Below, piece by piece: positions 1-64,000 of a DNA stretch of 64,000 nt. The notes under the pieces were generated by a model, which saw only the letters and a program-made list of their open reading frames with translations, had not been told where the DNA came from and did no database searches. This DNA comes from Phytoactinopolyspora halotolerans. Its GTDB lineage: Bacteria; Actinomycetota; Actinomycetes; Jiangellales; Jiangellaceae. Positions within the stretch are counted from its first letter, which is position 1. Each line of letters starts with the position of its first letter. The translations under genes were made by a program, and so were the position numbers. The DNA lies in the NCBI RefSeq assembly GCF_010550675.1, contig NZ_JAAGOA010000004.1:310001-374000 (forward strand), read 5' to 3'.

Positions 1-1278
1 ACGTGGGGTGTCCGTACCGTCGGTCAGCCAGGCCACGTCGAACGTGGCGAAGGCGATCGTGCGCGAGAAGCTGGGTGTCACGCCGTCGGCGTGATCGCGG
101 CCGTACAGCACGCCGATGCGACCGCCCGGCAGCGCGACGATGTCCGAGTACGACGCCGGCCCGTCCGTCAGCACCTTGTTGAACGGCCAGCTCGCGCCTT
201 CGTCGTAGGAGATCGAGACAGTGAGGTTGCGCCGCCGCGGTGAGTCCGGCCGGCTGAACGCGATCCGGCTGGGTGCGTCGCTGCCGGGGCCGCCAGAGAT
301 GCGAGTCACGCCGGTGTCGACCGCGTTGACGGGACGGGCGGCGGCGTCGAGCACCGGATCAGACCAGGTGCGGCCGCCATCGGTGCTGACGGAGACGATG
401 CGCGGATGGATACCGCCGGCGGCGTACCGGCCGAACAGCGCGATCGAACCATCAGGTCGCTCCACGACGCGTGACTCGTTGACCGGATACGCACCGTCGA
501 GGGGGACGCCGCCGGCGGCGTGCCACGTCTCGGCGCCTGGATCCAGCACGACGACGGAGACGCCGTACCTGCGCTCAGGGACCGGGTACGCGATCGCGCG
601 ACGGTGCCAGACCGGCATCAGCAGCCGGCCGTCGCTGAGCTGGGTGCCATGTCCGGGACCGGGCATATGCAGTGTCCACTCGTGCGGATTCTCGTCGAAC
701 AGCGACGTCACGTCCGTCGGATCAGACCAGGTGCGGCCGTCGTCGTCGCTGGTGACGACGTACACGCGGGATCGGTCTGGTGACCCGCCGGTGTTGCCCG
801 GATCACGGAAGCACTCGGCATGGAAGAGATGGACGCGGCCGGTGGTGGTGTCCACCACCGGCGTCGGGTTGACGAACGACTGAGTCCCGTCGGAGCGGCG
901 GACGTAGCGCAGCTCACCCCAGGTGCGCCCGCCGTCGGTGCTGCGCCGGCAGGCGATATGGTGCGGGTCGGCGTCGTGCTGGGTGATCCGGCCTTCGGCG
1001 AACGCCAGAACGGTTCCGGCCGGCGTCGCGGTCAAGCCGAAGACGTGGAATACCTCCAGGCCGTCCTCGCCGGCCTCGAAGACGACGGACTCGGCCACGT
1101 CTGCGCCGCCGCCCGTCGAGTTCCCGGGAGAAGCGGCCGTGGCGCGGGCCGGCGGCCCGGACGCGAGCGCCGCGGCCATGGCGGTGCCCGCGCCGAGTGC
1201 GAACGTGCGACGACTGATCTGTGCTGGTCGGGGGTTCGTTTCGGACTCTCGGGGACGGGGATCGGGCTGTGCGTACAC
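1..1278 (-). CDS. Exo-alpha-sialidase (BNR/Asp-box), Tat-exported, 3' end cut off
   Basis: The frame is open to the window edge (425 codons seen). A GTG start at 1278 is chosen because GGAGG lies 8 nt upstream. Residues 23-45 read as a twin-arginine signal: SRRTF followed by an Ala-rich stretch ending in ARA. The mature part has at least four Asp-box-like repeats (STDGGRTW twice, SDDDGRTW, SYDEGASW), the mark of the six-bladed propeller of sialidases. Family knowledge predicts removal of terminal sialic acids outside the cell. Asp boxes also occur in other propeller hydrolases, so the exact glycan is inferred. It is the last visible gene of the LacI/ABC locus, and further genes may lie to the left of the window. 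Confidence 0.85.
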   Translation of the reverse strand, partial: MYAQPDPRPRESETNPRPAQISRRTFALGAGTAMAAALASGPPARATAASPGNSTGGGADVAESVVFEAGEDGLEVFHVFGLTATPAGTVLAFAEGRITQHDADPHHIACRRSTDGGRTWGELRYVRRSDGTQSFVNPTPVVDTTTGRVHLFHAECFRDPGNTGGSPDRSRVYVVTSDDDGRTWSDPTDVTSLFDENPHEWTLHMPGPGHGTQLSDGRLLMPVWHRRAIAYPVPERRYGVSVVVLDPGAETWHAAGGVPLDGAYPVNESRVVERPDGSIALFGRYAAGGIHPRIVSVSTDGGRTWSDPVLDAAARPVNAVDTGVTRISGGPGSDAPSRIAFSRPDSPRRRNLTVSISYDEGASWPFNKVLTDGPASYSDIVALPGGRIGVLYGRDHADGVTPSFSRTIAFATFDVAWLTDGTDTPR

Positions 1279-1455
1279 TGCTGATGCCTCCAGATCGTCT
1301 GCCGGGTCGCGTGCTCGTCGACGGGGTTGGCCGGTCCTTCCTTGTGGGGCTGTCCGCGGGTGGTGCGCTGTGTGCCGCAGCGGTGTCCCTGTGCTCGTGT
1401 GCGTTGCCGGTGTGCGTGCGGTGCGTCGTCGTCGGTTGCTTCGGCCGCGGGGCGA

Positions 1456-2604
1456 TCACCGCCGCCGGATCAGGTTGCTCTCGTGCGGGCGGAGGTACTC
1501 CGCGAGTGCGGTGCGCTCGTCCGGTGTGCACGGCAGCAGCGGCGGTGCGACGTGCGGTGGGCAGAGGCCGCGCTCGTCGAGGATCGCCTTGATCGTGGGC
1601 ACCCCGGGCCGGATGCGGTGGATGCCGCAGAGCTGGTCGACGACGGTCTGCCACGCATCCGCCGACACGTCGCCGTTGTCCTCGGCCGCGTCCTCGGCCG
1701 CGTCCCCGTCCGCGCATGGTGCGCCGGTTGCTTGTGCATGGTGCGCTGAGTGCACGTCCGAGCGTGACGGTGAACCGGTTTCTGGCGACGACTCAGCGCA
1801 CCATGCTCGATGCAGAGCGACGGCGACGTCCGGGGCGATGTTGGCGATGCCCGGAACGATGCCGTCGGCGCCGCCGCGCAGACCGTCCGCCAGGGCACCC
1901 TCGGCCCCTTGCCCCACGCCGAAGTCGGGACGTCGCGCGTGCGCGGTCTTGACCATATGCCGCAGCATGTCGAGGTCGCCTGAGCTGTCCTTGATCCCGA
2001 CGACGTGCTCCATCTCCAGCAGCGCGTGGAATACCTGGGGCGTGATCGGGTTGCTGTATTTCGGTGCGTTGTAGGCGACGACGGGAATCCCGAGTTCAGC
2101 GCAGGCGGCGTAGTGGGCGACGATCTCGTCGTCGCGGTGGTGGAAGTAGATCGGCGGGCTGAGCACGAGGGCGTCGGGCGACGCCGGAAGGACCGCCTCC
2201 GCACGGTCCATCACCTCAGCCGTGCCCGCCGCCGTGATGTTGACCAGTACCGGGCCGGCGACGGAGGGACCATCCTGGTCGTGGGTTGCGGTGTGCGAGG
2301 AGTCGTGTGTTGCGGTGTGCGAGGAGTCGTGTGTAGCGGTACGCGGGCGCTCGTGCGTTGTGTCGTGTGACTCGCGCCAGAGCGTGGCGGTCTCGACCGT
2401 GAACGCGCCGATCGCGTCGGTCGGCAGCAGTGGTCCTTCTCCGTTGCTGCCGAGCAGCATCAACGCGTCCACCCCGGCGTCACGCATCGCCGTCAGCAGT
2501 TCCGCACCGGAGCCGACGGCGGTGCGTGGTTCGCCAGGGGCGTCCATCGGTGTCACCAGGGGCACCGTGACGCCGCGCAGAAGTTCCTTGCCGGTCGTCG
2601 CCAT
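1456..2604 (-). CDS. DapA/NanA-family lyase-synthase with two repeat-bearing insertions
   Basis: A TIM-barrel aldolase of the dihydrodipicolinate synthase / N-acetylneuraminate lyase family. GSNGE (52-56) is the substrate-carboxylate loop, Tyr178 lies in VVAYN and the Schiff-base Lys205 lies in GIKDSSGD. At 382 aa it is about 80 residues longer than the usual 300. The excess is two inserts: 80-113, built on an 8-residue THDSSHTA repeat, and about 271-313, His/Ala/Asp-rich and encoded partly by a palindromic repeat. ATG 2604 is chosen because it follows the upstream FAD-oxidoreductase stop by 2 nt, so translation is likely coupled. With a sialidase downstream, cleavage of a sialic-acid-like keto acid is the favoured reaction. 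KDG-type or DHDPS-type chemistry cannot be excluded. Confidence 0.85.
   Translation of the reverse strand: MATTGKELLRGVTVPLVTPMDAPGEPRTAVGSGAELLTAMRDAGVDALMLLGSNGEGPLLPTDAIGAFTVETATLWRESHDTTHERPRTATHDSSHTATHDSSHTATHDQDGPSVAGPVLVNITAAGTAEVMDRAEAVLPASPDALVLSPPIYFHHRDDEIVAHYAACAELGIPVVAYNAPKYSNPITPQVFHALLEMEHVVGIKDSSGDLDMLRHMVKTAHARRPDFGVGQGAEGALADGLRGGADGIVPGIANIAPDVAVALHRAWCAESSPETGSPSRSDVHSAHHAQATGAPCADGDAAEDAAEDNGDVSADAWQTVVDQLCGIHRIRPGVPTIKAILDERGLCPPHVAPPLLPCTPDERTALAEYLRPHESNLIRRR
1737..1805. repeat. Palindromic element inside the DapA-like gene (15-bp inverted arms)
   Basis: CATGGTGCGCTGAGT at 1737-1751 is matched perfectly in reverse by ACTCAGCGCACCATG at 1791-1805, with a 39-nt middle. 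The element lies in frame inside the second insertion of the aldolase. The same 15-mer occurs outside genes at 48734-48748, so this is a dispersed repeat rather than a chance palindrome. A partial third copy (CATGGTGCGCCGG) starts at 1715. Confidence 0.7.
2285..2356. repeat. 24-bp tandem repeat, about three copies, coding
   Basis: Two identical 24-bp units (2285-2308 and 2309-2332) and one diverged unit (2333-2356) lie inside the DapA-like gene. They encode an 8-residue His/Ser/Thr/Asp repeat in the first inserted loop. The unit is a multiple of three, so copy-number change would keep the frame. Confidence 0.85.
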
Positions 2605-2606
2605 CT

Positions 2607-4220
2607 TCAGTAGCCCTTCACCTCGGGCCAGGCCAGCTCGAAGCCGTCCTGGACCAGCTCGTTCTGGAACGCCGCCAGCCGCGACTCGTCCGCGCGCACC
2701 TGCGCGGGCACCAACCCGCGCGAGAGGCAATGCGCGGCCAGCGCACCGGCGACCTCGCCGATGTTCCACTCCACCGGGTGCAACCGGTAGCAGCCGTTGG
2801 TGATGTGCGTGGTGCCGATGTTCTTCGACGCCGGCAGCAGATTGCGTAGCCGTACCGGCAGCAGCGCGCCCAGCGGGATCTGGAATGGGCTGTTGGCGAC
2901 GTCGATGTAGTTGTCGCCGCCGGTCGACGGGTGCAGGTCGATGCGGTACATCCCCACCCCGACCGAGTCCGGGTAGGCGACGGCGCCCCGCTGGCTACGC
3001 ACCGCCAGCGAGAGATCCTGTTCCACCACCGTGTACTGGGCCTTGATCCGGCGCGACTCGCGGATGTACGGAGCCTTGGCGAGGCCGTCGTCGGTGCCCA
3101 TCACGTCCGGGCGCAGCCGCAGCCCGGGCCAGCCGGTCCCGCCGTCCGGGCGGGGTGCCTCGGTCTGCAGCCAGTACAGCATGCTCAGCGACAGCTGCCG
3201 CCCGCCCTGCAGGTGCTCGGCGCGCTCGTCATCGGAGACGCCGATGATCGGCCCGGGCAGGTAGTCGATCATCGGCCAGTTGACGAGCGTCACGTCGCTG
3301 GCGACGAATCCAGGCTCGAAGAGGTCCCGGCAGACGATCCGGCGGAACAGCCAAAGGTCCTTGTCGCCGGCGTCCAGGCTCTGGTCTGCGATCACCGGGC
3401 CGGTGTGCCCGTGTGGCACGAACGTGCGGGTGTACGGCTCGAGCGTGCGCGGGTCTGGCGCGGTGAGGCTGAGCAGCTGGTCGGGCCAGTACGGCGGACG
3501 GTAGCTCTGCCAAAATCCGTACTGCTCCGGCTTGTCGATGGTGTGGTCCTCGCCGTCGCGATGCTCCACCGCGAAGACCCAGGAGAACGCCTGCATGTTC
3601 GCCGGCTGTGCGACGGCGGGCGCGCTCGGTTCGCCGGTGTCGGCGGAGGATTCGAACCCGGTCACGTGCTCGGCCTCGGCCAGCGGCAGCAGGTCGCCCT
3701 CCTCCGTGGCGTCCAGGATGTACGGCGCGTCGACGACGAGCGTCTCGTCGCCGGGCCCGCGCAGCCGCACCGCGGTGACGGTGTCACCGTCGACGTCCGC
3801 GCCGACGGGCCGGTACTGGAAGAACACGCGCAGCCGGCCGGCGGAGAGGTACGGCGCCACCATGCTTTCGATCACCGACGCGGCCACGCGCGGCTCGTGG
3901 CAGAGTCTGCTCACCCGGCCCTGGCCGGGGTTGAGCTCGACGTCCGCGCGGGCGGCGCTGGTCAGCGGGTACCAGGTGCGGTAGTAGTCGCGGACGGCGT
4001 CGCGGAACCGGCGATAGGAACGTGTGCAGCCGAACCGCTCGATCCACGGGTGTTCGTCGGGTGGGACTCCCTGGCTGGTCAGCTGGCCGCCTAGCCAATC
4101 GGTCACTTCCGTGACGACGACGGACCGTCCGCGCCGCAGCGCCGCGAGGGCGGCGGCGACGCCACCGACACCTCCGCCTACGACCAGCAGGTCGGTCGAG
4201 ATCACCTGTTCACTACTCAC
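2607..4220 (-). CDS. FAD-dependent oxidoreductase (FAD_oxidored family)
   Basis: A 537-aa flavoprotein. The N-terminal dinucleotide-binding motif LLVVGGGVGGVAAALAA (about 11-27) is followed by a basic/acidic strand end VVVTE. An ILDATEEGDLLP segment, typical of the FAD_oxidored group, lies mid-protein, and a second FAD contact is likely in the C-terminal LLPASKNIGTTHITNG region. GTG 4220 is preferred to an upstream in-frame ATG because the upstream codons fall in repeat DNA and GAGGAAG precedes the GTG. The stop is 2 nt from the aldolase start. Such enzymes often sit in glycoside-utilisation operons and probably oxidise a sugar or sugar acid; the substrate is unknown. Confidence 0.85.
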   Translation of the reverse strand: MSSEQVISTDLLVVGGGVGGVAAALAALRRGRSVVVTEVTDWLGGQLTSQGVPPDEHPWIERFGCTRSYRRFRDAVRDYYRTWYPLTSAARADVELNPGQGRVSRLCHEPRVAASVIESMVAPYLSAGRLRVFFQYRPVGADVDGDTVTAVRLRGPGDETLVVDAPYILDATEEGDLLPLAEAEHVTGFESSADTGEPSAPAVAQPANMQAFSWVFAVEHRDGEDHTIDKPEQYGFWQSYRPPYWPDQLLSLTAPDPRTLEPYTRTFVPHGHTGPVIADQSLDAGDKDLWLFRRIVCRDLFEPGFVASDVTLVNWPMIDYLPGPIIGVSDDERAEHLQGGRQLSLSMLYWLQTEAPRPDGGTGWPGLRLRPDVMGTDDGLAKAPYIRESRRIKAQYTVVEQDLSLAVRSQRGAVAYPDSVGVGMYRIDLHPSTGGDNYIDVANSPFQIPLGALLPVRLRNLLPASKNIGTTHITNGCYRLHPVEWNIGEVAGALAAHCLSRGLVPAQVRADESRLAAFQNELVQDGFELAWPEVKGY

Positions 4221-4250
4221 GTGTGGTACTTCCTCTTCTCCTCGCGCTCC

Positions 4251-4477
4251 CTTTGCAATGCACACACGGACGCATCACCCTCCTTGACCGGCTGGCAACG
4301 TGGAGGCTTGGTGTCGCCGAGGCGGTTCCGTGGAAGCTTGGTGTCGTGGCGGCTGGCAACGTGGAGGCTTGGTGTCGCCGAGGCGGTTCCGTGGAGCCTT
4401 GGTGTCGTAGCGGCTGGGTTGCGTGGAAGCTTGGTGCTATCCGGCCCGTCCGTTGCGTATATGTGTGCATTGCAAAG
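4251..4477. repeat. 227-bp island: inverted terminal repeats around a tandem array
   Basis: The ends are 24-nt inverted repeats (4251-4274 and 4454-4477) agreeing at 21 of 24 positions; the right end, reversed, contains TGCAATGCACACATATACGC. Between them lie about 2.4 copies of a 61-bp unit. The same terminal motif recurs at 53.6 and 54.6 kb. The island fills the gap between the GH63-like and FAD genes and holds no credible gene. Confidence 0.8.
4290..4440. repeat. 61-bp tandem repeat, about 2.4 copies
   Basis: Units start at 4290, 4351 and 4412, the last partial. Each full unit contains two copies of a GTGGARGCTTGGTGTCG core about 30 bp apart, giving five cores in all. The intervening stretches are repeated too, so this is a tandem repeat and not a CRISPR. 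Confidence 0.85.
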
Positions 4478-4493
4478 TCGGTGGGGTGGCGTT

Positions 4494-6740
4494 TCATGGG
4501 GTGACCAGACGGAACGCGGTGGGAGTGCCGGCGGACGGAAGGTCGATCTCCACCAGCTGCGCACGACGGACGGAGCGAACGACTGATGTGCTGTCGATGG
4601 TGACCTGCACCGTTTCCGTGGCCTCCGGCGGCGGCGCGACGAGCACCCGGCCCGGCGATCCGTGCGCCGTGGCCACGCCGACCACACGAGACGTCGTGCG
4701 CTGGTATGCCGTCACGACGACGTGCGGATCCGTGTCCAGCAGTGTCGTCGCCCCTCCGATGTCGTCACCCGGGGCGTCGTCACGGCCGGCGTCGTCGTGG
4801 AGAGCGACGGTCAACCTCTCCTCCGCCCGCACCGTGAGCCGTCCCTCGCCGAGTACGATCCCGGCCAGCTCAGCTGGTGTGCCCGGATGGGCGAACCGCC
4901 AGCCCTCTGGTCGCGGGTCGGCGATCTCCTGGAAAGCGAGCAGCGCCAGCAGCGAACCCCACGACATCAGCCCGTCGGATCGGGCCGCCAGCGGCCGGAC
5001 GTCCTCACCCGGCTGGATCGGGTAGTTCTCGCGCACGTGGCTATGCCGATCCCACTCATCGAGGAACAGCTCCAGCAGCGACTCGACGGCCTCCCGGGCC
5101 TCCCGTTCGAACCCGCCACGACGCAGACCTTCCACGGCCAGGTACGCCATCGGCGCCCACACCCGGCCGCGCCAGTACCGGGTGTTGAACCCGGAGTCGT
5201 TCCGCGCCACGCTTGGCAGCGGCGGCTTGCCGCCCAGGACGTCGGGCGAGAGCAGATGATCGACCAGCGATCGTGCCTGCTCGGCGTCCGGCACATCGCC
5301 GAGCAGCGGGTAGAGCATGGTGGGCGCGATGTGCTCGGAGAACTCGCCGCCGGCCCACCGGTTCCGGTACTCGCCGTGCTCGGCGTCCCAGAGCAGCCGG
5401 TTGATCTCAGCCCGTGCTGACTCGGCCTGCGTGCGCAGTTCCTGTGCCGTGGACGCATCGCCGAGTAGCTCGGCGATGGCGGCGACCGCCTCGGCGTCGG
5501 CGACGTGCAGCCCGTTCAAGCCGACGTCGGCGAGGTTCTGGGTGTGCGTCTGTGGATCCCAGGTGACCTCGTCGTACATGGGGGAGTCGTCGAGACCCTC
5601 ACGCTTGGTCCGGTCGATCAGGATCTCCAGGTTCTGCGAGTCCGGATCGCCCTCGATCGGGTCCGAACCCCAGGCCAGCAGGCCGAACGGCCCGCGCCGC
5701 GCCGACGGCCACCAGCGATGCCAGCGCAGCAGGTCGTCGTAGCAGCCCTCCAGGAGCTGCCGGTCGCGGGTCTCGTCCGACAGCCCGCTGCCCAGGTACG
5801 CCTTGAGCACGGTGATCCCGCCCACCGGCGACTGCGAACGGTCGTCGGTGCGGCCGCGTTCGTCGGAGACCCGGTTGGGCAGCATGCCGCGCTCGTCGGC
5901 CTGGTCGAGGATCTGCCGGAAGATCCCGAGCGCGTACGACGAGTCGATCCAGCCGGCCACCAGCCCAGTGAAGAACGTGTCCCAGACGTGCAACGCCCAG
6001 CGTCCGTAGAAGCCCTCGCGTTCGGCGCAGACGAAGTCGCGAGAGGTCGGGGTTAAGACGCGGTCGATGTCGGGCGCGTAGATGGTGTTCCAGGTGACCG
6101 AGCGCGTATACGCGTCACCCGCGTTGCCCAGCCAGCCGCCGGTGCGCATCCGGGTGGCCACCGCGTCGCCCCGAGCCGAGGCTACGTGCTGCATGATCGC
6201 CGGCGCCGTGAGTGGCTCCTCGTCGGCCTGCCCGACGTGCACGCACAGCGGGTCGGCGTCCGCGGCGGCGAACGTGAGCCGGAGGACGCCGTCGTCGCTG
6301 GTGTCCACACTGGTGACCGGCGCGGTGACGGCCAGCCGCCATGGCTGCCCGGCCACCAGGATGCGTACGACGCGCCGGCCATCGGCGACGTCGAAGGTCA
6401 GGGCGCCGTCGAACCCGGGCATCCGATCGACGATCACCACGAGATCCGCGGGTGTGTCGCCGGCCGCGGAGGCGACGGCGTCGAGCACGTCGCCCCCTCC
6501 GGCGAACTGGAGGTCCAGGGTGGTGTCCAGCGCCGCGACCCTCACCTGGGCGTAGCGGCCGTCCACGGTGTGGTGACCGAGCCGTTCCAGGCCATGCCGC
6601 CAGGTGAACGTGTCGGCGACCGTCCCGTCGGCGCCGGCCAGCGCGAACCGGAGCCGCACGCCGCTGGGTAGGTGCGCCGAGCCGGTGTGGTACTGCACGT
6701 CCCACGTGTTCCACCCGGCCGGCTGAGGTCGGTATCCCAT
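4494..6740 (-). CDS. GH63-like (alpha,alpha)6-barrel glycoside hydrolase
   Basis: 748 aa. The N-terminal third (1-220) is beta-rich, as in bacterial GH63/mannosylglycerate-hydrolase-like enzymes. From about residue 235 an alpha-helical toroid begins with ALHVWDTFFTGL (Asp254 in the WD signature, position of the general acid) and continues with DERGMLPNRVSDE and GRVWAPMAYLAVEGLRRGG. No signal peptide is visible, so it acts in the cytosol on an imported oligosaccharide. Start: of two nearby in-frame ATGs the second (6740) has AAGGA at 9 nt, while the first (6746) is too close. It shares a transcription unit with the binding protein 53 nt upstream. Confidence 0.8.
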   Translation of the reverse strand: MGYRPQPAGWNTWDVQYHTGSAHLPSGVRLRFALAGADGTVADTFTWRHGLERLGHHTVDGRYAQVRVAALDTTLDLQFAGGGDVLDAVASAAGDTPADLVVIVDRMPGFDGALTFDVADGRRVVRILVAGQPWRLAVTAPVTSVDTSDDGVLRLTFAAADADPLCVHVGQADEEPLTAPAIMQHVASARGDAVATRMRTGGWLGNAGDAYTRSVTWNTIYAPDIDRVLTPTSRDFVCAEREGFYGRWALHVWDTFFTGLVAGWIDSSYALGIFRQILDQADERGMLPNRVSDERGRTDDRSQSPVGGITVLKAYLGSGLSDETRDRQLLEGCYDDLLRWHRWWPSARRGPFGLLAWGSDPIEGDPDSQNLEILIDRTKREGLDDSPMYDEVTWDPQTHTQNLADVGLNGLHVADAEAVAAIAELLGDASTAQELRTQAESARAEINRLLWDAEHGEYRNRWAGGEFSEHIAPTMLYPLLGDVPDAEQARSLVDHLLSPDVLGGKPPLPSVARNDSGFNTRYWRGRVWAPMAYLAVEGLRRGGFEREAREAVESLLELFLDEWDRHSHVRENYPIQPGEDVRPLAARSDGLMSWGSLLALLAFQEIADPRPEGWRFAHPGTPAELAGIVLGEGRLTVRAEERLTVALHDDAGRDDAPGDDIGGATTLLDTDPHVVVTAYQRTTSRVVGVATAHGSPGRVLVAPPPEATETVQVTIDSTSVVRSVRRAQLVEIDLPSAGTPTAFRLVTP

Positions 6741-6793
6741 GATCATCAATCCTTGGCCGTACTGTGGTCGGTCTGATCGTTCACGATCACGGG

Positions 6794-8392
6794 TCAGTCT
6801 CCGTAGCTGAGGCCGGCGAATCCGGGCACGGACGACGGGTCGAGGTCGACCCCGGTGAGCCCGTCCTGGTAGGCGTAGACGACCTGCGGGAACATCGGGA
6901 ACATGCCGACGGCGTCGTTCCAGATGATCTCGATCGCTTGCGCGTAGAGCTCTTCGCGCTGCTCGCGGTCGGCGACCGAGTCGGCCTCGGCCAGCAGCCG
7001 GTCGACCTCCTCGTTGCAGTAGCCGGTCCGCTCCGCGGCGCACGGGTACAGCCGGCCGACGTTGGTGGCCGCGTCCAGCGACGGCACCGACACCGACTGC
7101 AGGTTGATGTCCCAGTTCAGCGCCAGTAGATCCTCCAGCCAGACGCCCGGCTCCTTCTCCACCGGTTCCACCTGGACGCCGATCGCACGCAGCTCGGAGG
7201 AGACCGCCTGGGCGAACTCGCGGAACTCCTCACCGCGCAGCTGAAGCTCATAGGTCGCATCGAAGTCGAACCCGGCGTCCTCCAGCGCTGCCCGCGCCGC
7301 CTCCGGGTCGTACGCGACCGGATCCTGCGGGGAGTACCCGAGCACCGGCGGCGCGATGATCGAGTCGGCCAGCTCACCGGTCTCCGGGTGCAGCGCCTCG
7401 ATGATCTCCTCGAAGTTCACCGCCTGCCAGAGCGCCCGACGGACCTCGGCGTCGGCGAACGCGTCTCGGCTGGAGTTGATCCACATGGTGTAGGTCGCGT
7501 TGCTCGGGATGGTCTCCAGCACCAGACCGCCCTCACTCTCCAGCGCGGGTACCTGATCGTCCGGGACACCCCAGGTCAGGTCCACCTCGCCGGTGCGCAG
7601 CGCGGTCATGCGTGCGGCGATCTCCGGGATGAACTCGATCTCCAGTCCGTCGACGGCCGGCTCGCCGCCCCAATAGTCCGGATTCGGGCTCAGCGCCAGA
7701 GTGCCTTCTGGTGTGAAACTGTCGACGGTGTACGGACCGGACCCGATGGGGTCGGCGAAGAAGCCCTCGTCGTCGAGATGTGCGGCGGGGACGATCCAGA
7801 CGTTGGCGAGCTGTCCGAGCAGCGCCGGGTTGCCCGCTTCCGACGTGAACACGACCGTCGAGTCGTCCGGCGCCTCCAGCTCCAGTCCGGCGACGTTGCC
7901 CGAGACCGGACCCTCCAGCTCCTGGATGCGCTCGATCGATGCGACGACGTCGGCGGAGGTGACCGGTGTGCCGTCGGAGAACGTCGACTCGCGCAGCGTG
8001 AACTCCCACTCGGTGGCGTCGTCCGAGACGGTCCACTCGGCGGCCAGCTCGGGTTCGTAGCCCTCGTCGGTGGCACCCACCAGCCGCTCGAAGATCGCCC
8101 GCCCGGCAAGCTGCGTGCCCAGGTCGGCGCCCATGTCCCCGTGCGGGTCGAGGGTGGTGATCGGCCGCTGGCTGGCTACCGTGACGATGCCGCCGCCGTC
8201 GCCACCGCCGTTGTCACCGTTGTCGTCGCCGCTGTTGGCGTCGTCTCCCTCGTTCTCGCTGGTGTTCTCGCCATTGCCGTTGTTGCCGGCGTCGTCGTTC
8301 GTGCCGCCGTCGTCGCCGCCGCAGGCGGTGGCGAGCAGGGCCGCCGCGCCGAGCAAGACGGCCAGGCGGCGGTGGATGCGATGGTGCGACAT
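6794..8392 (-). CDS. ABC transporter substrate-binding lipoprotein, family 5 (Dpp/Opp type)
   Basis: 532 aa. A basic N-terminus and hydrophobic stretch lead to a lipobox LLATAC, so the mature protein is membrane-anchored. It is followed by an unusually long Asp/Asn/Gly-rich linker of about 45 residues, then an SBP_bac_5 body (ITTLDPHGD, GTPVTSADVVASIER, IGSGPYTVDSFTPEG). ATG 8392 has GGAG at good spacing. Dpp-type systems carry peptides but also sugars; SatABCD and its actinobacterial relatives import sialic acid. With a sialidase and aldolase downstream, a sugar ligand is more likely than a peptide. An operator-like palindrome lies 20 bp upstream. Confidence 0.9.
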   Translation of the reverse strand: MSHHRIHRRLAVLLGAAALLATACGGDDGGTNDDAGNNGNGENTSENEGDDANSGDDNGDNGGGDGGGIVTVASQRPITTLDPHGDMGADLGTQLAGRAIFERLVGATDEGYEPELAAEWTVSDDATEWEFTLRESTFSDGTPVTSADVVASIERIQELEGPVSGNVAGLELEAPDDSTVVFTSEAGNPALLGQLANVWIVPAAHLDDEGFFADPIGSGPYTVDSFTPEGTLALSPNPDYWGGEPAVDGLEIEFIPEIAARMTALRTGEVDLTWGVPDDQVPALESEGGLVLETIPSNATYTMWINSSRDAFADAEVRRALWQAVNFEEIIEALHPETGELADSIIAPPVLGYSPQDPVAYDPEAARAALEDAGFDFDATYELQLRGEEFREFAQAVSSELRAIGVQVEPVEKEPGVWLEDLLALNWDINLQSVSVPSLDAATNVGRLYPCAAERTGYCNEEVDRLLAEADSVADREQREELYAQAIEIIWNDAVGMFPMFPQVVYAYQDGLTGVDLDPSSVPGFAGLSYGD

Positions 8393-8412
8393 CGTCGTCT
8401 CCAATCGATGGG

Positions 8413-8426
8413 TTGGTACGTATTAA
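8413..8426. promoter_or_regulatory. LacI-type operator before the binding-protein gene
   Basis: TTGGTACGTATTAA is a pseudo-palindrome around a central CG, the form bound by LacI-family dimers. It shares the 11-mer TACGTATTAAG with the site before the lacI gene (13425-13438), read on the opposite strand. It sits 21 nt from the start codon, where a repressor would block the promoter or early elongation. Confidence 0.6.
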
Positions 8427-8499
8427 GTCGTGGGCGCGGCCGAGGCCGGCGAGCTGTGTGGAAGCGGTCTACTCGGACGTGCACCGTCGTGGGGTGCTG

Positions 8500-9309
8500 C
8501 TAGGTCTCTGCCACCTCCAGATCCAGCGCGGCATCGAGCAGCATGCGGGTGTACGGGTGTTGCGGACTGCGGTAGAGATCCTCGGTCGCGGCCGTCTCGA
8601 CGATCTCGCCGCTACGCATCACCGCGATGCGGTCGGCGATCTGCCGGACGACGCCGAGGTCGTGCGAGATGAACAACAGCGACAGGCCGTGTTCACGTGT
8701 GAGATCCACCAGCAGGCGCAGGATCTGGGCCTGCACCGAGACGTCGAGCGCGGAGACCGCCTCATCGCAGACCAGCAGCCTCGGGCGCAGCGCGAGCGCA
8801 CGGGCGATGCTGATCCGCTGGCACTGACCACCGGAGAGCTCGGCCGGGCGGCGCCGCGCGACGCCACCGTCCAGCCCGACCTCCTCGAGCAGGTCCCGCA
8901 CGGCGGCATGCTGATCGCCGGCCGGCGCCGCCGCCGGATGCGCCTGCCACGCCTCGCGGATGATGGCTCCGGCGGTCATCCGCGGGTTCAGCGACGACCG
9001 CGGGTCCTGGAAGACCATCTGGATCGCGCGCTGGATCTCGGCCGGGCGTCCGCGCACCGGGCCCAGCGGCGTTCCGTCGTAGCTGAGCGTGCCCGAGTCC
9101 GGCCGCACCAGACCCACCACGCAGCGCGCAACCGTCGTCTTGCCGGAGCCGGACTCGCCCACCACGGCTACCGTCTCGTCCGGCGCCACGTCCAGATCGA
9201 CACCGGCGACCGCCGTGACCGGCGGAGCCCCGGCGCCGAGAAGCCGGCGGCCGCCACCGAAGGTGACGCGCAGGTCCCGGATGGACAACCCGGTCGGGTG
9301 CTCGGTCAT
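8500..9309 (-). CDS. ABC transporter ATP-binding protein (DppF/OppF type)
   Basis: 269 aa, one nucleotide-binding domain: Walker A GESGSGKT at 51-58, Q-loop MVFQDPRSSLNPR, signature LSGGQ, Walker B LLVCDEAVSALD and switch His in FISHDLG. It ends with a short oligopeptide-type tail. ATG 9309 overlaps the stop of the upstream ATPase (ATGA), showing translational coupling. It pairs with that ATPase and the two permeases to form the importer. The gap down to the binding-protein gene holds its own operator-like site. Confidence 0.93.
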   Translation of the reverse strand: MTEHPTGLSIRDLRVTFGGGRRLLGAGAPPVTAVAGVDLDVAPDETVAVVGESGSGKTTVARCVVGLVRPDSGTLSYDGTPLGPVRGRPAEIQRAIQMVFQDPRSSLNPRMTAGAIIREAWQAHPAAAPAGDQHAAVRDLLEEVGLDGGVARRRPAELSGGQCQRISIARALALRPRLLVCDEAVSALDVSVQAQILRLLVDLTREHGLSLLFISHDLGVVRQIADRIAVMRSGEIVETAATEDLYRSPQHPYTRMLLDAALDLEVAET

Positions 9310-10466
9310 GGCCGCTCCTCCTCCTCGGTCGTCGTCGCGGTATCCGGCCCGGTCCCGTTGCGTCCTGCCACGCGCGTACTCGAGCGTTCGTCGTGCAGGA
9401 CTCCTGCGAAGTGACACCCGCTCCAGCGGCCGGGCGCGACCTCGAGCACCTCGGGTTCCTCGGTCCGGCAGCGCTCGTGCGCCGCGGCCCCGTCGTCTGC
9501 CATGACGCGGGTCAGCGGGCAGCGCGGATGGAACGCGCAACCACTCGGCCGTTGTGCCGGGTTGGCCGGCGAGCCCGGCAGCGGTGCGGCGATAGCCGTC
9601 TTGGTGTGGACCGCGGGGACGCTTTCCACCAGGGCTTTCGTGTAGGGATGCAGCGGGCGCCGGAGCAGATCCCGGGCCGGGCCGCGCTCGCAGACCCGTC
9701 CCGCATACATCACCACGAGATCGTCGGCGACGTGCGCCATCACCCGCAGATCGTGGCTGACCAGCACCATCGCGGTGTTCTCCTGCTCGCGCAGGTTCCG
9801 CAGCATGTCCAGGATGCGTGCCTGCACCGTGACGTCCAGAGCGGTGGTGGGCTCGTCGGCGAGGATCAGCCGCGGCTTGCCGGCCAGCGCGAGCGCCGTC
9901 ATCGCCCGCTGCCGCATCCCGCCGGAGAACTGGTGCGGGTAGTTCGACGCGCGCCGCGCCGGCTCCGGTATGCCGACCCGTCCCAGCAGCTCGGCGGCGG
10001 TGGCGGTGAGCTCGCGGCGCGACATGCCGTCGCGCCGCGGGATCTCGGTGACCTGACGCCCGACGGTCTGGCTCGGATTCAAGCTGGCCAGCGGGTCTTG
10101 GAAGATCATCGCGATCTCCCGGCCACGGACCCGGCGACGACGGCGCGGGCCGGCGGTGAGCAGGTTCTCTCCACGCCACCACAACCCGCCCCGGGTGACC
10201 GCGCCCTGCGGGAGCAGACCGATCACCGCCATCGCGGTCATCGTCTTGCCGCTGCCGGACTCGCCGATCAGGCCCGTGGTGCGGCCGGCATCGACCGTGA
10301 ATGAGACCCGATCGATGATCCGCACCGGGCCGGACGGGGCCGGCAGGAAGACATCGAGGTCGCGGACGTCCAGCAGCGGACCGTCGCCGCTACGCTCGTT
10401 CGCCACGTCGGCGCCGCTACGCTGGCTCGCCACGTCGGCGCCGGTGTCGCCGGGTCCCGTTCTCAT
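9306..10466 (-). CDS. ABC transporter ATP-binding protein (DppD/OppD type)
   Basis: 386 aa. Walker A GESGSGKT at 68-75, MIFQDPLASLNPS Q-loop, signature FSGGM, Walker B LILADEPTTALD. The C-terminal oligo-HPY region has GCAFHPRCPL with Cys residues that in the family bind an Fe-S cluster. The N-terminus before the fold carries an imperfect repeat (GADVASQRSGADVANERSG), probably disordered. ATG 10466 has GGAGG at 9 nt and overlaps the upstream permease stop as ATGA. Confidence 0.93.
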   Translation of the reverse strand: MRTGPGDTGADVASQRSGADVANERSGDGPLLDVRDLDVFLPAPSGPVRIIDRVSFTVDAGRTTGLIGESGSGKTMTAMAVIGLLPQGAVTRGGLWWRGENLLTAGPRRRRRVRGREIAMIFQDPLASLNPSQTVGRQVTEIPRRDGMSRRELTATAAELLGRVGIPEPARRASNYPHQFSGGMRQRAMTALALAGKPRLILADEPTTALDVTVQARILDMLRNLREQENTAMVLVSHDLRVMAHVADDLVVMYAGRVCERGPARDLLRRPLHPYTKALVESVPAVHTKTAIAAPLPGSPANPAQRPSGCAFHPRCPLTRVMADDGAAAHERCRTEEPEVLEVAPGRWSGCHFAGVLHDERSSTRVAGRNGTGPDTATTTEEEERP

Positions 10467-11371
10467 CGTCGATTCCCTCCGTAGCGTGCGGTGAGCTGAT
10501 CGCCGACGAGGCCGACGCAGATCACCAGGACGGCGAGGGCGACGCCCGGAAACGCGGAGATCCATGGCGCGAGTTCCAGGTACTCCTTGCCGTCGGCGAT
10601 GGTCTGACCCCACGAGACGGACGTCGACGGAAGCCCGATGCCGAGGAAGCTCAACCCCGCCTCAGCCAGCACCACCAGCGCGAACTCCAGCGTCGCCATG
10701 GCCACCACGGGTCCGACGACGAACGGCAGCACATGGCGGCCGAGGATGGAACGACGCGGCACGGCCATCACCCGCGCGGCGTTCACCCAGTCCCGCTCCC
10801 GCAGCGACAGTGACGCCCCGCGTACCACCCGGGCGAACGAGATCCACCCGACGGCGGACAGCGCCAGAACGACGATCAGGATGCCCGGGCGGAACAGCCC
10901 GGCGATGACGATCGCCAGCAGGATGCCCGGGAAGGCGACCAGGATGTCGATGAGCCGGGCGATCGACGCATCCGCCCAGCCGCCCACGTACCCGGCGATC
11001 AGGCCAACGATCACACCGAACGTCCCGGCAGCGGCGACGGTCAGGACCGCGATCACCATCGACGTGCGTGCGCCGAGAACGACTTGGTCCAGGATGTCGC
11101 GGCCGACGCCGTCGGTGCCGAGCCACGCGGTGCCGCCGTCCGACGTCGTCGATCCGGGGGAGAGCAGCCGGTCGGTGACGGACGTGGCCAGCGGGTCGTA
11201 ATCGACGACGAGCGGACCGACGGCGGCGACGACGATGTAGACGGCGATGATGCCGTGCGGGACGTATCGCAGGATCCGTCCGAGGCGTCGTGGGCGGCGC
11301 GGCAGGTCGGCGTCGATCGTCGCGGATCGTGGCGTCGGCGCGGCCCGCTCGGCGAGCACGGTGTCGGTCAT
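10463..11371 (-). CDS. ABC transporter permease (DppC type)
   Basis: 302 aa with about six membrane segments. The first is near 35-55 after a basic cytoplasmic tail. The inner-membrane component signature lies in the segment WVNAARVMAVPRRSILGRHVLP, which docks with the ATPases. The loop GTAWLGTDGVGRDILDQVVLGARTS is typical of DppC. ATGA overlap at both ends places it in a single coupled operon between the DppB-type and DppD-type genes. Confidence 0.93.
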   Translation of the reverse strand: MTDTVLAERAAPTPRSATIDADLPRRPRRLGRILRYVPHGIIAVYIVVAAVGPLVVDYDPLATSVTDRLLSPGSTTSDGGTAWLGTDGVGRDILDQVVLGARTSMVIAVLTVAAAGTFGVIVGLIAGYVGGWADASIARLIDILVAFPGILLAIVIAGLFRPGILIVVLALSAVGWISFARVVRGASLSLRERDWVNAARVMAVPRRSILGRHVLPFVVGPVVAMATLEFALVVLAEAGLSFLGIGLPSTSVSWGQTIADGKEYLELAPWISAFPGVALAVLVICVGLVGDQLTARYGGNRR

Positions 11372-12309
11372 GCTTTCGCCTCCACCCGGATGCGCGGGTC
11401 CAGTCGGGCATAGGTCAGATCGGCCAGCAGATTGAGCACGACGACGACGGCCGCGATCAGCAGGGCGGCAGCCTGGACGACCGAGTAGTCGCGGGCCGAC
11501 ACCGAGTCGACGATGAGCGAGCCAAGCCCAGGCCAGGCGAACACGTTCTCCACGACGACGGAGCCGCCGAGCAGCACGCCGGTCTGCAGGCCGATGATGG
11601 TGACCACCGGGATCAGCGAGTTCTTCAGCACATGGCCGAGGAGCACCTGCGGTTCGGTCAGGCCCTTGGACCGGGCCGTCTGCACATAGGCGTCCTGCAT
11701 CGATTCGGCCAGGCTGCTGCGAGTGAGCCGGGCGACGATGGCCACCTGCGGCAGTGACAGGGTCACGGCCGGCAACACGAGGTGGGACAGAGAACCGGAT
11801 CCGGCGCTCGGCAGGACGCGTAGATTCAGTGCGAACAGCAGGATCAGCATGATGCCGACCCAGAACGTCGGGAACGACTGCAGGCTGATCGACACGCCGG
11901 AGACGACCCGGTCGACCAGGCCGTTGGGCCGTCCGCCGGCGACGCATCCGAGGATGAGCCCGACGACGACGGCGATCGCCATCGCGGACAGGGCGAGCTG
12001 GATGGTGGCCGGAAAACGGTCCAGGACTGCCTCCATGGCGGGCTGGCCGAGCCGGTACGAGTCGCCGAAGTCGAATCTGAGCGCCCGCCCGATATAGCTG
12101 ACGTACTGGAGCAGCAGCGGGTCGTTGACGCCGAACCGTTCACGGGCGGCTTCGATCTCGTCGGCGGTGGCGTCCGGGCCGAGGGAGAGGGTGGCCTGAT
12201 CACCGGGTGCGAGCCGGACGATGACGAAGATCAGCGTGACGCAGCCCCACATGACGAACACGCCGAGCAACAGCCGCCGGGCGATCATCTGCACGGTTCC
12301 CATGATCAT
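11368..12309 (-). CDS. ABC transporter permease (DppB type)
   Basis: 313 aa with about six membrane segments, the first near 8-28. RLAPGDQATLSLGPDAT and the docking motif YVQTARSKGLTEPQVLLGHVLKNSL are typical of DppB. The start overlaps the lacI stop by one base (TGATG). A second ATG lies two codons on. The context TTGATGATCATGGG is the same as at the GH63-like gene start. Confidence 0.92.
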   Translation of the reverse strand: MIMGTVQMIARRLLLGVFVMWGCVTLIFVIVRLAPGDQATLSLGPDATADEIEAARERFGVNDPLLLQYVSYIGRALRFDFGDSYRLGQPAMEAVLDRFPATIQLALSAMAIAVVVGLILGCVAGGRPNGLVDRVVSGVSISLQSFPTFWVGIMLILLFALNLRVLPSAGSGSLSHLVLPAVTLSLPQVAIVARLTRSSLAESMQDAYVQTARSKGLTEPQVLLGHVLKNSLIPVVTIIGLQTGVLLGGSVVVENVFAWPGLGSLIVDSVSARDYSVVQAAALLIAAVVVVLNLLADLTYARLDPRIRVEAKA

Positions 12310-13412
12310 CAACCGCCCGTCTGGCCGTGGCCGACCTGGTCGTCGACGATCGTGGACGGCGGGGCGGCGATCGTCTCGCCGGTGACCTGGTCGGCCGGGA
12401 CGAGCAGCTGGCGCGCGTCGTCGTTCGGATCGTCGAGCAGGTCGAGTAGCAGCCGGACGGCCTGGCGGCCCATGTCGGTGCGGGGAAGCGTGAAACGAGT
12501 CCAGTCCCGGGCGGTGGCGTCGCTCAGCGGAGGATCACCGAGCAAGGCGACGGAGATGTCCTCAGGGATGCGAAGGCCGGCCCGGGTGACGGCGTCCTCG
12601 ACGGCCACGACGGTGGAGTCGTCCTCGGTGGGCTCGACGAGGACGGCGGTGACGCCGGCGTCGAGCCACGTCTGAACCGTGCCGGGTGTCAGATCGGCGG
12701 GGGAGCGGAGCGGATGGATCAGCGACTCGTCGACGCTGATCCCGGCGTCACTCAGCCCTTGCCGGTAGCCGGCCTCGCGGTCGCGGGTCGGCTCGTCGCC
12801 GCCGGTGACCTGGAGATACAGCATGGTGCGGTGGCCGAGCCGGGCGAGGGTCTGCACAAGCTCGCGGGTGGCGGCGGCATAGTCGACGGCCACGTAGGAC
12901 AGTTCGGCGCCGGGGACCTCGCGTCGTCCGATGAAGACGAACGGGAAGTCTTCCTGTACGAGGTGGGCGAGGTCGTCGCGATGCAGGTGGCGACCGAGCA
13001 GGACGCAGCCGTCGGCGACCTTGAGCCGGTTGGCGCCGCGGGCGTAGATGCGACGGTCGCCGCCGGAACCGGCCGAGCTGAACAGCAGCAGGTCATAGCC
13101 CTGCTGCGCGGTCTCCTCCTCGACGCCGAGCAGGAACGGATAGTAGAAGTCGCGCTGGTCGACCGGGAACACCGGCTCGAACGTATAGAGGCCGAGTAGG
13201 TGGTTGCGCCCGCCCTTGAGACTGCGCGCGGCCGCATTGGCGGAGTATCCGAGCTCCTCGGCGGCGGCGAGGACGGCTTGCCGCGTCGCCTCGGCGACCT
13301 GGTCGCTGGCCGGTCCACCGCTGATGACCAGCGAGACCGTAGCCTGCGACACGCCCGCATGTCGAGCGATGTCGACCTGCGTCGGCCGGCGGCGTCGTCC
13401 CGGAGATGCCAT
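12309..13412 (-). CDS. LacI-family transcriptional regulator
   Basis: 367 aa. The N-terminal helix-turn-helix (about 11-32, TQVDIARHAGVSQATVSLVISG) and hinge helix region (YSANAAARSLKGG) are followed by a periplasmic-binding-like sensor domain. It is the first gene of the transporter operon. A matching pseudo-palindrome lies 13-26 nt before its own start and another before the binding-protein gene, so it probably represses itself and the whole locus, with a pathway sugar as inducer. Confidence 0.93.
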   Translation of the reverse strand: MASPGRRRRPTQVDIARHAGVSQATVSLVISGGPASDQVAEATRQAVLAAAEELGYSANAAARSLKGGRNHLLGLYTFEPVFPVDQRDFYYPFLLGVEEETAQQGYDLLLFSSAGSGGDRRIYARGANRLKVADGCVLLGRHLHRDDLAHLVQEDFPFVFIGRREVPGAELSYVAVDYAAATRELVQTLARLGHRTMLYLQVTGGDEPTRDREAGYRQGLSDAGISVDESLIHPLRSPADLTPGTVQTWLDAGVTAVLVEPTEDDSTVVAVEDAVTRAGLRIPEDISVALLGDPPLSDATARDWTRFTLPRTDMGRQAVRLLLDLLDDPNDDARQLLVPADQVTGETIAAPPSTIVDDQVGHGQTGG

Positions 13413-13424
13413 CTAATGATGTCC

Positions 13425-13438
13425 TTAATACGTATGAA
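13425..13438. promoter_or_regulatory. LacI-type operator before the regulator gene
   Basis: TTAATACGTATGAA: the half-sites TTAATAC and TTCATAC (reversed) differ at one position around a central CG, a classic LacI-family operator. It shares TACGTATTAAG (read on the minus strand) with 8413-8426. The position right before the start codon implies autorepression. Confidence 0.65.
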
Positions 13439-13569
13439 GTGCTCGGTGGCGAACACGTTAACGACACATTTCGGCCGCCGTCAAGACCCTCGGCGCCGCA
13501 ACGGATGGCTCCGCTGTCCGACGCGCCCCGCCGCTCTCGCCTCAACGTGGCCACGGAGAGCCTGAGGGG

Positions 13570-14322
13570 ATGAGGGCATGGCGCTACAGCTTGACGAGGA
13601 TGTACCTGCCCAATTGCGGAGCCAATGAGGGCATAGCTCGGCTTGTGACCCGGGTCAGATTCCCGGACAGATCTGTCGTGGACTATCTGGATCCGGTCCG
13701 GGCACTGTTGCCGGGCGTCAACGGTGCGGTGCTATCGGTACTTACGCACACTAACCAGCCGTTGACACTGCGTCAGCTCGCCGAGCGTGCAGGCGTAACT
13801 CATCCTCAGGCGGCGCGTCACGCAGAGAGACTTGAGCGGCTGGGTATTGTCCGACGTCAGCTGGCCGGGCGTAGTCATTTGCTCGACTTGACTGAGAGCG
13901 CCGCTTCCGTCTGGTTGCGATCGCTTGCCAGTCTGCGCGACGTCGTGCTGGCCGGCATGCGCGAGTCCGCCACGCGGATATCTCCGGAGCCGTTGAGCCT
14001 GGTGGTCTTTGGGTCCTTCGCCCGCGGCACGGCAACCGCGGACAGCGATATCGATGTCTTGACTGTCGCGCCGCGTGCCCGCACCGACGACCTGCAGTGG
14101 CAGAACGCCGTGTCGGAATGGCTCGATTCTGTCGCTGAGCTGGCAGGTAACCCGGTTGCCGACATCGTGGTCGAGGCTGACGAATTGCCGGAGCGTGTGG
14201 ATGAGCCGCTGTGGCGCAGTATCCGCGAGGAGGGCGTCGTGCTGGCGGGTCAGCGGCTCGGCGATCTTATCCGTCACGGGATGGTGACGGGCAAAGAAGT
14301 TCGGCCTGATGATGGCGCGTGA
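13570..14322 (+). CDS. Winged-helix nucleotidyltransferase, MNT antitoxin type
   Basis: The C-terminal half carries the minimal nucleotidyltransferase motif: GSFARG at 148-153 and SDID at 159-162, with a further Asp in ADIVVEADE. The N-terminal part (about 55-110) reads as a MarR-like winged helix (LTLRQLAERAGVTHPQAARHAERLERLGIV). In this family such proteins AMPylate or otherwise silence a HEPN toxin encoded next to them. Here the partner overlaps the 3' end but is broken. ATG 13570 gives 250 aa; homologues start closer to VVDYLDPVRALL, so the true start may be a GTG near 13650. Third-position GC is lower than in neighbours, suggesting transfer. Confidence 0.75.
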   Translation: MRAWRYSLTRMYLPNCGANEGIARLVTRVRFPDRSVVDYLDPVRALLPGVNGAVLSVLTHTNQPLTLRQLAERAGVTHPQAARHAERLERLGIVRRQLAGRSHLLDLTESAASVWLRSLASLRDVVLAGMRESATRISPEPLSLVVFGSFARGTATADSDIDVLTVAPRARTDDLQWQNAVSEWLDSVAELAGNPVADIVVEADELPERVDEPLWRSIREEGVVLAGQRLGDLIRHGMVTGKEVRPDDGA

Positions 14323-14642
14323 CCGGCGGACTGGAGCGGACGTCAGGCCGCTCGACGTTCGTGGCGCCCGTGCTCACTTGGCGAGAGCGGAAGAGTATTT
14401 ACGGACGGCTCGCAAGGCTCTCGAACGGGCCGCACGAGCAGGCCGCTATGCACGTCAGCAAGGCGGGTCCGGATGGCAAGGCGGTGGCGTCGCAGTTGCG
14501 GAGGCTTATCCGCAGGAAGACGCAGGCACACTACGAGACGATGCCTATCGGTGTGGGTGAAGCCAGTCAGCTCATTCAATCTGCGGAATGTGCACTTACC
14601 GCCGCTCGCCGTGCGGGTGCGCGGTTGCGCAACGACGAATGA
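14309..14642 (+). pseudogene. HEPN-domain partner of the MNT protein, frameshifted and internally deleted
   Basis: ATG 14309 opens a HEPN-like N-terminus (DVRGARAHLARAEEYLRTARKALERA). It then runs out of frame near 14450, and a second frame to 14642 supplies the HEPN C-terminus (GPDGKAVASQLRRLIRRKTQAHYET...SQLIQSAECALTAARRAG). The middle that should carry the catalytic R-x4-6-H helix is missing. Inference: the toxin has been inactivated while the antitoxin frame is intact. A sequencing error cannot explain the missing middle. Confidence 0.65.
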
Positions 14643-14717
14643 CGCCGCACCATGCCGCGAAGTGGCTGCGGAACGTCTTAGAGAGCAATCGGTCGTGCCG
14701 CTGTGCCGCAGCGTCAG

Positions 14718-15167
14718 TCAGCCATGAGCCTTGTCTGTCGCTGCAGCCAGGCCGATGTCGACGATGTCCGCCCGGGCTGCTTGGCTGGCGACGTCTGCCA
14801 CGGGGATCCACTCCGCGAAGTCCGTTGAGCCGCCGACCTCCGTCGTACCTAGCGCGCCGCCGACGATCGTGGCTGCGAAGAAGACTCGAACCGACTTGAA
14901 GGGCCGGCCGGTGTGTCGACTCTCCGACCCGGTGAAGCTATGCGTCGTCAGTGGAGCGCCGACCGCCACCGCGTAGCCCGTCTCCTCCAGCACCTCACGG
15001 CGGACGGCCTCCTCGAGGGACTCGTCATACTCGACGCCACCGCCGGGCAATAACCAGGCCGGATCCGCACCTCCCTTGCTGTTGAACCACGTGAGCAGTA
15101 CCCGATCGGCGTCGTCCACGATGACAGCGTAGGCGGCGAGGCGAGTGTCATATTCCGTGAAGTGCAC
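14718..15167 (-). CDS. Nudix hydrolase
   Basis: 149 aa with a complete Nudix box at 43-65 fitting GX5EX7REUXEEXGU (REVLEETGY). This is the metal-binding site for hydrolysis of nucleoside diphosphates linked to another group. A beta strand before it (AAYAVIVDDADRVLLTWF) is typical. The start is GTG 15167 without an obvious ribosome site. The substrate cannot be read from the sequence. It stands alone on the minus strand between plus-strand genes. Confidence 0.88.
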   Translation of the reverse strand: MHFTEYDTRLAAYAVIVDDADRVLLTWFNSKGGADPAWLLPGGGVEYDESLEEAVRREVLEETGYAVAVGAPLTTHSFTGSESRHTGRPFKSVRVFFAATIVGGALGTTEVGGSTDFAEWIPVADVASQAARADIVDIGLAAATDKAHG

Positions 15168-15379
15168 ACGGCAACGCTACTGGTATCGAACACCCTCGGC
15201 ATCTCGCCGGTTGACGGGGACGGCGGTGAGATCGATCGGTACAGGACGCAAAGCGTCCGGATTCCGGTCTACAGTCAGGCGTGTCCGGCGGGGTCGACGT
15301 TGCGTGAATCCTGTCGGTGAAGAGATCGGGCATTGCCCGTGACTTGATCGCTCGCGCGAGGACGATGAGGAGTTATGTG

Positions 15380-15967
15380 ATGGCTGAAGTTGTGCTGTTC
15401 CACCATGTTCAGGGCCTCACCGATGGCGTGCGCGCGTTCGCCGACGAACTGCGAGCGGGTGGGCACACGGTGCATACGCCTGACCTGTTCGACGGTGAGC
15501 GCCCGACGTCGATCGACGAGGGTGTGGCGTTCGCGGAGGGGCTCGGTGGCAAGGTCCGGGAACGTGCCGATCGGTTCGTGGCTGACCTGCCCGAACAGCT
15601 GGTGTTTGCCGGCTTCTCCCTCGGTGCGGTTTCGGCGCAGCGGCTCGCACAGACGCGTCCCGGTGCGCGCGGCGCACTGCTTTACGAATCCTGCATCCCT
15701 ATCACCGGCGAATGGGCGTTCGGGCCGTGGCCGGACGGTGTGCCGGTGCAGATCCATGGCATGGACAAGGACCCGTTCTTCGCGTTGGAAGGCGATATCG
15801 ACGCCGCCCGGGAACTGGTTGCCACAGTCGGATCGGAGCTGGCCACCCTGTTCACGTACCCGGGGGATCAGCACCTGTTCACCGACAGCTCGCTGCCGTC
15901 GCACGACCCCGAGGCCACCGCGCTGGTGGTGCAGCGTTCCCGAGAGTTCCTCGATCAGGTCAACTGA
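15380..15967 (+). CDS. Dienelactone hydrolase family protein
   Basis: 195 aa alpha/beta hydrolase. The nucleophile is Ser80 in GFSLG, with Asp129 or Asp131 (HGMDKD) and His165 (GDQHLF) completing the triad. Classical dienelactone hydrolases use Cys; the Ser form is common in actinobacterial members of unknown substrate. ATG 15380 has GAGGAG 7 nt upstream. The PIN gene starts 27 nt downstream on the same strand, so the two may be co-transcribed. Confidence 0.88.
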   Translation: MAEVVLFHHVQGLTDGVRAFADELRAGGHTVHTPDLFDGERPTSIDEGVAFAEGLGGKVRERADRFVADLPEQLVFAGFSLGAVSAQRLAQTRPGARGALLYESCIPITGEWAFGPWPDGVPVQIHGMDKDPFFALEGDIDAARELVATVGSELATLFTYPGDQHLFTDSSLPSHDPEATALVVQRSREFLDQVN

Positions 15968-15994
15968 TCCGGCGAGAAGGAGCGCGGATCTGCG

Positions 15995-16390
15995 ATGACC
16001 AGATACGTGATCGGGCCCGACGTGGCGCTTCAGCTGGCCGCCGAGAAGGCCATGATCGGCGACGAACACCGGTTGCTGGCACCGACGCTGCTTCGCTCGC
16101 AGGTGTTGTCGCAGCTCTACCAGGCCGTGCATGGCGGTGAGCTGACCAAGAAGCAGGCCGAGCAGCGGCTGGACTACGTACGAGGGCTACGTATGCGGTT
16201 GCTCGGCGACCGGGTGCTGCAGAACGTCGCCTGGGGAATCGCCGACCAACTCGGATGGTCCGACACCTACGACGCTGAGTATCTGGCTTTGACGCAGCTG
16301 CAGGCCGACGCGTTCGTCACGCTCGACGAACGACTCGCCCGAGCCGCGAAGGACGTGGTGACCATCGCGCCGATCGAAGCGTTGTCCTGA
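15995..16390 (+). CDS. PIN-domain protein (VapC-like), no antitoxin seen
   Basis: 131 aa, the normal PIN length. Acidic residues fall at the expected places: Asp9 in the first strand (YVIGPDVAL), the mid-protein DTYDAEYLAL helix, and DAFVTLDERLA near the end, as in Mg-dependent single-strand RNases of the VapC group. No small ribbon-helix-helix or AbrB-like gene precedes it; the upstream neighbour is the hydrolase. Weak GGAG lies upstream of ATG 15995. It may be an orphan toxin or a non-TA PIN protein. Confidence 0.7.
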   Translation: MTRYVIGPDVALQLAAEKAMIGDEHRLLAPTLLRSQVLSQLYQAVHGGELTKKQAEQRLDYVRGLRMRLLGDRVLQNVAWGIADQLGWSDTYDAEYLALTQLQADAFVTLDERLARAAKDVVTIAPIEALS

Positions 16391-18274
<1,884 letters not shown>

Positions 18275-18295
18275 CGCACGAGCGACCCGTCAGAG

Positions 18296-19057
18296 TTATT
18301 CGAGTCGATAGACCGACACGTGCGAACCGGATTCCGCGGTGAACTCGGCCCCACTCCAGTCGGCATGCCGACTCTCCAGCTCGAAGCCGGCGAGCTGCGC
18401 CATCAGGTCGAGCTCGGCGGGCCAGATGTAGCGGTGCGGGCTGCGGAAGAGTTCTGCCTGTTTGCCGTCGTCAAACCGGAAGTGGTGCGAGACGACGTGC
18501 TGGCGTAGGACGTCGTACGTGTCGAGCAAGATGTAGCCGGGCTCGGACGTGCCAACGGTCGCGCTCTGGCCAGGTGGCAGTCGGCGCAGCTCAGGCACCC
18601 ACAGCTCGATGACGAAGCGGCCACCGGGCGCCAAATGCCGGGCGGCGTTACGGAAGCACTCGACCTGTTCGTCCTGCGTCAACAGATTGGAGATGGTGTT
18701 GAAGACGAGGTAGACCAGCGTGAACTCACCCGCTACGCGGGCGGTGGCCATGTCGCCGACGATCACCGGGATCTTCTCTTCGTCGGCCTTGGTGCGGAGC
18801 TGATCGATCATTGGGCGAGACAGCTCGATCCCGGTGACGGGCACGCCCCGGTCGGCCAGCGGGATCGCCACCCGCCCCGTGCCGACGGCGAACTCGAGCG
18901 CCCGGCCGCCGCCCGCGAGTTCCGCCAGCCGGTCGACGGTGGGGCCCAGCACCTCGGGGGCGAACACGCCGGTGCCGGGGGTGTCATAGTTCCGGGCGGC
19001 GTCGACGTCCCAGATGTCTTCCTGGCGCATGACGATGATCGTGTCAGCCGGCTGCAT
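18296..19057 (-). CDS. Class I SAM-dependent methyltransferase
   Basis: 253 aa. Motif I is FAVGTGRVAIPLADRG, followed by an acidic strand end (TGIELS) and the post-I region VIVGDMATARVAGEFTLVYLVFNTISNLL, a Methyltransf_25-type fold. ATG 19057 has GGA at suitable distance, but an ATG at 19030 (MRQEDIWDVDAARNYD) is also plausible. It converges with rox, with only 21 nt between the stops. No substrate can be named. Confidence 0.85.
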   Translation of the reverse strand: MQPADTIIVMRQEDIWDVDAARNYDTPGTGVFAPEVLGPTVDRLAELAGGGRALEFAVGTGRVAIPLADRGVPVTGIELSRPMIDQLRTKADEEKIPVIVGDMATARVAGEFTLVYLVFNTISNLLTQDEQVECFRNAARHLAPGGRFVIELWVPELRRLPPGQSATVGTSEPGYILLDTYDVLRQHVVSHHFRFDDGKQAELFRSPHRYIWPAELDLMAQLAGFELESRHADWSGAEFTAESGSHVSVYRLE

Positions 19058-19176
19058 ACCAGGTCCAACGGTTTTCGACGAGGACGAAACCGAGCGATGA
19101 CGACCGAAGGAGACCTGGGCGGGATCCGCCGGGTCGTACGACGACGATGGCGGATGGGGCCCGAACGGAACCGGCT

Positions 19177-20106
19177 TCAGGCCTTCTTCGCTACCTCGTC
19201 CTTGAAGCCCTGCCGCCACGAGGGGTGACGTGGCCGCCAGCCAAGCTCTCGTTTGGCCTTGGCGTTGGAGAAACCGCGGCCTTCCGTCATCAGACCCACC
19301 ACCGCACTTCCGGCCAGAGGTCGGGCCAGCCACGACGGGACTCTCATGGGTGGTTTCGCGCCGGCCACCTCGGCCAGATATGGCAGCCACTCGTTGACCG
19401 GTGCCGGTTCGTCGTCGGCGATGTTGAACAAGCCCTTGGCCTGTTTTTCCAGGGCCAAGACGGTCGCGCTCGCCGCGTCGTCGACGTGTAGCCACGACGT
19501 GTGGCCGCGCCCGCCGCCGACGATGGGGAACTGCCGCTTGCGCACAGGACCGACCAGGGCGTCCATAGCGCCAGCGCCATACAGCCATCCGAACCGCAGG
19601 ACCGCACCACCTGCCTTGACGACGACGTCCTCGACGTAGTGAGCGGCCGCCATGATCGTGTGCGCGACCGTCCCCTCCCACAGATCCACGGGATCTTCCT
19701 CGGTCTTCACCCAGCCGCCCTGGCGGACGCCGTTCCAGCCACCGTAGCTCTGAGCGACGAAGTTGGACACTCCGTTCGCCTTCGCGGCGGCCAAGAGGTG
19801 GTCCGTGCCCTCGGTGCGAAGCCGGTTGGTCGTCGCGAACCAGCGGTCCATGTGCTTCATGTCGGCCTTGGCACCGATGGCGGTCATCTGATGCGTGATC
19901 GCATCCGGCCTCGCCTGCGTCACGGCCTTACCGACCGACTCCGCGTCCAGGCCGTCCATGATGACCGCCTCGGCACCCATCTGCTCGACCAAACGCAACG
20001 TCTTCGGGCTCGTCGCTGTGGCTGTCACCTGGTGGCCCCGCGCCAGCAGCTGCGGTACCAGCTGTCGTCCCACAACCCCGGTTCCGCCGGCTACGAATAC
20101 CCTCAT
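19177..20106 (-). CDS. NAD(P)-dependent epimerase/reductase (extended SDR-like)
   Basis: 309 aa. The N-terminal GGTGVVGRQL (6-15) is the Rossmann dinucleotide site; a central VAQSYGGWNG segment and C-terminal SNAKAKRELGWRPRHPSWRQGF are typical of NAD-dependent epimerase/dehydratase proteins. A YxxxK active pair is not clear, so it may be an atypical SDR or NmrA-like reductase. ATG 20106 is chosen because GGAAGG lies 8 nt upstream. Confidence 0.85.
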   Translation of the reverse strand: MRVFVAGGTGVVGRQLVPQLLARGHQVTATATSPKTLRLVEQMGAEAVIMDGLDAESVGKAVTQARPDAITHQMTAIGAKADMKHMDRWFATTNRLRTEGTDHLLAAAKANGVSNFVAQSYGGWNGVRQGGWVKTEEDPVDLWEGTVAHTIMAAAHYVEDVVVKAGGAVLRFGWLYGAGAMDALVGPVRKRQFPIVGGGRGHTSWLHVDDAASATVLALEKQAKGLFNIADDEPAPVNEWLPYLAEVAGAKPPMRVPSWLARPLAGSAVVGLMTEGRGFSNAKAKRELGWRPRHPSWRQGFKDEVAKKA

Positions 20107-20197
20107 GCCGAACACCTTCCTGTTCCGGAATTTTTGCTCTCGCCCCGTCGACGAAACAGCCCGCCGTGATGTGACAGACGATCACCGGCCCTCCTCG

Positions 20198-20248
20198 ATG
20201 ATCATGAACATTAACCGTTCCCATGGCACGGCAAATGTTCATGATCAT
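20198..20248. terminator. Intergenic hairpin, family copy 1
   Basis: Perfect 15-nt arms (20198-20212 and 20234-20248, ATGATCATGAACATT) extend inward to 24-nt arms with four mismatches and a 3-nt loop. It lies 13 nt past the stop of the gene ending at 20262 and before the SDR gene. The arm sequence is shared with the hairpin at 25878-25926. A terminator role fits the position; there is no strong U-run. Confidence 0.55.
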
Positions 20249-20261
20249 GGGAGGGGATCCG

Positions 20262-20990
20262 CTACCTGGAACCCGTCCAGGCCTCGTGTAGGGCCCGGAT
20301 CTCGTCGGGGCTGCTCTCCCGCGCCATGTAGGGAATGTCCAACAGGTGTCGACACTGTTCTATCGGGATCTTGCGGCGCACGACCGCCGCGTCCTTGAGG
20401 ACCTGGGCATACAGTTCAGCACCGTCCATGCAGAAGATGTCGATGAATGCGAGCTGCCCATCGGTCGACAGCCGGACGTTGCTCTCGTTGAGGTCGAGCC
20501 CGTCCCACCACGGCATCCGCGCGGCGTACTCGGCGTTGACGATCAGGGCCGCTTCCTTCAGCGTCGTGAGGTCGGCGCCCCCGTCATTGTGTTTCCACCT
20601 GTGCACCAGCTGTGCCGCCTCTCCTTGCGGCGCTTGCGCCAGGTGATCCAAGACCGTCAGCGAGCCGCCGCCGTCGAGATCCGCCGCAAGATAGATACGC
20701 GGCAGATAGGGATTGCCTTCACAGCGACGGCAGAGCTCGATAAAGGCGGCGTACGCCGGATCGAACGGACAGACTCGGACGACGAACCTTCCGTCCGGGG
20801 AACGCAGGGCGGTGGCCCAGTCGCCGATGCCGCACGGTACCCAACCCGACAGCACCAACTCGGACAGCGCTTGGCGGTGTGACATGCCCGCCCGACTCCG
20901 GCCGATTACTTCGGCGAGGTCAGGATCAGCTTCGTCAGGTCGAGGGCGTAGCACTCGGCCAGTCAATCGCTTTCGCACCGGATGTGTCAT
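20262..20990 (-). CDS. Hypothetical protein with a weak kinase-like motif
   Basis: 242 aa from ATG 20990; longer in-frame starts exist but look non-coding. WWDGLDLNESNVRLSTDGQLAFIDIF (about 175-200) resembles the catalytic-loop and metal-loop order of aminoglycoside/choline-kinase folds (D..N....D), but no clear nucleotide-binding Lys is visible. I do not recognise the family. A hairpin follows the stop. Confidence 0.6.
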   Translation of the reverse strand: MTHPVRKRLTGRVLRPRPDEADPDLAEVIGRSRAGMSHRQALSELVLSGWVPCGIGDWATALRSPDGRFVVRVCPFDPAYAAFIELCRRCEGNPYLPRIYLAADLDGGGSLTVLDHLAQAPQGEAAQLVHRWKHNDGGADLTTLKEAALIVNAEYAARMPWWDGLDLNESNVRLSTDGQLAFIDIFCMDGAELYAQVLKDAAVVRRKIPIEQCRHLLDIPYMARESSPDEIRALHEAWTGSR

Positions 20991-21107
20991 GCCATTTCTT
21001 GGTCGGCCGCAGTCGAGCGGCGCGACGGCGTGGGCTGACGGCCGGACGACGTGCGCGAGATCCATGACGGGCGAGGGGTACACCACGTGCCATGGGTACA
21101 CGCCGGA

Positions 21108-22289
21108 CTACGGCGAGGGGAACGACGCGTCGCCGAAGAGGATGCGACGGGCCGCGTATCGACCGGGCGGGGTGCGCAGCAGCGTGAAAGCCGCTGTGGC
21201 CACCGGGGGCGTGCGCACCTGGGCCAGTCCCCGGCGCAGTGCCAGCCGTCCTCGGAAGCGGCGCCGCAGGGCCGCTCCGTTGTAGCGGGCCAAGGTATCC
21301 GCTCTGCCGGACCGCAGAGCCTCGTCGAGAACCTCGGCCGCATGGTCCGACAGGCGTAGACATGGATCGAGCCCGCCCGCGGTGAGCGGGGAGACGGCGC
21401 CGGCGGCATCGCCCACCAGGAGCCCGTCGACGCTGCTGATCCGGCGCAGCACCCCGCCGACGGGGATCGGGCCGCCACGACGCTCGACCTCGTCGGGGCG
21501 GCTGATGCCGTGCAGCCCGGGCGCGGCGTTGCTGAACCGGTCCAAGGCTCGTCGAAGACCGTCGGGGAAGCGGCAAGCATAGCCGGCGACGCCGACGTGG
21601 GCGTGCTGTCCGTCGTTGACGACCCATGCCAGATAGCCGGGAGCGAGCGACGGATCAATCACGCAATGGAACGTCGGTGGCTCGTCGTGCCGGGGGATCG
21701 GGAAGACCTCCTCGCCGCCGACGAGGAGGTGCCGATTGCGATCCAACCCCAGGTCCCGGGCCACCTGGGAACGGGCGCCGTCGGCGCCGACGACGAACCG
21801 GGCCTGCACGCTGATCGGACCGTTCCGATCCATCAGGAGGAAGGCCCCGGATTGCCGGCCGGCGTAGCGGGTGCCCAGGGCTATCCGCACGCCGGCATCG
21901 GTTGCGGTGCGCGCGGCCGCCGTATACAGCGAGGCCATGTCAGCGACCCGGTACTCGTCGCGCGCGCTGACGAGCGTCACGGCTCGGCGCAGCGTCGGCG
22001 GGTAAAGCGCCACGTGCCGGATCGGCGGGCCGAGGCAGTCTGGAGGCAACGCGAAATCGTCGAGTGTTCGACGGACGAAGATCCCGGTGGTGCGGATGGC
22101 ACCGGTGAGCGTGGGCCGTCGTTCGGCGAGCAGGACGTCGTGGCCGCATTCGGCGAGCAACGTGGCGGTGCGTAGCCCGGCCAGTCCGGCACCGATCACC
22201 AGGACGTCGGCGTTCATGCGTCGGGGCGGCGCCGACGACGGCGCGGCCGCGGACGAGGGGGAGGGAGAGCGTAGGAAGGAGTCTGGCAT
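21108..22289 (-). CDS. FAD-dependent oxidoreductase, geranylgeranyl-reductase-like
   Basis: 393 aa. MNADVLVIGAGLAGLRTATLLAECGHDVLLAE is an N-terminal FAD site; ARFVVGADGARSQVARDLG is the DG motif and GLLVGDAAGAVSPLTAGGL the GD motif, the order seen in the geranylgeranyl reductase/GR2 flavoprotein group. The start is uncertain: ATG 22289 adds a Ser/Pro/Ala-rich 24-residue lead, while ATG 22217 starts right at the fold. Neither has a strong ribosome site. The substrate is unknown. It follows the DUF2975/XRE pair by 10 nt. Confidence 0.8.
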   Translation of the reverse strand: MPDSFLRSPSPSSAAAPSSAPPRRMNADVLVIGAGLAGLRTATLLAECGHDVLLAERRPTLTGAIRTTGIFVRRTLDDFALPPDCLGPPIRHVALYPPTLRRAVTLVSARDEYRVADMASLYTAAARTATDAGVRIALGTRYAGRQSGAFLLMDRNGPISVQARFVVGADGARSQVARDLGLDRNRHLLVGGEEVFPIPRHDEPPTFHCVIDPSLAPGYLAWVVNDGQHAHVGVAGYACRFPDGLRRALDRFSNAAPGLHGISRPDEVERRGGPIPVGGVLRRISSVDGLLVGDAAGAVSPLTAGGLDPCLRLSDHAAEVLDEALRSGRADTLARYNGAALRRRFRGRLALRRGLAQVRTPPVATAAFTLLRTPPGRYAARRILFGDASFPSP

Positions 22290-22299
22290 GTCGCCTGTC

Positions 22300-22506
22300 T
22301 CAGTCCTCGACCCATTCGAGCAGGTCACCGGGCTGGCAGTCGAGTGTCCGGCACATCGCCTCCAGGGTGCTGAATCGGATGGCCTTGGCACGGCCGTTCT
22401 TCAGCACCGCCACGTTCGCCGGTGTGAGTCCGACGCGCTCGGCGAACTCCCCGACGCTCATCTTGCGCTTGGCGAGTTCCACGTCGAGGCGCACCACAAT
22501 CGGCAT
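22300..22506 (-). CDS. Small XRE-family (Cro/CI) regulator
   Basis: 68 aa, almost entirely a helix-turn-helix domain: MSVGEFAERVGLTPANVAVLKNGRAKAIRFSTLEAMCRTL, ending CQPGDLLEWVED as in YozG-like regulators. ATG 22506 overlaps the upstream membrane-protein stop by one base (TGATG). The DUF2975/XRE pairing is widespread; the regulator probably controls the pair. Confidence 0.88.
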   Translation of the reverse strand: MPIVVRLDVELAKRKMSVGEFAERVGLTPANVAVLKNGRAKAIRFSTLEAMCRTLDCQPGDLLEWVED

Positions 22507-22985
22507 CAGATGACCCCTTCCATGTCGGTGCGCAGAGCCGTGGCCTGTCGTAGCAGGGCGCGCATCACCACCATCAGCAACACCAGCACGCCTGCCGCCA
22601 GGACCACTCCGAACAAGAGCACCGGCAGGCCAGGGTCTTCCACCTGGACGGTGAGGTAGATGAACATGCCGAGAAGCAGCACCCAGGCGATCGACATGGC
22701 CCACAGGATCGCGTTCACCCAACCGAACGCTTCCTCCTTGAAGATCCGGTCGGCCTTGACCATGCTGAGCAACTTCCAGGTGCAGACGATCACCACCTGG
22801 ATACACAGCAGTTCGGCGATCGAGAATACGAGCAGCGGCCACCGCAGCGACGCCAGGTCCGGCTCTTCTTCCGCCATGTCGGCCAGCGTCTCGGGCATGA
22901 CGACTACCTGAGCCACGACCAGGCCGGCGAACAGAACGACGAGCAGGATTCGGAGCAGGCCGACCGTCCGATGCAACCGTGTCAT
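22506..22985 (-). CDS. DUF2975 membrane protein
   Basis: 159 aa with four predicted membrane segments (about 8-28, 48-70, 90-110 and 120-143) and short loops. Length and topology match the DUF2975 family, which is nearly always followed by a small XRE regulator as here. Function is unknown. The promoter region just upstream has an A/T-rich imperfect palindrome. Confidence 0.82.
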   Translation of the reverse strand: MTRLHRTVGLLRILLVVLFAGLVVAQVVVMPETLADMAEEEPDLASLRWPLLVFSIAELLCIQVVIVCTWKLLSMVKADRIFKEEAFGWVNAILWAMSIAWVLLLGMFIYLTVQVEDPGLPVLLFGVVLAAGVLVLLMVVMRALLRQATALRTDMEGVI

Positions 22986-23397
22986 GCATCGACTCTCGCT
23001 AGTTATCGATCGATTGTCAATAGATATCTGTCGAGTCCCGTGACTGTGGCGTGCCCTGACCGAGGATCAGCCATCCGACAGGAGGTAGGAGATCTCCTAG
23101 CCCGGCTGCGCTGACCAGTCGTCGATCTGGCGGATGGGCAGACTGAGCACGTGGCTGTGTCAGGCGGCAGCCTCGCTTGGTCGCTGACAGTATGAACGCG
23201 CTTCTCCTGAGGCGAGCGTCAGTCGCGTTCCCGAAGGACCTACATCGCGGTCGTGATCACAACCGCAACGTCGTGTTGTTGATCGTCCGTCGTCACCGCG
23301 ATGTGTCGAAACGTGCGACGTCCCATTCGTCTCAGGGGTAAGCCTCCCGGCAGGGGAGGGAATCGCATCCAGGTTTCGCTGCTAAGGAGAAGCCGTC
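22986..23397. other. 412-nt divergent intergenic region
   Basis: No gene seen. It separates the minus-strand DUF2975 operon from the plus-strand PPOX-like gene. It holds an imperfect TATCGAT/ATAGATA inverted repeat at about 23004-23025 and a perfect 14-bp palindrome at 23086-23099. The first is close enough to the DUF2975 start to be its operator; the second is unexplained. Confidence 0.45.
23086..23099. promoter_or_regulatory. Perfect 14-bp palindrome, possible operator
   Basis: TAGGAGATCTCCTA is its own reverse complement. It sits in the divergent region about 100 bp before DUF2975 and 300 bp before the PPOX-like gene. No regulator can be assigned. Confidence 0.3.
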
Positions 23398-23886
23398 ATG
23401 ATCCTTGATGAAGAACTCGCCTCGGTACCGGTTCCGCGCAGCCTGGCCAAGCGCCAGGCCGATGCTCATAAGCGGCTCGAATCCGGCTTCCAGATGTGGC
23501 TGGCGACTGGCAGTGACGGTCGTGGTGCGCATCTGATCCCGGTCGCCTATGTCTGGGACGGCTCGGTTCTGTACACCGCGACCTTCGCCAACAGCAGGAC
23601 TGTCATGAACACGAAGGCCCACCCGCAGACTCGGGCCGCTCTTGGCGACACCGCTGACGTCGTCATGATTGACGCCAGCGCTTCGATTATCGAGGTTGCA
23701 GACATCGGCGACGACATAGCCGAGCGCTACGCCAAGGTTTCCACGGATCCGCGTGCCTATCCTGAGGGCATGTTCGTCTACATGCGCCTGCATCCCCGGC
23801 GCATCCAGGTCTGGAACGGCATCCACGAGTTCGTTGGGCGTACGGTCATGGTGGATGGCCGATGGCTGGAGAACTCGGTCGACTAG
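23398..23886 (+). CDS. Pyridoxamine 5'-phosphate oxidase-like (split-barrel) protein
   Basis: 162 aa. The pattern GFQMWLATGSDGRGAHLIPVAYVWDGSVLYTAT followed by RTVMNTKAHPQTRAAL is the split-barrel flavin/F420-binding fold of PPOX-like proteins. ATG 23398 has AAGGAG 8 nt upstream. In actinomycetes many relatives bind F420 or flavin and reduce small molecules. The catalytic role here is unknown. Confidence 0.82.
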   Translation: MILDEELASVPVPRSLAKRQADAHKRLESGFQMWLATGSDGRGAHLIPVAYVWDGSVLYTATFANSRTVMNTKAHPQTRAALGDTADVVMIDASASIIEVADIGDDIAERYAKVSTDPRAYPEGMFVYMRLHPRRIQVWNGIHEFVGRTVMVDGRWLENSVD

Positions 23887-23993
23887 CGCGCGTGTTGAAG
23901 TGGTTGGGGCGGGCCGGCGCCTGCCCCTGCCGCGGGTGATACTTCCTGTCCCGACGTCCATGGTGCTGATCTCTGGGATTTCCGGCCGTCGAA

Positions 23994-24881
23994 CTATCTG
24001 AGCTGGGAGAGAACATCGGTCGCGATGGCCTCGACGATACCGGGATCCTCGGTCCAGATCGGATCGCCGGGTCGCGGGTGATGGAAGACGATGTCGGTGA
24101 ATCCCAGCGCGGCGTAGCGTCCGACGAAGTCGGTGAAGGCGGCGACGCTGGCCAGTGGCTTCTCTGCCGTGTTGCCGACGAGGTAGATGCGGTCGATCGT
24201 CGTCGGATCACGGCCGGCGGCGGCGCAGTGCTCGGTGAGGTGTTCGGTCTGCGCGCGAACGATCCGTTCGGTTCCGGCCGGCGTGATGTCGTGGTGAGTG
24301 GCGTCGCCATAGGTGATCCACGCGTCCGCGTAGCGTGCGGCCGTGGCCAACGTTCGTGGACCGGCGGCCGCCACAGCCAGCGGCAGCCGGGGTTCCTGCA
24401 CGCAACCGGGCAGCATGCGGGCGTCGTTGATCGTGTAGTGGGCGCCATGGTGGGAGGTGATCGGCTCGCGCAACAGCCGATCGATCGCCTCGACGAACTC
24501 CGCGAACCGGGCCGCGAGTTCCGATCGGGTAGGAGCGGGTCCGCCGAAGACGTCGGAGTCGAAACCGGCCCGGCCCGCGCCTAGTCCGAGCGTGAGGCGC
24601 CCACCGGACACGTGGTCCAGCGTCATCGCTTCCTTGGCCAACGTGACGGGGTGGCGGAACGTCGGCGCGGCCACCATGGTGCCAAGCCGGATCGTGCTGG
24701 TCTTGGCCGCCAACCCGGTCAGCCACGGTATCGCGGCGTGCCATGCCCGATCGCGGTACCGTCGCCAGGACAGGTGATCATAGGTCCAGAGATGCGCATA
24801 GCCCAGCTGTTCCAGCCGCTGCGCCAGTTTTACCGTCTCCGCCCACGGATCGGTGGGAAGCAGCAAGACGCCAACCCGCAT
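23994..24881 (-). CDS. LLM-class (F420-type) oxidoreductase
   Basis: 295 aa TIM-barrel. The start MRVGVLLLP, then LGYAHLWTYDHLSW, IRLGTMVAAPTFRHPVTLAKEAMTLDHVSGGRLTLGLGAG and a late FGGPAPTRSE loop, is typical of F420-dependent luciferase-like enzymes. ATG 24881 is chosen because homologous sequence begins there; the upstream frame looks non-coding. It is divergent from the kinase-like gene across 64 nt. The substrate is unknown. Confidence 0.88.
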   Translation of the reverse strand: MRVGVLLLPTDPWAETVKLAQRLEQLGYAHLWTYDHLSWRRYRDRAWHAAIPWLTGLAAKTSTIRLGTMVAAPTFRHPVTLAKEAMTLDHVSGGRLTLGLGAGRAGFDSDVFGGPAPTRSELAARFAEFVEAIDRLLREPITSHHGAHYTINDARMLPGCVQEPRLPLAVAAAGPRTLATAARYADAWITYGDATHHDITPAGTERIVRAQTEHLTEHCAAAGRDPTTIDRIYLVGNTAEKPLASVAAFTDFVGRYAALGFTDIVFHHPRPGDPIWTEDPGIVEAIATDVLSQLR

Positions 24882-24945
24882 CCGGTGATCATATGCGGCA
24901 CGATCACGACGTGGAAGGCCGTGGACCGTCGGTACGCTTCTGAAC

Positions 24946-25404
24946 GTGAAGCGAGTCCTCCTCACCGGAATGTCAGGGGTCGGCAAGTCGAGCGTCGTGC
25001 GGGAGCTGGCCGTCCGTGGGTACAAGGCGGTCGACACCGATGATCGCTGGTGCGCGCCGCTGCCGGATGGCCGGCAGATGTGGCGGGAGGACGCGATTCA
25101 GGCGCTGCTGGACGTCGAGGACGCCGACGTCCTGTTCATTGCCGGCTGTGAGGAGAATCAGGCCAAGTTCCATGCTCAGTTCGATCACATCGTCTTGCTG
25201 AGCGCGCCGTTGGAGACCCTTGTCGAGCGACTGGCAACGAGAACCGACAACCCGTATGGCAAGAAGCCGGAAGAGTTCCGGCGCTTCCTCGACGACGTCC
25301 GGACCGTCGAGCCGCTGCTGCGCCGGATCGCGGACCACGAGGTCGTCACAAGCATGCCCGTCGACGACGTGGTGACGACCATCCTTCGACTCGTCGACGT
25401 CTGA
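24946..25404 (+). CDS. Small P-loop NTPase / kinase-like protein
   Basis: 152 aa. Walker A GMSGVGKSS at 8-16, then a lid region around RTDNPYGKKPEEFRRF. It resembles shikimate/adenylate-kinase-type AAA_18 proteins (VDTDDRWC as an acceptor strand). Probably phosphorylates a small metabolite or nucleotide; the acceptor is unknown. ATG 24946 is used. Confidence 0.8.
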   Translation: MKRVLLTGMSGVGKSSVVRELAVRGYKAVDTDDRWCAPLPDGRQMWREDAIQALLDVEDADVLFIAGCEENQAKFHAQFDHIVLLSAPLETLVERLATRTDNPYGKKPEEFRRFLDDVRTVEPLLRRIADHEVVTSMPVDDVVTTILRLVDV

Positions 25405-25535
25405 GCAGCACAGAATGCCTCGATGACGCCGACAGCCGGCAGATCAAGCAGCGTGGTGGCTAGAGGACCATGTTCCGATGAGTCTCGGAGACGTGCGTGG
25501 TCTATCTTCCGAGACGACTGCAAGGAGTGGTTCAT

Positions 25536-25880
25536 ATGGATCTGTACAGCGTCATACCGGTGAGCGACCGAGCTCAAGCGCTGGAGTGGTTCGAAGCGTT
25601 CTTCGGGCGTCCAGCGGACGAGGTCATCGGTGAGGAATACCTGTGGCAGGTCGGCGAGAACGCATGGGTAGTCGTGGACGATCGTGACGTCCTGGCCGAG
25701 CAGGTGGGAAAGGCGATGATCACGCTCGGCGTGACGGACCTCGACGACATCCTGGGCCGCCTCGCGGCACACGGCATCTCCCACGAACCGGTGGAGACGT
25801 ACGGCAACGGTGTGCGTCACGTCGTCGTGCTGGACCCGGACGGGAACAGCTTGTCGCTCGCCGGGATGCCCACCTCATGA
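25536..25880 (+). CDS. VOC-family (glyoxalase/bleomycin-resistance fold) protein
   Basis: 114 aa. MDLYSVIPVSDRAQALEWFEAFFGRP and the ending VVVLDPDGNSLSLAGMP are typical of the vicinal-oxygen-chelate fold. ATG 25536 has AAGGAG 8 nt upstream. The stop codon is itself the first base triplet of a 49-nt hairpin. Function may be metal-dependent chemistry or ligand binding; it cannot be specified. Confidence 0.88.
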   Translation: MDLYSVIPVSDRAQALEWFEAFFGRPADEVIGEEYLWQVGENAWVVVDDRDVLAEQVGKAMITLGVTDLDDILGRLAAHGISHEPVETYGNGVRHVVVLDPDGNSLSLAGMPTS

Positions 25881-25926
25881 TCATGAACACTTACCGTTCT
25901 ATGTGAACGGTAAGTGTTCATGATCA
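25878..25926. terminator. Bidirectional terminator hairpin, family copy 2
   Basis: 22-nt perfectly complementary arms (25878-25899 and 25905-25926) around a 5-nt loop, starting at the stop codon of the VOC gene and ending 9 nt before the katG stop. It serves two convergent genes. The arm core TGATCATGAACA is shared with 20198-20248. Confidence 0.75.
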
Positions 25927-25934
25927 TGGAGAGA

Positions 25935-28641
<2,707 letters not shown>

Positions 28642-28654
28642 CGTGTCACACAAA

Positions 28655-28669
28655 CTTGAATCATTCAAG
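28655..28669. promoter_or_regulatory. Fur/PerR-type 7-1-7 operator before furA-katG
   Basis: CTTGAATCATTCAAG is a perfect 15-bp palindrome with a single central base, the 7-1-7 geometry of Fur and PerR boxes. It begins 13 nt before the furA start, so it should overlap the promoter. Confidence 0.75.
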
Positions 28670-28766
28670 ATTATGTGGCCGCGGCGGCCGCGTCGTTCGG
28701 TACGCGATCCGTCGTCGCGGGGTTACGCGCAGGCGGTGGCGGAGCCGGGTGATCAGCTCACGGCTG

Positions 28767-28952
28767 CTATGGCCGCGCCATGCGCAATCGGGACAGCTGC
28801 GCCGTCAGTCGCGCGGCTCGGCGCTCGCGTCGCTGCAGACTCCTTTCTGTCCGCCGCTGCCGGGTGGCGACCGCCCGGATGAGCGACTCCCGGGCATCCT
28901 GTTCGCGCAGCTGGTGCTCCTGTCGCATGAGGTGTTCGTACTGAGGGAACAT
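28767..28952 (-). CDS. Small basic hypothetical protein
   Basis: 61 aa, very Arg-rich, helical throughout (HLMRQEHQLREQDARESLIRAVATRQRRTERSLQRRERRAARL). Such short proteins are common beside actinobacterial regulators. GGAGG lies 13 nt before ATG 28952, rather far. Low complexity and high GC make a chance frame possible. Confidence 0.4.
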   Translation of the reverse strand: MFPQYEHLMRQEHQLREQDARESLIRAVATRQRRTERSLQRRERRAARLTAQLSRLRMARP

Positions 28953-29267
28953 GGCGAATCAGGTGCCTCCGTCGCTGCTTGTCGTTATGCGCACACGTTA
29001 GGACGTATTGCGGACAGCTGCGTTCCGGGATAGGCGGGTTGTGTGTCAAGCGGTGTGTGCCAGGTGGCTTGGGCGAAAGCGGACGTGAAGCGTCCGGTAT
29101 GCGCTATACGGTCAGACCGTGTGCGACGGTGACGGTGCTGATCTGCGCGTCGACGAGTGCTGCCCCGCCGACGCGTCGGGGGAGTGGTGTGCGGGCGAGG
29201 GGCCTGCGGTGACGGTGTTGGGCCGAGGTGCGTTGCCGGGCTTCCGATCACGGACGGAGCTGACGTC
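28953..29267. other. 315-nt region without a convincing gene
   Basis: Open frames here have no ribosome sites or recognisable protein features. Nothing else is seen except the ribosome site for the DUF1905 gene at its end. Confidence 0.4.
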
Positions 29268-29555
29268 GTGGAACTGACCTTTGTCGGGAGTGTGATCGAG
29301 TGGCGCGGGCCGCCGCCGTACTACTTCGTGCCGGTGCCGGATGAGCAGTCCGAGGACATCCGGGAGGTGGCCGCGATGGTCACCTACGGCTGGGGTGTGA
29401 TCCCGGTCGAAGCCAGGATCGGCGCGGCCACCTTCCAGACATCGCTGTTTCCCAGGGACGGCGGCTACCTGTTGCCGCTCAAAGACGCGGTGCGCAGGCC
29501 GCAAGGCATCTCGACGGGCGACGACGTGGCCGTCGAGATCACCATCCGCTTCTAG
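29268..29555 (+). CDS. DUF1905 domain protein
   Basis: 95 aa. ELTFVGSVIEWRGPPPYYFVPVP, VTYGWGVIPVEARIGAATFQTSLFPRDGGYLLPLKDAVR and ISTGDDVAVEITI are the signatures of the DUF1905 small beta-barrel family. GTG 29268 has GGAG 9 nt upstream and starts exactly where the domain begins; longer in-frame starts add unrelated sequence. It converges with the exporter gene with one base between stops. Function unknown. Confidence 0.85.
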   Translation: MELTFVGSVIEWRGPPPYYFVPVPDEQSEDIREVAAMVTYGWGVIPVEARIGAATFQTSLFPRDGGYLLPLKDAVRRPQGISTGDDVAVEITIRF

Positions 29556-29556
29556 C

Positions 29557-31206
29557 TCACTTGGTCTCCAGGTCCCGGTGCCGGAATCCGGCCAGCCCGG
29601 CTCCCATCAGCACGACGGCGACCACCAGCAGAACCAGCACCGTCGACCAGGAGACGCTGTCCAACGGAGGTTGGCCCGTGTGTTCCAGAGGGGACAGATT
29701 GCGTGCGGACTGTGACATGTCCATGATCGTTCCGAAGAGCCCCACGAACAGGCCGTAGCCGATGGCGACCCACGTCGTGCCGATGAGCTTCGGCAGCACA
29801 CCGAACAGCAGTGCGGCGATGCCGAGCAGGACCAGCACGCCAGGAGCATGCGCCAGATGTGACGTAGTCATCTGCCAGACGTAGGAGCCGTCGCCGACCG
29901 AGAGGGCCGCACCGACGCCGGTCGTGAGTCCGACCAGCGTCAGCAGCACTACCAGGCCGATCGACACGACCGCCAGGTAGCTGCCGAACCAAGCCCCGCG
30001 GCTGATCGCGGTCGCCAGCATCGGCTCGGCTCGGCCCGTCGTCTCCTCTGCTCGCACAGCCTGTACGCCGAGGAAGACCATGATGCCGGCGAGGGCGGCC
30101 GTCAGCAGCGTGATCATGCCGAGGTAGCCGTCGACCAAGGTGTCCAACGAGCCGCCGAACATCTCGATCCGATCTTCACTGATGTTCTCGGGGTCGGCGA
30201 CCTGATCGGCCAGCCCGCCGAAGATGAAGCCGAACGCCGCCAGCGCCGCCGTCCACCAGATCAGACTGGCCCGCTGCAGCCGGAACGCAGCCGCCAACGG
30301 TGATCTCAGCCACGGCGCGGCCACCGGTGCTCCAGGACGGGCCGCGGCCAGCCCTGCGCCGACATCCCGGCGGGTCGACAGCGCGAAGCCGGTCGCGGCG
30401 GCGGCTGCAGCCAGGCCCAACGACAGCAGCAGCGGCCACCACCGGCCGTCCGCATACGGCCGGGTCTGATTCGACCACGCCAGCGGCGAGAACCAGGACA
30501 GGGGGCTGCCATGCTCGCGCATCATGTCGCCGACGGCCCGCACCGCCCAGGCGGCGCCCAGCGCCGCGCCGGCGATCCCGGTGGCGGTACGGGCGTACTC
30601 GGTGACCTGGACGGTGAGTGCGGTGATCCCCGCGAACACCATCCCGACCGCCGCGATGCCGGCGCCGAACAGCAACCCGTCGGCGCCGGCGTAGCCGTTG
30701 GCGGCCATGACACCACTCAGTGTCAGCGCGAGCGCCACGTTTGCCCCGGCCGCGATGGTCAGCGCCGCGGCGAGCTGCGCATGCCGCCCTACCACTCCGG
30801 CGCGGACGAGTTCGGCCCGGCCGCTCTGCTCCTCGGCCCGGGTGTGCCGGGCGACCAGTTGCAGGCTCATCAGTGCGGCCAGCACGAAGAAGAACAGCCC
30901 GTACACGCCGACGACGTACCGCTCCGCGGTGACGTCGTCCCGGCCATAACCGGGGCCGAACAGGGCGCCGAGTGCCCCTTCCATGAACCGGCTGAGGTCC
31001 TGTCGCTGCTCCTCGGTCTTGGTGTTCTCGGATACCGCGGACAGGAAGAGCGAGAGCAGCACCGTGATACCGAGCAGCCATGCCGGCAGCTTGAACCGAT
31101 CGCGGCGCAGGCCGAAGCGGATCAGCGTACCGGTGCCGGCGAGTGTGCTGCCGTGCACGTGGCCGGCGGCCGCCGGTGCCTGCTGCCGGACTGCGGTGAC
31201 TGTCAT
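29557..31206 (-). CDS. ABC-2 type exporter permease (polyketide-antibiotic exporter type)
   Basis: 549 aa with about twelve membrane segments in two related halves, the layout of the TnrB3-like 'exporter of polyketide antibiotics' family. [22 protein letters not shown] in the first half and [19 protein letters not shown] in the second are the matching cytoplasmic coupling motifs. ATG 31206 overlaps the ATPase stop as ATGA. With that ATPase it forms a drug or lipid exporter; no biosynthetic cluster is near. Confidence 0.88.
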
Positions 31207-32162
31207 CGCCTCGCTCCTTCGCCCGTGCCGGCCGTCTCTGGATGGGTGTCGCCGTTGCGGCCGTTGCCCGCCGCGGCGAGTTCGTCGCCGTAGTGACGCA
31301 GCATGAGTTCCTCCAGCGTCGGCGGATGGCTGGTCAGGGTGCGGATCTGGAACCGGCTCAGGGTGCGGATCGCGTCGTCGAGATGATCGCCGTCCACCGC
31401 GAACCGCACCCGGCGGTCGCCGGTCTCCAGGTCATGGATGCCGGGCAGCTGATCCAGGCCGGAGACCGGCCGGCCGGTGTCGGCCTCGATGGTGGTTCGG
31501 GTCAGATGGCGCATCTCCGCGAGCGTCCCGGACTGCACGATCTCGCCCTGCCGGATGATGCTGACCCTGTCGGCGAGCTCCTCGACCTGAGCCAGGATGT
31601 GGCTGGACAGCAGGACCGTGCGCCCTTCCGCCTTCACCTGGTTGATCACGTCCTGGAACACCACCTCCATCAGCGGATCCAGCCCGGCTGTGGGCTCGTC
31701 GAGCAGCAGCAACTCTGCTTCCGAGGCGAGCGCTGCCACGATCGCGACCTTCTGCCGGTTTCCCTTGGAGTAGGTGCGGCCCTTCTTCGTCGGGTCGAGG
31801 TCGAACCGGGCGATCAGCTCCGCCCGGCGGGCCGGGTTGAGGCCGCCCCGGAGACGGCCGAGCAGGTCGATCGCCTCACCGCCGGTGAGGTTCGGCCACA
31901 GTTCGACGTCGCCGGGCACGTACGCCATCCGGCGGTGCAGGGCGACCGCGTCGTGCCAGGGGTCGGTGCCGAGCATCTCCACCCGGCCGGAATCGGCCCG
32001 CAGCAGTCCGAGCAACACCCGGATGGTGGTGGACTTGCCGGCGCCGTTCGGCCCCAGAAATCCGTGCACCTCACCGGTGGAAACGGTGAGATCGAGCCGG
32101 TCCAGTGCGCGGGTCGAGCCGAAGGTCTTCACCAGCTCGGACGTAGCGATGGCTGTGGTCAT
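31203..32162 (-). CDS. ABC exporter ATP-binding protein
   Basis: 319 aa. Walker [10 protein letters not shown] at 37-45, signature YSKGNRQKV in place of LSGGQ (usual in the drug-exporter DrrA-like group) and Walker [15 protein letters not shown]-terminal extension with [21 protein letters not shown] is typical. ATG 32162 has GGAG upstream. It energises the permease encoded directly downstream by ATGA coupling. Confidence 0.93.
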
Positions 32163-32269
32163 AGCGTCTCCGTTCGTTCGCTCTCGAACAACAGACGAGA
32201 CAGCCCAGCTCCCAGTGACTGGCAGTGATCGGAATCACGCTCTGGAGCGCTGACGATGCCGCGAACGGG

Positions 32270-35200
32270 TCAGCCGCGCAGACGGAGGCCTCGTGGGGTT
32301 GCGTAGAAGCCGGCTGCGGTGAGGGCCTCGCCGAGGGGCGTGGACGTGATCTGTTCGCCGTCGGCTCGTTCGACGCGGAGCGCACCGACGGCTCCTGTAC
32401 GCACGGCGTCCGCTAGGGCGTGCGCCGCTTCTCGCAGCGCGTCTGCGTCGTCGGTCCAGGAGAGCAGCGTGCGGCCGCCGCGTTCGACGTACAGGATGAG
32501 TTCGCCGTTGACGAGAACAACGAGCGCTCCGGCCTTGCGGCCGGGCCGGTGCCCGGTCTCGCCGCCGATGTCGGAGTCGCTGCGTTCAGGCCAGGAGAGG
32601 GCGGCGCCGTATGGGTTGGCTGGGTCGGTTGCGGCGAGGACGACTGCACCCGCGGCATCATCGTCGCGCGGTGCACGTCGACGACGTCCGGCGCGGTGGC
32701 GATCAACGTCACCGTCGGTGCCGGCGAAGGTGCGCAGCCGGTCGACGGCCCCGATGGTGGAGAACTGCGCCGCGCCCAGTCCGGCGACGAAATACCCGCG
32801 ACGTGCTCGCCCGGAATCTTCGAACGCTTTGAACACCTTGTATGCGGCCGCGTACCCACCGGGAACATGCTCGGCGACGACGGCTCCACGAGTGACGACG
32901 CCGTGCCGGTCCAGTAGCGCCTCGGCCGCCGCATGTGCCCGGCGAGTCGGATCCAGCTCTCGGTCCGGCAGCAGTGACCAGCGTCCCGCCGCCGTCGGCG
33001 GTCCCGGGCGAACCGGACCTGCCGCCTGCCTGCGCCGATGCCGGGAGCGGGTCGGCGTGGCCCGTGATCGGTGGCTGCCCTTGGTCCCGGAGAGCTGTGC
33101 ACGCAGCGGGGTCAGCGTGTCGTTGGTGATCAGCCCGGCCCACACCAGGTCCCACAATGCGGCGACGATGTCCTGTTCGGTGGCGCCCGGGCCCGGTGCC
33201 GGCTCGGAGATGCTGTCCGCTATCGACGCCAGCGATCGTGGTGACTCCGACGCGGCGGCCGTGCCTGTCGGCCCCGCGGCGCCGGTGTCCGGTGGAGCGG
33301 CGTCATCGTTCGACGCACGGGAGCCCGACGAGGCTGTATCGGAGGGCGAGGTCGATGTTGTGCCTGCGCGGAGCGCCGACAGCACCGCGTCGGCGAGTTG
33401 CCGGTAGAAAAAGGCTCCGCCGTTGCTGAGGGTGTCCAGGATCGCCCGATGGATCGGGCCGAACCCCTCCGACGAGGCCGGTTCCGCATCGGGCAGTGTT
33501 AGCGGCGCCGTGTCGGCCAGATGCAGGGACACCCAGCCGTCCGTCGGGCCGATCGCACCGCGGCCGGTCCAGATCACCTCGCCGGACGCCGTCAGCTCGT
33601 CCATCCACGCCGGGTTGTACTCGGTCATCCGGGAGCGCAGCACCAGCGGTTCGAGCGCACTCGCCGGAACCGGGACACCGTCGAGCTGTTCGATCACGCT
33701 GAGTAAGCCGTCCGGACCGTGTAGCGAGCTTCCCACCGACTGCCACGCTGGCAGGAACCGGGCCAGCGCCACCGGGTCGACCGGCTCGGCCTCCTTGCGC
33801 AGCGACGCGAGCGACCGGCGGCGCAGCATCCGCAGCACCTCGGCGTCGCACCAATCCGTTCCCGACTCGCCGGGCCGTAGCTGACCCTCGATCAGACGAC
33901 CGTCGGCGACGAGCTGTTTGATCGCGCCGACGACGACCGCACGCCCCAGGCCGAACCGCTCCGCCACCGCCTCGGCCTGAAACGGTCCGTGCGTGCGGGC
34001 GTATCGCGAGACGAGGTCACCGAGCGGGTCTGATACCGGCTCGAGGAAGTCGGAATGAACTCCGTCCGGAACGGGTACACCGAGCGCATCCCGCAGCCGC
34101 GCGACGTCCTCGACGGCGACCCACTGGTGTTCACCCGCGATACGCATCGCGACGATGCGGCGCTGTGCGGTCAGCGTCTCGAGATGTGTCGGCGCGTCGT
34201 CGGGATCGGTGCTGCGGGCGGCGACCTCGTCGGTGGACAGGGGACCGAGCAGGCGGAGCAGATCGGCGACGCCTTCGGCGTCGTCGGCCTTGCGATCGTC
34301 GACGAGCCGCTGCAGCTCGGCCTCGGTGCGCTCGATGACGGCCAGGTCGAGCAGCTCACGCAGCTCCGTATGGCCGAGCAACTCGGACAACAGCGTGGAA
34401 TCCAGCGTCAACGCCTGGGCCCGGCGTTCGGCCAGCGGCGTGTCGCTCTCGTACATGAACGACGCGACGTACCCGAACAGCAACGACCGGGCGAACGGCG
34501 ACGGCTGCGGCGTCTCCACCTCCACCACCCGGATCCGGCCGGACGCGATATCCCGCATCACCTGGGTCAACCCAGGCAGGTCATACACGTCCTGCAGGCA
34601 CTCCCGCATCGCCTCCAGCAGCATCGGGAACGACCCGTACTTGGCGGTCACACTGAGCAGCTGTGCCGACCGCTGCCGTTGCTGCCACAGTGGCGAGCGA
34701 CGCCCTGGTTGCCGCCGCGGGAAGAGCAGCGCGCGGGCGGCGCACTCGCGGAACCGGGCGGCGAACAGCGCCGACGCGCCCACCTCGGAGGTCACCAGGT
34801 CCTCCACCTCGTCCGGGTCGATGACAACCAGATCGGCGTCGTGCGCCCGGCTGAGGGAGCGTGCGATCGTCTCGGTCTTCCCGGCTCGGCGCGCCGCGTC
34901 TGTCTGCGCCTGATACACCCCGGAGGTGCCGTCGGCCAGGAACGGCTCGGCGTCGTCGAACGTGTCGGGGATGCGCAGCACGATGCCGTCGTCGGCGTGC
35001 ACCGCCTGCATGTCGGCGCCGTACCGCTCCCGCAGCCGCGCCCCCAGCGCCAGCGCCCACGGGGCGTGTACCTGGCCGCCGTACGGCGAGTGCACGACCA
35101 GCCGCCAGTCACCCAGCTCGTCCCGGAACCGCTCGACGACGATCGTCTTGTCATCCGGCACATGCCCGGTCGCCGCGCGCTGGTCCGCCAGATAGGAGAG

Positions 35201-37297
35201 GAGATTGTCCGTGGCCCACTCGTCCAGCCCGGCAGCCCCGGCCCGCGCCCGCGCCTGCTCGTCGTGGGCGCTGGAGACCTCGCGGACGAACGCACCCACG
35301 GCCGCGCCCAGCTCCGCCGGGCGGCCCAGCTGGTCACCCTTCCAGAACGGGAGCCGCCCCGGCTGGCCCGGTGCCGGCGAGACGATCACCCGATCATGCG
35401 TGATCTCCTCGATCCGCCAGCTCGTGGCGCCGAGCGAGAACACGTCGCCGACGCGCGACTCATACACCATCTCCTCGTCGAGTTCGCCGACGCGGGCAGA
35501 GTTCTTCCGGGTGTCCGAACCGGCCAGGAACACCCCGTACAGCCCGCGGTCCGGAATGGTGCCACCGCTGGTCACAGCCAGTCGCTGGCTGCCCGGCCGG
35601 GTGCTGAGCGTGCCTTCGTCGCGGTCCCATACCAGTCGGGGGCGCAGCTCGGCGAACTCGTCCGACGGGTACCGCCCCGACAGCATGTCCAGCACGGCCC
35701 GGTACGACGAGTCGGGCAGATTCGCGAACGGGTACGCCCGGCGGACCATCCCCAGCAGGTCGTCGACCGTCCAGTCATCCATCGCCACGGTGGCGACGAT
35801 CTGCTGCGCCAGGACGTCGAGGGGGTTACGTGGAATCGCCATCTCCTCGATCAGGCCCTGCTGCATCCGCTCGCAGACCACGGCGGTCTGCACCAGATCG
35901 CCTCGATACTTCGGAAACAGCACGCCACGCGAGACGGCTCCCACCTGGTGGCCGGCGCGGCCGACCCGCTGCAGACCGCTGGCCACCGACGGCGGCGCCT
36001 CGACCTGAACCACCAAGTCGACGGCGCCCATGTCGATGCCCAGCTCCAGGCTGCTGGTGGCGACCACTGCGGGCAACCGGCCGGATTTCAGATCGTCCTC
36101 GATCAGCGCGCGCTGCTCCTTGCTGACCGAGCCGTGGTGCGCCCGCGCCAGTGTCGATCCGGCGCCGTGGGCGGCACCGGACTGCGCCATCACCTGCGCC
36201 GGCGGCATGTGCGGCGGGGGAGTGTCCTCGGCGATCTCGTTCAGCCGGCTGGTGAGACGCTCCGCAAGGCGGCGCGCGTTGGCGAAGACCAGGGTCGAAT
36301 TGTGCTGGCGGATCAGATCTGCGACGCGTTGCTCGACATGCGGCCAGATCGACCCGTCGGATCCGGACGGCCCGCCGCTTTCCGCCGCCGCATACGACCC
36401 GATCACGTGCGGCGCGTGGTCGCCTGGGCGCGCGCCGCCATCACCGGGACCGTCGGCGCCCGGCCGCTTCCGCTTACTGGGCGCATTCCGCGCTCCGCTG
36501 GGCGCAGGCCGGCCGGAGCCCCGGTCGCCGCCGCCCCTGGGACTGCTGACCTCGTCTAACTGGGACATGTCCGGGACCGGGACGACGACGCGCAGCTCCC
36601 ACTCCTTGCGTCCAGCCGGCGCGACGACGTCGACCGGATGCGATCCGCCGAGGAACTTGGCGACCTCCTCGATCGGTCGGACCGTCGCCGACAGGCCGAT
36701 GCGTTGAGCCGGCTTCGGCAGCAGCGCGTCCAGCCGCTCCAGGCTCAGTGCCAGGTGTGCGCCGCGCTTGGTGTCCGCGACTGCGTGCACCTCGTCCACG
36801 ATCACCGTCTGCACGCCGCGCAGCGAGTCCCGCGCCTGCGACGTCAGCAGCAGGAACAGCGATTCCGGCGTGGTGATCAGGATGTCGGCTGGATGGCGGG
36901 CGAACCGGCGCCGTTCGTCGGCCGGGGTGTCACCGGTGCGTACCGCAGTGGTGATCTGCGGGCTCGGCAAGCCGAATTCTGCGCTGGAACGCTTGATCCC
37001 TTCCAGCGGCGCACGCAGATTACGGTCGACGTCGACGGTGAGCGCCTTGAGCGGGGAGACGTACAGCACCCTGCACCCGAGCGACGGATCCTTAGGTGCG
37101 GGCGACGCCGCGATCCGGTCGATGGACCAGAGGAACGCAGCGAGCGTCTTGCCGGACCCAGTCGGTGCGACCACCAGCGCGTTACGCCCCGCGGCGACCG
37201 TCCGCCACGCGCCGTCCTGGGCGGGCGTGGGCGTGCCGAACGAGCCGGCGAACCAGGCACGGGTTGCCGGGCCGAACAGCTCGAGGACGTCGTCCAT
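32270..37297 (-). CDS. lhr: ATP-dependent helicase Lhr
   Basis: 1675 aa, the length of actinobacterial Lhr-L. Motif I PTGSGKT at 45-51, motif II DEVH at 168-171, ADILITTPESLFLLL, and motif VI QRVGRAGHQVG. A Gly/Pro/Arg-rich insertion of about 80 residues interrupts the region near 265-345, and a second basic low-complexity stretch lies before the C-terminal domain. Lhr is a 3'-5' ssDNA translocase that unwinds RNA:DNA hybrids and is induced by DNA damage in mycobacteria. ATG 37297 begins at the conserved N-terminus (LELFGPATRAWFA). Confidence 0.95.
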   Translation of the reverse strand: MDDVLELFGPATRAWFAGSFGTPTPAQDGAWRTVAAGRNALVVAPTGSGKTLAAFLWSIDRIAASPAPKDPSLGCRVLYVSPLKALTVDVDRNLRAPLEGIKRSSAEFGLPSPQITTAVRTGDTPADERRRFARHPADILITTPESLFLLLTSQARDSLRGVQTVIVDEVHAVADTKRGAHLALSLERLDALLPKPAQRIGLSATVRPIEEVAKFLGGSHPVDVVAPAGRKEWELRVVVPVPDMSQLDEVSSPRGGGDRGSGRPAPSGARNAPSKRKRPGADGPGDGGARPGDHAPHVIGSYAAAESGGPSGSDGSIWPHVEQRVADLIRQHNSTLVFANARRLAERLTSRLNEIAEDTPPPHMPPAQVMAQSGAAHGAGSTLARAHHGSVSKEQRALIEDDLKSGRLPAVVATSSLELGIDMGAVDLVVQVEAPPSVASGLQRVGRAGHQVGAVSRGVLFPKYRGDLVQTAVVCERMQQGLIEEMAIPRNPLDVLAQQIVATVAMDDWTVDDLLGMVRRAYPFANLPDSSYRAVLDMLSGRYPSDEFAELRPRLVWDRDEGTLSTRPGSQRLAVTSGGTIPDRGLYGVFLAGSDTRKNSARVGELDEEMVYESRVGDVFSLGATSWRIEEITHDRVIVSPAPGQPGRLPFWKGDQLGRPAELGAAVGAFVREVSSAHDEQARARAGAAGLDEWATDNLLSYLADQRAATGHVPDDKTIVVERFRDELGDWRLVVHSPYGGQVHAPWALALGARLRERYGADMQAVHADDGIVLRIPDTFDDAEPFLADGTSGVYQAQTDAARRAGKTETIARSLSRAHDADLVVIDPDEVEDLVTSEVGASALFAARFRECAARALLFPRRQPGRRSPLWQQRQRSAQLLSVTAKYGSFPMLLEAMRECLQDVYDLPGLTQVMRDIASGRIRVVEVETPQPSPFARSLLFGYVASFMYESDTPLAERRAQALTLDSTLLSELLGHTELRELLDLAVIERTEAELQRLVDDRKADDAEGVADLLRLLGPLSTDEVAARSTDPDDAPTHLETLTAQRRIVAMRIAGEHQWVAVEDVARLRDALGVPVPDGVHSDFLEPVSDPLGDLVSRYARTHGPFQAEAVAERFGLGRAVVVGAIKQLVADGRLIEGQLRPGESGTDWCDAEVLRMLRRRSLASLRKEAEPVDPVALARFLPAWQSVGSSLHGPDGLLSVIEQLDGVPVPASALEPLVLRSRMTEYNPAWMDELTASGEVIWTGRGAIGPTDGWVSLHLADTAPLTLPDAEPASSEGFGPIHRAILDTLSNGGAFFYRQLADAVLSALRAGTTSTSPSDTASSGSRASNDDAAPPDTGAAGPTGTAAASESPRSLASIADSISEPAPGPGATEQDIVAALWDLVWAGLITNDTLTPLRAQLSGTKGSHRSRATPTRSRHRRRQAAGPVRPGPPTAAGRWSLLPDRELDPTRRAHAAAEALLDRHGVVTRGAVVAEHVPGGYAAAYKVFKAFEDSGRARRGYFVAGLGAAQFSTIGAVDRLRTFAGTDGDVDRHRAGRRRRAPRDDDAAGAVVLAATDPANPYGAALSWPERSDSDIGGETGHRPGRKAGALVVLVNGELILYVERGGRTLLSWTDDADALREAAHALADAVRTGAVGALRVERADGEQITSTPLGEALTAAGFYATPRGLRLRG

Positions 37298-37426
37298 GCC
37301 CCCATACTGCCGCGCCCCACCGACAACGTGCAGGCGACGGTGGTCGTAGGCGCAACGCATACTCGCCCGCCAGATCGGCGATGTCGTCACGTACCAGGAG
37401 AAACTCCTCGAGGCGCCGCGTGCTGG

Positions 37427-38311
37427 TCAGACGAAGAGATCGTCGATGGTCTCGGCGGTGGCAGCACGATCGATCCACGTTTCGAGTTGCTTCGGATCGG
37501 TGCAAGTGATGATCCGTGCGCGCGCATCCTCATCGACGTCGACGCCGCGTGCGGCGAGGACTCTGAGGATGCTCTGGGCTTCGCCTTCGGCGCGTCCTTC
37601 GGCGAGGACCTCGTCTCGTTGTCGGCGGAAGTACTCGGACTGGGGTTTGCGGATATCGTAGACGGCCATATGCGCCTCCAAGTGACGTCGCGCTTCGTCC
37701 GGCAAGGCGGCGAGCATAATGTCAGCGTACAAGAGCGCGTGCTCGGAATCGAAGATCGTGAGCGCGGACGCGACCGCACTCAGCACGCTGCGATGCCGGG
37801 GATCACGCCCATGGGTCAGAGCGGAGAGGACGGCTAGCTCAGGCTGGCCTCGTGCCTGCGCTGTGTCGGTGATCACCGGCACGACGTCTGGTCCCACAAC
37901 GAATGGTGTGATCACGCTGCCGGGGCCCAGGTTGATGGGTGAACGAGCCCAGGCCGCCGTTGTGTGGTTGGGGCACAGCACTAGGAGGACCACCGGGCAG
38001 TCATGGCGCGCATGGAGGTTGGCGACGTAGCGAGGCCATGATTTCTTCTTGCCTTCGTCCTCTCGCAACTGAACCTCGACGATGACGGCCAAAGCCGGAC
38101 TATCACCGTGACCGGCGGACATCTTGGTATAGGTGAGGACCGCATCTGCTCGTAATTCGGCAGGCGCGAGGGTCGGCAGGTGTCCGGATGCGACGTCGAC
38201 CCGATCGTATGGCGGAACGGCGACGTCTAGGGCGGCATCGAGCAGCTCCGCGGCAAACGAGGGCCGTTGGCGGAACATTTCGATCAGGCTCTCATGCAAG
38301 GCAGAAGGCAT
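37427..38311 (-). CDS. Rpn-like PD-(D/E)xK nuclease-family protein
   Basis: 294 aa. ELRADAVLTY (Asp56), then ALAVIVEVQL (Glu79-x-Gln81), then SWPRYVANLHARHDCPVVLLVLCP follow the core of transposase-related Rpn/YhgA nucleases. The C-terminus SEYFRRQRDEVLAEGRAEGEAQSILRVLAARG is the usual Rpn tail. Such proteins are DNA endonucleases linked to recombination; many are expanded families of unknown role in actinomycetes. No transposon ends are seen. Confidence 0.72.
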   Translation of the reverse strand: MPSALHESLIEMFRQRPSFAAELLDAALDVAVPPYDRVDVASGHLPTLAPAELRADAVLTYTKMSAGHGDSPALAVIVEVQLREDEGKKKSWPRYVANLHARHDCPVVLLVLCPNHTTAAWARSPINLGPGSVITPFVVGPDVVPVITDTAQARGQPELAVLSALTHGRDPRHRSVLSAVASALTIFDSEHALLYADIMLAALPDEARRHLEAHMAVYDIRKPQSEYFRRQRDEVLAEGRAEGEAQSILRVLAARGVDVDEDARARIITCTDPKQLETWIDRAATAETIDDLFV

Positions 38312-38597
38312 GACCGTGATCTTGGCCTTCCCTGCACGATGGTTTCAACTGCCGGTGATAAATTGTGGATAACTGTGGTCATAGCGCTGAAGAGCAGTTG
38401 GTGGGCGATGGTATCGATGCAGGCCCGTTCGACGCGGCTATGCGTCCACATGTATGGATTCGGCTGCGAAGTCGAGGTGTCGTTGGCGAGGAGTGCGGCG
38501 GCTAGGTCGTGGCGAAGTCGACCCACGCCCGCGACCGGTGGTGACCGTCCAGGGCGCCCGTACCCGGGCGTGATCATGGGAAAACGAGAAGGCGGCC
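38312..38597. other. 286-nt intergenic stretch
   Basis: No gene. It holds a GC-rich hairpin (38555-38570) after the DUF3046 stop and a single DnaA-box-like TGTGGATAA at 38364-38372. Nothing else is apparent. Confidence 0.4.
38555..38570. terminator. Possible terminator of the DUF3046 gene
   Basis: CGCCCG and CGGGCG pair across a 4-nt loop, 27 nt past the DUF3046 stop. No U-run follows on the minus strand, as is usual in actinomycetes. Confidence 0.35.
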
Positions 38598-38792
38598 TCA
38601 GCGCTCGCTGGGCGGGAGGCGCAGAGCCTCGCAGACGGCGCGCCACACGACCTTGGTGTCGTACCCGGCCTCCAGCGCTTGATACACGGTCCGCTCGCCC
38701 AGCGAGTCGAGCACGTAGTCGCGGGCCCACGAGTCCGCGTACGCTGCGCCGAGGTGGTGCTCCATCCGTTCCCAGAAGTCTGTCAACCGCAC
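38598..38792 (-). CDS. DUF3046 protein
   Basis: 64 aa. VRLTDFWERMEHHLGAAYADSWARD, then LGERTVYQALEAGYDTKVVWRAVCEAL, is the DUF3046 signature. GTG 38792 starts exactly at the conserved N-terminus. In most actinobacteria this gene lies immediately upstream of recA; here the next genes are an Rpn-like nuclease and lhr, and recA is absent from the window. Function unknown. Confidence 0.9.
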   Translation of the reverse strand: MRLTDFWERMEHHLGAAYADSWARDYVLDSLGERTVYQALEAGYDTKVVWRAVCEALRLPPSER

Positions 38793-39138
38793 GGACCTAG
38801 CGTAGTCACCCCACGCCACGTCGCCGCCGATGGCCATCACGACCGTCGACAGTACGGCCGGGAATGCTTGCGGCCGACAGTGACGAGCACGGGGCACCGG
38901 AATCTCGGGTGAGCTTGTCGGACGGGACCGGTAACGTTCCGGTGCGTGGCAGCTGCCGCGGCCACCGCCGTCGCGGGGGCAGGTGCGCACGCCGCTACTG
39001 GCAATCCGACCCCGAGAGTGCGGATCGATCGGGCATTCGTGACCATGGTGACGGCCTGTGCGACCACAAGGGGGTCGCACAGGCGCGAGCTTCTGCGGTG
39101 ATGAGCGTGGTGGGCACGGCGGATGCTGGAGGCATGAC
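38793..39138. other. 346-nt intergenic stretch with one hairpin
   Basis: No credible gene in either strand. A 10-bp inverted repeat with a 7-nt loop (39056-39082) precedes the decayed permease gene. Nothing else stands out. Confidence 0.4.
39056..39082. promoter_or_regulatory. Perfect 10-bp inverted repeat
   Basis: CTGTGCGACC and GGTCGCACAG pair across a 7-nt loop, 57 nt before the pseudogene start. It could be an operator or a terminator for something lost upstream. Confidence 0.35.
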
Positions 39139-39520
39139 GTGACGAGTCCTACCGACGTCCGTCACTGTGACGGTACCGCCGAGCCTGCCCAGCCGCGCGA
39201 GGGCCGGATGTGGAACCGGGCGTTCTCCTACTGGCTGGCAGACTACCGACGCGCGTGGCGCTGGACCGTGTTCAGCAGCATCCTCAACCCGTTGCTCTTA
39301 TTTCCGGCCATCGGTATCGGCCTCGGCACACTGGTGGACGACGCGTCGCCCCCGGCGTGCAAGGCGTGGACTACATCATGTTCCTGGCGCCGGGCATCCT
39401 GGCCGTAGGCCATGCAGACCGCCGTCTTCGAGTCGACGTACCCGGTGATGGGTGCGATCACGTGGCAGCGGGCAGCACCACGCCATGCTGGCGCACGTCG
39501 CGTGGAGCGCCTCCTCCTGA
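39139..39520 (+). pseudogene. Decayed ABC-2 type (NodJ/DrrB-like) permease
   Basis: GTG 39139 has a perfect GGAGG 6 nt upstream and opens MWNRAFSYWLADYRRAWRWTVFSSILNPLLLFPAIG-type sequence, the N-terminus of an ABC-2 permease. Frame is lost near 39350 (GVQGVDYIMFLAPGILA continues one frame over) and again near 39410 (MQTAVFESTYPVMGAITWQR). The remaining two thirds of the protein are missing. The next gene is an unrelated ABC system. Confidence 0.7.
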
Positions 39521-39715
39521 AGTAGCGCGCACCCGTCGTTGCCGTGGATCGCTGGTGTCATCGCCACAGCAACCCGCGGCATCCACACCAATCCGCGTGC
39601 CGGTAGGGAAAACCCCTGCCGAAGGGTCGGGTTTACCCCATCGTCACGCTTCGCCCGGATGTCTAGCGTTCCTGAGTGAGACGAGTTCGCTCACCGACTG
39701 CACGAAGGAACAGTG

Positions 39716-40510
39716 ATGGCAGTGATCATCCACCACGGTCCGACCGGATCGTGGCCACGGATGCCGGATGTCGCCGTCCGGTTGGACGGCGTGACGAAGA
39801 CGTACGGAAAGGGGGAGAGCTCCGTCGCGGCGCTGCGGGATGTCTCGGTGGCGCTGTACCGGGGCAGCTTCGTCGCCGTGATGGGTCCGTCCGGCTCCGG
39901 CAAGAGCACGTTCATGCACTGTGCCGCGGGCTTGGACCGTCCGACGTCGGGCAGCGTCCACCTCGGCGACATCGAGTTGAGCAAGCTGCGCGAACCGAAG
40001 CTCACCGAGCTCCGACGCGAGCGGATCGGGTTCGTGTTCCAGGCGTTCAACCTGTTGCCGTCGCTGACCGCTGAACAGAATGTGACGTTGCCGATGCGCA
40101 TGGCGGGCCGCGGGGCGGACAAGGCGTGGCTGCGCGAGGTGCTGGCGCGGGTCGGCCTGACCGACCGGGCCACACACCGTCCAGCGCAGCTCTCCGGCGG
40201 CCAGCAGCAGCGGGTAGCGATCGCCCGCGCCCTGATCACCCGGCCCGACTTGGTCTTCGCGGACGAACCGACCGGTGCGCTGGACACCCGTACCGGTCGC
40301 GAGGTGCTGCAGTTGTTGCGACAGGTGGTGAGCGATCTCGGGCAGACCGTCGTGATGGTCACGCACGATCCGATTGCGGCCTCCTACGCGGACCAGGTGC
40401 TGTTCCTCGCCGACGGACGGTTCGTCGGTCAGCTCGAGGCCCCGTCGGCCGAGCAGATCGCCGAGTGGATGACCCACCTGGAGCCGTCCGACGACGGGAG
40501 CGAACGATGA
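39716..40510 (+). CDS. ABC transporter ATP-binding protein (MacB/LolD type)
   Basis: 264 aa. VTKTYGKGESSVAALRDVSVALYRGSFVAVMGPSGSGKST (Walker A about 57-65), signature LSGGQQQRVAIARAL and Walker B LVFADEPTGALD are typical of the MacB/FtsE/LolD class that works with FtsX-type permeases. ATG 39716 is preferred to an overlapping GTG because AAGGA is then 6 nt away. It forms an operon with the FtsX permease downstream. Confidence 0.92.
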   Translation: MAVIIHHGPTGSWPRMPDVAVRLDGVTKTYGKGESSVAALRDVSVALYRGSFVAVMGPSGSGKSTFMHCAAGLDRPTSGSVHLGDIELSKLREPKLTELRRERIGFVFQAFNLLPSLTAEQNVTLPMRMAGRGADKAWLREVLARVGLTDRATHRPAQLSGGQQQRVAIARALITRPDLVFADEPTGALDTRTGREVLQLLRQVVSDLGQTVVMVTHDPIAASYADQVLFLADGRFVGQLEAPSAEQIAEWMTHLEPSDDGSER

Positions 40511-40598
40511 CGCCACCACGCTGCCGTGACCTCCCGGCGGCGGCCGGACCATCCCTGGCTCGACCGTCGGCCATCACGAGAACGAGGGAGACGGCCCG

Positions 40599-43271
40599 AT
40601 GATCCGATTGGCGCTGAGCACGGTCCGCTCGCGCAAGGGCGGTTTCGTCGGTGCGTTCATCGCGCTGCTGTTCGCGACGGTGCTGGTCGCCGCCTGCGGA
40701 ATCCTGATGGAGACCGGTATCCGGGCCGGTATCCCACCGGAGCGATACGCCGGGGCGCCCGTCGTCGTCGCGGGGGACCAGCAGGTACGCGCATCCGGCA
40801 CGGAGCCGGCCGACCTCGAAGCGGCACACCTTCCGGAACGGGTCCACGTCGACGCCGCCTTGGTGGATCGCATCCGTGAGGTCGACGGCGTCCGCGACGC
40901 CATCGGGGAGGTGACATTCCCTGCCCGGGTCGTCGTCGCCGGGTCGGGAGAGGTGCTCGGCGGGCCGGAAGGCCAGGACTCGGCGGACAATTCGTGGGGC
41001 CATGCCTGGGCCTCGGCCGAGCTCACGCCGTTCGCGCTGGTGGACGGCGACGAACCGAGGAACGCCGACGATGTCGTGCTCGACGCTGAGCTGGCACGCC
41101 GCGCCGGCCTCGGCGTGGGCGACGACGTCACGATCCAGTCGACCGCGGCGGCGCGCCCGTACCGGGTCAGCGGGATCGTCGCGCCTTCCGGCGGCGACGG
41201 CCTGTCGCGTCAATCGGCCCTGTTCTTCGCCGATGAGGAGGCCGGACGGCTGGCGGCCGGTACCGGCGAGTTCGCCGCGATCGGCGTGCTCGCGGATCCG
41301 GGCGCCGACCTGGGCGAACTGCGCGACCGGATCATCGATGCCCTGGCCGGGCAGGTCGCCCGCTCGGAGGGCGGGCCCGGGTTGGACGTGGTGACCGGGA
41401 CCGATCGGGGCACGGTGGAGTTTCTGGACGCCGCGGATGCGAGGGAGATGCTGATAGCGATCTCCGGGTCGTTCGGCGGCGTGGCGCTGATGGTGGCGCT
41501 CTTCGTCGTCGCGAGCACGTTCGCTCTGCTGGTGCAGCAGCGCTCGAAGGAGATCGCGCTGCTGCGTGCGGTGGCCGCGACCCCTCGTCAGGTCCGGCGG
41601 ATGATCTGCCGCGAGGCGCAGCTGGTGGCCGTCGTCGCCGGGATCGTCGGGATCGGTCCGGCGGTCGGCTTGGCCGAGTGGATTCGCGGCCAGTTCGTCG
41701 ACCGTGGAATCCTGCCGGAGTCATTCGGGCTCCGCGTCGGCCCGGTCCCGTTCGTCGTCGCCATCGCCGCCGTCGTCGGGACCGGTTGGCTGGCGGCGTG
41801 GACGGCGGCGAGGCGGGCGTCGCGCATCGTTCCGACGCAGGCTCTGGGTGAGTCGGCGGTGGAGCCGAAGACGATCGGTCGCAGGCGCGTGGTAGCCGGC
41901 GTGATCGTGCTTGTCGGCGGGGTGTCGATGCTGATCGTGTCGACGCAGCTGCGCGGCGAGGCGGCGGCCGCGCTCGGCGTGTCCGTCGTGATCCCGCTCG
42001 TGACCGCGGCGGCGCTGCTCAGCCCGCTGATCGCCAGGATGGCGACGGCTGCGCTCGGGGTGCCGTTGCGGCGCGTCTCGCAACGTACCGGGTACCTGGC
42101 CGTGGCGAACGCCCGCGCGAACGCGCGCCGGATGGGTGCGGTGATCACGCCGCTGGTACTGGCGATGGGGGTGGCCGGGGTCGTCCTCTTCCAACAGGCG
42201 ACGTTGGACCGCGCGGCCGAACGCCAGGCCGGCGACGGGATGTCGGCCGACCGTGTCGTCGTCGGCGACGCCGGGGTGCCCGGTGACGTGGCGGACACCA
42301 TCGGGGAGATCCCTGGCGTGGCGACCGCCGCTTCCGTCGTGCAGACCGGCGTCGTGGTCGAATACTCGGAGCTCGGCGAGCCGACGATCCAGACCTTCAC
42401 GGCGCAAGGCGTCGATCCGTCGGCGTTCGGGACGGGCGGCGACGGAGGCCCGGCAGCGGTGATGGACCTGGATGTACGCGAAGGATCGCTGGGCGATCTC
42501 GGTGACGGCACCGTGGCGGTCGGGCGCCTCGCGGCTGACACCGTGGGTGCAGAGGTGGGGGAGCGGCTGCCGCTGCGACTCGGCGACGGCACGCTTGTGG
42601 AACCGGTCGTCGTCGCGATCTACGAGCGAGGGCTGGGGTTCGGGGACTTCACGTTCACCCGCAGCGCGCTCGACGGCCATCTCACCGATCCGCTGGACGA
42701 CATGGTGCTCATGCGGTTCGACGTCGACGCGGGTGCCGAGGCGGGTGCCGAGGACGCCGGTGCCGAGGACGCTGGTACCGGGGAGGTCGACGCCGCGCTG
42801 GCTGACCTGCCGTACGCGGGCCTCCAAGTGCTGGACCAGGAGGGTTTCGATGCCGCGCGGTCGGCGACGGCGTCGCTGGACGCGTGGGTGAACCTGCTCA
42901 TCGGCGGTGTGTTGCTGGGATACATCGCGATCTCGGTGGCGAACAGTCTGGTGGTCGGGACGAGTGCGCGGGCGCGCGAGCTGGCGCTGTTGCGGCTGGT
43001 CGGTACGACACAGCGGCAGGTCTTGCGGATGATGCGCTGGGAAGGTCTGCTCACGGTGGTGACCGCGGTGGTCGTCGGGGGCGTGATCGCCGGAATCACG
43101 CTGGTGATGATGAGTATCGGCCTGACCGGGCGGCCGGTCCCGTACGTACCGCCGCTGGGTGGTATCGCGCTCGTTGCTGCCGTCATCACGCTGGGCCTGG
43201 CGGCGATCCTGCTGCCCACCCGATACGTGTTGCGTGCCAACCCCACGGACACGATCAACATGCGCGAGTGA
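40599..43271 (+). CDS. FtsX/MacB-type ABC permease, two FtsX repeats
   Basis: 890 aa. One N-terminal membrane segment (about 15-37), a large extracytoplasmic domain, a three-segment FtsX block (about 285-400) with a further pair of membrane segments, a second extracytoplasmic domain and a final FtsX block (about 765-885) ending PTRYVLRANPTDTINMRE. LLRAVAATPRQVRRMICREA and LLRLVGTTQRQVLRMMRWEG are the paired coupling motifs. A tandem AGAEDAGAEDAG stretch lies near 715. Such mechanotransmitters export peptides or lipoproteins, or sense antibiotics; no histidine kinase is adjacent. Confidence 0.9.
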   Translation: MIRLALSTVRSRKGGFVGAFIALLFATVLVAACGILMETGIRAGIPPERYAGAPVVVAGDQQVRASGTEPADLEAAHLPERVHVDAALVDRIREVDGVRDAIGEVTFPARVVVAGSGEVLGGPEGQDSADNSWGHAWASAELTPFALVDGDEPRNADDVVLDAELARRAGLGVGDDVTIQSTAAARPYRVSGIVAPSGGDGLSRQSALFFADEEAGRLAAGTGEFAAIGVLADPGADLGELRDRIIDALAGQVARSEGGPGLDVVTGTDRGTVEFLDAADAREMLIAISGSFGGVALMVALFVVASTFALLVQQRSKEIALLRAVAATPRQVRRMICREAQLVAVVAGIVGIGPAVGLAEWIRGQFVDRGILPESFGLRVGPVPFVVAIAAVVGTGWLAAWTAARRASRIVPTQALGESAVEPKTIGRRRVVAGVIVLVGGVSMLIVSTQLRGEAAAALGVSVVIPLVTAAALLSPLIARMATAALGVPLRRVSQRTGYLAVANARANARRMGAVITPLVLAMGVAGVVLFQQATLDRAAERQAGDGMSADRVVVGDAGVPGDVADTIGEIPGVATAASVVQTGVVVEYSELGEPTIQTFTAQGVDPSAFGTGGDGGPAAVMDLDVREGSLGDLGDGTVAVGRLAADTVGAEVGERLPLRLGDGTLVEPVVVAIYERGLGFGDFTFTRSALDGHLTDPLDDMVLMRFDVDAGAEAGAEDAGAEDAGTGEVDAALADLPYAGLQVLDQEGFDAARSATASLDAWVNLLIGGVLLGYIAISVANSLVVGTSARARELALLRLVGTTQRQVLRMMRWEGLLTVVTAVVVGGVIAGITLVMMSIGLTGRPVPYVPPLGGIALVAAVITLGLAAILLPTRYVLRANPTDTINMRE

Positions 43272-43309
43272 CCCCCTAAATGATCATGTGAAGTAGGTTT
43301 CTTCGTGCA

Positions 43310-43353
43310 GTAACAGGTCTGCGGCCATGGTGGTGCTGGAGAAGACCTGTTAC
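43310..43353. terminator. Inverted repeat after the FtsX gene
   Basis: 11-bp perfect arms GTAACAGGTCT and AGACCTGTTAC flank a 22-nt loop, 38 nt past the permease stop. The loop is long for an intrinsic terminator; it may be a transcript-end structure or a regulator site for the ArsR gene 100 bp on. Confidence 0.4.
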
Positions 43354-43454
43354 GGCGATCCAGGGTGGGCGCGCGGATGACGCGGTTCCGCGACGTCCGG
43401 CTACTCACATCGACATCCTTCGAAACGTCGGTAGCGGACCTATACTGTCAAGCT

Positions 43455-43793
43455 ATGGCGGAAGCCACGGACACGCATGCCCCGGACCAGGACCTGGTCC
43501 GTGCGCTGCGGGCGTTGTCGAATCCGATGCGCCTGCAACTGCTCGCATGGCTGCGCGACCCGCAGAGCAACTTCTCCCTCGGTGGCGCGATCGCCGACCC
43601 GGACGAAGTCGGCGTGTGCGTGACGCATATCCAGGCCCGGGCGGGACTGGCGCAGTCCACCGTGTCGGCGTACATGGCTGAGCTGGAGCGGGCCGGGCTG
43701 GTGCGTTCGACGCGCGTCGGCAAGTGGACCCACTACAAACGCGACGAACAGCGCATTTCCGAACTTGTCACCGCCTTGGGGCGGACCCTCTAG
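43455..43793 (+). CDS. ArsR-family winged-helix regulator
   Basis: 112 aa. LVRALRALSNPMRLQLLAWLRDP, then GVCVTHIQARAGLAQSTVSAYMAELERAGLVRSTRVGKWTHYKR, is an ArsR-type winged helix with the recognition helix at QSTVSAYMAEL. A CV pair precedes it, but no full metal motif (ELCVCDL) is present, so it may not sense metal. ATG 43455 is chosen at the conserved start. The LLM gene 279 nt downstream is a likely target. Confidence 0.88.
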   Translation: MAEATDTHAPDQDLVRALRALSNPMRLQLLAWLRDPQSNFSLGGAIADPDEVGVCVTHIQARAGLAQSTVSAYMAELERAGLVRSTRVGKWTHYKRDEQRISELVTALGRTL

Positions 43794-44072
43794 CGCCGTA
43801 TCAAGCGACGCGGCTCGGTCACTGGGCCCCAAAGTGCGTGCCGACACGTCCGGCTTCGCCGCACCGCAACACGGTCGTATGAGGGCTTGCCCGGGTCGCG
43901 ATCGCCGCACGGAACCGATCCGAAGGTGCCGACGGGTGCCGGGCATTCGGCCGGGACCGGCTGACACTGCAGCAGCGTGCGTCTATGGAGTGAACGACTC
44001 CAGGGTTGCAATATATCGAGAATCTGCGATACTTCGATGCGTTGCAGTTCGCGGGACTAAGGGAGAGGCGTG

Positions 44073-44981
44073 ATGGGTGCCATCAAGGGAGTAGACCTCG
44101 GGACGTTCGGAGTGTGGACGTTTGACTTCGAACACATCTCAGCTACGCAGATGTGCGAGTCGATACAGGAGCTGGAGGAGTTGGGCTGGCGCGCGTTCTG
44201 GATCCCCGAGCTGCTCGGGCGCGACGCGTTCACCCACGCCGGCTATCTGCTGTCCTGCACCGAGCGGATGCATGTCATCAACGGCATCGCGCAGATCTGG
44301 TCCCGCCGCGCCCAATGGACGCACGGGGCAAGCCTGCTACTGGCCGACGCGTACCCGAACCGGCACGTGCTCGGCCTCGGTTACGGCGGGAAACCACAGC
44401 CCGGCATCAAGCCAGTGGCGGCGATGGCCGCGTATCTCGACGAGATGGACGCGCTGGAGACGCCCAACCCGACGCCGACGGCGCCGGTCCACCGCATCCT
44501 GGCAGCGTATGGACCCAAGATGCTGGAGCTGGCCCGGGATCGCACGGCCGGCACCCACACGTACCACGTCAACGTCGCGCACACGGCGCAGGCGCGGGAG
44601 ATCCTCGGGCCAGAGCCGTTCCTCGGCGTCGAGCACGCCGTCCTGTTCGAGACGGACCCGGACAAGGCCCGGGCGATCGCCCGCGAACATCTGCAGGTCT
44701 ACCTCAGCACCCCGTACAACATCGCCAAGTTCCGCCGGCTCGGCTACACCGACGACGAGATCGCCGACGGCGGTAGCGACCGGATCGTCGACGACCTGGT
44801 GTTCTGGGGTGATGAGGACACCATCGTCGAGAAGCTGCACGACCACGTACGCGCCGGTGCCGACCACGTCGGTGTCCAGGTGATCGGGGTCGAACCGGGC
44901 CAGTCGGCGATGCCGTACTGGCGCATCCTCGCCGACGCGCTGCTGCCCCAGCGTGTCGACGTTGCTGTCGCTGCTTCTTGA
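44073..44981 (+). CDS. LLM-class oxidoreductase (F420-type)
   Basis: 302 aa TIM-barrel. GTFGVWTFDFEHISATQMCESIQELEELGWRAFWIPE, then INGIAQIWSRRAQWTHGASLLLADAYPNRHVLGLGYGG and ILAAYGPKMLELARDRTAGTHTYHVN, fit the TIGR03620-type F420 group. The ATG follows GGGAGAGG. An upstream AT-rich stretch (44005-44033) with TTGCAA and GATACT spaced by 16 nt could be the promoter. Likely controlled by the ArsR gene upstream; substrate unknown. Confidence 0.88.
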   Translation: MGAIKGVDLGTFGVWTFDFEHISATQMCESIQELEELGWRAFWIPELLGRDAFTHAGYLLSCTERMHVINGIAQIWSRRAQWTHGASLLLADAYPNRHVLGLGYGGKPQPGIKPVAAMAAYLDEMDALETPNPTPTAPVHRILAAYGPKMLELARDRTAGTHTYHVNVAHTAQAREILGPEPFLGVEHAVLFETDPDKARAIAREHLQVYLSTPYNIAKFRRLGYTDDEIADGGSDRIVDDLVFWGDEDTIVEKLHDHVRAGADHVGVQVIGVEPGQSAMPYWRILADALLPQRVDVAVAAS

Positions 44982-45093
44982 GTCTCAGCGGCGAATAGGG
45001 GCCGCACAGACGGCCACTGATGCGACTGACACTCACGAAGCGGCAGTGCCTGCCAGGTAATGTGGGGGCGCCTGCGGATCATCCGTGCAGTAG

Positions 45094-45249
45094 GTGGACC
45101 TTGCACGCGAGCCGCGCGAACCGTTCATGCTGGACCAGGGGCACGTCGCGGTGCCGACCGGTCTCGGGCTGGGTGTGAGCCCGATCCCCGATATCCTGCG
45201 AGAACTCACGACCTCGACCGTGTGGATCAGCGCGGACGCGTTGCGGTGA
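45094..45249 (+). pseudogene. C-terminal fragment of an enolase-superfamily gene
   Basis: The 51-residue frame reads FMLDQGHVAVPTGLGLGVSPIPDILRELTT, the tail of mandelate-racemase/muconate-lactonising enzymes. A stop codon sits directly before its GTG and no barrel sequence precedes it, so only the end of the gene remains. Confidence 0.6.
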
Positions 45250-45343
45250 CGAAAGTCGGATCGGTGCCCTGCCTGGTTGGGCCAGACGGCCGGGGCGCTA
45301 AGGTCGGGAACGCGGCACGGTTACGGCCGCCCGCACAGCCTTT

Positions 45344-45366
45344 AGGGCCCGCCTGTTGCGGGCCCT
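45344..45366. terminator. GC-rich terminator hairpin
   Basis: AGGGCCCGC and GCGGGCCCT pair perfectly across a 5-nt loop. It lies about 80 nt past the LysE-type stop on the minus strand and about 95 nt past the enolase fragment on the plus strand, so it can end transcription from both sides. Confidence 0.7.
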
Positions 45367-45445
45367 TCGTGCGTCTGGGGAACCAGATGGGAGGTGCGCA
45401 GCGGGAGGAGCGGGGCGGCGCGCCGACGCTGCGTTGCGGTGCTCG

Positions 45446-46198
45446 TCAGCTCGGGCTGGCGAGGGACAGCTTGACGGCGAACCCGAGGAACGCGCCGCCG
45501 GCCGCCGCCGACGAGCCGGCCCGGAGCCGTCGGCGGCGTCGGAACGCATCCGCCAGCCGGGAGCCGCTGAAGATCAGAATGCTCAGGTACGTCACGCTGA
45601 ACAGCTGTACCCACGCGCCCAGAATCAGGAAGGACAGCGCCGGGTACGGATAGGCGGGATCCACGAACTGCACGAAGAACGCGACGAAGAACAGGATCGC
45701 CTTCGGGTTGAGCAGGCTCGCGATCAGCGCACGGCGGAACGGGCGCTCGGCAGGGCGCGCCAGCAGGCCAGCGGACCTCACGCCGCCGTGTACGGGTTTG
45801 CCAGGCGCGTGATCGTCGGAGGTGCCGGTCACGGGCGCGCCGTCCCGGGCGCGAGCAGGGTCGGTCACGTCGTCGACGTCGCTCGTCGTCGTACGCTGGC
45901 GCCAGATCGCCAAGGCACCGCGCAACATCCCGATCGCCAGCCAGGTCAGATACCCGGCGCCGAGCAGCTTGACGATGGAGAACGCCAGCGGACTGGCCTT
46001 CAGCACCGAGGCGGCACCTGCGGCGGAGAGGAACATCAGCGTCGCGTCGCCGCAGAACACGCCGGCCGCCGCCTGGTAAGCCGCGCGGACGCCGCGACGT
46101 GCGGCCACGGAGAGCACATACAGCGAGTTCGGACCCGGCATGAGAATGACCAGTGCCAACCCCACCAGGTAGGTCGACAGGTCCGTTATCCCGAGCAC
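45446..46198 (-). CDS. LysE/RhtB-family amino-acid exporter
   Basis: 250 aa with about six membrane segments. LVGLALVILMPGPNSLYVLSVAARRG carries the PGPN signature; a hydrophilic loop of about 45 residues (110-155, longer than usual) splits the two halves. The second half has RRALIASLLNPKAILFFVAFFVQFV, again typical. Expected to export an amino acid or related solute. GTG start at 46198 without a clear ribosome site. Confidence 0.9.
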   Translation of the reverse strand: MLGITDLSTYLVGLALVILMPGPNSLYVLSVAARRGVRAAYQAAAGVFCGDATLMFLSAAGAASVLKASPLAFSIVKLLGAGYLTWLAIGMLRGALAIWRQRTTTSDVDDVTDPARARDGAPVTGTSDDHAPGKPVHGGVRSAGLLARPAERPFRRALIASLLNPKAILFFVAFFVQFVDPAYPYPALSFLILGAWVQLFSVTYLSILIFSGSRLADAFRRRRRLRAGSSAAAGGAFLGFAVKLSLASPS

Positions 46199-46374
46199 AG
46201 CAGAAGAGTGCCACAGCGTGGGCCTGAGGGAGAAACGAATATCCGCGCGGATGTGCGCATCCGGCCGAGTCGGTTTCGCGCGCCGAGCGCCGGTCGCCCG
46301 GAGCCGCCGCGCTCGCGACGTTCACCGGCCGCGAGCGGCGTCCGGCGGTGGCAGGCGAGCCCAGCCGAGAATGG

Positions 46375-46884
46375 TCATCGCTCGTGCGGCTCGTCCGGTT
46401 CGCCATCCACCACGTCGGCCTGATCGGCGTGGCGCGCCTGCCGACGGTGGTGGACCACGATGGTCGCGATCGCGGCGGTGAGTCCGACGAGGGAGATCGC
46501 CAGCCCTTGACTCACGAACGCCGGGACTAGGTCGATCGTCTGGCCGTCCTCCCACAGGCACTCAGCCTTCGGCGGCACCCATCCCTTGTCGAGGTGGACG
46601 AGAGCAGGGAGTTCCGAGGAGTCCGCGCCGTCTTCGCGTGCGTTGGTGCAGTGATACACCGTGTCGTCGTACTTGTGGTTGACCACCACGGTGAGTGATC
46701 CGAGAGCGTAGAGCACCACGATCATGGCTCCGAACACCACGGAGGCGAAGAAGGGCCAGCCGTCGTCGACGAAACGGATCCACCGGCTCGGAGGCTCGGG
46801 TTCGTCTAGTGCGGCCTCCGGGCCCGGACCGTGTGTGATGGGAGCATCGTCATCGGAGCGCGGTCGACTGCGTGCGTCGTTCAC
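46375..46884 (-). CDS. Two-helix membrane protein, hypothetical
   Basis: 169 aa. An acidic cytoplasmic lead, a membrane segment at about 46-68, an extracytoplasmic loop with two Cys (HCTNAREDG and AECLWEDG) that could form a disulfide, a second membrane segment at about 125-145 and a His/Arg/Asp tail. I do not recognise a family. Confidence 0.65.
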   Translation of the reverse strand: MNDARSRPRSDDDAPITHGPGPEAALDEPEPPSRWIRFVDDGWPFFASVVFGAMIVVLYALGSLTVVVNHKYDDTVYHCTNAREDGADSSELPALVHLDKGWVPPKAECLWEDGQTIDLVPAFVSQGLAISLVGLTAAIATIVVHHRRQARHADQADVVDGEPDEPHER

Positions 46885-47006
46885 CGTTCCACCACCCCAT
46901 CATCGGCGCGGCATCAGCCTATACCTGGACACGATGTGGCCCCTCACCGCTCATATGGGCCGCTCAGCGCATGGTCCGCCGTTGCGTCACTTCACGCCAC
47001 GTACTG

Positions 47007-47945
47007 CTACGAGCTGCCGTCATGAGGTTCTGGCGTCAAGAGTTGCACGTCCGCCCGCTCCATCTGGGCAGGGTCGGCGACGATGCTGATGCCGACGATC
47101 TGCCCGTCCTGGACGGTGAACCGGAACGCCACGCGCGGCTTGCCGGCCGGCTTCACCACGGCTCCGACAGCACCGTCGATGAGTGCGAGCGCCGCGTTGC
47201 GGGCGCGTCCACGGAACATCTCCGCCACCGACGTCCGCCCGCGGATCTGTGCGGCCAGCGGTGGCGCCCCGGGGCTCGCCGTCGCAAACTGAAGCGCCGT
47301 GTCGTCGGTCGTGAGCACGACGTCCGGTGCGAGTAGTTCCAACAATGCGGAGAAGTCGCCTTCGCGGGAGGCGGCGAGGAACGCCTGGACGATCTGTCGC
47401 TGCCGCCCGTGATCTGTTTCCGGCACGTCCGTCGTTCCGCGTACCCGGCGTCGGGCCCGGCTGGCCAACATCTTGGTCGCGTCCGTCGATCGGTTCAGGA
47501 TGGCGGCGATGTCGCTGAACGGAACCGCGAACATGTCGTGCAGCACGAACGCGAGGCGCTCGGCGGGGGAGAGCGAGTCGAGGACGACGAGCAGCGCGGC
47601 CCCGACCGAGTCAGCCAGTATCGCCTCCTGCTCGGGGTCAGGTTCGGCATCGTCGCGCACGGCCCCGTGGCGGACGGCCTCGTCGCCCGGATGCAGGTCG
47701 AGCGGATCTTCGCGGCGATGGGTCCGCGCGCGCAGCATGTCCAGGCAGACCCGCCCCACCACCGTGGTCAGCCAACCGGCGAGATTGTCGATCGCGTCGG
47801 CGTCCGAACGGCTCAGCCGCAACCAGGTCTCCTGCACGGCGTCCTCGGCTTCGGTCGGCGAACCGAGCATGCGATAGGCGACCGCGCGCAGACGGGCGCG
47901 GTTCTCCTCGAAACGTTCGGCCAGCACCTTGCTGTCATCGTTCAC
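47007..47945 (-). CDS. ECF sigma factor, ECF41/SigJ type
   Basis: 312 aa. Region 2 (FEENRARLRAVAYRMLGSPTEAEDAVQETWLRLSR) and region 4 (LSPAERLAFVLHDMFAVPFSDIAAILNRSTDATKMLASRARRRVR) are followed by a SnoaL-like C-terminal domain (QRQIVQAFLAASREGDFSALLELLAPDVVL). This fused domain replaces an anti-sigma factor in ECF41. The GTG start has AGGAAGG 6 nt upstream. ECF41 genes usually neighbour a carboxymuconolactone decarboxylase or oxidoreductase, but none is adjacent here. Confidence 0.92.
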   Translation of the reverse strand: MNDDSKVLAERFEENRARLRAVAYRMLGSPTEAEDAVQETWLRLSRSDADAIDNLAGWLTTVVGRVCLDMLRARTHRREDPLDLHPGDEAVRHGAVRDDAEPDPEQEAILADSVGAALLVVLDSLSPAERLAFVLHDMFAVPFSDIAAILNRSTDATKMLASRARRRVRGTTDVPETDHGRQRQIVQAFLAASREGDFSALLELLAPDVVLTTDDTALQFATASPGAPPLAAQIRGRTSVAEMFRGRARNAALALIDGAVGAVVKPAGKPRVAFRFTVQDGQIVGISIVADPAQMERADVQLLTPEPHDGSS

Positions 47946-48089
47946 GACGTGCCTTCCTGGAGTTGCGGTCCTTCATCACGACGACGAACGGCCCGCCCTA
48001 GAGGTAACAGGACGCGCCGCAACCGACGAGGCGCACTCGCTGCCACGGTGGTCGACCAGGTGCGCACGCGGCTCTCCTGTGCGCAAATG

Positions 48090-48617
48090 CTACGGCTGGG
48101 CGTCCGCACGGATGCGTTCACGCAGCACCGGAACCCAGTGGTCGCCGTACGCGGTCTGCAGCTCCGGGCGTTGCCAGTCGAGACCGGTCACCTCGCCGCG
48201 GCAGAACGTCGCTCCGCACCGGCACTCCATCTCGAAGTACGGGTCGTCGGTGAGCGCGCCGTAGTCGACCGTGAGTTCGGTGCCGGCGACGATATCGAAC
48301 CGCGCCTGCAGGGTGTAGGGGTCGGTCCACCACAACGTCGGCTCGCAGCTGTGGTTGCCCCAGTGGTTCGCCGAGCCGGACGGCAGGACCAGATTCACGT
48401 CGTCATGGACGGAGACCGTGTCGACGTAGGTTCCCGCGCCCGCTTCGTCGAACAGCCGTTGGAGTTCGGCATTGGAGACGAGCCGGCCACCCAGGCGTGC
48501 GACCGGTGTACCCCGTGCGATGTCCACGCGCGCGAACAGGCCGGATCCTTGGATGGGGGAGTCCCGTACCTCGACGTGCTCGCTCAGCCAGCACTCCGGG
48601 TCCGGAACGATCACCAT
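48090..48617 (-). CDS. SET-domain protein
   Basis: 175 aa. IQGSGLFARVDIARGTPVARLGG (GSGLFA at 24-29), NHSCEP at 88-93, ELTVDYG at about 114-120 and the post-SET zinc motif CRCGATFC at 132-139 give a complete SET methyltransferase core. In bacteria such proteins are thought to methylate lysines on host or own proteins; the target here is unknown. ATG 48617 is chosen because sequence upstream is repeat DNA. Confidence 0.85.
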   Translation of the reverse strand: MVIVPDPECWLSEHVEVRDSPIQGSGLFARVDIARGTPVARLGGRLVSNAELQRLFDEAGAGTYVDTVSVHDDVNLVLPSGSANHWGNHSCEPTLWWTDPYTLQARFDIVAGTELTVDYGALTDDPYFEMECRCGATFCRGEVTGLDWQRPELQTAYGDHWVPVLRERIRADAQP

Positions 48618-48680
48618 GCACACACCTTGAACGACGGCCCGGGCGCTGGCAAGGGTGTTTCGGGCGCGTGCAGGAGCCGG

Positions 48681-48770
48681 CATGGTGCGGTGATTGATGG
48701 TGGAATGCGGTTTCCCCAGGTCAAACGACGTGTACTCAGCGCACCATGGACGCGAATTCAGCGCACCATG
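48681..48770. repeat. Dispersed 15-bp motif, three copies
   Basis: ACTCAGCGCACCATG at 48734-48748 and ATTCAGCGCACCATG at 48756-48770 are direct copies; CATGGTGCGGTGATT at 48681-48695 is an inverted copy with two differences. The inverted pair with a spacer of about 38 nt has the same layout as the element in the DapA-like gene (1737-1805). It fills the gap between the SET and VOC genes. Confidence 0.7.
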
Positions 48771-48886
48771 CACGTGAGTCCTGCGCGTCAAGAGCGCGCA
48801 ACAACGACGCGCTCCGGTCGGCCGGCTCGGCGGCGTGCACACGCGGCGGTCGTGTGCCGGCGGCGCGATCGGGAATCATAAGGCGC

Positions 48887-49273
48887 ATGGAGGTGCTCAG
48901 CAGTCGGATCCTACTGCGCCCCGCGGACCCCGAGCGCAGCCACCACTTCTACGGGACGACCCTGGGGCTCGCCGTCTACCGCGAGTTCGGGCCGCCCGAG
49001 CATCCGGGCGTGGTCTACTTCCTCGGCCAGGGCTTCCTCGAGGTGTCCGGGAGCGGCGACGGTCGGTCGGCCGGAGCGATGGGTATCTGGCTGCAGGTGC
49101 GCGACGTGCGCGCCGAGCATGGACGGCTGACAGCCGCCGGGGTGACCATCACGCGAGAGCCGAGACGCGAGCCGTGGGGTCTGATCGAGATGTGGCTCGA
49201 GGATCCCGACGGCGTGCCGATCGTCATCGTCGAGATTCCCGACGACCACCCGCTCCGGCGTGATCAGCGCTGA
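48887..49273 (+). CDS. VOC-family protein
   Basis: 128 aa. MEVLSSRILLRPADPERSHHFYGTTLGLAVYREFG and the ending MWLEDPDGVPIVIVEIP are the glyoxalase/dioxygenase fold. ATG 48887 starts at the conserved N-terminus, with AAGG close upstream. Its 3' end overlaps the convergent hypothetical gene by 10 nt. Confidence 0.88.
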   Translation: MEVLSSRILLRPADPERSHHFYGTTLGLAVYREFGPPEHPGVVYFLGQGFLEVSGSGDGRSAGAMGIWLQVRDVRAEHGRLTAAGVTITREPRREPWGLIEMWLEDPDGVPIVIVEIPDDHPLRRDQR

Positions 49274-49986
49274 GTCCGGCCGGGGCCGCCGGTGGTGTGC
49301 TTGATGGCGCGGTAAAACAGCGGCATCGGGCGTACGTCGTTGTCTTTGAGCCGAGGCCGGACGAAGCGGTGGAAGCTCGGCCGGCCGAGCTGGTTCGCCA
49401 GGAATCCCGGAGCGCCACCCGGCAGCCGCACGTAGTTGACGATGGCGAATGGAGATTCGCCTTCCACCTCGAGCAGGGTGGAGTTGTCGACGCCGGTCTT
49501 GCTGGTGTACCAGCCCGTGACGGCCTTCCACGTGCTGGTCGCCGTGCCGGCATCGGGCCCGGAGAAATGGTTGAACAGGAATGTGCCGCTCATATCCGCT
49601 TCCGTGTCGCCGATGCGGTGCGTGTTGACCGCATGCAGGAGCATCGACGGCGGTGGACCGGTGCCCTGTATCTGTTCGCTGACCGCGCGGGTGTGCGCGA
49701 CGTCCGCTGTCTGCACGAGCATCAGCAGGTCGTGCCGCGGGGATCCCGGGATGGGTGGCATCAGTACCGCCTGGAACAGCGTCGTCGACGCCACTTCGGG
49801 TAGGTCGCGGAGCTGGTCCTGCAGTTCGCCGAGTGTGTCCACGGCCTGCATGCGCCTCGGGCTGCGGCGCACGAACGGCGCGTGCGCCGGAGCGTCGATG
49901 CTGTATCCGGCATAGACGTAGCCGCGCGCCGTCGGGCTCACGAAGTGGGGAGCGGGGTACTCGGTCTCGTGCCTCACATGTACCAC
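49264..49986 (-). CDS. Hypothetical protein divergent from a MarR regulator
   Basis: 240 aa, soluble, no motif I can name. It has two related-looking halves (LFQAVLMPPIPGSPRHDLLMLVQTADVAHT and LFNHFSGPDAGTATSTWKAVTGWYTSKTG), which may be two ferredoxin-like domains. It is divergent from the MarR gene with a shared 53-nt promoter region that holds an imperfect palindrome, so it is probably the MarR target. Confidence 0.7.
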   Translation of the reverse strand: MVHVRHETEYPAPHFVSPTARGYVYAGYSIDAPAHAPFVRRSPRRMQAVDTLGELQDQLRDLPEVASTTLFQAVLMPPIPGSPRHDLLMLVQTADVAHTRAVSEQIQGTGPPPSMLLHAVNTHRIGDTEADMSGTFLFNHFSGPDAGTATSTWKAVTGWYTSKTGVDNSTLLEVEGESPFAIVNYVRLPGGAPGFLANQLGRPSFHRFVRPRLKDNDVRPMPLFYRAIKHTTGGPGRTQR

Positions 49987-50007
49987 CCATAGATTGGATT
50001 TACAAAT

Positions 50008-50025
50008 GGTTTGAATATCCGAACC
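50008..50025. promoter_or_regulatory. Candidate MarR operator in the divergent promoter
   Basis: GGTTTGAATATCCGAACC is an 18-bp imperfect palindrome (14 of 18 positions symmetric) in an A/T-rich 53-nt gap between two divergent starts, the usual place for an autoregulating MarR protein. Confidence 0.5.
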
Positions 50026-50039
50026 TATAGCATGTCGTC

Positions 50040-50519
50040 ATGGAGCTCAACCGCGATGCGACGCCGACGGTCCTGTCCGCCGAGGCCGCCGAAGTGCTCG
50101 CCGCCGTCCCGCTGATCGAGGCGTACTTCCGGCGCAGCAATGTCAAGATGTCGGAGGCGTTGTCGGCCGTGTTCGCCGAGCACGGGCTCACCGCGCGGCA
50201 TGGGGCCGTGTTGGCGCAGCTGGTCGTGGCGGCCCCGTTGGCCGTCGGCGAGCTCGCGCGCGTGCTGGGTGTCTCGCTGTCGACCGCGAGCGAACTCGTC
50301 TCGGACCTGGCACGCTCGGGGATCGCCGTGCGCCGTGAGGATCCGCAGAACCGGCGGCGCACGCTGGTGGAGCTCGCCGACGTCTATCTCGACGACGTCC
50401 GCGAACTGGTTGCCGGCCGCGCCGAGCCGTTGGTCGCGGCGCTGGCCGAACTGTCGCCGCGGGACAGGGAGGGCTTCGCGAACGGGTTGCGCGCCTGGGC
50501 GGCACAGATCAGGACGTGA
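50040..50519 (+). CDS. MarR-family regulator
   Basis: 159 aa. Winged helix: FAEHGLTARHGAVLAQLVVAAPLAVGELARVLGVSLSTASELVSDLARSGIAVRREDPQNRRRTLVEL, with the DxRxRR-like wing (EDPQNRRR). Start ATG 50040. It should bind the palindrome just upstream and control itself and the divergent gene. Confidence 0.92.
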   Translation: MELNRDATPTVLSAEAAEVLAAVPLIEAYFRRSNVKMSEALSAVFAEHGLTARHGAVLAQLVVAAPLAVGELARVLGVSLSTASELVSDLARSGIAVRREDPQNRRRTLVELADVYLDDVRELVAGRAEPLVAALAELSPRDREGFANGLRAWAAQIRT

Positions 50520-50564
50520 TAACGGTAGCGGCAGCAGTGAGAGCGGCGGAGAGACGTGGAGGGC

Positions 50565-50981
50565 TCAGCCGGCGCTGATCGGTGCCGGCCACTCGTGCTC
50601 CGGCAGCAGCTCGCGCAACGGCGCGGACCGGTTGACGTCCAAGACGACATCGGTGTCGAGATTGTCCGGGTGCATCTGGCGGATGAATTCGCGGCATCGT
50701 CCACATGGCGGCAGCACGTGCACCTCTCCGGCGTCGCTGCGCCAGACCGCGACAATGCGCGATATCCGTTGCTCGCCGGCGGTCACCATCGCGGCGATCG
50801 CGCTGTGCTCCGCGCAGAATCCGGTGCCGCAGGCGGTGTCGATGCACACGCCGGCGTGGGTCCGTCCGGTGGCGGTGACCAGCACCGACGCCACGTCGCC
50901 GGAGATACGGTCCTCGATCATGCGCGGGTTCAGGTAGCCGGCCGCAGCATCGATGAGCTGCCGGTGGTCCATGGAATGCAT
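50565..50981 (-). CDS. Cytidine deaminase-like enzyme
   Basis: 138 aa. Zinc and catalytic residues are present: Cys56-Ala-Glu58 (CAEH) and Pro-Cys93-x-x-Cys96 (PCGRC). The three-Cys, tetrameric small form is typical of cytidine or blasticidin-S deaminases. ATG 50981, or ATG 50972 three codons on. It converges with the MarR gene. It deaminates a cytosine nucleoside, probably for salvage; an antibiotic substrate cannot be excluded. Confidence 0.88.
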   Translation of the reverse strand: MHSMDHRQLIDAAAGYLNPRMIEDRISGDVASVLVTATGRTHAGVCIDTACGTGFCAEHSAIAAMVTAGEQRISRIVAVWRSDAGEVHVLPPCGRCREFIRQMHPDNLDTDVVLDVNRSAPLRELLPEHEWPAPISAG

Positions 50982-51144
50982 GCGGTCAGCGTAGACGGCG
51001 GCTCAGCTCGGCTCGACGCGTTTTCCGCGGACCGCCCGCCCACCGTGCCGGTCACCACGACGTGGGCATGCACCCAGCCGTGCCACGATGTGCTGGACCG
51101 CGCACTGAACGTGTGGGTGGTCCGGAGACGAGAAGGTGGTGACG

Positions 51145-51564
51145 GTGGACCGGGACAAACCCCCCGACGCAGAACTGCAGCAGGAGTGGTTGCGGCAGAA
51201 CAACCTCATGTATGGCGCCTTGATGGGCGTCGGTGTCGTGATGGTGCAGCCCTTCCTGACCGCCTCCACGCTGGACACCTCGGCCAAGGTCTCGGTGATC
51301 GCGTTCGCCGTCGCCATTCCGTTGCTGTCGGCCCTGGTGCTGGTCAACCAGCAGGAGAACTTCCGGCGCCGTGCGACCAGCTCGGTCACCGTCGCCGCGG
51401 CCAAGGCGATTGCGATGGGGGCTGCGATCACCGGAGTGGTCGCCGGGTTCTGGCATATCTCCTGGATCGCCGGCGTGACGATCTTGGCGAGCGGATTGGT
51501 AGCGACGGGCGTGCACTCCGCGGGCTATGTGCGGCTCGAGCACGATTCGGATTCGGGGTCGTAA
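51145..51564 (+). CDS. Small four-helix membrane protein
   Basis: 139 aa. After a charged lead (ELQQEWLRQNN) there are four membrane segments at about 22-40, 48-68, 80-103 and 107-127, and a short acidic tail. GTG 51145 has GAGAAGG 8 nt upstream; a GTG three codons earlier is possible. Family not recognised. Confidence 0.7.
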   Translation: MDRDKPPDAELQQEWLRQNNLMYGALMGVGVVMVQPFLTASTLDTSAKVSVIAFAVAIPLLSALVLVNQQENFRRRATSSVTVAAAKAIAMGAAITGVVAGFWHISWIAGVTILASGLVATGVHSAGYVRLEHDSDSGS

Positions 51565-51618
51565 TCGAGACGCCCACGTACGGGTTCGCCGGCGGTCGAT
51601 GCCGCATGTCGGTTCGCG

Positions 51619-52545
51619 TCAGTGGTTCGGCCGGGCCAGGGCCAGGACCGGCTCGTCTCGGTCGGCGATGGCGTTGTGCACCGTCGCCGGGACGTGCAAC
51701 CGCTCGTCGTCGTAGGCGTCGGCGAGCGTGCGGACGTTCGTCGACGGTGTGCGGGTCAGCTCGGCGAGGCGGTCGAGTAGCGGGACCAGATCGTCGCGGA
51801 CAGGTTCGTCGACGCCCGGCATCACGCCCCAGAGATCCCATGGGAGCATCTCGGTGTTGTTCAGCGCGGCCAGGTCACGCAGCATGTTGCCGGCAATCCA
51901 CCAGGCGCCTGTCTTGCCGATGAAGCTGAATCCGAACGACGACGGGTCCGCCTCTCCGGCTCGGCATCGTGCCCAGGCGTCGCCGGCGACGAGGAACCGG
52001 TCACGGTCCACGTCGGTGGGGTCGAATCCGCGTGGGAGCGAGGGGCGCAGTACCTCGTCCAGCTGAGCGTCGATCAGTACCCAGCGTTGCTGGTCGGCGT
52101 GCCAGTACTCGGCCACCCAGTGGTCCTCGTATGCGGTCCCGAAGTAGTCGCCGAACCCACAGCGCGCTCGCGCCGGCACGCCTTTGGCGCGCAGCATCGT
52201 CACCAGTAGCACCGTGTAGTGGCGGCAGTTGCCGACGAGTCTGCGCTCGGGCGCTCGCCGCTGGTCCAGCGGGCGGCCGTCGTCGGCGATGATGCGATCC
52301 AGCAACTGCTCGGCGGGGCGGATGTGGACCGTTTCTCGACGCTCGTCGGGCAGGGTGAACCCGTACAGCTCGGTCAGGTGTTCGTGCACGACCAGCCCGT
52401 GCAACACCCCTGCCAGGCCGGCGGCGTCGTCGATCGGAAGGTCGTCGATCAGCGGCGCGTGCCGGCCGGCTGACGTCATCGCAGCGGGCCGGGTGTAGAA
52501 GTCGAGTTCGGCGGGCGTCGGCACAGGTGTGGTGGATGCGTTCAT
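51619..52545 (-). CDS. Transglutaminase-like cysteine-protease-fold protein
   Basis: 308 aa. The triad is in place: Cys107 in GNCRHYTVLLVTMLRAKGVPAR, His142 in EDHWVAEYW and Asp159 in LIDAQLD. Members act as peptidases, transglutaminases or inactive scaffolds. No signal peptide, so cytosolic. Start ATG 52545. The substrate is unknown. Confidence 0.85.
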   Translation of the reverse strand: MNASTTPVPTPAELDFYTRPAAMTSAGRHAPLIDDLPIDDAAGLAGVLHGLVVHEHLTELYGFTLPDERRETVHIRPAEQLLDRIIADDGRPLDQRRAPERRLVGNCRHYTVLLVTMLRAKGVPARARCGFGDYFGTAYEDHWVAEYWHADQQRWVLIDAQLDEVLRPSLPRGFDPTDVDRDRFLVAGDAWARCRAGEADPSSFGFSFIGKTGAWWIAGNMLRDLAALNNTEMLPWDLWGVMPGVDEPVRDDLVPLLDRLAELTRTPSTNVRTLADAYDDERLHVPATVHNAIADRDEPVLALARPNH

Positions 52546-52589
52546 GGGACTGAGCCTGGACTCTGCCCCGAGGGTAGAGTCAACAACCG

Positions 52590-53027
52590 TCAGCCGAGGT
52601 GGATGCGGGCGAGCGCCTCCTCGTAATCGGCCCGGTCGAAGACGAACGGGCCGAGGTCGGCCAGGTCCCAGTCGCGGTGGCCGTTGCGGAAGCCACTCCA
52701 CGCGACGGTCGTGTCGGAGACCTCCACGCGAGCGGTCAAGGGCCAGCAGCCGGGATCCCCGCAAGTGCATCCGAGCAGGATGGTGTCGTGGTCGTCGAAC
52801 CAGGTCTCGACCGGTTCGCCGAGGTAATGCGAAGCGGGGAGTCCATCATCGGCGATAAGCCCGGCGTAGTTGCCGGCCAGGCCCGGATTGCCCTCGCGCC
52901 GCGCGTACGGTAGCTCGACCGCGCGGGCTTGCTCCTGCAGGTGGGTTCCATCGACGAGGAGGTTCACCACGGGGCGAGTCCCTGCACCGAGCTCCTGCGA
53001 CTGCACCACGAACTCGACGACGTTCAT
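52590..53027 (-). CDS. Hypothetical protein with a Cys motif
   Basis: 145 aa. A beta-rich N-terminus (VVEFVVQSQELG...PVVNLLVDG) and LGCTCGDPGCWPL, a three-Cys cluster that may bind metal, followed by Trp-rich sequence. It resembles a widespread uncharacterised actinobacterial family. ATG 53027 is the best start in frame. Confidence 0.68.
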   Translation of the reverse strand: MNVVEFVVQSQELGAGTRPVVNLLVDGTHLQEQARAVELPYARREGNPGLAGNYAGLIADDGLPASHYLGEPVETWFDDHDTILLGCTCGDPGCWPLTARVEVSDTTVAWSGFRNGHRDWDLADLGPFVFDRADYEEALARIHLG

Positions 53028-53186
53028 ATGGTTGACGGTATCCGTCGAGCAACCGGTTCGCCGCCGAGTTTCCGCGTGCATGCGACTGGGCGCGAGTCGG
53101 CGAGCATCGACAGGGTGATCATGTGCTGTTTCAATGAGCTCCGGTTGCTCCGCATCAGGCGGGCTGGCATTGAGGGGGCTGTAGCC

Positions 53187-53585
53187 TTGAGCGACGCGAA
53201 GCCGAAGTACAACCGGTTCGTCAACCCTGAGGTGGCGAACGGAGAGCCGTTCTACGCCGGTGCACGTGGCTCACCGAGGTCATGGGACCCACAGCGTTCG
53301 CTCGACTCACTGGGGCCGCTGAATCCGTGGTTGGTGCTGATGGGATGCCTGGGTGGGCTGGCGTTCGCAGTCGGCATCGTGCTCCATGTCGGCGGCGAGG
53401 AACCGTTGAGAGTGGTGTACGTCGACGATTACTCCGTCGTGCTCGAAGATCAGACCGCGGTGCGCGACACGTGGGGCATCCTGGCCGTCTCCGGCGCGAT
53501 GCTGATCACGGCGGCCATGGCGGTCGCCGCGATCGGTTGGCAACGGCGCCATCGTGGTGCCGAGGCGGCCGACATGTCGGCCTGA
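53187..53585 (+). CDS. Two-helix membrane protein, hypothetical
   Basis: 132 aa from a TTG at 53187 that has GAGGGGG 8 nt upstream; an in-frame ATG at 53121 lacks one. A soluble lead is followed by membrane segments at about 50-72 and 98-120, with a short exposed loop (EEPLRVVYVDDYSVVLED). Family not recognised. Confidence 0.6.
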   Translation: MSDAKPKYNRFVNPEVANGEPFYAGARGSPRSWDPQRSLDSLGPLNPWLVLMGCLGGLAFAVGIVLHVGGEEPLRVVYVDDYSVVLEDQTAVRDTWGILAVSGAMLITAAMAVAAIGWQRRHRGAEAADMSA

Positions 53586-53614
53586 GGCGGCCCCGCCCGG
53601 CACCACCCCAGCGA

Positions 53615-53702
53615 CGCCTTTGCAATGCACACATATACGCGTGCAGGACGCTCAATCGCTTGCCCGGTCGTAGGAGTGTGCAATGCGCACATATACGCGT
53701 GC
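53615..53702. repeat. Direct copies of the TGCAATGC repeat (left bound of XRE cassette)
   Basis: A copy of TGCAATGCACACATATACGC extends over 53615-53640 (26 nt) and recurs 58 bp on at 53679-53702, the shared 24-nt portions agreeing at 23 of 24 positions. The first copy is matched exactly, in reverse, at 54557-54582. Confidence 0.8.
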
Positions 53703-53850
53703 GCCGCCGCCGCGATCCGGACGCAACAACAGAGCGCAACGCCTGCATCATGTACGCAGCGGCGGCGTTCGCGCAGGTTGCGTTACGGTGCGTCTGCGAT
53801 GTCGGGCACGGTGCGGGTTCGGGCACGGTGCGGGGCCGGGAGAATGTCGG

Positions 53851-54402
53851 TTACCGCCCGGCATGGGGTGGTGGGCCAGGATCGCGCGGTCGTCGCGCGT
53901 TGCGGAACTGCTTGACTCTGACCTCCCATTGGCTGAGTGCTCGCTTGGCATCGCGGTAGCCGCGCGAGCGATGGTACGTCTCGGGCGGACGAGCGAGCCC
54001 GAAACACGAGCCCCACCAGTCGTCCGGGTCTTCCGGGTCCAGAATGACATCGAGATGTGCCGGAAACTTCTTGTTCCCGCCGTCGAGAGTCTCGTCCCAG
54101 ACGCGCATCGGCTGCATGATGCGACCGTCCTCATCGACAAGAGCCAAGGCGAAGCGGGCCGGCGCGAGGAGCTTCATCAGGACGCGAAAGCTCGGTACCA
54201 GCGTTCCGGCTTCGATTCGCGCGATGGTCGACGCGGCCACGCCTGTGTCTTTGGCGAGTTCACGCTGGCTCATGTCGGCGCATCGGCGCACCCTGCGGAC
54301 CACGCCGGGAATGGTGTCCACGGTGACGCGAGGCAGCGTCGGCAACGGCGGAACAATATTCGGGTGGCCGGTATCGCCTTCACCTTGGTGATGATCTTTC
54401 AT
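53851..54402 (-). CDS. XRE-family regulator inside a repeat-bounded cassette
   Basis: 183 aa. Helix-turn-helix: VRRVRRCADMSQRELAKDTGVAASTIARIEAGTLVPSFRVLMKLLAPARFALAL. The C-terminal part (MQPMRVWDETLDGGNKKFPAHLDVILDPEDPDDWWG) is a conserved actinobacterial extension of unknown role. Start ATG 54402. It is flanked by perfect 26-nt inverted repeats, and no other gene lies between them. Confidence 0.85.
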   Translation of the reverse strand: MKDHHQGEGDTGHPNIVPPLPTLPRVTVDTIPGVVRRVRRCADMSQRELAKDTGVAASTIARIEAGTLVPSFRVLMKLLAPARFALALVDEDGRIMQPMRVWDETLDGGNKKFPAHLDVILDPEDPDDWWGSCFGLARPPETYHRSRGYRDAKRALSQWEVRVKQFRNARRPRDPGPPPHAGR

Positions 54403-54724
54403 GGCCTCAGTGTCCAACTGACGTCGCTCGGGTTCAATAGAAGCGACTAGGTTGTGGATAACTGCGTTAGTGTGCACACACGTCTGGGGCTCTGCTTGTG
54501 GATTAGTGCTCGCCGTCATCCCGAGCGGGTCCGACCCTCATGCTCGTGATGGCGTTGCGTATATGTGTGCATTGCAAAGGCGCTTGGGGAGTGGTCGGTG
54601 GAGGGGGCGTATGCCCGACATGTTCAGAGTTGATCGCGTTCATGGTCACGATGGGCACCTCCGGCCGCCACAGTAGAGCTGGACGGGACATGCGGCGGCC
54701 GGCGCGCTCCTTGAGCGGACCGGG
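54403..54724. other. 322-nt intergenic stretch
   Basis: No gene. It holds the right inverted repeat of the XRE cassette (54557-54582) and one DnaA-box-like site (54453-54461). Otherwise nothing notable. Confidence 0.45.
54557..54582. repeat. Inverted copy of the TGCAATGC repeat (right bound)
   Basis: The reverse complement of this 26-mer is identical to 53615-53640. Together they bound about 970 bp containing only the XRE gene. The same motif forms the right end of the 4251-4477 island. Confidence 0.85.
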
Positions 54725-55432
54725 CTAGATCCGGTCGATGTCGTGCGTGAGCGTGACGTGCGCGTCGGGCAGCGTACGCTGCACAATCCGGCCATCGGGC
54801 TGGACGAATGCCGTGAGCGCCAAGGCACGACGTCCCAGCGACCTGCCCGCCACGTCCGCCGAGACGACCCAGCATCCGTTCTCCCGAGCCCGCCTGACTA
54901 GCTGTTCCTCGGACCAGTCCTGCCAGCGCGCCGCGTTCGCCAGGCTCATGTCGTTGTTGAGCGGGCAGATCAGCAGACGCGCACCCGACGACGCCAGCCG
55001 GCGTGCCAGCTTAGCCTCGGCGACGTCGGCACAGATCAGGATCCCGCACGGCACGCCGGCGATGTCGATGACGGAGGACCGGCCGCCCGCAACGATGCCG
55101 GGTTCGCGCGGATTCACCTTCCGCACGACCGCCACGATCTCCCCACCGCTGATCACGGCGACGGAGCTGAATCTGCCGTCCGGTGCATCTTCGGTGAACC
55201 CGAGAACGACGGTCAGTGCCGGCGGGGCCTCGGCCGTGTACACGAGCAGATCGAGGGGATCTGCGATCGCGTTCTCCCGGGCCGCTTCGGCCGTGTGCGG
55301 CAGGCCGCCGATGGCGTATTCGGGGGTGACCAGCAGGTCGGCTTCCAGCAGCGCGCATTCGATCAGCACCGTGCGCCACACGTCGTCCAGCGAGATGCCC
55401 TCGACACCGGCCTGATAGCAGACGACCCGCAC
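54725..55432 (-). CDS. Carbon-nitrogen hydrolase (nitrilase superfamily)
   Basis: 235 aa with the Glu-Lys-Cys triad: Glu38 in TPEYAIGG, Lys105 in RKVNPREP and Cys134 in ILICADVAE. It hydrolyses an amide, nitrile or carbamoyl substrate in the cytosol; branch and substrate are not clear. GTG start at 55432. Confidence 0.88.
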   Translation of the reverse strand: MRVVCYQAGVEGISLDDVWRTVLIECALLEADLLVTPEYAIGGLPHTAEAARENAIADPLDLLVYTAEAPPALTVVLGFTEDAPDGRFSSVAVISGGEIVAVVRKVNPREPGIVAGGRSSVIDIAGVPCGILICADVAEAKLARRLASSGARLLICPLNNDMSLANAARWQDWSEEQLVRRARENGCWVVSADVAGRSLGRRALALTAFVQPDGRIVQRTLPDAHVTLTHDIDRI

Positions 55433-55482
55433 ACGCTGAGCTTACGGGATCTTGAGCGTCCATCGCGGAACATGTCAGGTCG

Positions 55483-56391
55483 TCACGGCGAGGTCAGGCC
55501 GATCTTCTCGGCGAGCACACCGTAGAGATCGATCTGCCGGTCGGGCGGGACCGACGCGAGGTTGAGCGTCACGTGGATCTCGTCCGCGCCGACCTCGGCG
55601 GCACGCGCATAGTCGGGGAACACCGCGTCGGTGAAAGCCGCCGGCGTGACCGGTGCATCGTCCGGATAGCGCTGTAGCGTGTTCACCACCACCGGGCCCG
55701 TCCCACCGGCGTCCCGGTACCAGCGGATCCTGGCCCGTGCGTCGTCCCAATCCACGGCCACCGTGACGAATCCGTGGCCCAGGCGTGCCGCGCGTTCGAT
55801 GGTCGTGCGCACCATGGCGCCGAGCAGCAGCGGGATGGTGGTGCCGTATGGTTTGGGACCGACCGTCGACCGTGGGATGTGGTAGTGCTCGCCGTCGAAC
55901 TCGACCGGGTCCGGCCCCCAGCATGCCCGCATCGCCCGGATGTGCTCGACGAATCCCGCTCCGCGCCGATCCAGCGGCACACCCGCCGCGGCGAACTCCT
56001 CGGGGATCAGGTAAGACGTCGCGGCCGAGCCTCCTCCGCCCTGGCCGATGCCGGCGTCGACGCGGCCGTGGGACAGCTGATCCAGCGTCGCCAGCCGGCG
56101 CGCCAGAATGACCGGAGACTGGAAGATCGCATTGACGATCCCGGTCACCAGTCGCACGCGCGCGGTGTGTGCCGCTGCCCAGGTCAGCACCTCGATAGGA
56201 TCCCACACGTAGGCGTCCGGCAGACCGGCGTCGTTGCTCCAGTCGTCCCGCACCGGCAGTAGCAGCCGCTCGCTCACGGACACCGCGTGATAGCCGAAGC
56301 ACTCTGCGGCCCGGGCGAGCTCGGCGATCGTGTTCGCGCCGGCGAGCGGCTCGACGTGCGGCAGGCTGATGCCGACTCGAGGCATGGTCAT
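55483..56391 (-). CDS. LLM-class (F420-type) oxidoreductase
   Basis: 302 aa. VGISLPHVEPLAGANTIAELARAAECFGYHAVSVSERLLLP, VRLVTGIVNAIFQSPVILARRLATLDQLSHGRVDAGIGQG and IPLLLGAMVRTTIERAARLGHGF are typical LLM segments. ATG 56391 has GGAGG 7 nt upstream. Third member of this class in the window; the substrate is unknown. Confidence 0.9.
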   Translation of the reverse strand: MTMPRVGISLPHVEPLAGANTIAELARAAECFGYHAVSVSERLLLPVRDDWSNDAGLPDAYVWDPIEVLTWAAAHTARVRLVTGIVNAIFQSPVILARRLATLDQLSHGRVDAGIGQGGGGSAATSYLIPEEFAAAGVPLDRRGAGFVEHIRAMRACWGPDPVEFDGEHYHIPRSTVGPKPYGTTIPLLLGAMVRTTIERAARLGHGFVTVAVDWDDARARIRWYRDAGGTGPVVVNTLQRYPDDAPVTPAAFTDAVFPDYARAAEVGADEIHVTLNLASVPPDRQIDLYGVLAEKIGLTSP

Positions 56392-56624
56392 GGTGTGTCC
56401 TCCGTCATCGTCCGTGTTCAGGGCCCGTGCTTGTGGGTTCTCGCCCTCTACACGAACGGCCGTCGGCGGATTCGACACACGTGCTGCTGTCGGTGCCGTG
56501 CGGCACGATGAACACAACCGAGTCCCGGCGCGGGTTGGTGCGTGCGTCATCCGTAGCTGCGTGCCGGTGCGCAGCGTCGGGTCTCGGCGAGACCGGGGTA
56601 ACCCAGCGGTGGAGGTGAGTGGTG

Positions 56625-57089
56625 ATGGACAGTGACCATTTCCCGCAGTTTCGACAGGTGGTGCTGGACACCACGGACGCCCGCGCGCTCGCACAGTTCT
56701 ACCGGCGGCTGCTCGGCTTCGAGTATCGCCCTGGCGATGAGCCGCCACCGGCAGGTGAGCCGGATCCGCGCGGCCGGAGCTGGCTGGTGCTCTGCGATGA
56801 CGCGGGACATCGCCGGCTGGCGTTCCAGCAGGTGGACGAGCTGACAGAGGCGACGTGGCCGGAGGGGCCGATCCCGCAGCAGCTCCATCTGGACCTGACG
56901 GTGGCGACCTCGGCCGAGCTGGACCATCAGCATGAGCGGGCGATGTCCCTGGGCGCGCGGCTGCTCTACGACCGGTTCGACGACCCGGTCGAGCCGTTGC
57001 GCGTCTACGCCGATCCGGCCGGCCATCCCTTCTGTATCTTCGTGGCGCCGCAGGAAAAGTCACTGGAGCCGGAGGGCCCAGTGCCCTGA
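56625..57089 (+). CDS. VOC-family protein (Glyoxalase_6-like)
   Basis: 154 aa. FRQVVLDTTDARALAQFYRRLLGFEYRPGDEPP, then RRLAFQQVDELTEATWPEG, PQQLHLDLTV and VYADPAGHPFCIFV form the actinobacterial VOC type. ATG 56625 lies 9 nt after GGAGG. The acetyltransferase-like gene starts 10 nt after its stop, so they are co-transcribed. Confidence 0.9.
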   Translation: MDSDHFPQFRQVVLDTTDARALAQFYRRLLGFEYRPGDEPPPAGEPDPRGRSWLVLCDDAGHRRLAFQQVDELTEATWPEGPIPQQLHLDLTVATSAELDHQHERAMSLGARLLYDRFDDPVEPLRVYADPAGHPFCIFVAPQEKSLEPEGPVP

Positions 57090-57099
57090 CAATCGGACG

Positions 57100-57858
57100 A
57101 TGAGTGACGCGCTGGTGATCGAACCTCTCGACAAACGCCCGGACCTGGCTTCGACGATCTGGAAGTTCGAGGGGTTGTGGCCGACGTTCATGGTGCAGGA
57201 TCCGATGTCGGACATGTACTACGCCACCGTCGACCGTGACCATCCCGAGCATGTGCTCATCGCCTATGAGCCGGACCAGCCGGACACGCCGGTGGCGCGG
57301 GCGTTCACCGTGCCGTTCGAGTTCGGGACCGACCAGCGCGCCGAACTGCCCGATGACGGGTGGGACGGCGTCATTCGCTGGGCGGCGCTGGACCGCAACG
57401 TCGGCCGTCCTGCCACGCACGTCTCGGCGCTGGAGATCGCCATCCGGCCGGATCAGCGCGGCACAGGGCTGGCCGCGGTGATGCTTGCGGCGATGCGAGA
57501 CAACGTGCGACGGCTGGGGTTCACCGAACTCTTCGCCCCCGTTCGCCCGAGTGGTAAGCCGGCGGAGCCGCACACCCCGATGAGCGAGTACGCCTACCGC
57601 ACGCGCGACGACGGGTTGCCGGTGGATCCGTGGCTCCGGGTGCACGTGCGCGCGGGCGGTGAGATCCTCCGCGTCTGTCCGCGTGCGATGACGATCAGCG
57701 GGTCGTTGGCCGAATGGCGAGAGTGGACGGGTCTGCCGTTCGATCGCACCGGCGACGTCGAGGTGCCGGGCGCGCTGGTGCCCGTGCACTGCAGCGTCGA
57801 ACACGACCATGCCGTCTACGTCGAACCAGGGGTATGGGTGCGTCACACGTTCACGTAG
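57100..57858 (+). CDS. GNAT-like acetyltransferase
   Basis: 252 aa. ALEIAIRPDQRGTGLAAVMLAAMRDNVRRLGFTELFAPVRP contains the GNAT motif A (Q/RxxGxG/A) that binds acetyl-CoA. The long C-terminal part (DPWLRVHVRAGGEILRVCPRAMTISG) is shared by an uncharacterised actinobacterial subfamily. ATG 57100 is 10 nt past the VOC stop. Confidence 0.75.
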   Translation: MSDALVIEPLDKRPDLASTIWKFEGLWPTFMVQDPMSDMYYATVDRDHPEHVLIAYEPDQPDTPVARAFTVPFEFGTDQRAELPDDGWDGVIRWAALDRNVGRPATHVSALEIAIRPDQRGTGLAAVMLAAMRDNVRRLGFTELFAPVRPSGKPAEPHTPMSEYAYRTRDDGLPVDPWLRVHVRAGGEILRVCPRAMTISGSLAEWREWTGLPFDRTGDVEVPGALVPVHCSVEHDHAVYVEPGVWVRHTFT

Positions 57859-57893
57859 CCGAACCAGCGACATCGCTACCCAGCAGGACCGGA

Positions 57894-57908
57894 ACCAGCC
57901 GTGCTGGT
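57894..57908. terminator. Possible bidirectional terminator
   Basis: ACCAGC and GCTGGT pair over a 3-nt loop between the convergent stops at 57858 and 57941. The stem is short. Confidence 0.35.
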
Positions 57909-57940
57909 CCACCGCAAGGCCGGTCGGCGGGCGCAGCAGG

Positions 57941-58621
57941 TCAGTCTTTCACCCAGATGCGCAACGGTCCGATACTGGTGAAGCCGGCACGGTACGCCGC
58001 CTCCAAGTGCGTGCCCGCCTCGTATCCCACCAGCGCCAGACCCGGAAAGACAGCGGAGATCGCGGCGACGGCACCGGACCAGGTCTCGTCGATGCCGGCC
58101 GTGACGGTGAACACGTTCGAGATACCCACGACGGATTCGCTGCGGTTTGCGATCGCGCCTGCTGCGACTGCTTCGCCGTCGTACGCGACGACGACCGCGA
58201 CCGTCGGTGCACGGAGCATGCCTTCGATGAAGACGTCGCCGTTTCCGTGAGCGTTGCCCCAGCCGGCCAGGTCCTCCGGCTTGTGGACGACGCTCCACTG
58301 CAGATCGGGCCGATGGTGCTGTGCCGTTGGCTCGCGGCGGATCCATTCGGCGTCGAACAGTGGCCGGAACCCGCGAGGTGAGAGCTCGAGTGTGCCGAAG
58401 CTGTCCTTGATCGAGCAACCGGACGACTCATCCACGTGGCGCAGTACCTCGTCCATCGACGGATGCTCGACAAGCGTCACCGCGTCGGGATAGAGCGGCG
58501 GTGATCGGCGCAGCGCAACCCACGCGTCGAGACCGAGTCTGGTCTCGACGCCGTGCTGCCGGCACACCAGGTCGCACCACTCGACGTTGTTCCTGATCGC
58601 CGCATCGATGTGGGGGTGCAC
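57941..58621 (-). CDS. GNAT-family acetyltransferase-like protein
   Basis: 226 aa. The second half shows the GNAT order: VAVVVAYDGEAVAAGAIANRSESVVGISNVFTVTAG, then an atypical acetyl-CoA loop, then ALVGYEAGTHLEAAYRAGFTSIGPLRIWV. The motif A glycines are not clear, so activity is uncertain. GTG start at 58621. Confidence 0.7.
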   Translation of the reverse strand: MHPHIDAAIRNNVEWCDLVCRQHGVETRLGLDAWVALRRSPPLYPDAVTLVEHPSMDEVLRHVDESSGCSIKDSFGTLELSPRGFRPLFDAEWIRREPTAQHHRPDLQWSVVHKPEDLAGWGNAHGNGDVFIEGMLRAPTVAVVVAYDGEAVAAGAIANRSESVVGISNVFTVTAGIDETWSGAVAAISAVFPGLALVGYEAGTHLEAAYRAGFTSIGPLRIWVKD

Positions 58622-58676
58622 CGGCGCAGTGTCTCACGCCAGACCGGCGCCGGCGCGATGCTGTGTGTTCTCGCGC

Positions 58677-59525
58677 TCAGCCGGAGCTCTGGTCCACCAG
58701 CCAGTCCAACGCGTCGACGGCGGAGGCGAGGACGGAGATGTGCCCGTCGCCCCGACGCAGCCAGAGTTCGGACGGACCGATGCGGTGCGCCAGCCACGTG
58801 CTGTGGGCGCTCGGTACCACCCGGTCCTGCTCGCCATGGAGCAGCAGTGTCGGCGTCTCGATCCGCTCTGGGTCGAATCCCCAGGCTGTGACGTAGGCTC
58901 GGTCGTCGTCGATCATGCCGTCCAGCCCGCCGTCGAGCGCCTGTTCGGCGATGCTGCCGAGCCATCCCCACGGGCCGGTCAGGATCTGATGGTCCGCCGG
59001 CGTGAACTGCTCCGGATCGAACTCGGTGGCCTCGAGGAGCTGACGCAGTTTCTCCGGCCCGTCCACGGCGGCACGCAGCTCGGCCGCGCCCGCCGGCGCC
59101 ATTCCGGCGAACCAGTCGAGCCCGTCGGCGTCGAACGGAGCCAGGCCGGCACCGGAGACGGCCGCGACGACGCGGTCCGGCAACAGTGCGGCGCAGGCCA
59201 GCGCGCGCGGACCGCCGCCGGAGTGGCCCATCACGGCGAACCGGGCCAGGCCGAGTGCGTCGGCGATGTGCTGGACATCATCTGCGACGGAGCCGATATT
59301 CCGGCCCGGAAGCCGCGTCGAACCACCGTAGCCGGGGCGGTCGAAGGAGACCCAGCGCAGGCCGCGTTCGGCTGCCGCGGGAACCAGCGGCTCGGGCGGT
59401 GCCCCCAGGTTAGGCGTGCCGTGGTGCCACACGACGGCGAGTTCGCTGTCGGCTCCGCCAGGGTCGGTATCGTAGACGTGCATGGTGCGCCCGTCGCTCA
59501 GGCTGAGGTCGAACTCGGTCAGCAT
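58677..59525 (-). CDS. Alpha/beta hydrolase
   Basis: 282 aa. WHHGTPNLG is the oxyanion region, GHSGGGPRALACAALLPDRV carries the Ser nucleophile, HGEQDRVVP the acid and GDGHISVL the His. ATG 59525 has GAGGAG 7 nt upstream. The substrate is unknown. Confidence 0.9.
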   Translation of the reverse strand: MLTEFDLSLSDGRTMHVYDTDPGGADSELAVVWHHGTPNLGAPPEPLVPAAAERGLRWVSFDRPGYGGSTRLPGRNIGSVADDVQHIADALGLARFAVMGHSGGGPRALACAALLPDRVVAAVSGAGLAPFDADGLDWFAGMAPAGAAELRAAVDGPEKLRQLLEATEFDPEQFTPADHQILTGPWGWLGSIAEQALDGGLDGMIDDDRAYVTAWGFDPERIETPTLLLHGEQDRVVPSAHSTWLAHRIGPSELWLRRGDGHISVLASAVDALDWLVDQSSG

Positions 59526-59550
59526 CTCTGGTCTCCTCAGCACCGTGTGA

Positions 59551-60192
59551 TCAGACGTGGGCGAGCGTGCGCTGCAGCGGCCTCGGGATCTCCGCCGGCG
59601 CCAAGACGTCGACCAGCAGCTCCGCGTACCGGGACTTGCGGCCGGATCGGCTGCCGAAGAACCTGTGCAGCTGTTGCTCGACGCTCCGTTCGCGCTGTGC
59701 CGGCTGCCGCTGGAGGCGTTGGAAGGACTCCAGCTCGCCTTCGGCGTCGACGGCCTTCATGACACGTGTGACGCCGAGCGCCCGGATCAGCTCGTCCTCC
59801 AGGTCGTCGACGCAGACATAGAATCCGAGCTCTTCCATCTCCTCGCGGGACAGGCCCGGACCGTAGCCCGCTCGCTCGAGACCGCGCAGGACGTAGCGCT
59901 CCTCGGCCACATCGCACAGGCCGGCCAGGTTGAGGCCGAGGCCGCGCGGACCCAGGTAGTCCAGGAAGTGCCCGACGTTGGTCACGCCGCCCATCGGCAA
60001 CACAGCGACACCGTCGTTGCCCAGATCGCGACCGTTCCGTCGGGCCAGTGCTTCCAGCGCGCACCGATCGCTCATCCCTTCGACCAGGACGACGGCTGTG
60101 ACTCGGCGTTCGGCGCGCGTCAGCGCCGTGCGAGCGGCCTGGAGGGTGGGCGGCAGCGCGGGTTCGTCGGGGATCCGCTGGGGCGTTCGCAC
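59551..60192 (-). CDS. OLD-like TOPRIM-domain protein without ATPase
   Basis: 213 aa. TAVVLVEGMSDRCALEALARR is the TOPRIM first strand with its catalytic Glu, followed by GVAVLPMGGVTNVGHFLDYLG and GLNLAGLCDVAEE at the place of the DxD motif (here only one Asp is clear). OLD nucleases normally carry an N-terminal ABC ATPase; this is the TOPRIM part alone. GTG 60192 is chosen for a GGGAAGGGAG site upstream. Confidence 0.72.
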   Translation of the reverse strand: MRTPQRIPDEPALPPTLQAARTALTRAERRVTAVVLVEGMSDRCALEALARRNGRDLGNDGVAVLPMGGVTNVGHFLDYLGPRGLGLNLAGLCDVAEERYVLRGLERAGYGPGLSREEMEELGFYVCVDDLEDELIRALGVTRVMKAVDAEGELESFQRLQRQPAQRERSVEQQLHRFFGSRSGRKSRYAELLVDVLAPAEIPRPLQRTLAHV

Positions 60193-60321
60193 TCTGGTCG
60201 GCTCCCTTCCCGGCGACGTCACACAGGCGTCCGGTGACCTCAAGTATCGAGAATGACGCCGAGATTGGCGACCATTTATCATGCCGACGCCGGTCAGCCG
60301 GTGTCGACGTGGCGTCGTCGT

Positions 60322-61191
60322 TCACCGGGTCGTGGACCGGGACGTGTGCTTCCCGATCGACGAGACGACGACGTCCCACAGAGCGGGCGGAGGTACCTGG
60401 TGCCCCATGCCCTCGAGCGGGATCAGCGACGCGTCCGGGATCTCCGCGGCGAGCGCCTCACCGTGCGGCAGTGGGAACAGCGGATCGTCCGTGCCGTGCA
60501 GGACCAGCGTCGGAACGCCGATGTCGGCGAGCCGGAACTCCACGTGTCTACCCTCGTCGGCGATCCAATGGTTCTTGACGCTTGCCTCGACGTCGCGGGA
60601 GCGATCGACGACGACCGTCGCCAGGCTGCGCATCCACTCCTCGTCGTAGCCGAGTGAGCCGGCGAAGTCGCGCTCGGCATCGACCAGGTAGTTCACCACG
60701 GCGTCACGGTCGTTCCAGTCCGGATCCGGGGCGGGGTTGCTGAAGAACGCAGCGACTCGCGGATCCATCCGGGGCAGCTCGGTCTGATCGGTCCGCAGCC
60801 CGGCCGGGCTCGTCGCGATCAAGGTCAGGCTGCGCACCAGCTGTGGATGCAGGATCGCGAGGTACTGGGCGATGCCGCCGCCCATGGAGAGACCCACCAC
60901 GTGCGCGCTCGGGATGTCCAGGGCGTTGAGCACCCGCACAGGGTCGGTCGCCAGGTCGTAGCCGGTGTACGACGGCTGGCCGGCGGGCGACGTCTCGGAC
61001 CGGCCGGTATCGCGATGGTCGTAGCGGGTCACGTAGCGCCCCTCGGCCGCGAGCCGCCGACAGAATTCGGGATCCCACCAGTCCATCGCCGCCGTCGCGC
61101 CGGAGATGAGGAGCACCGCCGGATCCTCCGGGTCGCCGAACGCCTCCACACAGAGCTCTACGCCGTCTACGGTCACATGTTCCTCCGTCAT
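60322..61191 (-). CDS. Alpha/beta hydrolase, RdmC (methylesterase)-like
   Basis: 289 aa. LLISGATAAMDWWDPEFCRRLAAEGRYVTRYDHRDTGRS closely follows the aclacinomycin methylesterase RdmC pattern. Nucleophile Ser in GLSMGGG, acid Asp in HGTDDPLFP, His in GMGHQVP. No anthracycline cluster is near, so it is probably a general esterase. Confidence 0.9.
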   Translation of the reverse strand: MTEEHVTVDGVELCVEAFGDPEDPAVLLISGATAAMDWWDPEFCRRLAAEGRYVTRYDHRDTGRSETSPAGQPSYTGYDLATDPVRVLNALDIPSAHVVGLSMGGGIAQYLAILHPQLVRSLTLIATSPAGLRTDQTELPRMDPRVAAFFSNPAPDPDWNDRDAVVNYLVDAERDFAGSLGYDEEWMRSLATVVVDRSRDVEASVKNHWIADEGRHVEFRLADIGVPTLVLHGTDDPLFPLPHGEALAAEIPDASLIPLEGMGHQVPPPALWDVVVSSIGKHTSRSTTR

Positions 61192-61303
61192 ACCGGTATT
61201 GACCCTCCAGACGCACGAAACTCATCGCGGTCTCCGGGCGCAGGCGATCTGGCTTGCCGGACCGCGGCGTTCTGCCGCGACCCGGCCGGGTTACGCTCAC
61301 TGG

Positions 61304-61738
61304 ATGTCGAGCACATCGTGGGATCCGACGATGACCGGTGTGATGCGACTACCTTCGGGTCGGCTGATACGCGGCCGCGGGCTCCGGCGGCCCCTTCCGC
61401 CCGGTCCGCTCCCGGAGTTCGCCGTGCATCTGGTGGGTGGCCGGCCGCTGTCGGTGGGGTGGGAGTCCCGGTGGGTCCGATGGCTGGACTTCTGGCTGCC
61501 ATCCGATCGCGCGGACGCTCGCGACGCGTTTCTCCAGGCATGGCAGCGTGCGGAGCATGAGCGCGTCGAGGTGGCCTGCGGCGGGGGAGTCGGGAGGACC
61601 GGCACTGCTCTGGCCTGCATCGCCGTGCTGGACGGGGTTCCCGCCGACGATGCCGTCGGCTACGTTCGCGAGCACTATGATCGGCGTGCTGTGCAGACCC
61701 CATGGCAGCGTCGATACGTCGCTCGGTACGAGCCGTGA
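61304..61738 (+). CDS. Protein-tyrosine-phosphatase-like protein
   Basis: 144 aa. The phosphate loop CGGGVGRTGT (Cys92 to Arg98, CX5R) is complete; the usual His before the Cys is Ala here. WLPSDRADARDAF may supply the general-acid Asp. ATG 61304 has no ribosome site, while TACGCT lies about 10 nt upstream, so it may be leaderless. It sits beside a Ser/Thr kinase but is convergent with it. Confidence 0.8.
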   Translation: MSSTSWDPTMTGVMRLPSGRLIRGRGLRRPLPPGPLPEFAVHLVGGRPLSVGWESRWVRWLDFWLPSDRADARDAFLQAWQRAEHERVEVACGGGVGRTGTALACIAVLDGVPADDAVGYVREHYDRRAVQTPWQRRYVARYEP

Positions 61739-61752
61739 CCAGCGCCGACCGC

Positions 61753-63585
61753 TCAGCGGCCACGTCCGGAGATATGCGCGTTGACCGGCCGGGTCATCAT
61801 CAGCAGCATGGCGATGAGCACCAGCCCCATCGCCGCGACCCCGGCCATCGTGATGTAGTCCGGATAGTCGGGTGGCACCAGGCTGAGCAGGGCGCGCCGG
61901 AAGGGTGAGCTCGGCTCCATCCGGTTGAACGCGAGCGCACCGACGATGCCGAGCGGCGCGGCGATCAGCAGCGTGATGAACCCGAACGTGAACGTCCAGC
62001 TGCGTGTGGCGCGGCTGCCGGCAGCCGTCAGCACACCGAGCAGCACGAACATCACTGTCAGGAAGCCATACGCGGCGATGGCCGTCCAGGCCAGCATCGG
62101 CGCGGCTCCGGCCAGCATCTCGAACATGCCGCCCTCCACCCGGTCTTCGACCGCCTCCACGAAGTCGGGGCGCAGCGACCAGAGCAGGCCTGCATACACC
62201 GAGAGGCTGATGGCCACCAGGCAGAGCAAGAGTCCCGCGACGAGCATCGTCTGCGGTCGCCGGGGCCGGGACCGTTCCGCCGGGGCCTTGCTGCGTCGCG
62301 GTTGTGCTCGCTGGACGGGAGGAGCGTGCCGTGTCGGCGCGGGCTGGACCGGCGTCGGCGACTGGACGGGTGCCGGCTGCTGGTACTGCGTGGGCGGCGT
62401 GGGGTTGGGATCCTGCGGCACGCGCACTGTCGGTGCCGTTTGATCGATGCGCTGGGTAGCCTGCGTCTGCTGTGCCGCCTGATACCCAGGCGCCGGCGGG
62501 GCGGGCTGGGTAGCCGCGGTGGGCTGCACGGGCCGGTTCGCCTGGGCCGGTTGCGCCGTGTGGTCGGCCTGCGTCGCCGCGTGGTCGGCCTGCTGCGTCG
62601 CCTGCGCGTCATACGGCGCCGGCGGTGGCGGCTCGGCCGGACCGGCGTGACCGGCCTGACCGACCTGGCCCGCAGGACCCGCCGGACTCGCCGAGTTCGA
62701 CGGCGCCCCCGGCGGGCTCCCCACCGAGTTCCCGACGGCGAAGGCGGCCAGATTCGCCGGAGGAGCCCCCGGCTCCTTGGCGGCCGCACGGGCCGCGTCG
62801 GCGAGATCGTGGGCGGACGACCAGCGCTCCCTCGCCTCGGAGGCCAGTGCCCGCTGCACGACGGTCGCAACGCCGGCCGGTACGTCGGGGTCCATCGGCG
62901 CCGGCGGCTCGGTGAGCCGCTGGGTCGCGACCGCGTACGAGTTCTCGCCGCTGAACGGCAGCCGTCCGCTCAGGCACTCGTAGGCGACGACACCCAGGGC
63001 GTACACGTCCGATTGGGGCGTGGCGCGGTGGCCCAGCACTTGTTCCGGGGCGAGGTACGACGGTGTGCCGATCACCTGCCCCGTTGCCGTGAGCTGGGCG
63101 GACGCGTCGAAGCGGGCGATGCCGAAGTCGGTCAGCACGACGCGGTCGTCGGCGGTGATGAGGAGGTTCCCGGGTTTGACGTCGCGGTGCACGATGCCCT
63201 TGTCGTGGGCCGCCTGGAGGGCTTCGGCGGTCTGCGCGACGAGTGCCATGGTGGCGGCGGGGGAGAGGCGCCCCATCCGCTGCAGCCGGTTGGACAGCGG
63301 CTCGCCCTCGATCACCTCCATCACCAGGAACGCTTCGGAGCTGTCGCCTTGATAGTCGTAAATGTTGACGATCGCCGGGTGCTTGACGGTGGCCATCGCG
63401 CGCGCCTCGGCCAGGAACCGTTCCGCGAAGCCGGGCTGCGCGACCAGCTGTGGCCGCATCACCTTCACCGCGACGATCCGCCCCAGCACCTGGTCGGTCG
63501 CGCGCCACACCTCGCCCATGCCCCCTTGGCCGAGAGGTTGGTCCAACCGATACCGGTTGGCCAGCAGCACTCCGGTGCCGTACAT
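61753..63585 (-). CDS. Ser/Thr protein kinase with polytopic membrane C-terminus
   Basis: 610 aa. Kinase domain about 11-270: GQGGMG at 19-24, Lys41, HRD 133-135, DFG 153-155, APE 179-181. A disordered Pro/Ala/Gln/Thr-rich linker of about 170 residues follows. The C-terminus has four membrane segments (about 443-463, 488-512, 527-550 and 580-603) with short loops and no PASTA repeats. PknB-like kinases usually have a single membrane helix, so this one may sense the membrane itself. ATG 63585 has GGAGG 9 nt upstream. Confidence 0.9.
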   Translation of the reverse strand: MYGTGVLLANRYRLDQPLGQGGMGEVWRATDQVLGRIVAVKVMRPQLVAQPGFAERFLAEARAMATVKHPAIVNIYDYQGDSSEAFLVMEVIEGEPLSNRLQRMGRLSPAATMALVAQTAEALQAAHDKGIVHRDVKPGNLLITADDRVVLTDFGIARFDASAQLTATGQVIGTPSYLAPEQVLGHRATPQSDVYALGVVAYECLSGRLPFSGENSYAVATQRLTEPPAPMDPDVPAGVATVVQRALASEARERWSSAHDLADAARAAAKEPGAPPANLAAFAVGNSVGSPPGAPSNSASPAGPAGQVGQAGHAGPAEPPPPAPYDAQATQQADHAATQADHTAQPAQANRPVQPTAATQPAPPAPGYQAAQQTQATQRIDQTAPTVRVPQDPNPTPPTQYQQPAPVQSPTPVQPAPTRHAPPVQRAQPRRSKAPAERSRPRRPQTMLVAGLLLCLVAISLSVYAGLLWSLRPDFVEAVEDRVEGGMFEMLAGAAPMLAWTAIAAYGFLTVMFVLLGVLTAAGSRATRSWTFTFGFITLLIAAPLGIVGALAFNRMEPSSPFRRALLSLVPPDYPDYITMAGVAAMGLVLIAMLLMMTRPVNAHISGRGR

Positions 63586-63802
63586 GGCGATCTTCCTCCC
63601 TGGTCGGCGCTTCTTGGGCGTGCCGTCGGCCACTGCTGAGCCACGATACCCAGTGACACCGACCTTCGGCGCATCTTGTCCCCGGCCTGTACGCGCGCAG
63701 TGCCCGTATGCCCGCACCGTCCGCAGGTCCCGCCATGGCACGTCAGCGGCCGGTGATCGCGCCCGAAATATCCGGATTATGGAGGCCGTCAGCGTGCCAT
63801 GG

Positions 63803-64000
63803 TCAGCGCGGTGTCCCCGACTGCCCCTCCGCGGCCAGCGGGACCGCCCCCGCGCGGCGGTACTCCATCTCGTATTCGGTGAACGACGGGTCGGGCGGGT
63901 ACGCCATCGTGGCACCGGTGCGGGAGAACCCGATGCGGCGGTAGAACGCTTCGGCGCGCTCGTTGGCCTCCATGACGAACAATCGGATCCGATCCGCGCC
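63803..64000 (-). CDS. GNAT acetyltransferase, C-terminal part only
   Basis: The frame enters from beyond the window edge (65 residues seen). RIRLFVMEANERAEAFYRRIGFSRTGATMAYPPDPSFTEYEMEY is the last helix and strands of a GNAT domain (N-x-x-A-x-x-F-Y-x-x-x-G-F). The start and acetyl-CoA motif lie outside the window. Confidence 0.85.
   Translation of the reverse strand, partial: GADRIRLFVMEANERAEAFYRRIGFSRTGATMAYPPDPSFTEYEMEYRRAGAVPLAAEGQSGTPR

Follow-up and report, generated by a model that had tools for sequence, protein, structure and literature searches.

The two inverted 26-base repeats around an XRE gene of Phytoactinopolyspora halotolerans (Jiangellaceae) are the arms of one copy of a dispersed hairpin repeat, found 20 to 70 times in each of several soil bacteria. 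A small gene for a predicted DNA-binding protein lies beside or inside one copy in five lineages from two bacterial families, suggesting a mobile-repeat system with a regulator-like protein where known systems use a transposase.

A hairpin family with one gene-bearing copy

We first examined the window, a stretch of 64,000 nucleotides, in which the first-pass annotation had described perfect 26-bp inverted repeats with an XRE regulator as the only gene between them, an additional near-identical direct copy, and the same motif at the ends of a tandem-repeat island, without a known transposase. The observation was confirmed. The left arm at 53615-53640 (+; CGCCTTTGCAATGCACACATATACGC), on the 3' side of the XRE gene, is the exact reverse complement of the right arm at 54557-54582 (-), which lies about 40 bp upstream of the annotated XRE start. 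A search for the 20-mer TGCAATGCACACATATACGC with up to 3 mismatches gave five matches in the window, at 4254 (+, 3 mismatches), 4455 (-, 0), 53621 (+, 0), 53679 (+, 1) and 54557 (-, 0), whereas dinucleotide shuffles of the window gave none. The direct near-copy at 53679-53698 corresponds to a second direct copy of the arm at 53677-53698 (+), with 2 mismatches in 22. The only recognisable gene between the arms is the XRE/HTH open reading frame at 53851-54519 (-), identified by a Pfam HTH_3 match (E 1e-8). Since its conserved part comprises residues ~62-217, the true start may lie downstream of 54519. The whole gene-bearing element spans 53618-54579 (962 bp, CTTTG...CAAAG). The motif also bounds the tandem-repeat block at 4251-4477, a second copy of the hairpin element of 227 bp between two minus-strand genes (2607-4205 and 4494-6746), with its left arm at 4251-4273 (+) carrying 3 mismatches and its right arm at 4455-4477 (-) exact. 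The loop of this second element, at 4276-4450, is a tandem repeat of CGTGGAGGCTTGGTGTCG units, and a similar 28-bp stretch is present in a loop of P. alkaliphila (locus L289). A search of the window against Rfam at gathering thresholds returned nothing.

We then searched the whole genome (G000; 7.30 Mb, 65 contigs) with the 22-mer TTTGCAATGCACACATATACGC, allowing up to 3 mismatches. As a result, 46 matches (23 + 23 on the two strands, 28 exact) were obtained, against 0 for the reversed control, and nearly all of them fall into convergent pairs of the form CTTTGCAATGCACACATATACGC-loop-GCGTATATGTGTGCATTGCAAAG. The 21-22 paired elements run from CTTTGCAATGCACACATATACGCAACGTTGCGTATATGTGTGCATTGCAAAG (52 bp, without a loop), through elements of 53-245 bp, to the 962-bp copy with the XRE gene in its loop. 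The usual form is a hairpin of 50-70 bp. The interpretation of the first-pass annotation, which offered either a passenger or mobile cassette or the binding site of the regulator itself, was only partly supported. Its own condition for rejection was a generic intergenic repeat with neither a link to XRE genes nor empty sites in relatives; the motif is a generic intergenic repeat, but it has both the link and the empty sites. What does not hold is the picture of one isolated element with 26-bp terminal repeats. A one-off composite transposon or cassette would be consistent with the XRE gene between inverted arms at two non-syntenic loci in two species, but is very unlikely, since the arms belong to a family of ~22 mostly gene-free copies, with no transposase and no recognised target duplication. 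An origin of the short copies from the XRE element by internal deletion, as in MITEs, was also rejected, because their loops share nothing meaningful with the XRE element. DNA uptake sequences were excluded because there are tens of paired copies rather than thousands of singles, and a prophage or TA cassette was excluded by the absence of such neighbours.

Distribution and linkage to the XRE gene

To determine the distribution of the repeat, we searched the Jiangellaceae genomes for CTTTGCAATGNGCAC with at most 1 mismatch on both strands. This gave 43 matches in G000, 34 in P. alkaliphila (G001; its XRE gene lies at the place of record NZ_JAAGOB010000001.1), and 143, 87, 55 and 21 in the Jiangella genomes G009, G010, G019 and G015, respectively, with 0-6 in the other genomes; the copies are scattered along the closed genomes, and the Jiangella hairpins number up to ~70. 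Close XRE orthologs were found in G000, G001, G009, G010 and G014 (which matches Jiangella endophytica NZ_QVAI01000001.1), with a degraded remnant in G015. Among the 20 genomes at least 90% complete, 5 of 6 with XRE or its remnant have 20 or more arm matches, against 1 of 14 without (hypergeometric p about 0.002, not corrected for phylogeny). The exceptions are G019, which has 55 arm matches and no XRE, showing that XRE is not needed to keep hairpins, and G014, which has an intact XRE but only 4 arm matches. In the two species of Asanoa (loci L096 and L097), a genus of the Micromonosporaceae, the XRE gene is about 55% identical and has the hairpin TTTGCTCTGCACCCATATACGCACC...GGTGCGTATATGGGTGCAGAGCAAA just upstream, and this hairpin has 16 and 20 verified pairs in the two genomes, mostly of a fixed 66-bp length. 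Furthermore, in a 395-genome sample of the class, only 16 genomes have an XRE homolog at E<=1e-20, and the hairpin CTTTGCTCTG...CAGAGCAAAG occurs in only two genomes, G094 and G113, both among those 16. Although this pattern was chosen from XRE-linked hairpins, so that the test is not fully independent, most of the copies found lie far from XRE.

The XRE gene is single-copy and sits inside or just downstream of a hairpin in every lineage seen. In G000 and P. alkaliphila it lies between inverted arms (962 and 876 bp, respectively) in the same orientation, with extra direct arm cores on its 3' side in both. No flanking gene is shared, so the unit sits at different places in the two species, which favours mobility. 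In Jiangella G009, G010 and G014 the XRE gene is syntenic, and here and in both Asanoa species it lies roughly 75-180 bp downstream of a hairpin; in G113 a hairpin is also upstream. With about 20-70 hairpins per genome of several thousand genes, we estimate that a given gene would adjoin one by chance in roughly 0.2-2% of cases per lineage, so the recurrence in separate lineages is not chance. The XRE core is under purifying selection, with dN/dS of 0.13-0.21 within the Jiangellaceae (0.08 in one saturated pair) and 0.14 between the two Asanoa. In Jiangella G010, G014 and G015, a ~371-aa gene directly downstream of XRE (L161:8637-9758) is absent together with XRE from G017 and G019. In the genome G289, two XRE paralogs (L312, L313) each have a nearby hairpin containing GGACCTGAGTCC, which is possibly a further repeat/XRE pairing or ordinary terminators. 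Hairpins near the most distant XRE homologs without CTTTGC (L191-L195, L198-L200) may likewise be ordinary terminators and were not used as evidence. Searches for the XRE gene on plasmids, in phages and in IMG/VR gave no match, and a partial scan of IMG/VR for the motif gave only single scattered 14-base matches, one per contig, which we read as chance.

The protein itself was then analyzed. Pfam recognises only HTH_3/HTH_31, a fold of ~60 residues that is HipB/HigA-like by sequence, and the matches in NCBIfam, PADLOC, PHROGs and PDB are also confined to the HTH. The conserved C-terminal block PAHLD...WW...LARPPET...WEVRVKQ is not a named domain in the libraries searched. An AlphaFold prediction from 15 homologs gave a confident HTH (pLDDT about 95), a poorly resolved middle and a C-terminal helix, with no sign of a nuclease fold, and an alignment of 7 sequences gave the same picture.

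Empty sites, coordinated arm changes and genomic position

To test whether the hairpins are present or absent at orthologous places, we compared eight G009 hairpin sites with other Jiangella, relying only on re-aligned loci. At the L133 site G009 and G019 are filled and G014 is empty, at L128 G009 and G010 are filled and G012 and G017 are empty, and at L122 G009 and G019 are filled and several others are empty; many orthologous gaps have no hairpin. In addition, the hairpin+XRE module is missing from G016, where the two flanks are 4 bp apart, and from G013, G017, G018 and G019. These differences may reflect either gain or loss. No target duplication was obvious between the filled and empty sites, although intergenic alignments are ambiguous. 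The window element itself has no clean empty site, because its flanking genes are 11 kb apart or scattered in relatives.

Across 133 elements, the arm of about 25 bp reads TTTGC(AA or TC)TG..CAC/CCC, followed by a 6-bp variable stretch and an inner box, CGCANC; the outer box (TTTGCAATG...CAC) and the inner box are nearly invariant within a genome, and the arm ends are CTTTGC rather than a GTAG-type tag. In G009, positions 1-14 are invariant in 42 of 42 elements except one base, whereas positions 15-20 vary and often change on both arms together, with 23 both-arm changes against 9.3 expected when right arms are shuffled between elements (maximum 18 in 1000). The same excess was seen in G019 (11 against 2.9, maximum 9) and in the genome G023 (15 against 5.0, maximum 12), but G000, G001 and the genome G022 do not exceed their shuffles. 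Orthologous copies provide the strongest evidence. At about 12 G009/G019 loci, position 24 is T on both arms in G019 and C (once A) in G009, every time, and at L150/L283 four stem positions differ in compensated fashion. This requires either arm-to-arm correction plus copy-to-copy homogenisation, turnover of whole hairpins at the same sites, or selection by a binding protein that changed specificity. Tandem arrays were also found: L159:4000-4289 (G009) has 7-8 direct arms at 38-bp spacing ending in one inverted arm, and L158 has a 149-bp tandem duplication of the right arm.

We next analyzed the genomic positions with a simple gene caller of our own. Of the 133 elements, 127 lie outside called genes and 6 within them; 50 lie between convergent genes, 57 between tandem genes (47 of them nearer the upstream stop) and 20 between divergent genes, against 17, 92 and 86 among 195 background gaps of at least 60 bp, and the median distance to the nearest stop codon is 37 bp. 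REP-like repeats and terminators both favour such places, whereas operators do not. The possibility that the hairpins are operators or nucleoid-binding sites of the XRE protein, forming a regulon or a chromosome-organising set rather than mobile DNA, would fit the nearly invariant boxes, the HTH domain and the copy upstream of the XRE gene in every lineage. However, this seems unlikely, since copies other than the XRE-linked one avoid promoters, loops run from 0 to over 900 bp, arms covary, and sites are present or absent at orthologous places. It is also unlikely that the hairpins are transcription terminators made alike by gene conversion, with an incidental XRE link. Their 3'-end position and very stable folds (-39 to -58 kcal/mol) would agree with this, and a second hairpin family of the same design (CATGATCATC, covarying stem, loop, GATGATCATG; 54 bp), multi-copy in Jiangellaceae, fills the same intergenic gaps in species without the TTTGCAATG hairpin (window arms at 6738, 12301 and 20197; L070:9500-9553, L124:6953-7006, L215:1659-1712, L270:2685-2738). 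Nevertheless, none of 266 sides has a U-rich tail, many orthologous gaps are without a hairpin, the outer boxes are fixed letter by letter beyond the needs of a stem, and the XRE linkage recurs in separate lineages.

A REPIN-like repeat with a putative cognate HTH protein

These results led us to propose, with moderate confidence, a REPIN-like family of short mobile hairpins with a cognate HTH protein. The analysis itself established a multi-copy, intergenic hairpin family located mostly at the 3' ends of genes, present or absent at orthologous sites, with coordinated arm changes and homogenisation within a genome, and a single-copy, selectively maintained XRE gene next to or inside one copy in every lineage that has one. 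On the other hand, we infer from sequence alone that the XRE protein binds the arms and probably controls its own gene through the copy beside it, and that the hairpin, as ssDNA or a cruciform, is the unit copied to new intergenic sites, with strand transfer by an enzyme not linked to the locus, because the XRE protein has no visible catalytic domain. In this view, the window element would be the counterpart of a RAYT gene flanked by inverted REPs.

The repeat resembles REPINs of the REP-RAYT systems of Pseudomonas, Stenotrophomonas and E. coli (PMC3116915, PMC2817692) in the inverted doublet of conserved repeats with a variable loop, the dispersed extragenic location, the compensatory changes (clear in G009, G019 and G023), the tandem arrays, the one single-copy gene beside or between inverted copies, and the lineage-specific repeat variants. 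It differs in that the linked gene encodes an XRE/HTH protein and not a Y1 tyrosine transposase, in that the arms are not GTAG-tagged, in that the loop can hold the gene itself, and in that the carriers are Actinobacteria; the words Actinobacteria and Streptomyces do not occur in the GTAG/CGTC survey (PMC3733652). Since the RAYT, a defining feature, is absent at the linked gene in every lineage examined, we do not assign the family to REPINs, but regard it only as something that works like one. CGTC REPs (PMC3733652) are also short palindromic repeats that seem to lack a dedicated transposase, but have a CGTC tag, 8-9 bp stems and 4-5 bp loops, no reported linked regulator, and occur in other phyla. 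MITEs with TIRs share the short, gene-free, intergenic form with inverted ends, while here the inner stems covary, and neither a target duplication nor, at the XRE copies, a parent IS with the same ends was recognised. Searches of a literature collection with few subscription journals and preprints found no description of these repeats.

Alternatively, this may be an ordinary REPIN/MITE family mobilised in trans by an unlinked RAYT or IS transposase, with the XRE gene as a captured passenger or a regulator of that transposase. The REPIN anatomy, including compensatory changes, tandem arrays and singlet remnants (PMC3116915), the hairpins of G019 without XRE and the lack of a nuclease fold in the XRE protein speak for this reading. 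However, we consider it the less likely one, because no transposase is linked to the XRE-bearing copies in any of the lineages seen, whereas RAYT genes are always flanked by two inverted REPs (PMC2817692), a place held here by the XRE gene, and because a pure passenger would not be expected beside a hairpin in Phytoactinopolyspora, Jiangella, Asanoa and G113 with matched motif variants.

A more far-reaching reading, compatible with the data but less likely than not on present evidence, is a two-part repeat system in Actinobacteria, in which hairpin repeats spread, and are kept alike across the genome, under a sequence-specific HTH protein rather than a transposase of their own, with repeat and protein diverging together between families. 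REP/REPIN repeats are explained by RAYT transposases, and some REP families (CGTC) have no known partner. A REPIN-like family whose only linked gene, in two bacterial families, is an HTH regulator would mean that such repeats can be paired with a protein that has no catalytic domain. Furthermore, the genome-wide switch of one arm position on both arms at ~12 orthologous sites makes the concerted evolution of dispersed bacterial repeats directly testable in culturable soil bacteria.
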